Source: Clitopilus passeckerianus (lineage: Eukaryota; Basidiomycota; Agaricomycetes; Agaricales; Entolomataceae). From it: a stretch of DNA of 64,000 bases. Both the position numbers and the translations under genes were made by a program. Of the stretch, positions 1 to 64,000 are shown one piece after another. Within the stretch, counting starts at the first letter, position 1, and the number at the start of each line of letters is the position of its first letter. The stretch covers positions 328,251 to 392,250 of the forward strand of contig CALYLX010000077.1 in NCBI GenBank assembly GCA_944990035.1, in the 5' to 3' direction. The notes under the pieces were generated by a model. That model saw only the letters and a list, made by a program, of their open reading frames with translations. It made no database searches and was not told the origin of the DNA.

Positions 1-706
1 GTATAGGTTGCTTGAGTTCGTGCCGAATGAAACTAGGTGCAAGCATGAGCCGACGTATTTAGAGGTACGGGTAGCACAACGTACGATATGTGGCCAAGCT
101 GGCGATAGCGAAACAAGTTGCTGGTATACCAGTTTGCAGTGCCCGCCTGAGGAGCTTCTTCAGCGCCCAGTCCGTTCGTCGGTTCCCAGTCTTGGAGGCA
201 ATGAAGGCCCAGGATAGTGATGCTGGAAAACACGTTAAGAGGCAACGCGAGGGATGGAAAAAGATAACGAACTTGTAATGGTAACATCTGTAGCAGCTTG
301 GAATACCAGCCATGGTATACAGATATATTTCAGCCCAGCAATCTCGGAGAGCCTGGATGCATGGTCAGCAAGGAGGTCTGTCGGGAATAAGATGGACTCA
401 CGAGCTGATATGGAATGCCCTGAACATATGGAGAAAGAAGCCTTTGGTGAGCGGATGGACGAGGCAGGAGAGACGGACCATACTTTGCGCCAGCTGCAAT
501 GGCGAAGGAACAGGTGGTTAGGCTGAGAGCCATGATGAGACCATAGAGGTATAAGTTTCGCGTGAGTTTGAATGCTCTACGGTACGGACGTCAGTAGGGG
601 TAAGCAGGATTGAAGCAAAGGACCAACCTCGTGGCCAGAAATGCCTGGGTGATGAAGGCCGGAATGACTTCGAGTATTGGGGTTAGCATGTACGCCCATA
701 GTGGAT
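1..706 (-). CDS. DUF6534-type multi-span membrane protein, partial
   Basis: The gene runs off the left edge, so the C-terminus is missing. In-phase exons joined by GT-AG introns of about 50-60 bases give the usual helix order of this basidiomycete family: a segment ending in QAFLATR, a helix with LYLYGLIMALS, then the IPWLVFQAATDV helix, the signature loop SKTGNRRTD, and the last helix before LSFGTNSS at the edge. The exon carrying PLWAYMLTPILEV begins at 706. The first one or two helices should lie between about 710 and 1000, but no clean exon could be fixed there. DUF6534 proteins are predicted seven-helix membrane proteins without an assigned ligand. The family call rests on the loop motif and helix spacing. 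Confidence 0.7.
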
Positions 707-2646
707 CTGGATATGAAGGATGAGGTGGGTGGTTCCAAAGATATGGAGGCGAAAATCTCACAGTCGAGCATGTCTGGTCGTGTGTAGTTCTGTATGCCAA
801 TCGAGGCTTAGATGAGAAACAGAAGCTCGAACAGCAAGGAGAGTGTACCAATAGAACCATACGACATATAAGATCCTAAGGAACATCACACTTAGCTGAG
901 CTCATCAGAATGGAGGAATAAACCGAACTTACAAGCAACTATGTGCCCCGTCGACTATGGCCAGTATGCTTACGAGACCCCTACGTTGAGATTCTGTTCA
1001 GTGACCTTGAGGAACGTGGCTTGGGGGCCACACATACTTCAGCCAAAGAGGGTCCCCGAATTCTGAAAAGTAACATAGTCAGGACGAGTGTACCGGCCCT
1101 TCGAAGTGCATGCACTTACTTCCGTAGAAATAAACGGCGAATTGGAAAGAAGTCAGGCCAAAAAGGAAGGTGTTCACTGCAGTCACAATCAAGCCTTGAA
1201 CTTGTGTTTTACGCGGAAGAAAAAACGAACGGACGGCGCTAAGTAGAAGTGTCCCTAAGAATTACAGCCAGATATCAGCGCGGTGCCGGAAACTCATGGT
1301 GTAAGAACATACCAAGTAACCATGAATAATCTTCGCTCATCTTGCTGCGTTGCGAGGCGCTGGGTGAGTTGAAGGAGAGTGCTAAGTGGGGTGGTGAGGA
1401 GGTGAGTGTTGAATGTCAAGCGTGAAAGGTGGCGTTGACTGGGGTACCACCATTTTCGACGCCGCTGAACGAGTTTCCAGCCAATTCAGTGGACCAAAAG
1501 GGCATCAAGGGACCCAATGGAAATTAGCGTATGTGTCACGGCTCATGTCAGCCAAGGGAGCCGAGCCAAGGATCACGCGATCAAATCTCCTCCAGGGTTT
1601 GACCCTTTAAGTTTAGACGACTGGCAGAATGGAACCATTTCATTCCAACCGAGAAAACGAAGTGCGCAAAAGAAGAGATTTCATGAATTAATGAAATATA
1701 CGAAGGGAGACCATTCCATGGAGAATCGCACTTCTCCGGTTGTTCTTCCAGAGCAACCAGTTTGCCACATTGATTTCCAATCCCCCACCCTCGTTTCGAT
1801 CTGGCAGAGGTAGAATTTGGTTCCGAGGGACCTTGTACCGACAAATTTGAGTTTTAGAACTTCCCTGTGCAAAGCCATCAGATCGACACCCAACTGTATT
1901 AATAGCTCGACGACGCAACTCAGCGCTTGATTGCGCTACAAGCCAACGCAAGGAAACTCACTGTCTGATCAAAATCGTCCACCTCTCAGAGTCTCAGTGT
2001 TCGATTTCTTCAACCAGTATGTAATTCCATTCGACTGTGTCCTTTGGTGTTAGGCCGAGAAGTTCGGCCCGCAGGGACTGATTTGGCAGTCCCACTGGTG
2101 TCAAGGAAATCTACCCAAATACATACGCAAAGCAAGCAACCAGGTACACGGCAAACTCGACCCCGGCAATCATCCAGGTGATCTTCAGAGTCGACTGCAC
2201 CTCAAGCAATCAATGCGCCAGAAGCATTCCTGGGAGCTGGAGGCTGCTAAGACGAAATAGACTTGAGGGATCTTCCTAGCATTATGTAGGCTTTAAGCAA
2301 ACGTGGGCAGGGGATGTATTAACTGACTTTATCTACGTGCGGAATATAGGTAATCTATAATTTACTAGAAATACAGTTGGCGGGGGTTTGCGAGTCCAAT
2401 ATCAATCGATGGGGGTGTGCACTCTGAAGTCCAAAGGTCCAATGATAACTATAACTGAGGGATGAGCGAAAAGCCGGAAGGAAAAACCAGGGACAGCAAG
2501 ACGATAGCAAGAAACACTGATACAATGAGGAGTCGTGAAGGAAAATGCGACCGGAGGCGAGAGAGGCTGCGTTGGCGCCCTCATGTATGTTGCCAGATTG
2601 GGACAAGAAAAGCAAGAATCCAAAGCATTGAAAGCAAATGTCTCAA
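707..2646. other. Region without a recognised gene
   Basis: Only short open frames occur, without motifs or consistent splice pairs. The left part may hold the unresolved N-terminal exons of the DUF6534 gene. The rest looks intergenic. Confidence 0.5.
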
Positions 2647-3433
2647 TCAGAAGAGATGGAGCGACCAGGATCCATCTTGGTTTAGGGATAGCCCTTGGAA
2701 GCGGCAAGATCCGACAAAATCAACTCGCCTAACGCCCTCAAGGCGATCAAAGCGACAGGACTCGATGCGACTTTTGTGTCGCATTTTGAGATGGGAGACC
2801 AGGTCCTGGGGTAAGGTATGAATGAACGCACTCTCGACAGGTGCTTGAAACTGCTGAAACACTGAGAAAAGTATGTCATACGCTGAAATCCCGTTAGGAT
2901 TCCTGACGTCGAAAGACCAGCTCAGGTAACTCGTTCTGACATAGATGCGCAATGTCGCGACGTGCTGAGGGAACCTTAGGCCTGCAAAGGCATTAGACGG
3001 CGGAAATCTCAAGTCATATGTCGTATTGGGAGGGAGCTGCCAATGTGAAGGTGACAAAGATGAAGACGTTGTACTCGGGGTAGGGAACGATCCATCTAAA
3101 TGGGATGAACATCAGCAACGTGATCAAGGAGATAACAGTCGTGGAATACTGACTCAGGCTCACTGCCGGACTACCGGAGTGGTTGGACGGGGCTGAGGAG
3201 GCGGGATATACAGATGGCGGAGAGATGGACGGAGGGTACGGCGCATAAGGGGAGTGGACGGAAGGTGCGCAAATCGAGGCAGCGTGGTGGGACGGCGCAT
3301 GCAAGGAGGGAGCGGTCGTCGGAACGGTTCCCCATGTAGAGATATGCGTGGATGCGACGCTCTGTGGCGAGTGCGTAAGATCCCCAGCATACGATTTTGA
3401 AGGTGAATAGTAGTACGACGGAGGGCCGGACAT
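2647..3433 (-). CDS. DUF6699-domain protein (copy A)
   Basis: This is a two-exon gene. Exon 1 encodes a low-complexity Ser/Pro/Tyr-rich N-terminus starting MSGPPSYYYSP. Exon 2 encodes the conserved C-terminal domain of about 130 residues: a predicted beta-rich part, then GISAYDILFSVFQQ, then GVRRVDFVG and a final WSLHL. The same order (V..VF..VY..LR, RR.DFLMG, W.L.V) appears in two further genes at 54732-55520 and 56827-57477. The intron lies between about 3030 and 3170. Two acceptor choices keep the frame, so the junction is uncertain. The function of the family is unknown. Single-domain members with a variable low-complexity N-terminus are typical of Agaricomycetes. Confidence 0.75.
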
Positions 3434-4199
3434 GTCGAATTGATGAGGAGCGGGGAGGGGTCACCGTACAAAGGGCCGAGCACGCTGGTGATTGGGGCGA
3501 GGGCGGGCGGCGGTAGGAATCGAGGGCGATGTGGGAGTTGGTTTGAGTCATTTCTCGCTTGGGGGTTATAAAGGGCGGTTTGTTGAATACAATCAACAAA
3601 GTGTGAGCGCCTATCCCGCCTACCCACGATTGGCCAGAAGCACCGACGCTGTCATATGCGCCTGCCAAATACAGAAAAGCGCTTGCTTGTGATTGGATGG
3701 GTAACTCGGCAAAGTCACAAGGTGGCTCGAAAACGTAACCGGGACCGACATATGAGTCAATTGGTGCGCCCACATTACCGAACTGGGTCAAACCAAGGTA
3801 CCAAATCAGTCGTTGATGAGTCGGGCGAACGTCGGCATTACCATATAAAGTAAGGGCGGATGCCACCTTCTGATACGAGCCGCCGACTCGCGCGCTTCTG
3901 CTGATGGATGTTGAAAATGTGCCAAAACAGGCCAAATGTGGGGTGAATATGAATGGAAATGACACGTTGAGCTTCACAACCATCGACTTCTCTACTCCTT
4001 GAGGTGTAGAACCTCCTTGAAACTGGAAACACACTCAACAGCCTGCCGAACAAGGAAGATTCGGACCTTCTGTACGAGTAGTACGTGCTTTAGACCTCTT
4101 ATTCGGGGATCGGAGAATGTTGTTACTGTGCCTCAGAGTCAATACTCGTTATTAGTATCTGATAATCTGCGACTTTCGTTCGGAGCGAACAAGATAGAC

Positions 4200-4835
4200 T
4201 CATTTCCTTGCTTCGGGCCTTCTTTCCTCCATCTGTACGACCACCTGCTTCATAACCTCAGGATCCGGCATCGCCTCCGTTTGAGCCGCATCCTTGACCG
4301 GTAACATCCAATCGCATCTATCTTTTACAAAATCTGAGAATTAAACCCAATTGTCAGAACCGATGAAGATGCCTAGTGGTGTAAATTTAAGAGCCTCACA
4401 TTCTCCGATAACAGGCAGGGTTTTCGAGATGCTGAAGTTACCTGCCTGGACACACAGAGTAGGTCCGAACCCGGTTGACTTGTGGGCTATCGGGGATCCG
4501 CAGGATTCACAGAAAATCCGGGTAACTGCCCGTAGATACTGGGATTAGCCGGGTTTTGCTGCAGGATAGGCAGGTACCTGTATTCCCGTTTGCTGCCTTG
4601 GTCTGATACTCCTTCGTCCGTCCCGTAATATTCACATCGCTCTGAAATACGACAAAGTTAGTACTGAATGTACTGCCGCTCGTATGACGGCAATCAAGGC
4701 AATGGCATATCATCTAGCTAGATATTCAGACATTTACCACTTGGAAAATGTTTTCCAACGTACCTGGTCTCGGATTTCCCCGGTTATGACGACCTCAGTC
4801 GCTCCACACAGACAGGCGCCTTCCACTCGTGGCAT
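4200..4835 (-). CDS. GFA-domain (CENP-V/GFA) zinc enzyme, copy 1
   Basis: Four exons (4764-4835, 4578-4713, 4400-4525, 4200-4333) give 155 residues in frame. The family's zinc ligands are all present: CLCG near the N-terminus, CHCLDC early in exon 2 and CESCG in exon 3, followed by the conserved KDR.DW near the end. This fold is known from glutathione-dependent formaldehyde-activating enzyme; fungal members are mostly uncharacterised S-hydroxymethylglutathione-type proteins. The C-terminus is longer than in the other three copies of this window, ending in a Glu/Arg-rich tail. The exon lengths 72, 136 and 126 are identical to those of copy 2 at 27331-27900, so the copies share one ancestral gene structure. 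Confidence 0.88.
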
Positions 4836-5237
4836 CTTAGACACAGTTGACTATGATTTGGAGAGGAGTTGCCTTGTTAGCAGAAACAACTTCTGTAATA
4901 GGTATTTTATATGCGTTTTGAACGTTGGGAAGTGGTTCGATCGCCAAGCCCTAGTGACTTACTCATCAGTTTGCGAGTCGGAGTGCGTGTGTGAGCGAGC
5001 GAGCGAGTGAACGTCAACTAGGTGGACGAATCTTGGAAGGGAGTTAGTGTGCCGGAAGAATCCGTTCGGACGTCGCGCCAGTACTGAGACTTGTACGGTG
5101 AAGGACATTCTTGATTTTCAGAGAAAATAATGAACAAGACATGTATTCTCGTATTCTATGGAGCCATTCGATCATCTAATAGTCTTATAAACTATTCTAC
5201 AGCTCGCTATCTAAATATGAGTTTGACAGAAAGGCGA
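4836..5237. other. Intergenic, nothing recognised
   Basis: This is the spacer between the start of the GFA gene and the 3' end of the MFS gene. A short run of GAGC/GAGT units lies at about 4991-5010. No gene is seen. Confidence 0.5.
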
Positions 5238-7169
5238 TCACCCGAGGCGGACTGCAAAGGCGCAGACCAAGAAAGTTAACCCGACATAGACATAATATAC
5301 CAGATTGCCTCCAAGATACTCCTTCTTAAGAGAAATCGCGAACAGCGAGCTGGCAAGAGCTGGGCTTAGAGCCTTTGTGACGCTCGCACATGTCTTTGGC
5401 GTTCGTCAGCTTCATGCACACCGAAATGTGGGCTAAATGGCATTACCTGGCTAATGCCGTTCACGGTTCCCAATGAGGCCTTGCTAGGTGCAGCAGCAGC
5501 GATCAAGATAAATACAGAACCTATAATAAGCTCTGAGTACTCATCGATAACCGGAAAAGCGATATAGACTGACCTGCAGCCATACTAACGCCGGCCGAAC
5601 ACAGAGTCTGAACGCCTATGACGGACCAGACGGCCGGGCTAACCTTCCCTTGCTGATGCGCCAGCCAACCGATAACGGGAAATAGTACGAACGAGGGGAT
5701 CAGGGATCCCAAGCCAGCGATAACGAGTTTTTTGGCTCCGTGGTTCTGGTATAGCCGCGAATAGAAGAAAAGCATGAAGATGCTACTTGCTAAACCAGCG
5801 GCGAAGAGAATGTTTCCAATCGAGGAGGGGAGAAGTCCCAGTCCTCCCAATCGCCACGGGGCTGAGAAGAAGAGCGGTTGTATTGCTCGATACGCTAGGT
5901 CCACCGAGGTGAGGAAGGAGTGCGACGCTATCGCGATGAGAACTTGGGAAGACCGTAGGAGATCGCGGACAGAAGGTAGAGCATCCTCGATGGGTGCCTC
6001 AGATGGAGGTTCATTAGAATTCGTGGTGGTGGTGGTATAGTTATTGGACGGCGAGGACTTTTTCAGAGGGGTGAAAACAGCCCGAGAAAATGGCTTCGGG
6101 TTCTCGAGCGTCTCCCGTAGATAGATAGCCACCATGATGGCGGCGGGCAACGAGAGGAAAGAAGCGGCAGCACATGGCAGAAAGTATGGATGCGCCTCGA
6201 AGAACTTGATCCCTTTGAAGATTCCTGGATATTGCTCAGTGGGTTTCGCCAAGTAACCACCGACTAGCGACCCAAGCTAACCATCTTATGAGCACGATAT
6301 TCTGTGCAAATAAAGGGGTGGGTGGCATACCGTGACCCCTAGAGACCATGTTAGTGGTAGGTAGCCGTAAGCCTGATGATTGCTCAGCATCAAACTAACG
6401 CAGACGTCGTTTCACATACCTTTCCTATGTTGCTAGTGTCACAGAGTTCTGCAATAATACTAGAGATAAGGCGTCAGCGGGTAGGCTACTACGAAGTTAC
6501 AAATATACTCGCGTTCTTATCACGCAGGAATTCCCTCCCACTAACGACTTGATCAGCCCACAGTACAGTCCAAGTTTGAACTAAAATGATCGTACCGAGA
6601 AGGCCATACAAGCAACGACTGAGCGCAATCAATTGGTAGCACATAAGCCTAGTTATAGCAGCCACCCACCTCAGCAGTAGACCCCAGAAGTTGGTCGTCA
6701 TTCCGAAACAAAGTGTCGAGACCGAGGAGCCACACAAGCCGAGAAGTAGGACGGGCTTCCGTCCAACGATATCTGATGTCCGGCTCCAGTATAGCGAAGA
6801 AAATGCTTGTGTGCCAAAGTAGACAGATTGCTGACAATTTCACACAGATATAGAGCTTCTGGAAAAGGACACCTCTTTAAAGTGCTCACCAATAACCCAG
6901 CGTAGTATCCGATTCGACGGTCGTCCCCGTGTGTGATCCCGGAGTCACGAATGAGCTTGATGTGAGCTAAGTCAGTTCTTCTCCCACAGAAACATCGGGC
7001 ATCGTATATTCACCTCGGGGAGAAATGGGTAAATAACCTGTGGCACCAACGACTGAAGAAACTGAGCTAGAAGAATGATCGTTATTTGCAGGCGAGGTAG
7101 AGGCGAGATTGCTGGTCGAGAGGCGTGCTCTGCGAGCAGTGGTGTATTCTCCTCATTTCTTCTTGGCAT
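5238..7169 (-). CDS. MFS transporter, ZIFL/ZRT1-like subfamily
   Basis: About ten exons encode a 12-helix major facilitator. The N-terminus MPRRNEENTPLL is typical of the zinc-induced-facilitator-like group. Motif A reads SDIVGRKPVLLLG after helix 2. A long loop with a Thr/Ser-rich stretch separates the two halves. The late signature near APSKASLGTVNG and the last helix ending CAFAVRLG match the family. These proteins sit in plasma or vacuolar membranes and export small organic solutes or metal chelates; the substrate here cannot be inferred. The join around 6545-6600, between helix 4 and GLIKS, cannot be made in frame with normal splice sites. Either a cryptic exon or a one-base frameshift is present, so activity is not assured. 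Confidence 0.82.
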
Positions 7170-7700
7170 ATGGAGTGGTGGGCAGTAGTAAAGTGTTGAT
7201 TTACCGCGTTGTGCCAGATTGCTACCCCACTGCTTGGTGATAAATTGAGGGACTTCTGCTCACTGCGGCATGAGCGGCTGGCATGCCGATACGGTGACCC
7301 GTGTCGTGGGAAAATCAGAACTACCAGCCCTAAACACTGCGCGAGCGGCATGCAAACCATCTCTTCCTTTGGGTAGGTTCACGGAACGGAACCGTTCGCC
7401 GACCTTCTTACTGTTGCTGCCTCGGGCTGAATCCACTTTCCGCTGGAGTGATGGACTCCATGGATTGATCTACTCCGTTGAAGACTCTGCATGCCCCCGC
7501 AGTATACTCTCTACAGCCACCGTCGACTCCTGAAATTACCAGGCCCAGGGGGAGTAAGAAAGGATGCGCATGTAGTGCGCTAGGAACCGCTTGTGAGGTA
7601 CCTCATACTGCTTCGGTGCTTGATTACTGGCGCTCACCCATGCTTTAAACTAGGTTAACAGGCTGATACTTGGAATTCTTCCTGTCCGTCGCCAATCGCC
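7170..7700. other. Divergent intergenic region
   Basis: This spacer lies between the start of the minus-strand MFS gene and the plus-strand gene at 7701, so it should contain both promoters. No clear TATA box or repeat was seen. Confidence 0.5.
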
Positions 7701-8505
7701 ATGCTTTTTACTGTCATTATCAACATAGCCGCAGGTGACCTCCAAGGGCTGAAAAGTCAAGGATACCAGCTGTGCTTCTCGCAGCCTGTCGTGGTGAATG
7801 GCCAAGAACATTCTGGCAGTGGCATACTCGCCTCTTTTAGCTCGACGGAGCTTTCTCCTACACAGACTTTCTCGTGGCAGGAGGAATACCAGGTGTTCGC
7901 GGAAATGGAGGTGAGTATCGTCGTTTGGCCAGATTTGAGACTGTACTTATTAGGAACGTCCCTAGACCCCCATGATCACCACTACGACTAAGCCGGTCAC
8001 AATCGGCGGGAATCAGACAGCGACCATCGGAGCCGCATCAACCACTGTTACGGGAACCGCGAAAGGTGTCGCATTACCATTTTTTGCCGTCAACGAGGCA
8101 GGACAGCCAGGAATACCTGTCAGAATTGGCGTGAGCGTTAGATGCGGAAAGACGGGGCTGGGAGTTAGCAGCCAGGAAACGGCCGAGACCGATGGGAACG
8201 CTGGCTTCCCCGTCGCCTTTGTCTCGTCAGAGGTTGCTCAAGGGTCTAGCACCTCTCTGCTTCCCTCCAGCAGGAAGCTGCTGATATACTTTTCGAGTTC
8301 TTCTGCTACAGGTCCACCTCTGCCCCCGTATGAGATTGTGGTCGGGACAAATACGCTACTTATCGTTTCCTATGAGGATGGTTCTTGGTCTCAGGACTCC
8401 GCGCAGTCCTCTGTCAGCCGTAGGGCTAGTCTTGGAATAGATCGGTTTCGCGCTTTTTTCGTCGTTCCCTATTTCTTACGTCGACTGTTCCGATCTCTGT
8501 TTTAG
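7701..8505 (+). CDS. Unrecognised protein, paralogue of 8855-9529 (member 1)
   Basis: Two exons (7701-7910 and 7966-8505) with a 55-base GT-AG intron give about 249 residues. The start is MLFTVIINIAAGDL. The pattern LCFSQPV.VNG..HSG, then FSWQEEYQVF, and after the intron PFFAVNE, GVSVRCG and a C-terminal strand-rich part with YFSSSSATG recur in the neighbouring minus-strand gene, showing that the two are duplicates. No signal peptide or known catalytic motif is visible. The C-terminal 30 residues are basic and aromatic and have no counterpart in the neighbour. Function unknown; intracellular location is likely because no export signal is seen. Confidence 0.7.
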
Positions 8506-8854
8506 CTTGTGTATTCATAGGTACTAATATATGATTTGCAATAAGATTGTCTTCACGACTTATGTTCCGGTCTACTTATACTCGGCAATCTTGGAGAACC
8601 TTAAAGTTCACGGGTTTTGCCCGAAAATGAGTCGTTAGCTGGAAGGTATCAATTGGCGTTGTGTTCAGAAGCTGGATCAAGGTTGGAACGTTCACGCTCA
8701 TAATGTCTGAACAAAATCCATTAATAAATATTATGATACATTCGCAAATATTGTATGCTACATGTAGTGAGGTTAATAAATATGATCGCCCACTCTACTC
8801 GCCAGTGCTTCCAGAAGGACTTCGAGTCTGATATGGAGGAAAGGGACCAGCGCG

Positions 8855-9529
8855 TCAGTTTCGGAACGCCACATGAGCGACCTCTCTCCTAGTCAGGTCA
8901 ATTGTACACGTTTTTGTTACAGTGGGGTCGAACGAGAATCCTGGCCCTAATCTCCGAGAGACGTCGACGAACATCGAGATTTTGCGGGATGGCTTGAGCT
9001 TGACTATGGTGTGACGAGGAATCGCGCTGGAGATGAAGGAAGGCATGTACATTTCCTTCCAGGAGCCTCTCGCTGATGTTACAGCGCACCGAACATGTAT
9101 TCCCACCCTTCCAAGATCCTGCCAATCGTTCACCACGAAGAAGGGGCTTCTCGGAGACGGCGGACCCTTTACGGAAGATTCCCCCGTCGGTTTTAGGGTC
9201 AGGAGCTGGCCGCCACTGACAGAAGTGGGGACCGTATCGCAGCTGATGGGTGCGTCATACTAAGCAGAAGAATCTAGTCAGAAGCAAGGACTATCCCAGA
9301 AACGTCTTTAACTCACCGTGCTATCCTGTTGCCCAAATACCATGAAGGACTCGTCCCATGAAAAGGTAAACGAAGTGCTGAGGTGGCTGGCACCAATAGA
9401 ATAGAGTACCACGTTTCCGGCGTGTTCGACTCCGTCGACCTCGACGGGTTGGGCAAAACAGAGGCTATAGTTGTTCTGTTGAAGGAGACGTAGCTCCTCA
9501 TGACCGATCGTGATGTTTATGCAGAGCAT
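8855..9529 (-). CDS. Unrecognised protein, paralogue of 7701-8505 (member 2)
   Basis: Two exons (9260-9316 is the intron) give about 205 residues. The N-terminus MLCINITIGHEEL, the block LCFAQPVEVDG..HAG, then FTFSWDESFMVFG, then PFFVVND and GIHVRCAV line up with the plus-strand gene 350 bases away. The conserved end has KISMFVDVSRRLGPG and CTIDLTRREV. The intron falls just after the FTFSW block in both genes. The two genes converge, so an inverted tandem duplication is the simplest history. Sequence identity is modest, so the duplication is not recent. Function unknown. Confidence 0.7.
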
Positions 9530-10165
9530 TTGACGTGGGCGTTGAGACTGTCAGTCGTACAGGGAGTCAGAGAAATGCAGGTCGTCGTCCAGTTGAGCAT
9601 CGTGCAGGTACATATACCAAGCTAGCTGTATATCGAAGCCAAGTGAAAATGTTCTGCCATCATCGGGTAAAAAGAGTTTGAATTGGAGAACTCCTTTTGC
9701 TGCCGAATCTATACTTGCTGCCTGAGTTTCCACAACGTGGGAGTTAGCCGGACATCAACATTTCAATGTTCGGCAAATAGATCTGCTCGCTTTGGCGCGC
9801 CTAAGAGGCAGAATCGATAACACGAAGTAATTCCATCTCCACTAATCCAATCTTGGTAACTTTTGGCCGAGGAAGGATAGTATAAACCTCGGCACTCTAA
9901 CTATGGATGTGGGCGTCGCAGACGGAGAAAAAAATTAATTAATTAATTAATTAGGAGGGGAAGATGTAGCATAGAAACGATCGAATTGCCGGCAAAATAG
10001 AAACAAAATTAAGGGTCCTTACCACCGTGGCTAGGCGTACATATCTACGCGAGATCAGAGATGACTATCAATGATAACAACCAGTGTCGAAAATCTGCAT
10101 CCAAGGCTTTACATCCGGCCTAGTGAATTGAATCTTGGGTTAGCCAGGCTCTGCGAGAATTGCTG
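9530..10165. other. Intergenic, including a short AATT repeat
   Basis: A 60-codon minus-strand frame at 9551-9733 has no supporting motif. The tract of AATT units at 9933-9953 and AT-rich DNA mark the downstream flank of the large transposase-like gene. Confidence 0.45.
9933..9953. repeat. (AATT)n microsatellite
   Basis: Five tandem AATT-type units after an A-run. Seen directly. Confidence 0.9.
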
Positions 10166-13100
10166 CTACTCACCTAGTAAGAACATCTGTCCAATTGTTT
10201 GCTGAGGGTTATCTTTACGTTTGGGACAAGGATTCCCTTTCCACTTGCCGTCGCATGTGGTTGAGCGGCAAGTCAGGCATGAACGAGGTTTTCTTGCTGT
10301 GTTGCGTTTCTTCTTCGCTGGTTCGGTTTCATCGGCCGTGTTGTGCTCCTCGGTATCCCGTGCTCGCCTTTTACCCTTTGCTCGTTCACTTAATGCCAAA
10401 GAAGTTGAAGCACGGGCGGGACCATAGAATGCCACCGGATCAACGTGCTTGAACATCCGGGTGGTTTCCTGGCTTTCGTGCATCGAGAGCATTCGCGAGA
10501 CCTCCCAATCATTTGATGGGTCGATATATGTTTGTACTGAAGGTACCTTGCGACCTGTGGTGACCTGAAGATTGAGTGATTGAGCTTCTGTGACGTGAAT
10601 GGTGGGGATCGAGGTGGGGCTGGTTTTAAGAAGCGAGGCAAGTTCATCGACAGCATTCCTCTGCATTTCTACCGAGTTTTCTTCGTTTCGGAACTCCTTC
10701 CACGATTTGTAGTAGTTCTTCAATTGTTCAGGAAGCTAGAACCGAAATCAAGAGGCCATTCCATCTAATCCACAGCTAAAATGCACGAACCTTATAGAAG
10801 ATTGTCTTGCCATTAACGTGCTTTGACCACTCAGAGGCAAATACTACCCAGTTAGGCTGAGTTTTCGATACCAGGGGACCTTCCGTGCGAGAAACCAGCG
10901 TCCCAAAGAGTGCCCGTTCAGCGGATGTGTGAATTGGTAGGATAGCAACTTGAGTCTGCTGCAGCTTTGCAAGGTTCATATGATGAATGCTCTCCTCTCG
11001 AGCAAACTCAGATGAAAAAGGTTGCATATTCAAAGTATCCCGAGACGATTTCGAGAGGGGCAGGATACCAAAGGTCTCTGGAGAACGGATGAAGTCGTTT
11101 CCATTTACCCAGCCAAGCATTGAGGGCTCCGCAGAGTTTGGCGCAAAACCCAGGCTGGTAATATCAATGAGTTTCATTAGACGGTTGCGTGTCCAGACAT
11201 CAAATGACCCCTGATAGCGCTTCCTGTCCGATTGAATGTACCAACCTAGCCACTGTTCAGCTGGTGATATCGACTCGCGATGTAGGATAATAACATACCA
11301 CGAGGTTGTGTGTGAGTGTGAAATCTCGAATGAGATTCACAGCAAGACGAGGGGACGTGTTATAGGAACCATATCGTTTTGCGATGCTCTGGTGAACACC
11401 ACCTTCGATGCCGTTGGTTCCACGCATGCAGCGATACATGACGAGACCATTCCGGTCCTTCTTCTGCGCAACATAGAAATCGATTCCAACAGGATCTGAG
11501 TAATATCCAAGGCGGATATTCTCAAGAATGTTTGCTGCCTTCTCCCAGGATGCGTCATTGAATAACGGCTGGTTGGTCACGGCATCTACAAGGGGACCAT
11601 ACTTCTTGAAAACCTCTGACACTCTGTAGTGCAGTGCTTCAGCACCAGGAACATATCGGCGCACACGCTTCCAGATCCAATCTGGATGATAGCGGAGCAT
11701 TCGATCCCATGAAATGCCGCGTTTCCTCAATACTTCTTCAACAGCCTTTTGATCAGACGCATCGGGAACAAAAATAGCATCTCGTAACGCTCGAGCAAAC
11801 GGTCGTCGAATACCATGATGAATGGCAATCTTAAACATGTCCATAAGATGCCAAATATCTCCAAGAACGCGTGATCGGACTTCTGGGTCCTCCAGAAACG
11901 CTGGCTGAATCAGACTTGGAGAGCTGATCCCCAATTTCTCCTCAACATTTACCGATGAGGAGGCTGTATCTTCAGGAAGCTGCTCAGTTTCAGGGTCATA
12001 GGGGATAACAACGGGCCACCCTGGGCCCTCTGCTAACAATGGCATATCAGAGTCCAAGTCAGCTGACAGGGGCATATCTGCACCTGAGGCTCCGTTAGAC
12101 TGCACATAGGCACTCTCGTGGGGCACATAGGAGGGTGGAGGGGTGGAGGTAGATGTAGCAGGGGTTTGAGTTAGGGGAAGTTGATCATGAGGAATGATCT
12201 CGGTATCCTTGATGTGGCAGAGAAGACCGAATGGGAGAGCGGTACTCAAAGCGCTCAGAGGCGTCTCTGCTCGGCATTCGAGAAGCTCTCGTCGAATGAG
12301 ATAGCCAGACTGAATGATGTGCGTAATGTTAACAAGAACACGAGTTCCAGTCACGTTGACATTCTTGAACACTGCTGGGCGATCAGGTGCGATGAACCCA
12401 AAAGCGACAGCAGAACTGCGATCGCGGGAGAGGAGCTTGATGGGTGTCCCTGACGGGGTGGTAGGTGTTGCACGTTCTCGTGATGGTAGGGTAGAGAATG
12501 CATCTCGAAGCGCCCATGCAGCATAGGCATCAAGTTTGGCGTAGTCTTGCTGAGCATCGGTGAGGGCATCATTGTCCCAGGCTGTGCTGACCCGAATTGC
12601 CTCGTCTTTGGGAAGATACTGGTGGAGAATAGTTGCCACAAGGTCAGCAAGGCTGGTGTTGGATCTGCTGACGAGATTCCGATTGTGAGCGAGAGACCCA
12701 ATCTCAACTGCACCCACGAAAGGGAGTTCACCATCCTTGAGGTTGCAATCATGAAAGAGTTTCGTGAAGTCAGCCTTGATGTGAACTCCCCATTTTCGAA
12801 TGCGTGGGGACCTCAATAGCACCAGTAGGGCATGTGGCGGGTTTAGAAAGCCGTCCTGGGTCACAAATTTGGATAACTATTAGCACAGAAGTTAGACATC
12901 AGACCCAAATATAGATAAGAGACGAAAGAACGCACTCGAATGAGATATATACATCCTAAATATGCAATTGTAACCAGGGAAACACGCCCCTGAATACCCT
13001 CGCGGCGGTCAGTGGACCACTCCATATCCATACTGATATCAACCGACTGGTCAGTGGGAAGTCCAGAGAGTTGCTGCATGAACTCGTTGAGTCGTTGGTT

Positions 13101-15806
13101 GATAAGATAGGTGGTGTCAAGAATTGTCGTATCCCAATCGAGAGGGATGCTAAGAACCTGCAGTGAAGACTTGATAGGCACTGGGTGGACACCATGGCGT
13201 AGCGAAGGAAACATGCGCTCGAGCTCAGCCTTGTCGGCACGGACATTGTCGGTCATGATGGCCTCAATGTCCCCATGCCCATACAATTTCAATGATTCCG
13301 AAATCTTCGCCAGTGCGGGCATGAACTGGTCGTGGGCCTTGGTGGGTGTAAGTGTCATTTGGCGAACTTCTACGTATTCGTTGGTTGCTGTATGTAACGC
13401 GCCAAAAACGGGTTCTCCGTTCACTTTACCAAGGTGTTTTGGAACCTGTATCCAATGATCAGTCTGCCGAATATGACAATGATAGAGGAACTTGAGGATT
13501 CACCTTATGGCTATGGTCTATTGCTAACAAGCGTGCGGATAACATTGCCATCCGCTGATCGATCTCTGAGCTATGCTCCTCAATGATCATGTTGTACAGA
13601 TCACCGAAATAACGTCCTGAAGGGACATAGCCTGCATAACCGTCTCGATCATTCCAAGCACCAAAACGCTGGTGCTTGGCAAGCAAGGTTCCTGTGGCAG
13701 ATTTGAGGCGCATGTTCACCAGCTCATAATACTGGAGCTCGAGTTGCTCAAAGCCGCGGATGTGTAACGTGCGTATAAGGGCTGCGAAGGGGGTTGGTCC
13801 TAGACCTCGCTGGAATGAGGAGCGCAGGATCGCAAAGAGTCGGTCGGTGATGCCACTGCGACAAGTGAGGTGAAACTTGAACTGGCTGGAAAGAGCTGGG
13901 GGTAAGACATTGAGAACGGCAGGGGACCAGCTGAGGTACGTCTTCTTGCACTGCCCGCAAAAGTAGCGATAGCCTATAATATAGACTGTCTTGTCAATAT
14001 CAGCAACTCGCCGTGGAGCTTGTGGCCACCCGTGATGCTGAAGCATGACTTCCCCGCCTTTCGTGCTGTATGTCCTCCCCGCTTTCTTGCACTCGGGACA
14101 TGGGATTTTGCCAAGAACATGTGGGAGCCATACAAAGAATGATGGCGTGAAGAAATCTTTGGGTTCAATTTGATGTTTCGTGGCTGTCGTAAATAGTGGG
14201 TTCTTAGGCGGAATCGAGAAGTGACCGTCATCGTAGCAGGACGGTATACCGGATCGATTATTCGTCATCTCACTACGCAGGCGTTCACATAGTTCTCGAT
14301 AGATAGTGTCGAGCCAAGTAGGAATTGAGGCCCGCGGCGTCGAACGAGATCGCGAAGGACTGCTACTGCCAGGGGCAGCAGCAGTCAACGAAGACACTGC
14401 AGGCGAAGTTGCAGTGTCTTCATCATCGTCGAGTGCAGGTCCCACATCCTCATCATCAACATCTCGGTCCTCACCACATCCCATAAGCCTATCAATATCA
14501 TCCACCATCCCCGGACCGTCCTCCTCTAGCTCCTCCTCCTTGTCCTGCAGGCTCAGTAATGCCTCGAAGTCGATCGCGACATTGTTCGTCACATTTGGCG
14601 GTGGTAACCCAGGAGCGGCTGCTGCGCGTGAAGTCAGAAAAAACTGATACCGGTTTGTAGGTGTACGAGAACTTACCAGTTCTGGTTGTATCTCTGTTGT
14701 GGTCTGGACCAGGGGTGGTGCTTGACCTGCCGCCGACTTCCTCTAAGGATGCCGGTGAAGCTGATTGTTTGGTGGTGTAAGTAGCAAGCTGCTAGACAAG
14801 TAAAGCAGGCTCACCTTGAGTCCGGCTCTCTGTACCGTGTCCCGTTACATCATCAAATGTGCTGAGGTCTATATTGGAGGGTATCAATTAGAACTGAACG
14901 GAAAAGTAATATACATTGATTTTACTTGAGCTGAGTATTGCACTGAGCTGGCGAGAGGTATCTGGCGAGAGAAAATGCATCAGTCCCTGTGTTTAGATGA
15001 TCGGGACCTTCGTTACCTTGTTTCTCCGCATTGACCGTTTGGGAGTGTGCATCCGCTTCTTGATCGCGTGCTAGGAGTTCACCTGAGAGAGAATGAATGT
15101 TAGTTAGAGATCGCAAAGCATTGTTCTTCACTCACCTGAAGGCTCGAACTGATCCTCTTCGTTCACGCGCGTGAGAGGCAGTGTAGCACGGTCAGGTGCG
15201 AAAAAGCTGCAAATAGGGTGTATTAGTCCAAAACGAGCTTGAAATACCAGGGAAATGGGCAAACACACCCGTAATAGATGCCTGACGCTTCTCCGTGCTT
15301 GTTCTTTCCTGCTGGACCTCTGATGATTGTTGCTGTGAGGCAGAGGCTGCAGTCGGCGGTCCATCACCCTGCTGTGATGTGGTTCCCAGGCCTCTTACAT
15401 CGCGTGTGCCGGTGTTTGAGTTGGTGGGGGCGGCAACGGCAGTCTCAGATGGGAGAAGAGAGATAACTGGTTCTGGATCAACAAAGGGAAATGAGTTGTG
15501 CTGTATATACTGGGAGGAGCGGCACTTACCGTTGATAACGACCGGATTGACAGGACCCGCGTCGACAGCTAATTGACGTGTGCCGTGTGAGGTTCTCCAT
15601 GCACATGAACACGTTGTGGGACCAGGCTTACCTTTTGCAGCCAAATGAGAGGCCTCGGCAGGCGCCTGCTTCTGAGTTTTCTTTGGCCGCCCAACCAGCC
15701 TTTTTTTGCCTTCATTTCCAGTGTTGAGTTTGTTCTTTGACCCTTTCGGTCGACCGACAGGGCGCTTTGACGGATTTGGGGTGGGTTCCCCTTGAGGCGT
15801 AGCCAT
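10166..15806 (-). CDS. Transposase-like fusion: AT-hooks, DUF6729-like, DDE motifs, 3'-5' exonuclease, Cys-rich C-terminus
   Basis: A multi-exon gene with long exons (14592-13459, about 13424-12950, about 12880-11300, about 11250-10800, 10723-10166). The N-terminus has two AT-hooks (PVGRPKGSKNK and LVGRPKK). Next comes a Cys-rich block with CPECKK and CGQCKK that resembles DUF6729. Then LLAIDHSHK and IMTDN supply two Asp of a DDE-type RNase H fold. A DEDDy exonuclease follows: DMEW, KADFTKL, and YAKLD, close to RNase D/WRN. A later GTNGIEGGVHQ resembles the glutamate motif of MuDR-like transposases. The C-terminus has CLTC...C...C, a possible zinc knuckle. All reading frames stay open, so the gene may be intact. 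The last exon may extend a few codons beyond 10166. Name and superfamily of the element are unknown. Confidence 0.72.
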
Positions 15807-15896
15807 GTAGTGATGTATGGGTGATGTGCGCTGTCAGATTGGGCGGAGGAGGTCTGGTCAGGACTAGCTGGGAATCACGAGGTAAGATCGTCAGGT

Positions 15897-15965
15897 CGAT
15901 ATAAACAGTATATCAAGTTTCCTAACCAAGTATATCGATATACCATATACAGTATATCATTTTAA
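15897..15965. repeat. AT-rich repeat cluster upstream of the transposase-like gene
   Basis: The ten-mer CAGTATATCA occurs twice (15906-15915 and 15950-15959), flanking the palindrome TATATCGATATA at 15931-15942. It lies 90-160 bases upstream of the start codon. It could be promoter DNA or subterminal repeats of a DNA transposon; neither is proven. Confidence 0.5.
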
Positions 15966-16600
15966 ACTCAGCTACATCGCTCCACGCCCACAGCCATAGT
16001 TAGAGTGCCTAAACCTCAGGGTCATCGCCTCACCCATCAGAGCTTGAACGTCCCTCCCTCGTCTCCAACCAGAACGGCAGAGTTGGGCCTTGTTGGGGCA
16101 ATAGGTACGTCAGTGGACGAAAATTGGACCAGATGAATCTTGAACCTGGCGTGAACTGGTATTCGAAGGCACGGATTACTCCGAAAATTCCTTCCAAATT
16201 AACACCTTGCTTGGCAGACGACGCGAATGTCCAAGTAAGTGGAGCCTCGAGGGTACGAGTACAGTACCTGTGAGAGTGTTCTGTACCCAATCTGGACTAG
16301 CATGACCCTCGATCAATTATTTTGCCTGTTGTGAGAGCGATCGCAAAGGATTGCTCCTGTCAAAACGAGTCCTCTACTCCACGGTTTTGCACATATGATT
16401 GATAGCATCCCAGGCGTGTCCCCCGCAGAGGTGTTCAGCGATCACGACAAATGTTGTCGTTACCAGGCTCTGCATCAGGGTCAATGAATGTCCCTCGAGC
16501 TGTTGAGGAACAAGGCGCTGGGAAATGAACAGGGTGGAAGCTGGAAGACGAGAACGTAATCATGATTTGCCACTGATAGACCGCTTAACCGGTCTCCTAC

Positions 16601-16672
16601 AGCAGCATGGCGCAGTGGAAGCGCGCAGGGCCCATAACCCTGAGGTCACTCGATCGAGACGAGTTGCTGCTA
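16601..16672 (+). tRNA. tRNA-iMet (CAT), initiator
   Basis: A 72-base intronless cloverleaf. The acceptor stem AGCAGCA (16601-16607) pairs perfectly with TGCTGCT (16665-16671). The anticodon CAT is at 16633-16635 inside the initiator-type sequence GGGCCCATAACCC. The T-arm reads CTCGATCGAGACGAG, with A where elongators have T54, as in eukaryotic initiators. The first base is A, as in fungal initiator tRNAs. Confidence 0.95.
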
Positions 16673-17197
16673 AGAAATTATGCTTTTTCACTTCGTGACT
16701 TTGAAAGCCGAATTTGGATGTGTACATTCATTTTAACATTTGTAGGGCTTTGGGAAGGGGAGCTCCAAAATTTATCTTCTGATTCTAAACACTGCGGTTA
16801 CAAGTATCCCCAACTCCAGTGAGTATAACGCCACATAACTACAGTGTCCGCCTCAGTCAAGACCGTATCGGACGTAATCTTGGCATTCATAATGACGATT
16901 ATACCAGAGTACCTTGACTGTCATTTTGACAGCCTGAAACTGGGCAAAGTCAGATGCCTGAACTTCGCATGGGGTTTGAGGCGTAGTAGCAATCATTCTG
17001 GATCATCGATCACCGTTTCCCTACAGCACGAGCACGCGATCAGTGGTTTTTGGTAGGAAAAGCCCCTGAAAAGCCTCTTATGGAGTGGAGGAACCTTAAG
17101 ATTGTGTTGAAGTATGTAACGTCTATTACTATCCGGAGCAAATGGCGCCTCCTTGAAGTGACGCTGTCATAACCTACTTCATACTTACGGTACTATT

Positions 17198-18132
17198 CTA
17201 GCAGTAGTCACTGAGCGCTAATTTTACCGCCTCAGCTAACCTGGGCAAACAGACCATTTCAATCAACTCAGTCACCACGCCCCCGCTCAGCTCCCACTCA
17301 GAGTCATTTATGAATCGCAAATGAAATGTTGGGCGTTCCCCGGGAAATCTCTCGTTATCCACTAAAACATCCTCTATCAAAATCCACTCAAAGGCTTCTA
17401 TGAGCCCTCTACCTTCCTCCTCGTCCTCCGTTCCGCCGTGGAAGGAAATATATCCCGTCAATTTTTTGAACCGTTCACGAGATGGGATAGTGGCGAGGTC
17501 AGACGACAACCAGGTGGGGGAGGCCGATTCTTCAATTTGTAGAAAAAGAGCAATGCTCCCAATATCCAGTTCTTGGAGGGATGTGTTATGTTCCAACGTA
17601 AAGTCAGTCAGTCGCATTACTCCGCCTAAATACGTGTCAATGCATAGACTCCGAAAAGCAGCTAGAGTAGTCCCTCACCACTATCCTCGCCGATATCTCG
17701 CAATGGAAGGATCAATTTCGTCACGGAGGGGCCTACGTGTCGGAGTACCTCTTGCATCAGAACTTGGTTCACCATATCCGTTGATTCGTCCTGCAACAGA
17801 AGCTCGGTGATGTTCCAATTGTTGTGCAGAACAGTCTTAAGTAGGGCTGGAACATCGCCGTAATCAGTGTCAATCTTGAACTGCAACGAGGGATCCGCTA
17901 AGAAACGGCATTTTACAGAAGTATCCCAGTCCTGATCAATGTAGGATATGGGCCCGAGTATGCAGCTGACACGAAGAGAGGGTAACGATGCGAGAAAGTT
18001 GAAAAGCTGATCAGGCGACAAAAACGTGGCATCGCATAGTTCGATGGAGGTAAGAGAGTTTATGGATGCAATTCTCGAGATAAGGTCCCCGGGAAGCCCA
18101 AAGAAACATACAAATACATTGAATTTATGCTC
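17198..18132 (-). CDS. F-box/LRR-like protein, C-terminal part resolved
   Basis: Two exons are clear (about 17675-18132 and 17198-17620), joined across an intron with donor GTGAGG and acceptor TTTAG. The protein has the leucine-spaced pattern of basidiomycete F-box/LRR proteins: LTSIELCDATF, then LPSLRVSCIL, then SVTKLILPLRDI and SLQELDIGSI. It ends in a helical tail, LPRLAEAVKLALSDYC. The first exon or exons, including an F-box if there is one, should lie upstream of 18132 but could not be identified. Such proteins usually act as substrate adaptors of SCF ubiquitin ligases; this is inferred from the general layout only. A partly decayed gene is possible. Confidence 0.55.
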
Positions 18133-21100
18133 TTAAAACAGTCGCTCTGACACTCGTTGAGCCTTTCGGCTAATAACATTCCTAAACGTTGACGTCAGTT
18201 GGGTTGCTGCAGATGATTGAAGTATTTTGTCTGCGGCTCCTTACATTGGTATCTGGGTTACATGCATGGCCGCAACAAAGGCTCTCCTTTGTAGGGCAGC
18301 TGGCTCCTGAAGGCAAGCATGCTGGGGCTGTGCGACGAAGTCAGATCTTGCGAAATCCACCATGGCGAGAGTTCAAGAGATTCACCTCGCTCAGAAATCA
18401 CGGAGGAAGCGACAAGAGTGTACATGACGCTCATGAGCAAGAGAAGGTTGTTGGGCGATGCGAACTTCATGATGAGACTGATCGACTTCAGCAGGCAAGT
18501 GGTATGAAAGTCACGAATACCTTAGATTCTCTTTTTATGCTCTCCATGAATGCCCACCGTGCCTCAATGGGCGCATGTAATAGGTTCACATGACGAATTA
18601 TGCTTCTGGAGCATGAATTGGCCAGGTACAGAATCAGTGATTCAGTGTCTATAGTTGACAGTTGGGAGAGCTTCTGGGCCTATGTGCAAATGGCTCAGAA
18701 TCCATCCGAAATTCTGCGATTTGGTTTCGGTTTTTGGCATGTATACCATCCAACGTCGTATGTGTCTGATTTCAATCCGCCAGATCTCCACTCACTTTAG
18801 ACCCAACGCGCACTTGGTATCTAACTAATTAGCCTCGCATATTGCTAGCGTATCTAAATGTCGATGTGAGTTTGTGGCCTTCCTACTAGACGTCGGTTGT
18901 GTCTCAGTGACCTAACACACCAAACTCACATGACCGCACCATGATTTTGATAATCGTATGGCGGTTCCCCAGCCAGTGGAAGAAATGAACGTCATAGAGC
19001 TTGGTTCCGTGACAGCTTTCATGTCATGCTGTCGAAGAAATGTGGCATACACAATGGACTGTGATCGTGCTTGATGGTGCCATTCGGCATAGGAACGAAG
19101 TTCCAGGGACTACGGGGAGCTTTCGCCTAGCTTTTGAGTCAACAGCATGACTGGCGTGATGGCTTGGTCAGATGAGCTTTACGGTGGAGGTGGAGGGGAG
19201 CATTTATCAACGTCGCAAAATGTATAACCATTGCGTATTGGAGAGGGCACAGAGTGGAGACCGTTCATGCCGAAGCTAAATCTGGGTAAAATGAGACCAA
19301 TGCATCGAGCGTGTATGCCCACGAGCCTCCGTCAGAGAAAGTAGTCGAGTAAACATGAGCGGTAAGGTCTGATTCACAAGGAGATATGACGAGTGAACGC
19401 ATTCTTCAGGAACTGCCTGCTTTGTCCAGAAGAAGTTCATAGATCTGAACTACATCTTCTCCGTGGCTGTCGTAGATATCATCCTGGCGTGACAGATATT
19501 TCGGAGAGAATTCGATGTTGGCCGACTTCTTTCCCTCAGTCCGAGGAAGGCCGGCGAAGACTTGGGGAGAGAGGAAAACCGTTTAGTCAGTGAATCAGCC
19601 GCTCGACCAACCCTATCAAATAGCTCTGATCCCGTCTGCTCTTGTCTGTCGGACTGCGAAGTAATTGCACAAGGTGTGTGCATCCGGTTTCTGGCAGCTG
19701 TCATCTCGACGTATATGGTTCCGCAAGGTGTGACCTTGATATATATATAGATCCGCCCATGCCATTCCGACCCACCTATTGATGCATGTCGTCCAATCGT
19801 CATGGGAAGCTTTTGATCTCAACGTTGAGCTTGGGAGCCAGCATGGAAGATTTGGGGTTCGCTCAACGTTAAATACATCTGGCACTCGGTCATGACAACA
19901 TTTGTGAGCACCGTCTTGATGAAAAAAACGTTCAAGATATCAATTACTAGCATTAATCGTAGGCGATAACAAGATGATTTTGGCCGCTCAGATACTCATG
20001 TGTAAGAAAATCAAGTATTTTCTGGGAGGACAATCGGCTATTTCCGCTGAGACTGGGAGTCAACGCCAGGTTCCTCACCTGATTGCAGGTCGGTTAAGAA
20101 CATTGCCGAAATCGAAACTAGAGGAAGACATCACCTACTTTCGCAGACGTAGACACCACGCTAACGGTGGAATCTCTATCAGGTGTATGTGAGCCTTTCC
20201 GTCGAATGCCTTTTTGAGGTGTATTCGATATCCGAATGAGGACCACGGGCAGCCCTCTGAATCGCACGAAGTCCAGATCCAGGCTCGTACACTCCATTTC
20301 GTTGTGTTTTACGGCTCTTAGCGTTCGTCTTGGTGGTGCGTATGGCGCGTTCAAAATCACGATAAAATAAAGGTAGGCTGGAGCCTCTTATTGGATTAGA
20401 AGTGGAAGGTCGAGGGAATACAGCCGTACCTCTGCCGCACCATGAGCTCAGCGTCGACCACCGCACGTCCATTGAAGTGGAATAGAGTCCTTAGGGAATG
20501 AATCACTAACGGCGGATATAGTATAGAAACTCGTTCAAGATCTCACTCAAACGCCCTATCTTTCGCCATATAACGGGAGTTGGGATGCTGGTCGAACGCC
20601 ACTTTGATAACCTTCCGTCGAGGAGCTGCTTCCACGTAGATGGATCCGAAAGCTATGGCATAAAGAATAACACTTTTGAAGGAGACCATGGCGACGGTAG
20701 CGAGAGACGTTAGACGGAGTCAGTGACCAGCACTTGACTCTGAGGAAGGGATTTCAGAGCCCTCCGGCTTATGAACCACAATGGGTGTGGATGAAGCAGT
20801 GCTTTGCAGGTCCCAGTACCCACAGATGAACCAGGGCATGGTGTTTCATCAAATGATTTGAAGATGCGCCATAGAGTTCAGGCCTTGGTTTACGTCAGAA
20901 AGCACAGAGTCGAGTGGAGTCAAAGTCCCAACTCGTAGGGCCAGGCAGGAGGCGCACAGACTGCTAGCTACAGGCACGAATCCTTGCCTTCGTTGAGAAA
21001 CACTCCAAGGGACATACTAGTTAAATACAGATGTGTCGCTAGAGAAGACATGTACCGCGCGTCAAATCGATATTCCAAAGACGGCTTGTCAGAGCTTCTG

Positions 21101-21680
21101 AGCACTGCATAAGCCAGCTTCCATTGCATTCCTAGTTCCTTTCGTCGCCATGGACGCTCAGCGCTGAGTCTAGCGTTAAGTTAAAGGCACCTCCAAAGCG
21201 ACGTGACAACGGTTGCACAGATATTTGTTCATGGAAAACGTGTTGGCCACGTGTAAGTAGTATTCGCTTGTATAACTGCTACCTTTCGAGTCCCCTAGCG
21301 TAGTCTAGCTATAGATGGAGGTCCTTGTTGAAACCCAGGATGGAGGATCGACTGGCGATCTATGGGGTGCTGAAGTTGAGGCTCTTGATAAACATGTGCA
21401 AGCAGATGCGGCAGAGCCTTCGGCTCATCTCGGACTTGTGGGCTGAGGGCCAACGCTACCGCGCGGCAGGGTACGAGTCTGGAGGGCTGCTTTGACGAAG
21501 TTACTGGTCATTATACTATGGGACAACGGTGTAACAAAACAGGTTCCACCTGAAGACAATCAGATTCAAGCTACGGCAGAAAATGACGTTGTGGTCCCAA
21601 TAAGAACAGCTGTGTTGGTGCTACGTCTACAAGAACTACCATCGCTAGGCGAGTACTCTTACACAAGCCACCAGCGTATA
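18133..21680. other. Gene-empty stretch
   Basis: Only short frames in all six readings, without motifs, splice consistency or coding-like composition. It may include the 5' part of the F-box/LRR-like gene near 18133-18600. No RNA gene or tandem array was seen. Confidence 0.5.
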
Positions 21681-22224
21681 TCAGCGCTTGATTGCCTCTG
21701 TGGTATCCCACGGGCCACGGTCAAGAAAAACCTCGCGGCGGTTTCCCTGACATTCTTCAATTCTCGTAATTCTACATGGTACCGCACCTTCGTCATCTTG
21801 CTCGTCTCTTGAACGTCCTTGAATGAACCAGGGCCCATATCTATTGCGAATTCTGGTGATATTAAAGGTCAGCACGTTTTCCGATACATCAATCGAACTA
21901 CTTACAGATACCGAGTGCCAGTGCACTTCGACCAAACATGGGGACATTAGCTGCGAATCAAGGCTTTATTCATATTGAAGGTACAGCAAGACCAGGACTT
22001 GATGCACCTTTCAAGGCCGTCATCAAGTTGAAGAGGATTTGCTGATTTTCGATATAAACTGGTTCTTCGCTTTCTTTGAGGCTGTAGATAATCTGTCTGC
22101 CCTTGATAGTAATAACGACGATCAGCGTCTCGCGCACGCACAGAGGTGATGAATCCGAGCCGCTTGACATCTCTTGCCTTGGGCCTGAGCTCGCCTGCTC
22201 AATCGTGAAAGCAGCTGCGTCCAT
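21681..22224 (-). CDS. Possible hypothetical gene
   Basis: A frame starting MDAAAFTIEQASSGP at 22224 runs 84 codons and contains a plausible strand-rich block (ETLIVVITIKGRQIIYSL). A second open frame downstream (21681-21947) could be the next exon after a very short intron, but no intron of normal length keeps the frame. No domain is recognised. It may be a gene remnant. Confidence 0.25.
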
Positions 22225-24706
22225 CTCGTAATCGGAACGAAAAGTAAAATCCGAAATTTTGACAGGACGATGGCGGGTGGAACTCTTCTGCCTTGCCCTA
22301 GGGAAGGTGCATCTTGGTCACTGACTCATTCTAGAAGAGCAGGGAGGACGAGATGAACCGGAAAGCCTTTCAGAGTCATCGCTAAGCCGATCAATGTTGT
22401 AGGGTTGTGATTCTATATGAGACTACGGCCTGTAGATACGTTGGCTTAGCCTAGTGGAAATCTCTGGTATTGGCTTCAAAATGAATTCAGCCGTTGGCGG
22501 TTGAATGGACATGACTGTATGGCCTGCAAGGGAGAATCCCGGCAGGCATATCGGCAGGGCTGATGAATCCATAATATTAATAGCATCAATATAACCACGT
22601 GGACAGTTACTAGATATAGTATGAACTACATATGGGGAACCAAAGCATTGATGCCCATTGATGAGCAGCAACGGCAACCCACGGCAGCACCATATATAGA
22701 GGTAACCCCGTGTAAGAAGGCCTGTTGCCCCAATTAGAAGTCAGAAGTGGACGAGCAGCCAATCAAAATGCGAGAATTGCAGTCGACCGGGCGGGGATCT
22801 TGGCGGACAGCTCTCAATACAAGTTCTCGTTGGAGTAAACTCCAGACTCGTAATTTCGGCACCACATTCCATTGCTTTTCCTTTGCTTTTGAAGGGCACT
22901 GGGGTGTGCAGAGAGGGTCGGGATCAACGCTCGAAACTTTTAAGATGGACGAAGTAGCACATAATATAATTTCCAAGGCAATTTCTAGTGAGGGATGAAT
23001 GAAAGGGGCATAGGATTCTTAGAATCATGATCGTGGACGTTTCTTCGACTGGACAACGTCCGCCTGTATAATCCTCTCATATCGCTGGGCACATTTTCCT
23101 TCGAGAGATGGTTTTATCAAGATAATTCTTATTTGTTCGATCTAACTCCTCCCCAAGACATGCCACTAAGATCATGACGTAGAAACCTCCCTGCCGGCGG
23201 TCGTGGTAGACATCTAAAGTGCTACTGTTTCATGAAATCTCATTCCAACTCGGACCCGTTCACGGAGTCGTCATTCCTCCCTCCTCGAGTCCCAGAGGGA
23301 AAACATACCGATGGCGGATAACGAGCCGGCGGGCGGAATCCTAGTCTCGGACGCTGGGTAGGGAAGATACGAAATGAAATGAGGGAGAGACAATAAAGAA
23401 AGGATCAAGAAAGGTCAAAGCTCGATTCGCAGATCAAAGTTAGCTCGGATAACGTGGTCGGCCTGTTTCACGTTGGGGAAGTAGCGTCCGATATCGAGAG
23501 GTTTGTGGGCGTAGAAGTACCATTGAAACAATTCAGTGCGAGTGCCACTGGGAAAGGTGTTTCAGGATAAGCACGTTCTGGCGTGAAGAAGAACTCTATT
23601 CATTGAGAAGACTTCGAATGATACACGCGGCGTAGTGGGATCGTCTGATAATAAACTACAAGCAATAAAGAATGACATGCCGGCGGTAGGTTTTACCACC
23701 TGAGTTGAGGTGATCTTCACCGGTTAGGAAACACTCGAGGATTCATACCGAGGAAAAATATTGGAAAAGGAACAAGGACGCTGGGACCCTGATGCGTCCA
23801 TTTGCCACATCGGAATTGCGTTCCTAGCCTCCGGTAACGGATGTACAGCACTCGGTATGGATTTCGCTTACGGCATAAACCTTCGGTGATTGTGAGCGGG
23901 GATACCGCGCTGACTGAACCTTGATTAGAGGCCCTGTGGGTCCGAATAAGAGAGCGATGGTATAACGATTCCTCAATCTTTACAGAAAGACAGTCGCTAT
24001 CGACATAGCCGAACATGAGAGATAGTACAGCTAATCACTCGATGGATGTTCAACCTATGTTGATTTCCATCTCAAGCAGTCAAAGAGGTGTTGGATGGCG
24101 CTTTGCGCCCAGGTTGATATAAGATGGGATGGTCACGAGGCGATGGGAACACGGGCGAGGCAGAGCTATTGCGCTAACAATTCTGATGGATGGCCAGGAA
24201 AGGCAGACGGAGGAAGTTCGATAAAGAACAAGGACCACAAGGGCACGTAAAAGGACAAGTCCAAATCTGTCGAATCGTTTGTGGGCGATATATCAGGAAT
24301 CATGAAGACCCCGAGTGATGCCGCATTTGCTCATGCGTGAGATATCTTTGAGTTCCAGAGTCAAGCCACGAAAAACGTGTACTCTGGGAGGTGCAGAAAG
24401 ACATGGAATTTGCGGTCAAAGACACAGCGTTAATTGTGTTGATAGTTGCATTGAAGTTGCGTTGGCACAGGACGAGGAGATGATTGTAGTGAACGAAGGG
24501 TAAGCGTACGTGGTGATCGGGGTACCTGTGATTTGATGGCGGCAAGCAACCTCGGATCGCCTGTGAGAACTTGACCCGGTTACTTATAGCACGAGTACAA
24601 GCCACTGCTCCCTTGACCGCCAGAATTCCCTTTCCTTTTGTCTTGTCGTCTATCACCAGACGAACCACGTTTTTATTGTCTTCAAGAATCTAACGACTGA
24701 CACGAA
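22225..24706. other. Gene-empty stretch
   Basis: No convincing coding sequence, RNA gene or repeat. The right end must hold the promoter of the HMG-box gene at 24707. Confidence 0.5.
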
Positions 24707-26649
24707 ATGTCTTCCGTACGCCTGTCAAGAAGAAAAAGATCCTCAATCGGTAATTATCTGGCTTGTATCTTGTATTGCTGCATGGAGACTGACGAGTGGC
24801 TCAGCGGCTGGAATGCCAATTGCCCCAGCCAAGCCAGGATTCTACGGTATCCAGAAGCCTGTACAATTTGCGCCCAACGTTACTCCCGGAACCTACGTTG
24901 CACCTGAGGACGAGGATATCGATTTCTCTGTTCTGCCCAATGAGGATGATGACTCGCAAGCGCTCTTCCCTCCCTCATCGGAACCTGCGCCGGCTCCTTC
25001 TCGTCGACGAGTACCACCTCATAAGAGGCGGTCGCTAGGCTACATTCCTCGTCCGCCGAATGCTTTCATGCTTTTCCGAGCAGACTTCGTCCGCCAGAGG
25101 CATGTACCTGGAACCATCGAAACTAACCATGGTTCGCTATCAAAAATCATCGGTAAGTTTCTTGATTTAGGTGATCATCGATACACTTCACTCACGCCAC
25201 ACTTCAGGTAACGTTTGGAACGACCTACCTCCCGAAGAGAGGAAGACCTGGGAACATCGCGCGAAGATCGAGAAAGCTGCTCACAAAGCAAAATACCCCG
25301 ACTACCGCTTCCGACCGGTGCATAACAAGAATAAGAAGAAGCAGAAAGCTGCCTCTGCTGCTGCTACCTCGTCATCAAGCATTACTTCCACATCCGACAA
25401 CTCTGCGGAGACTGTCCGATGTGAGAAGATTTCGGCTCTTCTGATGACCGGCAAGAAGGGCGAGGAGCTTGCCGCCGCCGTTGCTCAGCTGGACCACGAA
25501 CAGCTGCTTCAGCGCCAGCACCACCATCAGCAGTTCTTCGCCAACGGTGCTGCCCTTGCACAGCCCGTGCCATCCTACCCTCAGCAACAGTCGTACCTTG
25601 CTCCCCCTCAATTCCAGAGGCGGCCTTCTTCTGTTCCTCTTCCCGTATACCCTCCCGGCTTCTACGGCTTCGAGACGACTCATGAACCAAGCATTGCTCT
25701 TCCCAGCTTGAACACGCAGTTCTTCCCCGCCTCTCAGTCGTCGTCGAACTCGCCTGATTCCGCCGATCTCTCCCGGCCCATGTCTGCCGTGGCTATGCAG
25801 TATCAGCATCATCAAATGCAAGAAATGCAATTCGCCGCGCCCAACCCGACCCACGTTGATGCGAACTCGTTTCTCCAGCCCTGGCCGATGCAGTTCAACA
25901 CCCGGATGTCCATCTCCAACCCCCAGATGGCGCTCGGCCTCGGTCTCCGCCGTGCGTCCTCGACGTCTGCCATCCAGAACGTCGCGAACAACCACCACAT
26001 CCAGTTCGGTGGTTTCGCTCGCAACTGGGAGTTCAACTACGGTGGGAACGAGATGCCCATGCAGTCCTTGGACGGTGGTATGGGCCTGCAGAGGGACGAC
26101 GAGCCTCTTCCCGAGGTCAACAACTCCCTTTGGGAACCCTCGTTCGCTCTGAACACAGCGACCGGCTCTGGCGCTACTCCTCCTCACACCTACGAGTCGT
26201 ATGGTGCCAGCCCGCTGGAGAAGCCCACCCACTCCAGGTCTCACTCGCAGAACCACATGGACAATATCGCACCTCATGAGGTCCTCCACCCCGTGGACAC
26301 CACCATGCAGTACCAGCAGCATCAATCAATGTCTGCCTCCGCCTCCCCTGCTTCGTCGATGTCCCTCCCTGAACTCGACCAGTACTCCTGGATGACGCCC
26401 GTTAACACCAACGGCGCCGTCGCTGGCGGTGAAGGTTCTGCCGAGGTCAACGTCCTTGCACCTCAGCCTACTCCCCTCACTGCTGCTTTTGCTGCTCTGG
26501 AGAACTACGAACACACCCAGAGCGTCGACGAGATGTGGCAGTGGCAGGGCTTTGCTCAAGGTGATGCTGGCCACAAGGGTGATGGTGTTCCCATCGACAC
26601 TCTCTTCCAGAACGACGGCAGCTTCGAGATCGATGCGTACATTGCTTAG
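24707..26649 (+). CDS. HMG-box transcription factor
   Basis: Three exons (24707-24749, 24805-25152, 25208-26649) give 610 residues, with all junctions in phase. A sequence-specific HMG box lies at about residues 94-168, starting YIPRPPNAFMLFR and running through ETNHGSLSKIIG, WNDLPPEER and KYPDYRFRP. The second intron cuts the box after SKIIG. A basic stretch (SRRRVPPHKRR) precedes the box. The long C-terminal part is rich in Gln, Pro, Ser and His and ends in an acidic segment, as expected of an activation region. The box resembles the MATA/SOX class found in fungal regulators of mating and fruiting development. A nuclear DNA-binding role is well supported; targets are not known. Confidence 0.9.
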
Positions 26650-27330
26650 GTTTTCTCCTTTCGAAATGTTCTCCCTATGGACTGTTGTATATCCCTTTAA
26701 TACCCCCTGCTTTCTTCCCCATGCCTCCACTTTCACGACCACCTACCTACATCTCCCTGCTCACGACGATTTGTTGTTTACCAAGACTTTTCATTGCATC
26801 GTTCATATACCCTATATGCAGGACGCCTGGTCGTCTCTAATCACCTATCTGTTCTGCAAAACCCTGTAGCCTTACTGAATCTCGTTTCCCTCTCTCGTCT
26901 CTATTCATTCCGATACCACTGTAGCCTTTCTAGTCCTCGCTTTCTGTTCCCGTTCCCCGTTGTCTCTGTTGCCTTCGTCGTCTTCATCCTTGGGGTCGAT
27001 TATGGTAATGGGGTGTATATATATATTCTTATCTATTCTAGATCCTATACTTCATATCAACCGCTGTAGCCCTATCTCGAATCGTTTCAATATACGATGT
27101 TTTACTGGATTATCCGTGCCAATCGTTGAGTCTTATGACCTTCTTGTTGGATGCTTCGTTCCTGTATTGATAGGCCTTCGTCAGGTGCGGTGGCGGTCGG
27201 ATCTTACGAGGCCTCACATTTACCGTCCATGACCGTCATGAATGAGATATGGGGGACGTAGGTGGGCTATAGCTTGGGCTATAAAACCCTCGAATATTTA
27301 CTATCCAAGCCTTCAATCTGATATCTCACA
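26650..27330. other. 3' region of the HMG gene and promoter of GFA copy 2
   Basis: Pyrimidine-rich DNA that probably contains the 3' UTR of the HMG gene and then the GFA promoter. A TATAAAA-like site lies at 27280-27286, about 45 bases before the GFA start codon. Confidence 0.5.
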
Positions 27331-27900
27331 ATGACGAAGTACGAAGGTGCATGTCTGTGCAAGCAAACCAAGATTACCATCGAGGCAGACCTCAAGAGTC
27401 AAGTACAGTCCTTTCTACCAATCTCAGTTTCGACCTCTACTGACGATGTCTCAAGATCACCTGCCACTGTCTAGACTGTCAACACACGAGCGGAAGCGCA
27501 TTCAGCACGAACGTTCTGGTTCCTAAGAAGGATGTCAAGATCGATGGACCTATTAAGCAATACGATGCTAAGGCAGCAAGCGGGAATACGGGTACGCTGC
27601 CTACATCTGCATGCCTTCAGCGATGTCTGACTACGGCGACCCTACAGTGACTCGCGTATTCTGCGGCAATTGCGGAAGTGCTATTTCCCATCTCTCCGTC
27701 GCCTTCGGTGACGCCCAAGCCATCCAAACTGGCAACTTCCAGGCCGCCCAGAAATGGCCTGTTGAGATGGAGCGTGAGTTGATCGCCAAACCTTCGGTAT
27801 ATGAGCTGATTAATTCATTTCACCAGTCTTCGTGAAGGACAGATGGTTGGGCATACCTGCGGTTGGAGGGGCGAACCAGGTTCAAGCTATGCCTTCCTGA
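27331..27900 (+). CDS. GFA-domain zinc enzyme, copy 2
   Basis: Four exons (27331-27402, 27456-27591, 27648-27773, 27827-27900) give 135 residues. The zinc-binding Cys set is complete: CLC near residue 10, CHCLDC at the start of exon 2, and CGNCGSAISH in exon 3. The block FGDAQAIQTGNF and the end KDRWLG are shared with copies 3 and 4. The first CLC is followed by Lys instead of the usual Gly. A GFA-type enzyme acting on a small thiol adduct in the cytosol is likely from family knowledge; the real substrate is unknown. Confidence 0.92.
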
Positions 27901-28559
27901 GCATCGTTGTCTCATTTAGTTATCGCAAATGTCAATTGATACCGCCAGATCCGGCTCGTTGCTTGAGTTTGTGGAAGTTTCACATTGAATCTGGGGAGCG
28001 ATTCTGCTCGTGGCGTTCTATGAGTGTCTCTGCAAGGTTGTTGTACTCGGGCAGCCTCCAGAAAACCTGGGTGGTACTGCGACTAGCGTTTGAATTTGAA
28101 CGGTCACCACCACGACATCGAATCTCTGAAATGGTGAACAGCTGGACTTCCGGACGTGGGAAATGAGCAATCCGAAGGTCTACCAGTGGTTGAGAAAGCC
28201 ATATTTACGCCCAATCTTAGATGTGTACGACGAGCATCCGAAAGCGCCAAAGAGGGAAGGAGGGAGGGAAGGGTTTGATTCTGATCGTTTGAATAATCGA
28301 ATCCCCGCGACGTTGCAGGCCACGGACGGCCGTCCGCAGTATGGCTTCTTCTCTCGATAGCACACGACATGTTTGGATCACAGGGTCACGGTATAAGTGC
28401 ATTCGGGCTGCCTCAGCAGACTTTATATGAAGTACTATTGTATACTATTGTGTAGTAGAGGGATGAATCAGCATCGAATTTTCTCTAAATCGATCAATCA
28501 TACTTCATGAACACCCAGCTCTGCGTCCTTTGGTCCGACTCTAGTGGTCTCAGAGCAGT
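27901..28559. other. Intergenic, nothing recognised
   Basis: Spacer between two convergent genes. Only short frames. Confidence 0.5.
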
Positions 28560-29119
28560 CTAGAAAATGCAACCACCACCTTGAGTCTTTGTACTGATGA
28601 GGATATTGTTCTCATAACCTTCGGATGATGCCAATTCGGTAAGTCGACAACGAGTTCGAAACGTTCTTCGTTGAGCATGATGGCCTCTCCTGCAAGCACA
28701 ATACTTTGGAAGAGGTCAGGCAACGTACTCGGAAGCAGATGGTAGTCTTACAAGAACCGGTTCTCAGATCCGTAGGGCTTTAACTCCCATCGTCTAGGCT
28801 TAGCTGTTCCGACAACTGCGATGTGGTTGCTTTGTCCAAGGCTGTCAATCCCGAGGAAGGTGGGTGTCTTCGCCTTTTCATTTTGAAGAGAATAAGTCCC
28901 ATCCTTGTTTCTTCTCACTCTCCACTGATGAGGAACAACTGTTAGAACGCACAACTCGTACACATAAGCCGGACGTACGAGATGAGGTTTCCTCCGATAA
29001 AAGGTCAAGTAATCCAGAGCGAGAACACTCAAGTTTTCTGCGGCATCGGGGGGTAGTTCAAGGCGAGAGCAGTGTTGATGTATCTCGTACAGTCCTTCCT
29101 CGAGTGAGGATGTCGCCAT
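28560..29119 (-). CDS. Ricin-B-like (beta-trefoil) lectin-type protein
   Basis: The start MATSSLEEGLYEI matches the usual opening of small basidiomycete ricin-B-like proteins. The middle has the trefoil pattern QWRVRRNKDGTYSLQN, then FLGID, then RRWELKPYG. An intron of about 55 bases after ENRF leads to a last exon ending GGGCIF at 28560-28562. A different reading frame of that exon (GEAIMLNEERFELVVDL) looks more family-like, so either the splice site is misjudged or the exon has a frameshift. These are carbohydrate-binding lectin-like proteins without the catalytic A chain of ricin. No signal peptide is visible, as in many fungal cytoplasmic lectins. Confidence 0.5.
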
Positions 29120-30138
29120 GAGCAGAAAACAAAGAGGAGATGGGAGGGACGCGAATTGCATGCCAGTCCATTTCAATGTCAGCCACACAACGAGGCCGAC
29201 CGACGATTTGGTAATATATTGAATGTTGACCCTAATAACGTGTCAAAGTCTAGGCTGGTCGTGGTTATTATATACGCTGGTTTGATGAATTGGGCCATAA
29301 GTGGCAGATTACTTCGGAATTGTATCCAACGCCGTCGATGGTTTACCCTTCCCTACAACTTTCATGCCGTTGAAAGTAGCCTTAGGAGCTTGTTGTAACA
29401 TAACATTCGGGACATTCGAAGATATACGCTGGTAATTTTGCCCCTTCTTAGACGGGAAGTGGAGCGAAACCGTTGACAGCGGCGAGCAAGTTAATTACAT
29501 GGTATTTAAGTAAAGAAAAAGGGCTTGTTCTACCATTCCAAAAAGAATTTCGCGAGGGGAGCCGCTGCGGGTCCTCCACTTTCAGCCTGTCTATTACAGG
29601 TAGCCACGCAAGCTGGGTTTCAGACGGAACGCAGGTTAAAGGGGCACTTTTTCTTTATGGAAAAAGTCGAAGCCGTCGAGTCGGAGGTTCGGGAGGCATA
29701 CTGCTCAAGGCGCTGGGTGAGCATGCTTAGAATACGACTTTTCACGGAGGATAGCTCACAGTGCTACTGGGGGTGGCCAGCCTCTCAGAATTGGAGTATC
29801 GGACAGAATACAGGATGTGTAGGGCGAGCTCCTGAATGAAAGATGTAAACGGCAAGCACAAGGATTACATAACGGAAATTTGTCTTCACCATCCGTCACA
29901 AGTGCGTTCCAAAATTCAGGTTTTCCACCGAGTACGCATTATCTGTCGAGCGAACGCATCATGGTGAACAAATCTATAGGCCTACATGTACTCGCATCCT
30001 GTGCGTCTTTCCGCATACACGTCCCGTGATCATCCTCCTTAGATGAGTCTATTGATAATCAGAATTTTCCAGCACTTCCTTAGTACTCCCATTGTCAATC
30101 TCAAGCTGATTGACAGCTGGCGTTCGCTGAGAGTCGAG
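29120..30138. other. Intergenic, nothing recognised
   Basis: Divergent spacer between the lectin-like gene and the monooxygenase gene. An alternative upstream start for the latter exists at 30043, which would add 32 residues. Confidence 0.5.
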
Positions 30139-32585
30139 ATGTACCGAAATACTAGCCACATCCCAGATACACCACTCCCGACTTTTGCTAGGCTCGGAGC
30201 TACGGCACCCAACGAACTGGATGTTAAGGAAGTGGCGACCACATGGTTCCAGGAATTCACTGCTGCTATGGAAGCGTGCGACGCCGAACGAATACTGCAG
30301 CTATTTGTTCCAGATGCTTTCTGGAGAGATATACTCGCCCTTACCTGGGACTTCCGCACCTTCTCAGGAACCGAGCCTATCCTCGACTTTCTTACCAACC
30401 GTCTCTTGGTCACCAGAGCCAAGAACTTCAGCCTTCAAGAGGACGAATCACTTGCTCTCCAGCAATTCTATCCAGACGTTGCATGGATCAGCTTTTTCTT
30501 CAATTTCGAGACCGACGTTGGGATAGCATCCGGAATTGCACGGCTGGTGTATACACCAGAAGGGGTGTGGAAGGCACATTGCGTCTTCACCAACCTCGAA
30601 GAACTGAAAGGTTTTCCGGAGATAAATGGCACCTTAAGAGACTCCTCTCCTGCAAATCCACATTGGGAAACCGAGAGAGCTAAGACAGCCTCTTTTGCCA
30701 TGGTGGACCCGACGGTCCTGGTCATCGGAGCCGGTCACTGTGGGCTTGAAGTAGCCGCCAGACTTCAGGCTCTCCAGATCCCGACGTTGGTGGTCGACAA
30801 GGAGGGAAGAATTGGTGACAACTGGAGGAACCGCTATGACACGATGTGCTTACATGACTACATCTGTACGGGCCTTTTTTGAGTCGATTCGTCGTTCAAA
30901 GTGTAGCTGACCGCTGTATTTTCAGGGTTTGACCAAATGCCTTATATGCCGTGCGTGGCTTTTCGGTGACTGGCTAGTCAACAGATCTGACTATGTTACC
31001 TCTACTAGGTTTCCTTCGACGTGGCCGGTATATATCCATGCCCAGAAGGTAATGCATCCATTGACGCACCTGAAGTCAACTTACATGGTACTGACCATCT
31101 CTGGGTTGCAGTTCGCGGGATGGCTGGAATTCTACGCCGAGGCACTGGATCTCAACGTTTGGACGTCCACTACGGTTATCAAGGCTGCTCAAGACGACGC
31201 TTCTGGGATGTGGAACGTCCTGATCAGACGTGGCGATGGCTCAGAGAGATCCATGAGCGTCAACCATGTCATATTTGCTACTGGGCTTGGAGACAGCGAT
31301 CCAAATACACCGACGTATCCTGGAATGGTGAGTAGTGCCACACGCTTCGAGGATCTTGCGTTCTCACAATAAGTTGCAGGACAAATTCAGCGGCAAAGTC
31401 CTTCATTCGTCCCAATATAAGAAGGCTCAAGAGTTCCTTGGTAAGAAGGTGCTCGTCGTTGGTGCCTGCAATGCAGCACATGATATCTCTAAAGACCTCT
31501 ACGATCACGGTATAGGTAAAATATTCTGGTAACTTGAACTTGGGAAAGGTGCTAATTGATGACTGCGTAGACGTGACTATGCATCAGCGAAGCTCCACAT
31601 TCGTTATGACCACGAAGAAAGGCTGGAAAGCCCAGGCGGAAGGTATTTCTTCAACTCGTCTTCGGTCCCGAGCATCATATTAACAGCCCCACCAGGACTC
31701 TACTCGGAAGGCTCGCCACCACCTGACGTTTCCGACCGGATTATCAACTCCTTCCCAGCCTTCATGAGTGTCGAAATGAACCGTCGTTCAACGCAGATGG
31801 TCGAAGATCTTGACAAGTAAGCAGAACCGCACCCCTCCCTACTGGTGGATATCGAGTAAATGATTTTAGGGACCTCCTCGACGGCCTCAAGAGCGCTGGA
31901 TTCAAGTTGAATTCTGGCATCCACGGTTCTGGGTTTGCACTGTTGTTTATGACGCGCGGTGGTGGATTCTACCTTGGTATGTTGACGACGAAGCTGGCTT
32001 CTTGTACTAGATGCTGATGCCTTGGATGCTGTTTAGATGTCGGCGCAAGCCAGCTCGTGGTTGACGGAAAGATCAAGTTGAAGTCGGGGAGTGAGATCCG
32101 AACTTTTGAGGAGAATGGCGTGAGGTTCGAGGATGGCACCGAAATTGTCGCGGATGTGGTCATATTCGCCACTGGGTGAGATTTTCAGCTTGACGTCCTA
32201 AAGCTCTCGTGCGTGGCTGATGCTGCGTAATAGTCTTGGGGATCCAATGGTTCCAGCACGCCAAATTTGCGGAGAGGAAGTTGCAGGGAAGTGCAAGCCA
32301 GTTTGGGGTCTGGACGACGAAGGAGAGCTGAACAGTGTTTGGCGTGACTGGGGAGTGAAGAACCTATGGGCAATGATGGGTAAGCTTGGGTTCTGAGAGA
32401 TACTTCTGCAATGCTTACCGATTGGATGTTCGCAGGAAACCTTGGGATGTCTCGTTTCTGGTCTAAACGTCTTGCGCTTCGTAAGTGGTGCATTCCCCAA
32501 GTGTGATGCCAGGACTGACGACAGTACAGAGATCAAGGCTATAGAGGAAGGTGTGTTCGGGGAGAGGTACAGCATTCAGAAGTAG
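30139..32585 (+). CDS. FAD-dependent monooxygenase (FMO/Baeyer-Villiger-like) with N-terminal NTF2-like region
   Basis: Twelve exons join in phase from 30139 to the stop at 32583-32585. The N-terminal 190 residues resemble an NTF2/SnoaL-type fold (TWFQEFTAAMEACDAERILQ). Then comes the FAD-binding Rossmann motif VLVIGAGHCGLE at about residue 195, followed by DNWRNRYD. A second dinucleotide-binding motif (VLVVGACNAAHD) should bind NADPH; its usual glycines are partly replaced by Ala and Cys. The late ATGLGDP motif closes the flavin domain. Small exons (25 and 40 bases) are typical of this fungal family. Substrate unknown; such enzymes oxidise ketones or nitrogen and sulfur groups. The gene converges on VPS68, with 151 bases between the stops. 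Confidence 0.9.
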
Positions 32586-32736
32586 ACGTAGCCCTGTAAA
32601 CATTAGCAACCGGGATGCAGAGCTTGATGAGCCCCGTAGTGCGTTCGGGAGAATTTTTAGCAATGACGATACAGACATGTCCAAAATCACAAGCAATCGT
32701 CATTCAATATGTGAAAGAATACAGGGTTGGTACTTG

Positions 32737-33417
32737 TTACAGGGTGAGGTTGTATTCGTATTCGTTGCCGCCTGACTGCGCTATCCACAGCACGACTGCG
32801 GAGAGCATCAGGGCGACACTCTGCGAGACGTTGGCGTAGCCATAATACGTGAATTGCGGGGTGTAGCCTCCGAGGATATATTTGAGGATGAGAACGGTCT
32901 GCGAAGATGTCAGATTTGGAGTAGCAGGCGGTTAAAATGAGCAAACGTACGACACTACCAGCAAGACCACCAGCCATGAGAGCAAATCCGATGAAAAGGA
33001 ACAAGCGGGCCCTCCAAACAGCACGAGAATCTCCAAAGCCTTCGTCACCTCTCACACGGTCCTTGTCGATGAGGTTGATGACCAGGTATCCGAGCAAGGA
33101 GCAGATTCCGGGAATCCAATCGGTAAAGGTGACATGAACAGGTGCATCCGCAGGTGGTTCGTTTGGGTCTCCAAATGGTGATTTGGCATGTGCAGACAGC
33201 ACAGCGGCGTCGAGGAATGTCCAATTTGCGAGAGCGAACTGTCGTTGACCATGGTGAGCAAACGTGTGTCGTGCGGGCGCTGAACAATGGAACCGAAACT
33301 TACGAGTGCTCCGGCAAGGTATACGCCAACGGTTCGGCGGTGCTTTCCAAGAGATAGCTCAGGGAAAGGGTTCACGAAAACTCTTCGTGGGTCGTAGTTT
33401 GACCTGGGCAACGACAT
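32737..33417 (-). CDS. VPS68: VPS68/TMEM50-family membrane protein
   Basis: Start MSLPRSNYDPRRVFVNPF. Three introns split the gene, and all exons join in phase. Four hydrophobic segments are visible: YLAGALFALANWTFLDAA, WIPGICSLLGYLVINLI, LFLFIGFALMAGGLAGSV and VSQSVALMLSAVVLWIA. This is the layout of the TMEM50/UPF0220 family. The yeast member Vps68 works in endosome/vacuole traffic. The stop is at 32737-32739. An in-frame upstream Met at 33537 would add 40 low-complexity residues and is less likely. The gene is single and well conserved, so this call is firm. Confidence 0.9.
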
Positions 33418-34326
33418 TGGACTCGTCGACGTCGGGTGGGGCGATGTGGATGGAGGAAGTTGGGAAGGAGCCTGTGGCTGTGACTGCTTGTGGTCCGTGC
33501 GTTCGTCCGCTGACAACCTCCGATCCGAGTCTCCCACCGCCTTTCACCGTTGTCCATCAAATACAGCGCCGGGTGGCAAATCGACGTTCGATTCCCCGAC
33601 ATACATTCCACGATGTTATCGATATCCAGGGCTGAAGTGGCAGAAAGCTGCTCGAAGCACTTTATTTACCCGAGCTTGCAGAAGAGACATCAAAATCCGA
33701 GTTGGTTTTGACCTCTTGTTTCTATTGAGGGATTCTCGACCTCCTGCATCAGAGGAAACGTCTCCTGGCCGCCTCAGTGAATTTTGTACTTTCTGAGGGG
33801 AGCAGGCAACGGTGCCTGGTTTGCCCTGGAACCTGCCGTCATTCATAGAATAAGTATGCTGGTTGGTCAACGGAGCCTTTGACGTTTCGGAACGAGTTAG
33901 CGATCATTTTGAATTTCGCATTGAATTTCGCAAACTTCCAGCGTCTCTGGTTCAACCTTCTAGGCGGCTCTCAAAGCTCAATAGTTGTGGGCATGCTCCT
34001 TCTTTTATCGCTGTGACTCTCCAAAATAACTGTGATTCAAGCTGATTCTAGGCGGTGCATGCAGCATCCGAACAAGATGCACCGCGCGTCCCACGAACGG
34101 CATTTGGTAGGAAATGATTGTCAACGGCTAGAGCAGCGCACCGAATGCCAAGAACTTTAGATTCGAGATTGGCTCCCCTGCCCAGGAATCGCGTCCCGCT
34201 CTAAACTCGAGGCGTTCATCAAAAGGATTGTATAACATGCAGGTTAAAATCGAGTTTTTTTGCTTGCCATCCCTCCAAGTCTAGCCCACACTCTCGCCAA
34301 CGCGTCGGAATCTCAGGACCGTCGTC
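33418..34326. other. Divergent intergenic region
   Basis: Promoter space between VPS68 (minus) and the gene at 34327 (plus). No further gene seen. Confidence 0.5.
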
Positions 34327-35440
34327 ATGTTCATTCCATTCATCTCCTCGAGAAATACTAGCAGCCTTGGACGCCGCGCAGGCGGAGGAGGCAAAGGCAA
34401 AGGAAGCTCCTCTACCTCTAAACCCTCACCTTCGAGTTCAAGTTCGAAGCCATCCACCTCGAGCTCTTCAAGCTCAGGCTCCGGAAAAACAAAGACCCCC
34501 AAGAAGAAGACAAAGTCGAAGAAGTCCAAGTCCAAGTTTCCAGACTTGGAGAAGCAGTCCTCCATATCTCCGTTTATGATGGGAGGTGCTATGCGCTCTG
34601 CTTCTGTCTATGGCTATGGTGGAGGAGCTGCGAGCGTCATACCCGCTGGTGAAGCGTTTGCTGGTCGTACGGTCGGTGGCTGGAGTCGTGACCAGATTTT
34701 TGGAACGAAGTACTTTCTTGTTCTCACTTCCAACTTTCGTGTACTGATGAGCTCTTCCTTAGGACTTATGGCAGCGGGTACCCAGGTATCAATGGTCGCG
34801 GTACCGCTGGCCGAGGGTTCCCCTTTTACTTCTGGCCTGTTGTCTGGACTGGTGCGGCTACGGGCGCCGGTGCCTTCGTTATCGCTGAATACCTTTCTGG
34901 TGGAGGCGAGGTAAGTAATCTATTCCAATAGTGTCGTATATCCAGTGATTAACTCTCGATTTCATATAGTATGGTGCGCCGAATAACAGTACCAGACCTG
35001 GTGGAGCGATGGCAGCAGCCTTGTTCCCTTCAGACTCCAACTCGTCCGTCTTCCGTGTCGTCGCTGATACCGCGACAGTCAAGGACCTGATCGAGGCTAT
35101 CAAGACCAACTGCTCTTCGCCACTTGACAATAGCGCATCCTCCTCGTCCCCTTCTCCGTATGAAAACTATCCTCGTCCTGACCAGGTCATCCAGTACTTC
35201 CGCGGAAGTTCTATCGCTCTCACTCTGGATGGGTACTCGAATAACGCAGCGAATGCTCCTGAGGGAACTCCGGATACACCATTGCCTAGTGGTGTTGATA
35301 TGACGCTTTTGGATTGTCTAAATCAGACTATAGGTGCTGCAGCGCCACTGGTCGATGGGGCGAGTGGACATGCAGTCCTTCCACCGCTAGGGCTGGTTGG
35401 ATTGGTGTACGTGGTCTGGAATTTAATGGGCTTGTTGTGA
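34327..35440 (+). CDS. Ser/Gly-rich membrane-anchored protein of unknown function
   Basis: Three exons (34327-34709, 34763-34910, 34970-35440) give 333 residues. A Ser/Lys-rich low-complexity region (residues about 25-75) is followed by a Gly-rich part with RTVGGWSRDQIFGTK and GRGFPFYFWPVVWTG, a hydrophobic helix, and then a mixed domain with RPGG and NSSVFRVVADTATV. The C-terminus LGLVGLVYVVWNLMGLL is strongly hydrophobic and could be a tail anchor or GPI signal. Proteins with this GGWSRDQIFGT...GRGFPFYFWP pattern are common in mushrooms but uncharacterised. Location at the cell surface or endomembranes is inferred from the hydrophobic ends. Confidence 0.75.
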
Positions 35441-35603
35441 GGAAGCTGCCGGATATGGTCGTTCTTCAATTTTTGGGTCACTAGGAACACTTGGACACTG
35501 GTAATGAATCGATACGATTAATGATAATTCAGATGTAATTTTTATGATCCTAATACACGAGGGGTATCGATGATCCACCAAAAAAGCCTCATTGCCAACT
35601 ACA

Positions 35604-35688
35604 AGCCCACCGCGAGGGTCGAACTCGCAGCCTTCAGATCTCATCCTACGTAAAAGTCTGACGCTCTGGCCGATTGAGCTAGGCGGGC
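35604..35688 (-). tRNA. tRNA-Lys (TTT) with an 11-base intron
   Basis: The acceptor arms GCCCGCC and GGTGGGC pair with one wobble. The D-arm TAGCTCAATCGG and T-arm GCGAGTTCGACCCTCGC are standard. The anticodon TTT is at 35652-35654. An intron of about 11 bases follows base 37, inside the loop CTTTTA|intron|A, the canonical place for eukaryotic tRNA introns. Confidence 0.93.
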
Positions 35689-35964
35689 ATGCGATCAGGA
35701 AATTTTGTTTCCAATCAGTCAATACCCGCCCGTCACAGCCACTTTGAACCACCTGCATCCGTATGCCTCTTATACAACCAATATGTACATTTAAATGGCT
35801 ATCTACATAGTACTTACTCGTATCTCTTCTATTTAGGCTGTATTTATTCACGAAGGGTAATAACCAACACTTTTCAAAGACGCGACGCGAGTCAAAGTGA
35901 GGACGCGACTTGGTCACGACGATCACGTGTTGATTAATAACTCGGTTTAGGATTCCTCCGGCTG

Positions 35965-36037
35965 GGCGAACAATGAAGCTGAACCCCTACATTCGACCAT
36001 AACCATCTCGCCGTCTTATACCACTGCGACACCCGCC
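35965..36037 (-). pseudogene. tRNA-like sequence, probably a tRNA pseudogene
   Basis: Exactly 73 bases. The acceptor ends GGCGGGT and GTTCGCC can pair with three wobbles. The A-box-like TGTCGCAGTGG and a B-box-like GGTTCAGCTTC are recognisable but altered, with a changed T-loop and a poorly paired anticodon stem. It lies 280 bases from the tRNA-Lys gene. A decayed tRNA or tRNA-derived element fits best. Confidence 0.4.
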
Positions 36038-36436
36038 CTTGCGATATACCAGGAAAACCCCAAAGATTGAACGATACTTCCTTGCTATCTGGACCGTCAA
36101 TTGTGAAGTATGCGGGATATCACGAGAAGATTTTCTCTTCCTCTGTCGGAGACTGGCGATCAGGATATGGTTTGAAACGCCTCGCCCGATTCTCTTGCGC
36201 AGTGCTCACGACGCGCAACCTGTAGACGCTGAGCCCTTCAACCACATTCTGCTCGCCCTCGCCTGTTGTTCGCTTTTCTGAGAACAACCTCCCTCGCTTA
36301 GAAATTGAGACACTGGACGCAGTTCCCTTTTCAGTGGGTACTCTTCGCTTTACGCAAGCAAAATCTCACTTGTACTACTCAGGGATCCTTCAGCGCACTT
36401 CTTGGCCAATCCCAGCCGAAATCACGGCCGATTAGT

Positions 36437-39244
36437 ATGACAACAACCAACACCACTGTGGATATGAGCTACGATATCGAGGTACGTATTTCTGGCGTAA
36501 ACAATATGTTCTTCATTTTCTCAATCCTTGATAGTGCTTTACCGATGTCAAAGAGCTCGACTCACAGTGGGAGGACGATGACGTAGATGTGAGATTCTGC
36601 CACCAACTACCATCTTTTCGTTGCTCACCAATTCGCCCAGGAAGTACTTGTCCTCTCCCCAAGGTCCAGAACATCTCGATATCTGGACACCATTGCAGAG
36701 GAGCCGCATATAGACACCTCTCCGGCCCATCAAGCCTCTCCCGAGGTATGTTTGACTATTCGTTCCGCATTCTCAGTTGGGAATCTTGTTTACAGGGCAT
36801 GAATCTTGGCGCATTCGAACTTCTTAACGCAGATCCGCACATAGAGAACGGTATCACGACGAAGTTATACAGAAAGAAGGACACATGTCGGATCTATTGC
36901 TTGAAAACATTCGCTTCTGAGGGAACCTCCAAGACATCATCCGATATCATGAGAACAGTCAGCGACCTGAAGAGCTCGTTCTTCCCCGAGGTGCACTGGA
37001 CATTCCCTGTCGAGAAGGATATATGCGTTGTTACGGTATGCCAAATCGCCTCTATCATCTTTCGTGATCTAAGATGCCTCCTTTCGTAGGATTACTTCCC
37101 AAGAAAGAACCTCGACGCATTGGTCACAAGTTGTGGCAAATTCGGGTTAAAGGAATCCTTGTTCTACGCGAGTGAACTTGTACGTCTAATCTACTTGCAC
37201 TGGGATTCTTCTAACTATGAATATGGCGTATTCTAGGTGCAAGCGCTGGAGTACCTACATTCGGCGCATATAATCCATCGCTGCCTGCATCCAGGGGCCA
37301 TCAACATCGACGCCAATGGACATGTGGTATTGGGCGGCTTAGGGTATGCGCAAACTCTGCACAGAACTCCAGATCGCCATTCACGAGAGTTCTGTCTATC
37401 GAACGAGCTCCCTAAGGAGGATCCGGCTCGCTCCTTCCTTGCGCCAGAACTGATCCTCGGATGGTCGCACGACTTCGCCGTTGATAGCTGGGGTTTCGGC
37501 ATGGTGCTGGTGTTCATGCTCCTGGGAAAGGTAAGTCGGATTTTAAATGGTCACGGATGTTTTCTAATCCCATGTCCTGTAGTGCCTTTTCGCGGCTGAT
37601 GACACTACGAAGGTCGATGATCAAATCGTATCCCAACCACTTCCGCTGGATGATCTAGATGAATTGAGCGCAGACCTCATCGCCAAGGTAGGGAGGGAGT
37701 CCGTCTTCGATTTTGACTAGCGCTCATCCCACCTTTCAGTGTCTCGAGAGAAGCGCTTCTGCGAGGGCAACTCTTACCGCTATAGCTGGCCATAATTTCT
37801 TTAGCTCGGTGTAAGAACATCCGTCCTTTCCAATGAATCTCGTCACTCACCTACAAGTAGTGATTGGAGTGACGTCATGAAGAGAAAGGTCGAAGGTGAC
37901 TGTATATGCATATGCGTTTCGGTTTAATTCTAACTCTGGTCTCGTCTAGCTCCTCATCCTACAGATCCACCATCTCGGGTCGGCTCTATGGATGTCGATT
38001 TTCTTTCTATGGTGAACCCCAGGAAAGAAGGCCTGGAAGAACCTGCGACTACTGAGGCAGTTTCAGAACGAGGCGAAGTCAAGAAAGCCGCTTATGCGTT
38101 TCCTCCTGGTGCTCGACCTGATCGACTTCCTAAGATCTTCCGCGCTTCTATGACCCTCGACGGCCTCCCTGAGGTACTTGAGGAAGACGGCACGCCTCTC
38201 TATGCTGAGCAAGATAAATCTCAAGAGATACCTACGGAAGGAGCTGGATCTGCTGCCGACGAACATGGACAGGAAACGCCCGAACAGCGAATGGCTGCCT
38301 TCTGGGAGGACATTGACCAAGAGGAGAAGATGTCTCGAAGAATCCTAGGGCGGCTGGGGCATGTCTCGACTACTGAGGTGAACAAACCCAATAGACCTGC
38401 TAAACTTCGCAAGGCCCGTTCTTCTGGCTCTGTGTATCTCTCTCGGCGATTATTTCCGAGTTTTAGCTCGTCGTCCCTGAACAAGAAACTTCGGAAGCGT
38501 ACTAGCCAGCCCGCCAACCTTGCAACTTCTCCCATCAACAATTCTGGTCGGATGGCACCAGAGCCTACGACGCCTATTTCTATCGAATCTCCCCCAGTGA
38601 CGAAGAAACTCCCTGCGGGTGTGAAGCACATGGGGAGCGGCATTGGATTTTCGTATAATGTTCCCACTGCATCGAGGTCGAAGGTTTCTATTTGTACAAC
38701 CAATCTTCCGAACGGCTGCCACCCCATACTACAAAAGCCCTTTACCGGACTCTCACGAATTCGTTTGCCAGATTTCAGTCTTTCCCTTAAACGAGGTGCT
38801 ACGAACGACGAGGATCCGGCGACACAGACTACTTCCAACATGGGAGTCGTCCTACCCTATTCTGTCGAGTCATCTCCTCAACTTGATGCTATCTATCCAG
38901 GAGCATCTGCTTGGACTCTCACGTCGACACCTGGGTCTGTCCTCGTCATATCATCTGAGTATGAAGCTACTCCTACGACCGATGACCAGAATGAACTGGA
39001 ATCACCCGTATCCGAATCCGCACCCTCTACGCCTGCCGAACCATCCTCTGGATTGAACCCAGCTATGTTTGTGGAACCTGGAATCGTCATGAAAACCGAG
39101 GTCACTCATCATGGTGTACCCATTGTACCACAACGAAAGCTGCATGACGGTGAACCAATGACTCTACGGTTGGTTCCTTCTTGTTCAAGACTTCAGATGG
39201 ATTTTCATTCGTATAACAGCGGCTTCATTCCACCCTTGTATTAG
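36437..39244 (+). CDS. Protein pseudokinase with long C-terminal tail
   Basis: Ten exons (36437-36481, 36535-36588, 36641-36745, 36796-37035, 37090-37179, 37237-37530, 37583-37687, 37740-37810, 37858-37895, 37950-39244) add up to 778 codons in frame. The kinase fold is clear: RIYCLKTF (the VAIK-like strand with its Lys), YLHSAHIIHR, SFLAPELILG (APE) and DSWGFGMVL. But the catalytic HRD reads HRC, the following Lys is His (LHPGAINID), and the DFG motif is replaced by GGLG. The glycine loop is absent. Phosphotransfer is therefore unlikely. The C-terminal 430 residues are disordered and Ser/Thr/Pro-rich, suggesting a scaffold or regulatory role (inference). Confidence 0.85.
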
Positions 39245-39432
39245 ACCTATGATTAGTGGTTATATCCTGTCGTTACTCCGTACGCCATTCGCTTTATACA
39301 ATACATTCCTCATAATAAACATCGAGACACCCGCTCGCGTAATAAATATCCCGCCGAAATGTATCATTTTTCCGTCAAACGGCCTCCTGATTAGGCGTTC
39401 GTATCATCTAGCTCGAATGAGATTTGGAAGTC

Positions 39433-40410
39433 CTAGCAAGGCGATTTCGGACTTACAATGGTGATTACTACAGGGGGAGCATTCCACCCTGGATTGGACT
39501 CGCCGACGGTAACTGTCGTGATTGGCACAAAGCCACGTTCAACGTAGAAATCTGTGTTTGCCATGTTGCTCGACTGCAACCAACAAGTCTTTGATTGGGC
39601 GTCAGCCTAAGTGCAAAGGTCAGCCAGCCCATAGGTTTGCAGGCACTCGTTGTCTGGCTTACCATTGCTGCAATCGACTCCAGAAGCGCTCCGCCATAGC
39701 CTCTTTTTCGCCAAGATGGGTGTGTACAGAGTCCCTCAAGATACCACATTTGGTCTACGAAATCGCCAAAGTACTCATGCACTGTGCGGGCCATCTTGTC
39801 CTCGTACTCAATGAGTCGCTGGCAGGGAACTCAGTGTTGGCCAGCGTGTTATAGAGGAGTGACTTACCTGCGTCTCAGACTCTGGCGTAAGCTTGTCTTT
39901 TTGGCGTTTCAGAAGGACCCTGAGGTCCTCTATGAACACGGTAAACCCATCCTTGGATACCTGTTCGCTCTTCGGAGGAGTCCTGGGCAGTAACGATCGT
40001 AGTTGTCAACGCAAGCGTCTGGGTACGAGGTGAGCTGCCTACCCTATGAGGTTGGCCCTCCCATGACCAATAGTGAGTGCCGTTTTGGTGCGCATGGCCG
40101 CCATGAGGTACAACGAGATGCTGGCTTTTTCAGCTAGTCGCTGTAACTGTGTCTGGGGTCGATTCTGCGGGAGTTCATCAGTGCAAGAGCTTTACAACGA
40201 GAAGAATATAACCCACGTCTCGTAAATACCGGATAAAGGGATCGGCGGCATTAGTGATGGAATACGTTTCTGCAGCTTTGAGAATGTCGACTGTTATGGT
40301 GATAAGCTTGGAATCGCTTTTGAAGGACCACAGCACTCACGATATCCCAGTCTCACAACTTTTGACACAGGTTTATCGAACGGGAGCCAATGAATGTTGT
40401 GGGTGGCCAT
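39433..40410 (-). CDS. GNAT-family N-acetyltransferase
   Basis: Start ATG at 40408-40410 (MATHNIHWLPFDKPV). About six exons join in phase: the N-terminal LDILKAAETYS, then PFIRYLRD, then a middle part, then FIEDLRVLLKRQ, and the core exon with WYLEGLCTHPSWRKRGYGGALLE. The last sequence is the acetyl-CoA-binding motif (R/Q-x-x-G-x-G/A; here RKRGYGG). The final exon carries SNMANTDFYVERGFVPIT, the usual late strand of this fold, and ends at 39433. The fungal relatives are small cytosolic acetyltransferases of unknown substrate. A TATA-like TATATAAG lies at 40462-40469, about 52 bases upstream of the start, in a palindromic context. Confidence 0.83.
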
Positions 40411-42275
40411 GGGGGAGACCGTTATAATTCCGCAGCGGGGAGAAGCGTCACGAGTGCGACGTATATAAGGTCGACGTCGTGCGCAGGCCATCTGTCCGCT
40501 GCTGCGCAGCATGCGAAAGTTCCATGATCGCTTCCCGTAAGATGCATGCCATTGTCGGTCAGTGAGCATTGAACGTGCACGTTAACGCTAGTTTGGGCCC
40601 CTGGTATTCCTTAAGAACCTCCTCACAAGTGTCGTGTGGAAACCAGGCGCCTGCAAGTTGCCAGTGGACCTGCAGTGGACCATGTATTCGGAAATCATCT
40701 TTCTCGATCGGGCAGGTATCAGGTTCGACTGTCCGCAGTCAAGCGATCGGCATTGCGAGGATCAACGATGGATGTAGAAAGCCAAGCTTGTCAGGGTCAC
40801 GAGAGTTAGGCAAAAATCAGATGTTCATATTATCGTAAGTTCAAGCATTAATGAACTTAGAACACTGGCAACTGCACATATACATGTAGGGCTATACACA
40901 TGAATTATTTCAAGGAATGATACCATGTCTTTAAGGGTGCTCTTACGGATACTAGAGCTATCTTCATCGAGCCTCCCTTACGCCTTTCCAAAACCAAACC
41001 CTTAAAATCCCATCCATGGGCCCGAACTCCAAGATTCCCAGCGGGAGCACCTCGCCCAAGGTAGAATCGCGGAGGGGGCACCGGGCTTCTTGTGGCAGGC
41101 GCATCCCTTGACCTAGCTTGAGCAAGGGCTGGCTCAGATGTACGAGATGCTAGGGGTGGTGGTGATTGGGCGGATAAACTGCCTTGCTGAAGTTTTCGAA
41201 TCTGTCTGAATTCGTGTGAGGCCCAACTCACGAGTAAATCGAAAAAAATGGACATACCGACTATTCCTCCTCAACAGGCGCCGTAACAGCGCTGATGACA
41301 TAGAACGCTTGCAATTAAGCGCATAAAATTCGCCCAACTCGACGAAGAAAGGATGCCACCAGGTATGTGTTGAAACGGCCAGAGGTGACGCAGTTGAAAT
41401 CTCTGGTATGGATCAGGGAACGACTGCGTCCTCCTGCAAAGGATGCGTCCGCAGGACTGCTGTTGCCTTGGAAGCTGTTGCCAAAGGATATACAGTATGT
41501 CGTTTGGGTTTTGCTGGACCGGCAGTGCTGAACCAAAATGAACTTCTGCAATCGCAGGACAGCCGAGTCAAAGGACGTATCAGGACAGCTTCAGGCTTCG
41601 CTTAGACTTCTCCATGCGAACATGCTCGTATTGGAGGCCGCCAGGTATTGTTCTCGAAGAGATTGGTCGACAGCTACAAGGGCCAGTCGTCAACAATTGT
41701 ATAGCCGGAACATTTAAAATGCTCACCTTCGGCGCCGTAATGTTATATATCTCATGCGAGATGTTATGAAGCAGGTTCTAGGGCCACCCAAGCACCTATG
41801 TTTGGCCGTTGTGGACCTGTCCTGAGAGGGAGGTGAATGGTTGGCGACATGTGGGGGAGCAACTGATGTTCCGAACTCCGACGTTACATCCGACTCAAGG
41901 ATCGTGATCAGGTCTGGTCGACAGTTGAGCGTTTGAACGACCGGCCAAGCTCTTCCTTGATATAATAAAGCCTTTGGCCTACGACGGCGACGGAGCCTTT
42001 CTCCAGTGGAATCTACCCTCTCTGCGAACATTACATCCCTTTCTCGTCCGTTATTTGCATTTATCCGCCATGGGCCATGATATCGGCGTTAGAGAAAGTA
42101 CAGTTTCGGTCAGCTCATATGTGTAAATGTACTTTTCAATACTTCGAATTCAATTCCTCCAGAGATTCTAAAGTTCAGGGAGGAGCAGATATTTTCTATT
42201 TTCAACAAGTATTATTGGAGTAATGGAGTACAGGTGTATGTGTCGGTTGTATTATTGACTGAGGAAACAAGAGCT
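40411..42275. other. Largely unassigned region
   Basis: A minus-strand frame at 40905-41255 (about 116 codons, Pro/Arg-rich) could be the end of a small gene, but it has no motif or convincing upstream exon. Nothing else is supported. Confidence 0.4.
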
Positions 42276-42846
42276 CTAGCTCGGAGGAGTCTTCTCGAAT
42301 TGTCCAGCATCCTTGACCGGTGGGATCACGGACCAGCGGTCCTTGGTGTAGACTGGAAACTTTCGGTCAGAATTACTCCACCAACATCGTCAGAAAGACA
42401 CTTACTCTCAGCACCGACGGGGATCTTGGCGAAGGTAGGGAAGAGGCCAGTCTGAACAGCCTGGGCATCACCGAAGACGGCAGAGGTGTGAGAGATGGCG
42501 GCGCCGCAGCGGCTGCAGAAAACACGTCCAACTGAATTTTGTGTTAGCATATGGATAGAATCGAACATAGAGACTTGTAACATGCCCATGTTTCCGCTGT
42601 CACCCCTGGCAGCATATTCCTTTACGGGTCCTTCGATCTTGAGGTACTTTTTGGGAACAAGGACGTTGGTGGTGAAAGCAGTACCGCTGGTAGCTCTGCA
42701 GTCAAGGCAATGGCAAATAACCTATCAGAGGTAGCGTAAGCAGGTATTCCGTAGCTCGTGAGGTGAGCCGTTCTCACCTGGTCGGGATGGGCAGAATCCA
42801 CAGTGACGGTGGTCTCGCCACAGAGACACTTTCCAATGAAAGGCAT
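42276..42846 (-). CDS. GFA-domain zinc enzyme, copy 3 (GC-AG intron)
   Basis: Four exons in the same pattern as the other copies, starting MPFIGKCLCGETTV at 42846 and ending at 42276. The zinc set is complete: CLCG, CHCLDC and CSRCGAAISH. FGDAQAVQTGLF and KDRWSV follow. The second intron begins with GC (42584-42585, followed by ATGT) instead of GT; only this donor keeps the frame, since a GT choice two codons further on fails. GC-AG introns are a known minor class. The gene is followed in the same direction by copy 4 starting 1280 bases to the right, so the two look like a tandem duplicate. Confidence 0.9.
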
Positions 42847-43545
42847 GATTTCGTTCTTGTGGAGGTAGAGGTGCTTGAAGAAGGAGTTTGAAGAAAGACT
42901 TGTCGGACATTTTACGTGCGTGTTCCTCTATATAGTCCTGCGTAAACGGTCAGTTCGATATCAGCGGGGGTGGGTCTAGTACTCACGTGCCGAAGCTCGT
43001 CAGCTCGAGGCTCGAGCAAAACATGTCATCAGGTCTTCAGCGATGGATTTGACCAGAATAGACGTGGTTCAGATGAACTCCGTGCCCCGAGGTCCTCCTG
43101 AACCTCGGAGTTGCTGGTGGCCGCATTGTTGAAGCTGCGGCGAGTTGGCAGTACGCAAAGTCGTCAAAGTTCGTCCTTATCACCCTTCATATGATTTTGG
43201 CAAGTGCTTGCAAGTGCAGCGCCCTTTTTTCAGGAATCTCAGGTTGTCGGTGCTGGACAGTGCACCGTCGCGCCCAAGGACATCGCTGTTGTGTTGGAAG
43301 ACATGGAAAATTACGTAATTACCTCAATCAATGGAAATGCAAGCCTCACTTTTCGCATACGACGTAACGAATCCGATGCAGGATTTTCAGCGAGAGGGTA
43401 GCCAGGCTGGGCATGCAGTGGCCATTGTTTCCAGTCTCACAATCACTCAGTTTGAATTGACAAAATATCACCACGAATTGCCTTCTGCGCAGAATATATT
43501 TATTCCGGAATTAAGCTGGTATTACATCTAACTTGACTAGATAAT
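42847..43545. other. Spacer between GFA copies 3 and 4
   Basis: Contains the promoter of copy 3 and the 3' region of copy 4. A 65-codon plus-strand frame has no support. Confidence 0.5.
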
Positions 43546-44126
43546 TTAGGCCGGGGGACCAGCTTGGAACTGAGCAGAACCGTCAACAGGGGCGAGGCCA
43601 CTCCATCTATCCTTGATGTAGACTGAAAAAGAATATCATCAGAATTTTTTGCAGACCTAGGTTCGCGAAATTACACGTACTCTCGACAGCGACGGGGACC
43701 TTGGAGAACTCGGGGAAGATACCAGTTTGGATGGCCTGGGCGTCACCGAAGACAGCAGAGGTATGGGAGAAGGCGCAACCACAGTTCGAGCAGAAGATAC
43801 GGCCAACTGATCCAGAGGTGGTCAGATTCCCGAAATATGAGAATTGTTGGACGAAAGTGACCCACCCATGTTTCCACTGTCGCCTTGGGCCTCGTAGTAT
43901 CCGGTGGGACCTTCAATCTTCACGTCCTTCTTGGCAGCGAGGACGTTAGTGGTGAAAGCAGCACCACTGGTCTTTTTGCAGTCATTGCAGTGGCAGAGAA
44001 CCTACAGATCGATCCGGTCAGCACTTTCGTCCAGGAATTCCTAGAAATAACAGATACCTGGTTCTCGTGGTTAGAGGTGAGAGTGACGGTGCACTGTCCG
44101 CAGAGGCACTTTCCGACGTAAGGCAT
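43546..44126 (-). CDS. GFA-domain zinc enzyme, copy 4
   Basis: Start MPYVGKCLCGQCTVTL at 44126. The exon pattern is the same as in the other copies, with ordinary GT-AG introns. Ligand motifs: CLCG, CHCNDC and CSNCGCAFSH. It shares GDSGNMVGR.FC with copy 3 and FGDAQAIQTG with copies 2 and 3. The end KDRWSGLAPVDGSAQFQAGPPA is close to that of copy 2. Complete and likely functional; substrate unknown. Confidence 0.92.
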
Positions 44127-44944
44127 AATGAAGAAATCTAATGAGAGGAACTTTGTAGAAGGGAACTTATCGAGCGCAAGCGACACACGGAGTTCTTATA
44201 TACTCAGTACACCGAAACCCTCCCGCTCGGAAATTGAATATGGGTTGGCCGAGATCACGAGATAGCACGGTAAGCAGGTTTAATTACAGACATTTGGGCG
44301 ATGATTGCGGCCTGTGCGGTTGACGGAGAAGCTGAAGCCTCCTGGAGAAATGCCGGGGTGATCGATGAAACCGTGGTTAGTTCTGACTTCCCCGGAACTC
44401 AGAGTGGCCACGATCCAGGCGTAGGCGCTTGCTAAACGAAAGCTTCCTCACATCTTGCCAAAACAGGACGCCGATGGAATCAGGGACCACAGGTAGCCAG
44501 GTTTCTCGACAGGAGAGTTGTTCCAGTATGGATATAAACTGAAAGCGCCAGACAGCCATCCTTCAGTATGTGTTAAAAATTGGAAAGTCGAACACAGAGT
44601 GGAATGGCGTCTAAAACGATGGACTAGAATGAGATAGAAGACGGCCAATAGGCAGGCGGAAGGACCCCAACACCACAATGAACTGATATTAACAAGACGT
44701 GGGTACGGGAGACGACAGAGAGAAATAATAATGGATATGCTCCTTTATAAGGCCGAAGGAACGAGTACCTCTTCGTTCGGGAACCCTCACAGTGAGCAGA
44801 GAAAATACCTCACGTGTTTAGCGCAAGGTCAGCTTAATTGGCCAACGAGAGAGCATGTCATATGCGATGGCATTGAAGGTACTCCGATCATACATGCATA
44901 GTCATACAATATAACATGAAACCCATGGTCACAAAGGGGAATGT
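44127..44944. other. Intergenic, nothing recognised
   Basis: Upstream region of GFA copy 4 and 3' flank of RPS13. Short frames only. Confidence 0.5.
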
Positions 44945-45580
44945 TTAAGCAACGAGGGTAGAGGCAGTAGCAGCATCGTACTTGAAGGTAGGGGGGATCT
45001 GCTGCTTGGTCTTATAGTAGCGAGCAAGACGATGAATCCTGGACTCAATCAAGATAAGACGGAACTTGGAGTCCTTGTCTTTCCTGTTGGTCTCAAGATG
45101 CTTGCGAACGGCAACCGCCTTTTTGATGAGGTGCCAGAGGTCCTCAGGGATGGATGGGCCAAGTCCTATCCCCAAACAAAAGGCAAACGCAGAATGCGAA
45201 GATGCAAGCAAAAGCAAGCAGGGAAGGTAAGAGAAGCGGAGAAGCAGTGCATGAGAAAACGTTCGATCAATAAGAAATGGAAGGAGTACCGTGTGACTTG
45301 AGGATACGAAGGATCTTGTTACCAGTGACGAAACGGACTTGAGGGATGCCGTTGGAGTCACGGAGGGTAACACCGATCTGGGAGGGAGTCAAGCCCTTAC
45401 GAGCGTGCTTGATGATCATCTCGACGACCTCCTCAGGAGAAGTCTTGAGCCATGCAGGGGGAGCGCGGCGGTAAGGGAGGGCGGAGGACGCTGAAAAGAA
45501 TCGCGATCAGTATGGTGCATCACGATTGATTGGCTGAGCTACGTACAAATGCCCTTTCCGGGAGCGTGCATACGACCCAT
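44945..45580 (-). CDS. RPS13: 40S ribosomal protein S13 (uS15)
   Basis: Three exons (45547-45580, 45290-45490, 44945-45165) give exactly 151 residues, the usual size of eukaryotic S13. The start is [11 protein letters not shown]. The conserved blocks [46 protein letters not shown] and [12 protein letters not shown] are all present. It is a component of the small ribosomal subunit. The first intron follows codon 11, giving the short first exon common in fungal ribosomal protein genes. It faces RPS6 head to head. Confidence 0.98.
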
Positions 45581-45891
45581 GGCTGCTGAGTTTTGTTAGA
45601 GATGGACGTCAAAAAGAGTCTTGAGGTTGCGGGCGACGACCACGGCGAGGGAACGAAGAGGAAAACTTGATCAAACAATGATGATTTGTGCTGTCGGCAT
45701 GCGCCGAGGGGCTTCTGATGGGACTGTATAGTTCTGAACTCTAAAGTTTACTCACGTGTTCCACTGTTTGGACTTGCGTTCAGTCCTCCCTCCCCCGCCA
45801 GAAACCCATCGCAAGAGGTTGCCCAGCACCTGCTCGACGATATCAACATCGACGCCGAGCAACTGTCGCTGAACCACTCCTTTTCTCAATC
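45581..45891. promoter_or_regulatory. Shared divergent promoter of RPS13 and RPS6
   Basis: The 311 bases between the two start codons must hold both promoters, since no other gene lies between. The RPS6 side has pyrimidine-rich DNA (CTCCTTTTCTCAATC) directly before the ATG, as is common in translation-related genes. No factor site was identified with confidence. Confidence 0.75.
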
Positions 45892-46778
45892 ATGAAGTTC
45901 AACATCGCCAGTTCGTTGTCCTGTGTGGCCTGATGATGTGCAAGATCAGCTAACCACCGACTTTCTCTCCTTGCAGACCCCGCAACGGGGCACCAAAAAC
46001 TCATCGATCTCGACGACGAGAAGCGCTAGTATGTCCACGAACTTGAACCCACGGCCCAGTACTGATTTGACTTTCGTACAGCCGCATCTTCTTCGACAAA
46101 AAAATCGCACAAGAAGTTCCTGGCGACTCTCTCGGTGACGAATGGAAGGGTTACGTCTTCCGTATCACTGGCGGAAACGACAAGCAAGGTTTCCCCATGA
46201 AGCAAGGTGTCCTCCTCCCCTACCGTGTCAGCCTCCTCCTCGCCGATGGCCACTCATGCTACCGCCCCCGCCGCACTGGTGAGCGCAAGCGCAAGTCCGT
46301 CCGTGGCTGCATCGTCGGCCCCGATATCGCTGTCCTTTCCCTCGTCATTGTCAAGCAGGGAGAGTCCGAAATCCCAGGTCTCACCGACGATGTCCTCCCC
46401 AAGCGTCTCGGTCCCAAGAGGGCCACCAAGATCAGGAGGTTCTTCAACCTCAGCAAGGAGGACGATGTCAGGAAATACGTTGTCAGGCGAGAGGTTAAGA
46501 GCCAGAAGAACCCTGATGCTAAGCCCTACACCAAGGCGTAAGTCTATTGATTGATTGAACGTTGCTGTTGCTCATATTTCCTACGCAGTCCCAAGATCCA
46601 ACGTCTCGTCACCCCCGTTCGTCTCCAACGCCGCCGTCACCTCCGCTCTCTCAAGCGCCGCCGCGTTGAGCGCCAGAAGGAGCAGAAGTCCGAGTACGAC
46701 GCTCTCATCGCCAAGCGTGTTGCAGAGAAAAAAGCCAAGGTTGCCGCTATCAAGGCTGCCCACCACAAATCGTCATAA
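45892..46778 (+). CDS. RPS6: 40S ribosomal protein S6 (eS6)
   Basis: Four exons (45892-45910, 45977-46028, 46082-46537, 46589-46778) give 238 residues. [21 protein letters not shown] is followed by [48 protein letters not shown] and [11 protein letters not shown]. The C-terminal basic helix ends KAAHHKSS, with the two terminal serines that are phosphorylation sites in yeast S6. It is part of the small subunit. The 19-base first exon is typical. Codon choice is strongly C-ending, as in highly expressed genes. Confidence 0.98.
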
Positions 46779-47137
46779 AGCATTCACTTCTGTTTTCGCT
46801 ATGGTCGGCACGGCGTGTGGCGGGATTTGGACGTACTCCTGTAGTAATCTTCATACCTTATGCTGTCGAGCCGGAGCATGTTTATCATTTACCATTACAT
46901 TGTCTTCCATTGTCCTCACGTCGTATTGATATGCTTTATGTCTGATATGCTTGAACAAGCTACGATTTCAGCCCCTATCTATTCGCTGTGTTCTGAGGAA
47001 AGCTACGTGATAATATTGCATAAGACTAGGTATAAGGATACATTATAATGGGTTGTTCGTGGAGGGGTAGATGGAGTGTGATGCATGCGATGATCCAAAA
47101 ACCACAAGCCAGTTGTGGTACGGTGTATCTTGGGTAT

Positions 47138-49175
47138 CTATGGTCTAAATACAATGGGTGAAGGCGTGAGGGGCCGAACTCTGAGATGTTGGGCTGGGAA
47201 GGTCAAAGCGACCAAAATGAGTTCATTCGCTGCGAAAATAACAGTCAGTTTCGGCGCAAAACTTGCGTACTCTTCAAGGTGGCTTACCGCTGGGAAATCG
47301 GTAGAAAGCTTTAAACCACGAGAATAAGAACTCCTGAAATGAAAGAAAGAGATAACACGCACCTGAGGCTCCGGCGGACTGGCGTCGTTGACCTCATGCA
47401 ATTGATGCAACTCCCTCCTGCTGGATAGTGAGTAGGCGGAATATTATGTGACGCCTTAAGAATTCGCACCTAAGGAGTCGCATTAAATTCTTCATCCTGG
47501 GGTTCGGATTATCATCTCAAGGTAATTTATTAGCGCTTAGTGTTAATGAACGGTTTCGACTTAGGGGTGAACTACCTAACGCCTCTATCAGAACCTGGAT
47601 GCGGATAAGTATAGCCTTCATGAGTTGACACTCAGAGACCTACCGAAGTCATAGAGGAACCTTCACTCGTCTCGTAAATCTCCTGACTGTCCTTGCAAGC
47701 CGAAAGGCAGAACTAGAAGGGGTGATTAGCCTGGTGACCTCGAACCAGCTAAATAGGATTCACAATCAACTGAGGGCGTCTTCTAATCCTTGGACAAAAA
47801 CCATGACAGTGGAACCGAGCGTTGCAAGGTTGCGATTTCGTCTTTTCGTCATGCTTTAATCTCCAAAACTTGGCCCAGCCCTCTAATAAAGGCGTCAAGG
47901 GGCCGTTCTCGGTGATCAAGCTTGCAGGCAACTGTTCAATGGCTAAGGAAATACCAGTGAGTATCCCACCACCGACGATGAACCATCTATATACCTTTAC
48001 GAGCCATACGCCTCACTACGGAGACCGATCAAGGTTAGCCCTCTTTCTTCGAAGGAAAATGAGATTACCTGTGCCAGTGAGACGCCCAACTCGGTTGCAA
48101 CGGTGATGCCTCAGATCTATAGATTTAGTTCAGAGAGGTATTAGTGACGACTATCCGGGATGCGCACCTAGGAGAGTCGCAGAATGGCACGAATCAAAGA
48201 TTGCCTAAACCAGGATAACTATTTTGGCCTCTAGCTAAAAGAGAAAACATACCGCAAGACGGCTTTTCGCATCCTTGGACGGATGCACGAGGAGCTTTTG
48301 TAGTTCCTGCCAAAGATGTTCAACGAAATCGACCTGGATGCCAAGAGGACGGTATACATTGTCCGAAATCTCCTTCCCGTCAAGAGCGATGATATCTATG
48401 GGTGCGTTCTCAGAAGAGAATGTGTTGAATGGATGGAGGGACGTACGTTCATTCTTGCTGTCTTCCTCATCGTCGTCCACTCCCTCTTCTACGTCTCTCT
48501 GCCCTGAGTGTCCTGCAACTAAAGGAGGGCCCAGTAAGGTTAATGAATCAATCCTTTGGAAAAGGAACCAAACGTACAATAGAACACTCGTTTATCACCT
48601 TTCTTCAAGTCCAGCATCAGAATACGCAGCTGTGCCAACTGTATCGTTTGAGATGTAGCGATAGGCAACAGCAGAAGACAACGCTTACGATATTATCCTT
48701 GGTAGGGATGAGGTGCGGCTCGCTGCAATCTTCATCTGTCATAAGAACAATATTCTCCGCATTGTAACCGTATCGATCTTTGGAAGTGTTAATAGCCATG
48801 CCTCAAGTACGTTGGAAACGAATCACCTTGGAGGAGTTTGGCAAAGTTGGCGGCGTCGCGGTGCGGACCCAACAGTGCACCTTTCCTGCCGAGATATCTT
48901 ATCCCAATGACTAGGGCCTTGTGAGTGATCGAAATTGGGGCTGCGTTCGACTTCAGCTAACGAGGGTAAGTGACTAGCCCGCAATAGGGAACAGCATTGC
49001 AGTACCTACCAATTTCGGAATCGACAGACCCTTCTTCGCGAACTGATGAAATGATTTCATCGTCTTCCTCCCGACCATCCTCGACGCGTCTTCTAGATGA
49101 GAAGGAACCATCTTGCCGTGGGCTGAGAAGGTAGGAGGGTGGCAGAAAGAGAAGAAGCGAAGCCCACAGCTTCAC
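47138..49175 (-). CDS. Metacaspase-like protein, tandem copy 1
   Basis: About ten exons on the minus strand can be followed. A start at 49175 gives a hydrophobic N-terminus (MKLWASLLLFLPPS), then a charged linker. The C14 peptidase core has KALVIGIRYLG, LGPHRDAANF, DRYGYNAENIVLMTDE, then the catalytic His in FAGHSGQ (canonical YSGHG is altered), and the catalytic Cys in AIFDSCHSATLL. The next block keeps HRCNRV but lacks the YVPW.SKG piece of the other two copies. Later parts match copy 2: CHGFCP, ACKDSQEIYETSEGSSMT and NPNPRMKNLMRLL. The exact C-terminus is uncertain. Fungal metacaspases are Arg/Lys-specific cysteine proteases linked to stress and cell death. Confidence 0.7.
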
Positions 49176-49408
49176 TCACGCGACTTTATTCACCTTTGTC
49201 AAGGACAGCACCGACACCGCCCCAACATCAAAGAGGTGTGATTGGTACGGTTTTCGTGTGTTCCTTAAGTCCTATGAGGCGTTGCTTGGACCGGACCACA
49301 CGCGATGACGTCGAAAGCCTTCTCCATTATGGTTCCAATAGAATACGGTACATATAGTGTTGGTATATTAGTCGGGCGGTATAGTAGGTCGTAATAAATA
49401 TAGTAAGA

Positions 49409-51474
49409 TTAAGGATCCCATTTCGTACCTGGTGGCTGAAGATTGCGGTTAGATTCCGACGACAAGCCGGAAGACAAATCACTCACTAAACGTACGGCAC
49501 TAGACAGCTGTAAATGTAGTGGTGAGCGGGCTGGAAGAGCGGAAAAAGAGGAACAGCTATACCTCAGGATCCTGAAAGTTGTCCATCTCCGGAGGGTTTT
49601 CTAGAGTAAAGGGTTCGCGCCCTCTTTCAATCCGTTTCCTATTGACGCGCCGGACGTCTCTACGGTATTCGCGGGAGGCTGGATGAAGCATGAGATAGAA
49701 CTTGTGGAGTTCGTGGCTAAGGTAGATTCAGAGCTTGTCCAGGCAACGAGAAGGGTCAAAGCGAACCTTATGCTCGTCATCAGATCTTTCATGGCAGGAT
49801 GTGGGTTACTTTCTGTTAACTTCGTAAGCACGACCGCCGATCAAAACAGAGATCAATGCGCGAACTTAGGGTCTTGATGAGAGCCTACGAACACATGAGA
49901 TCAAGCTGGCGGGAGGGAAGGAATATCCTACCTTGGTCATAGAACCACCATCACGATCTTCCCATGATAATTGGTAGTCCTTGGATGCGGCGAGAGCCAT
50001 CTAGAAAACTGGATTCAAAAGGGTTTACGTATGTAGCCAAGTGCTATACTTACAACGTTAGCGCTCCGTGCGCTGGCAGGTGGACACCATCCAGTGCACG
50101 GCCACAAGCCTTCCGGTGACAGCGTGCGCGCAATTGGAGACGTCTCTGTACCGAACCATGACTCCTGGTCGGAATGTATGTTCCGTGTCTCGGTCTCAAT
50201 CGTCATCCTCTTGACGCTGTCGGCCGACACCAGAAGTTGGCCAATAGATGTCTGCCTTGATCGCACCGCTTTTTCACTCATGCGCTTATTCTGATAGATG
50301 TGCCTCGTCACTACTGTAGGTCGTCAGCATAGTGAGTAATTTAGGATATGGAGAAACCTACCGAGACTTCCTTCGAGAGCACTCTGGGTGCGAGGTACGT
50401 CAGGCCACGCTGCTCGGCGGCGTACTGCATAGCATTTTAATGATGGGCCGTATCAAACGTCAAGTAGCTGTGGACTCACGGACGTTGTTCCATTTCGTGT
50501 CAGAGCGTCGTCTCCCCTTGGATATCCAAGGTACGTACACTCGGTTGCAACGAAAATGTTCTAGGTCTGTGCATGATAAATATCGAGTTAGCCGGCGTGA
50601 GTGGGCAGAGGCGTCGAATACATACCTAATAGGGAGGCGGAATGGCATGAATCGAACACAGCCTTGCCTTTCTGTCAGTGGAAGTCTTGCTAGGAAGAAG
50701 GCTGTAGACCTACCACTAGGTTACAGCCTACAGGTAGGGGATCCACCAAATGCTGGCGTAGCTCCTAAGCTGGGGTCAGACGACGTTATGAGGGAAGCTG
50801 AGGGCCACATACATTGTCTTTAATCAGGTGTTGCTCTCCATCGCAAGGTACGATGCCTGTGGGATGTGAGTACTCGAACAAAATGCAGGTGTTGGTACCC
50901 ACATTCGTCCAGTCCGTCTTCTTCGCTGAAGTGTCTATTGGGAACTTGGACGGTATGCCCAGCATCTATAACGGAGACGGTAAACACGTTAGAATGCTAG
51001 TCAGGTGAACTTGGAATTGGTCTTCGTACAGTGAAAGAAAAACCTGTCTTCGGGCTGGGCGTCTTGAACGAGTTCCTTGATTGCATTCAACTAGCCAGAT
51101 AACTTCAGCCAGTGTATTAACAGAAGGCGAGCTGGCTACAGACCATATTGTTTCTTGTTGGCTGGACTTGACCGGGTTGCTCTGCGTCAAGGAGGACAAC
51201 GACGTTTTCCGGCTTGTAAGAATAAGTATCTGCACGGTTCCCCAGTTAGGATAACGAATGCTCTTAGAAGCCATGTCAACCCACCAATTAGAAGGTCCCG
51301 CATCGCAGCGACGTCGTGATGCGGCCCACGAAGAGCATTAACGCATTCATCGTCTGCATCCCCATCCTCTTGCTCGTATTGGATCCCAACAAGTAATGCT
51401 TTTTTCCAGGGCTTGCGTTTGGGAGGTCCGATCCACTCAGCTTCTCTGGTTGGTATCTTCCTGGTAAAGCTCAT
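49409..51474 (-). CDS. Metacaspase-like protein, tandem copy 2
   Basis: The start is MSFTRKIPTREAEW at 51474 and the end WDP at 49409; more than ten short exons join in phase. Core motifs: PWKKALLVGIQYE, GPHHDVAAMRDLLI, YSYKPENVVVLLD, QPTRNNM, the catalytic His in YAGHT (instead of YSGHG), DECIVPCDG, ELRQHLVDPLPVG and the catalytic Cys in VFDSCHSASLL. After that come HFRCNRVYVPWISKGRRRS, WPCTGWCPP and NPHPAMKDLMTSI. The Gly after His is Thr, so the oxyanion region may be changed. The gene order and exon plan equal those of the flanking copies. Intact by reading frame; activity not certain. Confidence 0.82.
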
Positions 51475-52005
51475 GCGAAAAGAAAGGGAAACAGAATCTG
51501 GTATTATGGGAAGCCTGCTTCGCCAATGAGAACAGTGAAGATGGGAACATGCTGGCCGTCTCAAAGAGGGTATAAATGAGGCTTATTCAGCAGCCGTTCA
51601 TGTCGCTTACCCCACTTGCAACGTTTCATCAGAAGGCAACACCAGATCTGCACAGCATAGATCACTTCGGCTTACTGGAGGTAAGAATGCCCCGTGAGGA
51701 AGCCTTTCATCCACTGTCGAGGTCGAAGCCGATGGGTCATACTCTCGTGAAATGCTTTTTTCATTACCGTTGCGTCCGGGAACCATGTTTATTCCGACTA
51801 CGAAGGACGTATACTCTACAGCCGCCACGATCTCCTGCATTGTGGGCTTACACGGCTTTCAAGGGACCTCGAACTCAGGATCGCAAAAGGCCGAAACACC
51901 AGTTACCGTAGGCGCTGGGTAACCAGTGCTTCAACTAGACGCCAATATCCACAATCGCAAACAAACATATGACGCAGATTGAATTAAGGGGAATAATTTC
52001 AATTA

Positions 52006-54086
52006 GACCCGGCACCACGACTACATTCATGGAGAAAAGATTGTATTGCGTGGCTATCTCGGACGATCAGTCTCGGCGGTCTATCGCAGGTGAAGTCGGA
52101 ACCTTACCAATGGTACATGCGCCGATACCTATGCAGCGTCCATTAGCAAGCATCCCACTTTAATGAACAGAAGAGAACGTACCTGTGGGGTCTGGAAATT
52201 CGTCATCTCGGGTGGAGGGTCGAGCTCAAATAGGGGTACCCAAGCTGGAGGCGCCGCTTGTTGATCTCTTGAATACGTAGGCGAAATTCGCGGGATTCTG
52301 GATGCAAAGTAAGATAGAATCTATGGAGAGAATGGCTGGATGGTGTCAGTATATGCGATGTATGCGACGTTAAAACTAACCAACCTAATATCCCGAAGCA
52401 AATCAGAGATCCGAGGATGAGGATCAAGTCCTATGGCGATATGGTGAGTTGACCATAGTACCTCAATTTGGGACAGGGCAATGCTCACTAAGGGATTGCA
52501 CGAGGGCCTGTCGAACTGGTCAACGATAAATATTACCCGTAACGACTGTACCTACCATAGTCAACGAAGAGCCTGTTGGATCTTCCCAAGACAGTTGGTA
52601 GTCCTTGGCTGCTGAGATGGAGACCTGCGAACTATAAGAGAAAGCCTCACAAGTATTCACAGATAGAACAACTCACAACGTGGGCCTCCTGCTCTGGCTC
52701 CGGCTTACACCACCCATCGCATGGCCAAATTGGTTCTGGAGATGCTCTGCGACTTATATGAAGTTGTTCGTCACCATACCAGGTACGTTCGCTTGAATCA
52801 ATGGCGGAGTCGGGAACTGAGGTAATGGTCCACCTCCTTGTCTGTGGACGTTGCTCAGGAATGGAATGCATCGATCGTCTTCGAGATAAAGTTCTTCTAT
52901 CGCTCCTAGGCGGTGGGCGAAACGTCGCCCCTGTCTGGAAGCTCAATAAAATATAAGAACGGGTAAATTTTCCACTTGCCTGAATTCCCGGGAGCGGAAA
53001 CTGGAGGTGGAGGTCGTTCCGTCCAAATCTCCTGCTGGCGAACTTGATGAGGCACACCGAAGAGTCAGTTGCGTCCCGGGAAATGCTTCCAGGAGAACGA
53101 ACCAACATTCGACCACATAGATAGGGTCCGTCGCGCGCCTTTGGACACCCAAGGCACATAGACTCGGTTGCACCGATAATGCTTCAGATCTTTGGGCGAA
53201 AGCACCTGGTTAGCCCTTAGAAATTATGTGGAGGGCAAATTCACGCACCTAATAAGGACGCCGAGTGGCACGAGTCGAATATTGCCTTGAAGGTCAATTC
53301 GATAATGATGCGCCAAGAGGATATAGGATCACGTACTGTGAGTTGGGATCCGATGGGTAGAGGGTCGACGAGACAATATCGTAGTTCCTATCCAAGAGTA
53401 TCAGTGCCCGTACCAAGAGAGAACGCAGGCAACTAACGTTATCCTGGATGTATTGTCTTTCCCCGCCACGTCCACATGGGATAATACCTGTAGGAAAACA
53501 CTCAGATATCAGTACAATTAAGAAGCCTAAAGGAACGTACATTCGTCGTAACCATCTTCTTCGGTATTGGTTCTATTTAGGACTTGGACTCCGTGACCCG
53601 AGTCTACATTATCATTAGAACCAGCCAGAAGTAATCAAGGACGAGGAAGACGAACAATGGAAGAAGAAATGATCCCCAGGAAGGGCACCCCGGACCATGT
53701 CCCTTATGGAGGACAGCTGTGCAGTGGGTTGACCCAAGGCCACACAGTCTTAGAGAAATGGACGTGCTTACAATGTTCGCGCGAGTCGGTTGCATTTTAT
53801 CGTCTTCGTCGTCATCGATGAGGCACTTGATTGACTCCGGCCGGTATGAATAGAGATCTGGAACACATTAGGAGCGATTCTCGGTCGATCTTAAAATCGT
53901 ACCAATCAAGACTTCGCGCATTGCTGCCACATCGGTGTGTGAGCCATTCAGCCTACTGACGTAGGCGAGATCATCTAGAGGATAGCGGATGCCAATGAGT
54001 AGAGCCTTTTTCCAAGGTTCACGTCGGAGTGGGTATTGCTCACTCCAGGGAGAGCTTCGGGTTGGTCGTCTAACACCAGCTGCCAT
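52006..54086 (-). CDS. Metacaspase-like protein, tandem copy 3 (possible frameshift near the end)
   Basis: Start MAAGVRRPTRSSP at 54086. The core is the most canonical of the three: PWKKALLIGIRY, NGSHTDVAAMREVLI, YSYRPESIKCLIDDDE, QPTRANI, the catalytic His in HYSGHGVQV, DECIIPCGRGG, LVDPLPIGSQLT and the catalytic Cys in IFDSCHSASLL. Then HYRCNRVYVPWVSKGARR, WPCDGWCKP and GLDPHPRISDLLRDI. Near 52225-52260 the frame of INKRRLQ does not continue into the conserved ending ELDPPPEMTNFQTPQ; a one-base shift is required. The last exons beyond it (VSAHVPL) look normal. It is either a damaged C-terminus or a sequence error. Confidence 0.75.
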
Positions 54087-54731
54087 GGAAGAGGTCAAGA
54101 AGTTTAGCGATGACAGGATCCATTGAGCCAGAAGTAGTTGCACTCCATCAAGGGCGAAGAAGACAAACGTGGCTGATTCAGCTTCAATTGGCGTCACCGT
54201 TTCCGAGCCAACCACACCGTACAGGAAGTAAGGGTCCGGCTACCTGGCGATGTCATTCTACTTCGGGATAAATAACACTCGTGTACGATGTCAGTTCATT
54301 TCATCAGAATTGGTGTGAATGAGCGTCAAACTATTGATTATGAAGACGCTCTCGTGCCCGGCCGCAGAGTTCTTGAGCAGGCTGCCTGATCCGTCACGAA
54401 CATCAAAGTGGAGGCAAAGCACCCAACTTCCGATCTCTACGGCGACTTGGAACGTGCACACCCCAAAGTCGAAGATTAAGGACGTCATTCATTACATTAC
54501 CGAAACGTGACTAGTACAAAATAAACCGAAAGTAAGTAAAACTAGGGATGACTACAGTTAAATCGTTGGAAACTATCGTAACTTCATAAACGAATGCAAT
54601 TAGTTACATGATTATGATGGGTATAAGTTGGTGGAGAATAGATATTTAATAAGTGAGCTACGATACGACAGAGCGTATCGCTATAAGCATATCCGGATGC
54701 CAAAATTCATAATCGAGAGAAAACTCTCGAT

Positions 54732-55520
54732 CTATCCCACCGTAAGAACCCAAGTCTCCCGATCCTGAGAGGATGCGTGAAGGCCCTTGAACATGAAATG
54801 CCCCATAAGAAAGTCCACTCGGCGCAGGCCTCTGCGCTTCTCGTCCTCGTATTCCCTGGCGTTGCGGATACGTCTGTATCGCTCTTCATATGCAATGGTA
54901 GCACGGCGTCTGTCCTTCTCGGTAGGGAGGGAATAGTAGTCGGACGACGAGCAATTCTTGCGCAAAGTGTGATAGACCTCCTCGAAAACATCCCGTACAG
55001 TGACGTAGGAGCGTTCATGAGCCCGGACGGAGACGACCCAGGGCAAATGAGGGCAAACGATGTTCATTCTAGGAGTCGGAGGTTCGGTAGCGGGCTCGCT
55101 AAGAGCCCGAGAAGACATGTTGTGAGCGTATGACGTGATGTGGGAAGGAGAGTCGCGTAGATCGACGCGAAGCAGAGGGGAGGATGACGCCCTCAGAGCG
55201 GAGTGGAGGCGCGTAGAAGGCGCGTAGTGATGGGACTTCGAGTGCGAGCCCTTCTGGGAAGGAGTGACATAGTAAGGTGATGGCCCCGGAAGTCCAGCGA
55301 AGCCTGATGGAGGGGTCAATAAACCTCCCGATGACGCTGGGGACCAGGATGAGGTGGTGAGCGCTGGAGGCGTGCTATGGACGTCAACCATAGACGCGAA
55401 ACGAACTTGCTTGATGTGCCCGGGCATTGCAGTGAGAGATATGCGATGGGGGATAATGTTCGAGGAGGCTTGGAGATGAAGAGACGGAGGAACATTACGC
55501 TTAAATACCCGTTTCAACAA
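54732..55520 (-). CDS. DUF6699-domain protein (copy B)
   Basis: A single-exon frame of 262 codons. The N-terminal half is Ser/Pro/His-rich and variable. The C-terminal domain begins near PTPRMNIVCPHLPW and has SYVTVRDVFEEVYHTLRKNC, then a basic helix (EDEKRRGLRRVDFLMGHFMFKGL), then TWVLTV at the end. This is the same order as in copies A and C. An internal Met at about residue 32 (MPGHIKQVRFASMVD) may be the true start, because KQVRFA resembles the opening of copy C (MKKVHFAAV). Function unknown. Confidence 0.82.
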   Translation of the reverse strand: MLKRVFKRNVPPSLHLQASSNIIPHRISLTAMPGHIKQVRFASMVDVHSTPPALTTSSWSPASSGGLLTPPSGFAGLPGPSPYYVTPSQKGSHSKSHHYAPSTRLHSALRASSSPLLRVDLRDSPSHITSYAHNMSSRALSEPATEPPTPRMNIVCPHLPWVVSVRAHERSYVTVRDVFEEVYHTLRKNCSSSDYYSLPTEKDRRRATIAYEERYRRIRNAREYEDEKRRGLRRVDFLMGHFMFKGLHASSQDRETWVLTVG

Positions 55521-56826
55521 TTCATGAACTGCCGAATGAGGGGACGAAGCATGACGAGTCGTATCGCCTCAGCCCCTTTCGCCAAAGGCCCAAAAACACA
55601 AGACTCGGGCCCCTGCCAACTGGGGTAACCGTGGCGCAGAGATAGAACTTGGTTTACTGCTCTGATTGGCTAGTCTCTCCACAGTCCGATAGTTTTTCCA
55701 CGGAAGTGATCTTCCGCTAAGAAGGGCCACTGATATAGCTGTAGATAATATGGCTGCAAGGGGTTCTGTCGAAGTGCAGATGGAAGGATTTGCTCTCCCC
55801 GGAGCAGATCTGGGCTTGAAAGTGAGACTTCGGAATGCGGAAGAGGCTAAAAGTGCCTGTAATCTAATCTATGGCCTGCTTCCTTCCACTGCCCTGGAAA
55901 TCTGGACCTCGGGAAGCGTAGCTTCCGAGACCACCTCTGCTTCTTGCACTGGTTCTGCCGGCGCCGCTCAACCGTCGCAGAAGAAACCAAGGGCGCGAAA
56001 AATGCAGAACGACTGCTCAAGAATGCAAAACGTGCGCATAGCCGGCGAAGCGGGAGGGAACTGCACAATGGGGAAAGAAAATGACGCGTACAGATTCGAT
56101 TTCAGAGCATTCTTCATATTTTGGCAAAGTTGCTGTGCGTGATGGGAGAAAATCACCTATACCTACATAGCCTTCCGTCGGCCGAGCGTCAATCAATTAG
56201 CAGCATCAATTAAGCTGAAAGGGCCCATTCTCCTTGAGGCTGGGGTCTAGCATGTGCGAGACAGAAAGGAGTAGGTGGCAACTCCCTAGTTAGTCTCTTC
56301 GTCAACCAATGAAAGCGATCTCCACGTGCATGAACTTGATTTCCACTATCCCGAGTGGTTCTCGGTGAATACACGGCTCAATGTCCTCGTATAGTCGCAT
56401 CAAAGCCACTCATTCCACGTCAGGTAAAGTATGATGGACGGATGTCCAAGCAGTAACTATGTCCCGGAAGACGGAAGAGTCTTGTCGAAGCTGAGAGAGA
56501 GGGTACTCGTTCACGATTTTAGCATTTTGGTAAGGGTATACATTCATACTTCGGTACTTTTCATATTATTACATACATTTTGTGTTTCTTTTTACTGGTA
56601 TACAACGAGGAGTCCATATGGGTGTCGGCAAGATATGAAATCTAATCTAATGCGAGGAAAATAGATGACGGCCGTCGGAGCCGCAAGCGATTAAGCATAA
56701 TTGACGAATAAGTAGGTAACTTTTGAGGTGACGTGGGGTGATAAGGGAATAATATACACTGCGAAGACCAGATAAGTAAAGTGACGAAGGGAACGGGTAG
56801 AATGACCTCACCGAGTAGATACGGTT
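55521..56826. other. Intergenic, nothing firmly recognised
   Basis: A plus-strand frame at 55750-56142 (130 codons) has no motif and is probably chance. Confidence 0.5.
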
Positions 56827-57477
56827 TTACGAGACGTTTAATTCCCAAACGTCCGAACCATGGAATGTGCCCGACAGCCCCAAGAAGCGATTTTTGCCCA
56901 TCAACATATCCACCATCCGGATACCCTGTCCCCGTTCGTAAGCCTCGCGGTCGCCACTTTCCCGGCATCGCTTGTAGTATGCCCTGTCGACCTGCTTGAC
57001 GACGTCCATGGATGGAAGACCCTTGTAGTCTTCTGGTAGGATGCATGTCCGCAGGTGGTCGTACACTGCTGCGAAGACGTCTGCGACCGTGATGTATCCA
57101 GGGTGGTGCGATGATGGGGTAACGACGATTGGTCGGGGGAAGTGTGAATTCACGATCGTGAGCCGTGCAAGACGAGGCTCAGTGGCGGGTTCGTTAAAGG
57201 TATCCGACGTGATTTGCTCCTCGAGCGAGGAGAATGGTTCCCAAGCCACGTCGTACTGCAAAGCAGGTGTTCCGAAGGGCGAGAATGCAAGGAGGAAGTG
57301 GATGTGCATCTCCTCATACGGTGGGCTGGGCACAGGGCTTATGCCGAGTTCATTTGGTAAGCGTGGGTAGACGACCGCTGGCGAAGTCGGGATTGAGGCC
57401 AACGATGTGGCAGGCGACGACTGGACGGAGGGCGGGATGTAAGTTGCGCTGACTGCTGCGAAGTGAACTTTTTTCAT
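56827..57477 (-). CDS. DUF6699-domain protein (copy C)
   Basis: A single-exon frame of 216 codons starting MKKVHFAAVSATYIPP. The domain spans about residues 85-216: LARLTIVNSHFPRPIVV, then YITVADVFAAVYDHLR, then VKQVDRAYYKRCRESGD, then GIRMVDMLMGKNRFLGL, ending DVWELNV. It is separated from copy B by 1.3 kb in the same direction, so B and C look like an old tandem duplicate. Function unknown. Confidence 0.85.
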   Translation of the reverse strand: MKKVHFAAVSATYIPPSVQSSPATSLASIPTSPAVVYPRLPNELGISPVPSPPYEEMHIHFLLAFSPFGTPALQYDVAWEPFSSLEEQITSDTFNEPATEPRLARLTIVNSHFPRPIVVTPSSHHPGYITVADVFAAVYDHLRTCILPEDYKGLPSMDVVKQVDRAYYKRCRESGDREAYERGQGIRMVDMLMGKNRFLGLSGTFHGSDVWELNVS

Positions 57478-60321
57478 GGTGGCGACGAAGACGTGGAAGA
57501 TGGGAGTTAGAGAGAGAAGTTGGGCGGGTTGTCAATTCGAGGTGTTGACATCTTTCGGATACTTGATGGGGTTAATCAATGTTGATTCGAGCAGGGCGGT
57601 GATCGTTCGAGCATTTCTCCCCTTTCGATGAGTCTGTTGCACCGCAGTACCACAGCTACCGACGGTGCCGTAATACTGCGTAAATGCTGTAAAGATATCA
57701 ATGAGCAAGCTGCAGTATGCATAGTTACGTGGTCGATAGCGTACAAACCTTGGGTGGATCGTATTCGGATGTTCCCTGTCAGAAACGGTAAGTACGTCCC
57801 AAACAATGTCAAGCTAGTAACGTGATACTTGCCGACTCCGCCAAAACGCCTCCGTCCCCCTAATGCGGAACGATTCCATGTGTAGATTTGAGCGGCGGCA
57901 CATGTGATGGTTCCAAAGTCGATGTGAAATTGTCGAGGTCAGATGGCGTGCTCGTAAGGCTGTTTTGAAGATAGGGGAGCACCACGATATGTCTTCCCTG
58001 CGTTGGAGATGGAGGTGTGATGACTTGGGAGAAATTCGATTGGACGTACCCAAAAGGCGATTCTCAACCATGACAACTTCGCATGGGGCTAAGCACCTGC
58101 CCTAGTCCGAACGTTGAGCGATTGGTGAGACGGTTGAGACGAGCGCAGGAGAGCATCGCGAGGAGGATCTGGATGGGATGGTGGCAAGGGTAAGCAAGGG
58201 CGCCCACGACGTTATGAGAGGGCGACTACCTAGAGTTCTTGTGGCAGTTGGATCTATATATCTTCGCGATAGTGGGATCGGTCGCGTGAACAACGCCTTT
58301 AATGGCGCTCGGCCCGAGCTCCGAAAGGGCTATTGATGCACAGGTCACAAAGGCGTCCAGAAGGTTGAACATTGGGGGCAGCTCGCTGAGAGGAGTAGTA
58401 TAATACTGGGGGGCAGAGAATGCCCAACAGCAAATGCCGCGTTAACTGACGCTCAAATCAGGGGGCGGCGCATCTTCAACCACGACTGGTTAACACCCGA
58501 GTTGTGTGGGTACAAGAAATGTTTTTGACAGGAAAAAGCTGAGAGTTTCTTGAGAGGATGTAATACAGTGTTAAAGCCGTCTGCTGGAGGTAATCGAGAA
58601 GAACTTGAAGGTGAAAGGGAAGGGAGGAACGTTTGAACATGCGAGAATCGCCAGGCTGGACTTGATTGATGGCGCGCTTATGTAACGCCTCATGTTTCTG
58701 CTCATTGCAGCGCGTGATGATGGCGCCAGGTTGAATGACGACCTTCATCTGCTTTCAGCTGCCTAAATTCAGGATCACGCTATACCACAAGCTGCTTTCC
58801 TCGACTACCTAGTAACGCCTGGAATCTGATCTCTGGAACCATCATCGTCGCTCCTGAAGCCGCACTGCAAATCGGGGCTGAAGAATCATCTGAGCTCGTG
58901 GAAGGGTGACGCCTAGGCTACTGGATCCCCTGTTAGGTTCCTGAGTAGCTGCGAGAACATGGTAAGCTACAGCTTGCTCTAGTCAAACCAACAAGGTGGA
59001 TGTTGACCGGGTTTCGCAGCTAACGGATCTGAACTTGTCTTCCTTGAAGATTGGGACAATCAGGCTCGGAAAGCGATATTTGACATTCGGTGCGTGCATA
59101 ACCCTGCTGTCAGATCTCATACTTACACATATCTACTTGCAGACGCTTGCGAATTCGCACCCGTTCTTGCGGCGTTGGATGGCTGGTCTTCGCATTCGCA
59201 CTAGTGGAATGTCCTCTCGCTCTCCTTGAAGATGACTCTATTGCCGGAATCGTCATGGCGTTGGGGCCTGTCATCCCCCGTTCTCGCCTCGCTCCTCATC
59301 ATGCTTGCCCTACCGAACCCTCCCCACAGATCGTCCAAAGACCTTAGTACCAACAAAAGAACGCGTGCTCCTCGTACTCCCGATACCCAGACGATACCGA
59401 ATGGGCACGGAAGATCAAGATGGTGGTGACGGCATGTCAACTCTGGCGTTGAGCATCAAGTCACAACAAATTTACCCTTACGGACGGAGGAGAAAGGCGA
59501 AGTACGTACGCTTTGATGTCGTAAACGAGCCACCCAAGTCGAAAAACGTAAGTATCTCATGCTCAAATGTACGATAATATTGTGGACTCACATTTCATGC
59601 TAGTCTCGCCGCATATGGCCAAGAGCAAGAATAGCATACAACGCACGGACAGCCAAAGAATGAGGAGTATCGCGAGTTTGCGACGGTCTCGTATGTGACA
59701 GGTGCTGTGTGTTGTTGTTGGTACGTGAAAACCGACTTCCTTTTGACTGTTCTGACTCGTTACCCCAGGCATTCCAAAACCATGAGTAGTTCGAACTTCA
59801 CGGCGCCACGGAGGCTCCAGAGTGGAAGCAGTCACTCCAGCGCCAGTTCTCTATGATGGATAATTTACTATGGTGCCTTTGCAACACAAGGCCAACGACG
59901 TTCAAGCGGAGGACCACCGTAGCTCAACTTGTCATCACCTATATCGCCAGATATAGTCCCGAACGGGCTTCACAACCTTCCTAGTCGTCATGTACGTTGG
60001 TATCCCGCTGGAAACAATACGATAATCTTGGTTCGACGAAAACATGTGCACCTTTACGGCAGATGCCTCCCTGTTTCCTCTGAGTTCGGCGTCGGTGACG
60101 AGTTAATCAGGACTCAATCCGCAACCGAGCGATTTAGACGCCTTCTTGTAACCGTTTCATAGCACCACCGTTCACAGCGATGGCAAGCTCTGAGGCGGAG
60201 ATTCTTCGCAAAGTTGCTTCTGGCGGCGTTTGCTCCTGATGGAGTCACGGAAGCGAGCCACTTGCTATGCTGCTGTATATAACGGCGAGGCGGCATGGAT
60301 TCGAAAGGAGATGCTAGGGAA
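57478..60321. other. Subtelomere-side stretch without a recognised gene
   Basis: Only scattered short frames. Two frames at 59030-59100 and 59147-59347 can be spliced into one reading, but the product matches nothing known to me. Confidence 0.45.
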
Positions 60322-61404
60322 ATGCTGAAGTTCCTCGATCTACTAGTAGTCTCCCTAGCTATTGCTATTTTTCTTTTGACATTCCCAGCAGAACCCGCTT
60401 TCGGCCCATGTGTATGTGTGGTATGTGTCGCACAAAGCTAAAGCACCTCATACTAATGGACCTTCTAGGGGCTTCAACGAGTATGCCAGTACTTCATGGG
60501 TCCAAAGGTATTATCAGATATGGTCGAGCGGCATTCCCATATTAATTACGGTGCCGATGGTCTCTAAAACTTCAACAGAGTCGTTGCTACCCTTCAAGCC
60601 AATGATATTCGATTTATTGTGGCATTGTACGTTTCTGCTACATTCTGTGGCCCATGTATCGAGTCTTTCACCCTGCTAGAACTAACAACTAGGCCGACTA
60701 TGGGGGAATGGGCGTCAGCGTCAACCTGATTCTCAACCGGGCCAACCACGACCCCTCCTATACCGACGAATGTCTGAGCACCGCCTGGAAGAACTACATT
60801 AAGGTTTTCGTTGAACAGCTACACCAACTACCCGATAATCATAGCTTGGGAACCCTCAAACTACGCCGGGGTGCAGGGGAAAGCACTGGGTAAGTCAAGT
60901 TCCAACAATCCATTGTCAAGCCAGTCACTCACGTTGACATCAGCGATACGACTGGTACATGCGCGCCACCTATCTTGGCGGCCTGGGCTGAAGAAATCTC
61001 CGTCTACAACGAGTCTATCGACCCCAGCAATCTCGCTGCCCTCGGAAACGAACGTTTCTACAACCAGCCCGGTAATCTCTCTTATCCCTATCAAGGCCCG
61101 GAGGGAATTGACTTTGAGGCTAGCTTGGCTATACCCGGGCTCGAATTGGCACCGTGCTTGTGAGTTATCTGAATTCGTGATACGTCCGGAGCCTGACGTT
61201 GTTAAAAGCAGGTGTACCCTGGAGGCATGGTCACGAATAACTATACGGACTAAGGATCCATTGGATCGCGGATCATGCTGCCTCAAGAAAGAAGGCTAAC
61301 AATCCTGTTGTCCGGGAAGAATACGGCAAAACCAAGGACCAGCTTGCATGTACCGCCTGGCTTAACGAGATGGTTTCCTCTAGGTTAACTGGTGATCTCA
61401 TATG
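60322..61404 (+). pseudogene. Broken GH5 subfamily 7 endo-beta-1,4-mannanase
   Basis: Family blocks are clear: YYQIWSSG, INYGADGL, NFNRVVATLQANDIRFIVAL, ADYGGMGVSVNLI, a block with NHDPSYTDE, IIIAWE, SIDPSNLAALGNERFYN, LSYPYQGPEGIDFEA, WIADHAASRKKANNPVVREEYG. The last EEYG carries the catalytic nucleophile position. The gene is dead: a TAA at 60565-60567 interrupts GADGL/NFNRV, a TAG at 60690-60692 replaces the Trp of TNNWADYGG, and frameshifts are needed near 60540, near 60815 and near 61250. A signal-peptide-like start (MLKFLDLLVVSLAIAIFLL) at 60322 is followed within 80 bases by GFNEYAST, so most N-terminal exons are deleted. The C-terminal domain after 61404 is also missing. These enzymes cut plant mannan outside the cell. 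Confidence 0.8.
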
Positions 61405-61911
61405 GTACGTTTCTGAATGTTTCTGGAAGACTTCTTCACAGATCCTTGGATTTATCCCAGAGCAGAGGGCTACGTTCTTCTTGCCGCTGTTCTTAAGACT
61501 CGAACGTGACATTATTTCTTTTGAACCATTGATAGTATTTGTATAAATACGTAGTCTTAATAGGATTATACGTCCACCTCTCTTAGGTTGAGTAAAGTGA
61601 CGATGGAATTGTCGATGTAAAGGCGACCTGACCAGATCTGACAGGAGAAAGGGTACATTAGAGAATATAGTTAGAACCATTTAAAGGAAGTGTTCACCGC
61701 ATTAGTTGATCACCAAAGGTTCCCAGTGAATCACTTCTTTCGCAATACGCAATACGCGGGTAACTTGTTGGAATCATCGGGGTGGCGCATTCCCCAAGGT
61801 TCCGGCCTCCAACCCGCCAGTTCCGACGCCGGAAACAGTCGAAGATTACGCCATCAGTCGACTTCCATGGGCAGCAGCTAGGCAGACCGCTTTGGAAGGA
61901 TCCTGCCCAAG
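61405..61911. other. Subtelomeric spacer
   Basis: No gene recognised between the mannanase relic and the first telomeric block. Confidence 0.5.
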
Positions 61912-61925
61912 TTTAGGGTTTAGGG
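61912..61925 (+). repeat. Interstitial telomeric block, 2 x TTTAGGG
   Basis: Two perfect units, same orientation as the large array. It ends the segment that carries the hammerhead ribozyme. Confidence 0.9.
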
Positions 61926-62008
61926 TAGTAGAGTTTCACGACCTTGCTGGAAGGCCGGAGCGAAGCGTAGGTCTGGAAGCTTGGGAGTAGGCGTGTAAGG
62001 CAGATGCG

Positions 62009-62091
62009 ATGTCTGGAAAGTCCCAGAGGTTGATGAAACCACCTGGCCAGAACTTTCGCTGTTTATATACAGCTCATCAGTCCGTCGACAT
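62009..62091 (-). ncRNA. Type I hammerhead ribozyme
   Basis: The minus strand carries the exact core CTGATGA (62074-62080) and GAAA (62054-62057). Between them is stem II: 62069-62073 pairs with 62058-62062 (GCTGT/ACAGC, five perfect pairs), loop 62063-62068. Helix III: 62047-62053 pairs with 62020-62026 (seven pairs, four of them G-U), with the enclosed hairpin CCAG...CTGG and GGTT...AACC as an alternative extension. Helix I: 62081-62083 with 62015-62017, an internal loop (62084-62086 against 62014), then 62087-62091 with 62009-62013. The NUH cleavage triplet is CUU (62020-62018), predicted cut after 62018. Self-cleavage is inferred. Such ribozymes are known in Penelope-like retroelements and others. 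Confidence 0.82.
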
Positions 62092-62740
62092 GTGTTTACC
62101 TGACACCACACGGTGCGCCGTCGTGCAACCGTGCGGGACTCCTTATCATGTGTTATACTTACTTAGCTTGGCGCGCTATTTTCGTTGTTGACTTGCTAAA
62201 GTCCGAGACGCGATGGAACGGCGAAACGTTAACATGACGAAATGCGAACATAACGAGATGTAACGAAACAGCTGAACTCGGGTCCTCGTGAGGCCACGAT
62301 CGATTCTGCACCTTCTAGACATTTCCCCTGTGGCACGGAGAAACCAGTGGAGCGGTGAGTTCGATCATCTCGACGAGTGGATGTAGCGGAACTGCCCAAG
62401 GCGCATTGCATCATCCATACTAACGGCTATCTTGACGATATCCATCAAAACTACTCGTTAGCGATCAAGCGTTGGACTGAAGTAATCAAATCCAGTGTTA
62501 GTGTTCGGTTGTTACCTAGACGCGTGCGTAAACGGATGTCAACTAGACATCGTCGTGTCATACTCGACGCATTTGTATGGTATGTTGAGGTCTAAAGCCT
62601 GCCGAGTCGTTCCCCTTATGGGGGGATCAGTCCGGAGTTCGCGATAGTCCTTACCGTTTTAGCCGGTTTAGGTTTAGCTAACGGTGAACACAAGTAAGTA
62701 ATAGTTCATCTACCAGAGAATCTCGATGAACGACGTACGG

Positions 62741-62754
62741 TTTAGGGTTTAGGG
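62741..62754 (+). repeat. Interstitial telomeric block, 2 x TTTAGGG
   Basis: Two perfect units, same size and orientation as the block at 61912. A degenerate neighbour, GGTTTAGGTTTAG, lies at about 62664-62676. Confidence 0.9.
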
Positions 62755-63239
62755 TAATGCGGGGAGTACTCTCCGTCCCTAAGTTGAATCCTGCGATGCC
62801 CAATATCGCTTGCAGAGGTGTAGCGACGCTCCCAATAAAGATGTCGTCACAATTTCCTGCATTACCATACGTTGATAAGTTGCCATAGTCTGCATAAGAG
62901 GTATATCCTTTCATACTAACTATTTCTTGTCACCCAATTAGGCCCTTATATCTGTTGCTACGGGAGGGAATGAGATGTCGACTAAACGTGCACAGATCTC
63001 ACCGTAGGAATTAGGGATCTTCGCTCGGGGAACGCCCGAGTACCAGAATCTAAACGCACAGATTTTAAGCGATGCGTCGAGGAACGAGATGACGACTTAA
63101 TCGTGAATCAGATCTGCCCGACGATTATCAGCTAAAACGCTATTAAGCGTGCTGATCGACGTTTACCCGAGACTGTAGCAGTTAACTCGGTACCTGGCGG
63201 GTAACAATAGTCTAATTAGACTACTTAGCGTATCATTGA
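62755..63239. other. Subtelomeric segment
   Basis: No gene seen. It lies between the second telomeric block and the truncated frame at 63240 and may be the 3' part of the same element. Confidence 0.4.
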
Positions 63240-63791
63240 TCAAATATTATGATGGACATATTCCAGATCACCTGGCTCTGGACGGTTCCCTTGTCGGTAC
63301 TGAGTCGCAGGCTGGGTATTCACCGTTTCAACTTCGGGTTCCTCTGGAACTATCTCATCAATATGGTTTTCCCGTAATAGATTTTGATCAATGCGAGAGA
63401 TTACTTGCTTTTTCCACGACGAAGATACGTCAAACAAGTTTCGTGTTCGTTTTTTCGAAACGAGCACGCGGCGGTCTAGGATATCAAGTTTCCGGATATC
63501 CGGGAGTGACACATAGTGCTTGCTTTTAGCAAAGAACTGGTCTCGACATTCGAGGCCAGATTCCCAATCCTCTGGTTCGGGGTACGCGCTGCCCAGTTTA
63601 CCTGAGTCGTACGCTTCCATGTACTCTTTCCAGTGACCATACATTAATCTCTCGACTTCTTTAGCGTTAAAGAAATCCCACGCACTGTTGAATTCGGATT
63701 TGAGAACGAGCAGCCCATGTGGTTCCTCTTCGTCTTTCCTCAAGGTGAGATGTTGTTTCCACCGCTCATCGATGTTATTCTTAATCCAAGC
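63240..63791 (-). CDS. Unrecognised open frame, 5'-truncated by the telomeric array
   Basis: The frame is open on the minus strand from the array edge at 63791 to a stop at 63240, about 180 codons, with no ATG near the array. It has a coding-like character: WIKNNIDERWKQHL, then SAWDFFNAKEVERLMYGHWKEYM, then SAYPEPEDWESG, then VLVSKKRTRNLFDVSSSWKK, then an acidic C-terminal tail. No known domain is recognised. Because the frame begins exactly at the TTTAGGG array, the 5' end of a longer gene has been lost or replaced. The reading direction, from telomere towards the interior, is that of telomere-attached retroelements; this is inference. Confidence 0.45.
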   Translation of the reverse strand, partial: AWIKNNIDERWKQHLTLRKDEEEPHGLLVLKSEFNSAWDFFNAKEVERLMYGHWKEYMEAYDSGKLGSAYPEPEDWESGLECRDQFFAKSKHYVSLPDIRKLDILDRRVLVSKKRTRNLFDVSSSWKKQVISRIDQNLLRENHIDEIVPEEPEVETVNTQPATQYRQGNRPEPGDLEYVHHNI

Positions 63792-63935
63792 TTAGGGTTT
63801 AGGGTTTAGGGTTTAGGGTTTAGGGTTTAGGGTTTAGGGTTTAGGGTTTAGGGTTTAGGGTTTAGGGTTTAGGGTTTAGGGTTTAGGGTTTAGGGTTTAG
63901 GGTTTAGGGTTTAGGTTTAGGGTTTAGGGTTTAGG
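63792..63935 (+). repeat. Telomeric array (TTTAGGG)n, about 20 units
   Basis: 144 bases of TTTAGGG, with two shortened TTTAGG units near the right end. It is followed by at least 65 bases of non-telomeric DNA, so it is not the physical end of the sequence. Confidence 0.97.
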
Positions 63936-64000
63936 TGCTGATGAGTTCTCGTAACAGGACGCAATTAACCTTAGCAATACGTAACTGAACGAAGTACAAC

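Follow-up and report, generated by a model that had tools for sequence, protein, structure and literature searches.

The window (the whole stretch of DNA analysed, 64,000 nt) covers the final 64 kb of contig C77 of Clitopilus passeckerianus, and the genome searched comprises 64.8 Mb in 160 contigs. The named sequences closest to one host protein encoded in the window come from Lyophyllum, Tricholomella and Hypsizygus, in keeping with an Agaricales host. At its right-hand end is a retroelement copy that is joined at its 3' end to a short telomeric stub and is cut, within a reverse transcriptase (RT) reading frame, by a telomere array (Table 1). The RT frame, which includes an RYIDD motif, is on the same strand as a predicted hammerhead ribozyme located near the 3' end of the element. 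The last about 65 bases of the window are non-genomic, with a middle 20 bases found as an exact match at 42 contig ends, never more than 60 bases from the end, and 0 times in a reversed control. We take this sequence to be a Nanopore native-barcode adapter. A CTGATGA in the window's last bases was considered as a second hammerhead and rejected; it sits in the adapter sequence and is a look-alike. Elsewhere, the window contains two neighbouring DUF6699 reading frames, a DUF6729 frame near an exonuclease-like frame, and two tRNA genes, the second of which carries 12 additional nt at the anticodon arm, likely an intron.

Table 1. Features of the window
Feature	Position	Strand	Basis or remark
Exonuclease-like frame (DNA_pol_A_exo1)	11257-12876		
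DUF6729 reading frame	13459-14742	-	
tRNA gene	16601-16672		
tRNA gene	35604-35688		
DUF6699 reading frame	54732-55568	-	
DUF6699 reading frame	56827-57531	-	
Telomeric stub TTTAGGGTTTAGGG	61912-61925	+	joined to element 3' end
5'-truncated retroelement copy	61926-63791	-	3' end on the left and truncated 5' end on the right
3' tail beyond ribozyme, 83 nt	61926-62008	-	long form; short forms are without ~60 nt
Predicted type I hammerhead ribozyme	62009-62091	- (sense strand)	sequence, hand-built pairing and 24 copies
Helix III, 8 bp, closed by a hairpin loop	62019-62054	-	hand-built pairing
Core GAAA, last A within helix III	62054-62057	-	hand-built pairing
Stem-loop II, 5 bp, 6-nt loop	62058-62073	-	folding and hand-built pairing
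Core CUGAUGA (CTGATGA in DNA)	62074-62080	-	exact match
Internal telomeric tract (TTTAGGG)2, (CCCTAAA)2 in sense	62741-62754	+	in element 3' region
C-terminal part of RT reading frame	63240-63791	-	cut by telomere
Terminal telomere array, about 20 TTTAGGG	63792-63935	+	
Non-genomic sequence	63936-64000		presumed adapter

The sequence-only reading had placed a complete hammerhead on the minus strand, with an exact CTGATGA, a perfect five-base stem II and GAAA, and all of these were found in the sequence. Stem II is GCTGT/ACAGC, an exact pairing of 62073-62069 with 62062-62058 around a loop at 62068-62063. The same reading had described helices I and III with a legal CUU triplet in the correct spot and an internal loop in helix I, and these were reproduced by hand-built pairing. 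Helix III pairs 62054-62047 with 62019-62026 over 8 bp and runs on into its hairpin, while helix I consists of an inner 3 bp (GGA/UCC, 62083-62081 with 62017-62015) and an outer 5 bp (AUGUC/GACAU, 62091-62087 with 62013-62009), separated by an internal loop of 62086-62084 opposite 62014. CUU is the cleavage triplet, with U17 at 62018, the position given for the cut in the sequence-only reading, and the predicted cut falls between 62018 and 62017. In this hand-built structure, three helices surround the core, an NUH triplet is at the cut and the open end is helix I, as in type I hammerheads, and both the 6-nt loop II and the helix I internal loop are present. The telomeric blocks that had been said to frame the motif are the stub and the internal tract of Table 1. 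We conclude that the minus strand of 62009-62091 is predicted to be able to form a full type I hammerhead.

The loose core CTGATGA-N4..28-GAAA occurs once in the window, where window shuffles give an expectation of 1.69, and 1,487 times genome-wide, compared with 617 for the reversed pattern. As it is common in both the shuffles and the genome, it says little by itself. A descriptor requiring the core, helix II of at least 5 bp, helix III of at least 5 bp, helix I of at least 3 bp and NUH, which is looser than the actual motif at 62009-62091, found 1 match in 569.6 Mb of random sequence generated by a composition-matched first-order Markov model, a rate of about 1.1e-4 per 64 kb or 0.11 per genome. 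When helices II and III were relaxed to at least 4 bp, 10 matches were found in the same 569.6 Mb. These figures gauge the statement of the sequence-only reading that the core plus stem would hardly arise by chance with helices I and III included in the descriptor.

A match to an Rfam hammerhead model, which the sequence-only reading had set as a test, was not obtained above threshold. No hammerhead was returned at the gathering score in the 64-kb window or at E≤10 in 58000-64000; RF00008 scored 16.8 bits on an isolated 161 nt, compared with a gathering score of 48.5, and RF00163 had no match in the window, in 58000-64000 or in the isolated 161 nt. The gathering score is a detection threshold and lies outside the definition of a hammerhead. 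A further Rfam hammerhead search returned none, but was uninformative, as 14 control genomes also gave none.

The minimum free energy fold (-24.8 kcal/mol) is one long hairpin in which the core GAAA is paired with UUUC, and the hammerhead (-21.4 kcal/mol) is not the minimum. Free-energy folds ignore the non-canonical hammerhead core; the competing hairpin is nonetheless real. The region could also be a tail hairpin conserved for RT binding, hammerhead-like but non-cutting, with a core match that is coincidental, and the stability of the single hairpin that takes in GAAA, the sub-threshold Rfam scores and the roughly one-tenth of a chance descriptor per genome would all suit that explanation. 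The joint fit of the core, stem II, helices III and I and NUH argues against it, as do two observations described below, and we consider it unlikely.

When the 816 bp segment 61925-62740 was used to search the genome, 24 copies were returned, each with a length of about 370 nt or above, and all of them (24/24) are no more than 4 kb from a contig end and oriented toward that end. Two more rows were a fragment in C26 and a mini-insertion in C146. Two pattern searches were concordant and added one 27-nt insertion in C143. In total, 26 insertions with the element 3' end were found, on 23 of the 42 adapter-marked contig ends, and all are in one orientation. The ribozyme is present in 24 of the 26, with core CUGAUGA and GAAA identical in 24/24. 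The sequence-only reading had pointed to further copies near TTTAGGG, and each of the 24 motif-bearing copies indeed lies close to a contig end and to telomere repeats. Among the 19 adapter-marked ends lacking the element, 8 were read for ~180-200 bases each and contained no element; one of these, C60, consists of telomere repeats only.

The 3' ends of the insertions fall at two tail end points, each constant within about 5 nt, beside a short TTTAGGG-like stub. The long tail is found in 19 of the 26 insertions and the short tail, with about 60 nt missing, in 7, placing the ribozyme about 83 nt or about 24 nt from the C-rich tail, respectively. The distal ends are variable, and are followed by a telomere array or by the next copy, with head-to-tail pairs in C141 and C138. 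All copies found in the genome are truncated. Through the additional tail piece, 61926-61984, a single element has two forms of RNA 3' end, and the piece repeats a CTTCCAGAC motif that resembles the ribozyme substrate strand.

The copies are about 98-100% alike, and those in C59 and C136 share a truncation point, as would be expected if the 816 bp unit were a subtelomeric repeat spread by recombination with the ribozyme as a passenger. However, the proximal flanks are unlike between copies, some being another telomere-attached piece, the 3' boundary on the telomere stub is constant while the distal boundaries vary, and in longer copies the unit continues into the RT frame. Recombination was therefore rejected as highly improbable.

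For a model of the relative P0026, the best match was telomerase, with group II intron RTs next. Pfam searches of seven relatives detected RVT_1 in five, above the cut-off in one, and none in P0014 or P0096. The wider set of relatives, 364 in all, includes proteins of Armillaria and Lentinula, and a separate listing of domains contained no GIY-YIG Pfam. A simple GIY-YIG motif was found in 0 of the 120 listed out of these 364 relatives and was absent from the 699-aa frame, in a genome whose copies lack the N-terminus. A PDB sequence search returned no RT relative, the best match (E 0.04) being a ubiquitin hydrolase. With a more distant RT, P0103, as the query, all 6 rows were copies already known, and viral contigs searched for related RT loci gave 6 pattern matches, 0 of which were confirmed. 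We conclude that the element is likely a Penelope-like retrotransposon (PLE) with a telomerase-like RT. As this RT is accompanied by no GIY-YIG that could be found, by 3' telomere attachment and by 5' truncation, it probably represents, in a basidiomycete, the known PLEs that lack an endonuclease and attach to telomeres, an additional member of a kind already known, and the hammerhead is likely a real, though predicted, ribozyme within it. The sequence-only reading had not linked the segment with the 3' end of such an RT-coding element.

If cDNA synthesis is primed by a TTTAGGG 3' end and the chromosome end is drawn on the right, the minus strand is the RNA sense strand, its 3' end lies proximally and its truncated 5' end distally. 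This layout is the one observed, and the ribozyme is on that sense strand. Under the mechanism that we propose, the C-rich 3' tail of the RNA would pair with the G-rich overhang of a chromosome end, and the RT would extend the chromosome 3' end in a target-primed reaction in which an endonuclease would not be needed. Telomerase would then cap the inserted product. The normal template would be uncut RNA; cutting in cis would part the RT-coding body from the telomere-pairing tail and so would be expected to lower productive insertion.

The terminal C-rich tail is predicted by RNA folding to be unpaired (0.99), and the internal (CCCTAAA)2 tract, which matches the overhang equally well, to be partly paired (0.38-0.49). 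Attachment was by the 3' end in 26 of 27 pieces and at the internal telomeric tract in 0 of 27, and all 11 copies that reach the internal tract continue through it. The exception is the C26 fragment (q508-634), in which the junction with a telomere stub is at an internal point. As the internal tract is never used despite its equal match, telomere complementarity alone seems insufficient for attachment. The ends of copies in C146, C110 and C36 fall precisely within the internal tract; the probability of three such ends by chance is 0.0003-0.003, assuming uniform ends and calculated post hoc. From these three copies, we infer that the tract may seed new telomeres.

With near-identical copies on 23 of 42 adapter-marked ends, the end points can serve as a record of where templates ended. 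The predicted cut site is crossed by 24 of the 26 insertions, and we therefore conclude that uncut RNA is the usual template, a finding that would also suit a non-cutting hairpin that binds the RT. The mini-insertion in C146 is 38 nt, reads TCCAGACATC...CTCTACTA in the sense orientation and has an end that coincides exactly with the base following the predicted cut; beyond it are CCCAAA and then the next copy. The chance of such an end is 0.9-2.6%, depending on the range assumed, for uniform ends and a single event considered post hoc. This insertion may be a trace of cutting in a living cell, and its stop at the predicted cut is one of the two further observations at odds with a non-cutting hairpin. 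The 27-nt mini-insertion in C143 does not end at the predicted cut. In a pattern search allowing up to 2 mismatches, no cut-site mini-insertion was found besides the one in C146. A further search gave 350 places, the first 100 of which contained all 32 exact matches; 24 of these were inside element pieces and the remaining 8 away from adapter-marked ends.

The pattern of ends is compatible with a fold whose role is to present the C-rich tail and with cutting that happens occasionally, as a side reaction or as an off-switch. The reading that we favour, and consider probable, is that the tail of a PLE contains a predicted hammerhead whose fold helps to present the telomere-complementary tail and sometimes cuts it off. 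Were cleavage instead a required step, generating the 5' ends of read-through or tandem transcripts or circular-RNA monomers, as in retrozymes or pLTR Penelope, the two tandems in C141 and C138 and an insertion that begins at the 5' end of the cut product would be accounted for. That possibility, which we regard as improbable, conflicts with the uncut ribozyme in most insertions, with the lack of any copy longer than 38 nt whose 5' end is at the cut site, and with the finding that 0 of 27 pieces are attached through the terminus of the 5' cleavage product. More tentatively, and with less confidence than in the favoured reading of tail presentation, the ribozyme could act as a switch, with uncut RNA adding element DNA, self-cutting removing the telomere-pairing tail, and the 38-nt insertion in C146 being a reverse-transcribed cleavage product. 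If so, C146 would preserve in the genome the trace of a PLE hammerhead that was active in a living cell.

Sequence variation among the copies is low in the ribozyme, with 2 variable sites in 83 compared with 21 in 210 and 41 in 357 upstream (Fisher p 0.030 and 0.012, respectively) and 0 in the 73 positions of q86-158. We regard the low variability as modest support for the hammerhead; 48 of 734 windows are equally low, and 1 variable site was counted in the 60-nt tail insert. Per-cell changes were 2/1,909 in the hammerhead and 146/13,008 in the comparison; as these rates count shared changes repeatedly, we prefer the per-site counts.

Telomere-associated, endonuclease-deficient PLEs of fungi, named 'Coprina', were reportedly described by Gladyshev and Arkhipova in 2007. 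They resemble the present element in host group, in telomere attachment and in having an RT in which no GIY-YIG is found. The abstract of Cervera and De la Pena (2014) is said to report stable monomers among fungal and protist PLE variants, and the present element shares with PLE hammerheads a type I motif in a likely PLE.

Terminons, or Athena, are described as endonuclease-deficient PLEs at bdelloid rotifer telomeres, and their hammerhead fold is proposed to expose the C-rich repeats that directly follow it (PMC6431247). The present element is similar in being an endonuclease-deficient RT element with its 3' end on telomere repeats, in having most copies 5'-truncated by telomere repeats and some head-to-tail, and in carrying a hammerhead close to where the RNA 3' end contains a stretch of reverse-complement telomere sequence (PMC6431247). 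This position on the sense strand near the 3' end, as in Terminons, is the other observation against a coincidental, RT-binding hairpin (PMC6431247). The two differ in that our host is a basidiomycete with TTTAGGG repeats, that the C-rich tail is separated from the ribozyme by the distances given above rather than following it immediately (PMC6431247), that the present element has a full 8 bp helix III and an internal (CCCTAAA)2 tract, and that no giant copy, the Terminon unit being a giant one with accessory ORFs, was seen, all copies found being truncated. A helix III also sets this ribozyme apart from PLE and Terminon hammerheads, which are described as minimal, without helix III or a loop contact (PMC7761336).

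PAc, a Penelope element of Anolis, likewise has a hammerhead in a PLE, and unprocessed RNA was its main insertion substrate in vitro, as uncut RNA appears to be the usual template in our case (PMC11167929). It differs in having a GIY-YIG endonuclease and a ribozyme at the ORF start; no RNA-seq reads with either end at the cut site were detected for it (PMC11167929). Retrozymes also combine a hammerhead with a retroelement, and the 816 bp unit is within their 600-1000 nt (PMC6155905). However, the unit here forms the tail of an element that encodes an RT, shows no LTRs, and has 24/24 copies near contig ends. A retrozyme was therefore rejected, as the unit is not a non-coding one between hammerhead-bearing terminal repeats.

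Among the papers listed in literature searches, none was recognised as a description of this case, and we do not claim its absence from print. Possibly new here are the insertions through an uncut ribozyme (24/26), the 38-nt end at the cut and an internal tract that is never an attachment point. Whether PLE hammerheads cut in cells at all, and whether such cutting helps or hinders insertion, becomes countable in long-read fungal genomes.

Two copies with different flanks, L023 (C136) and L024 (C59), have a common 5' truncation at q676 and a common AGGGG joint. A second short sequence, TTAATAAGGAGCGTAGGTATCGGCC..., occurs three times between telomere stubs with differing truncation points, at sites that include C109:75882-75953 (L032) and C143:1297145-1297163 (L083), and likely represents a second family of telomere-attaching elements.
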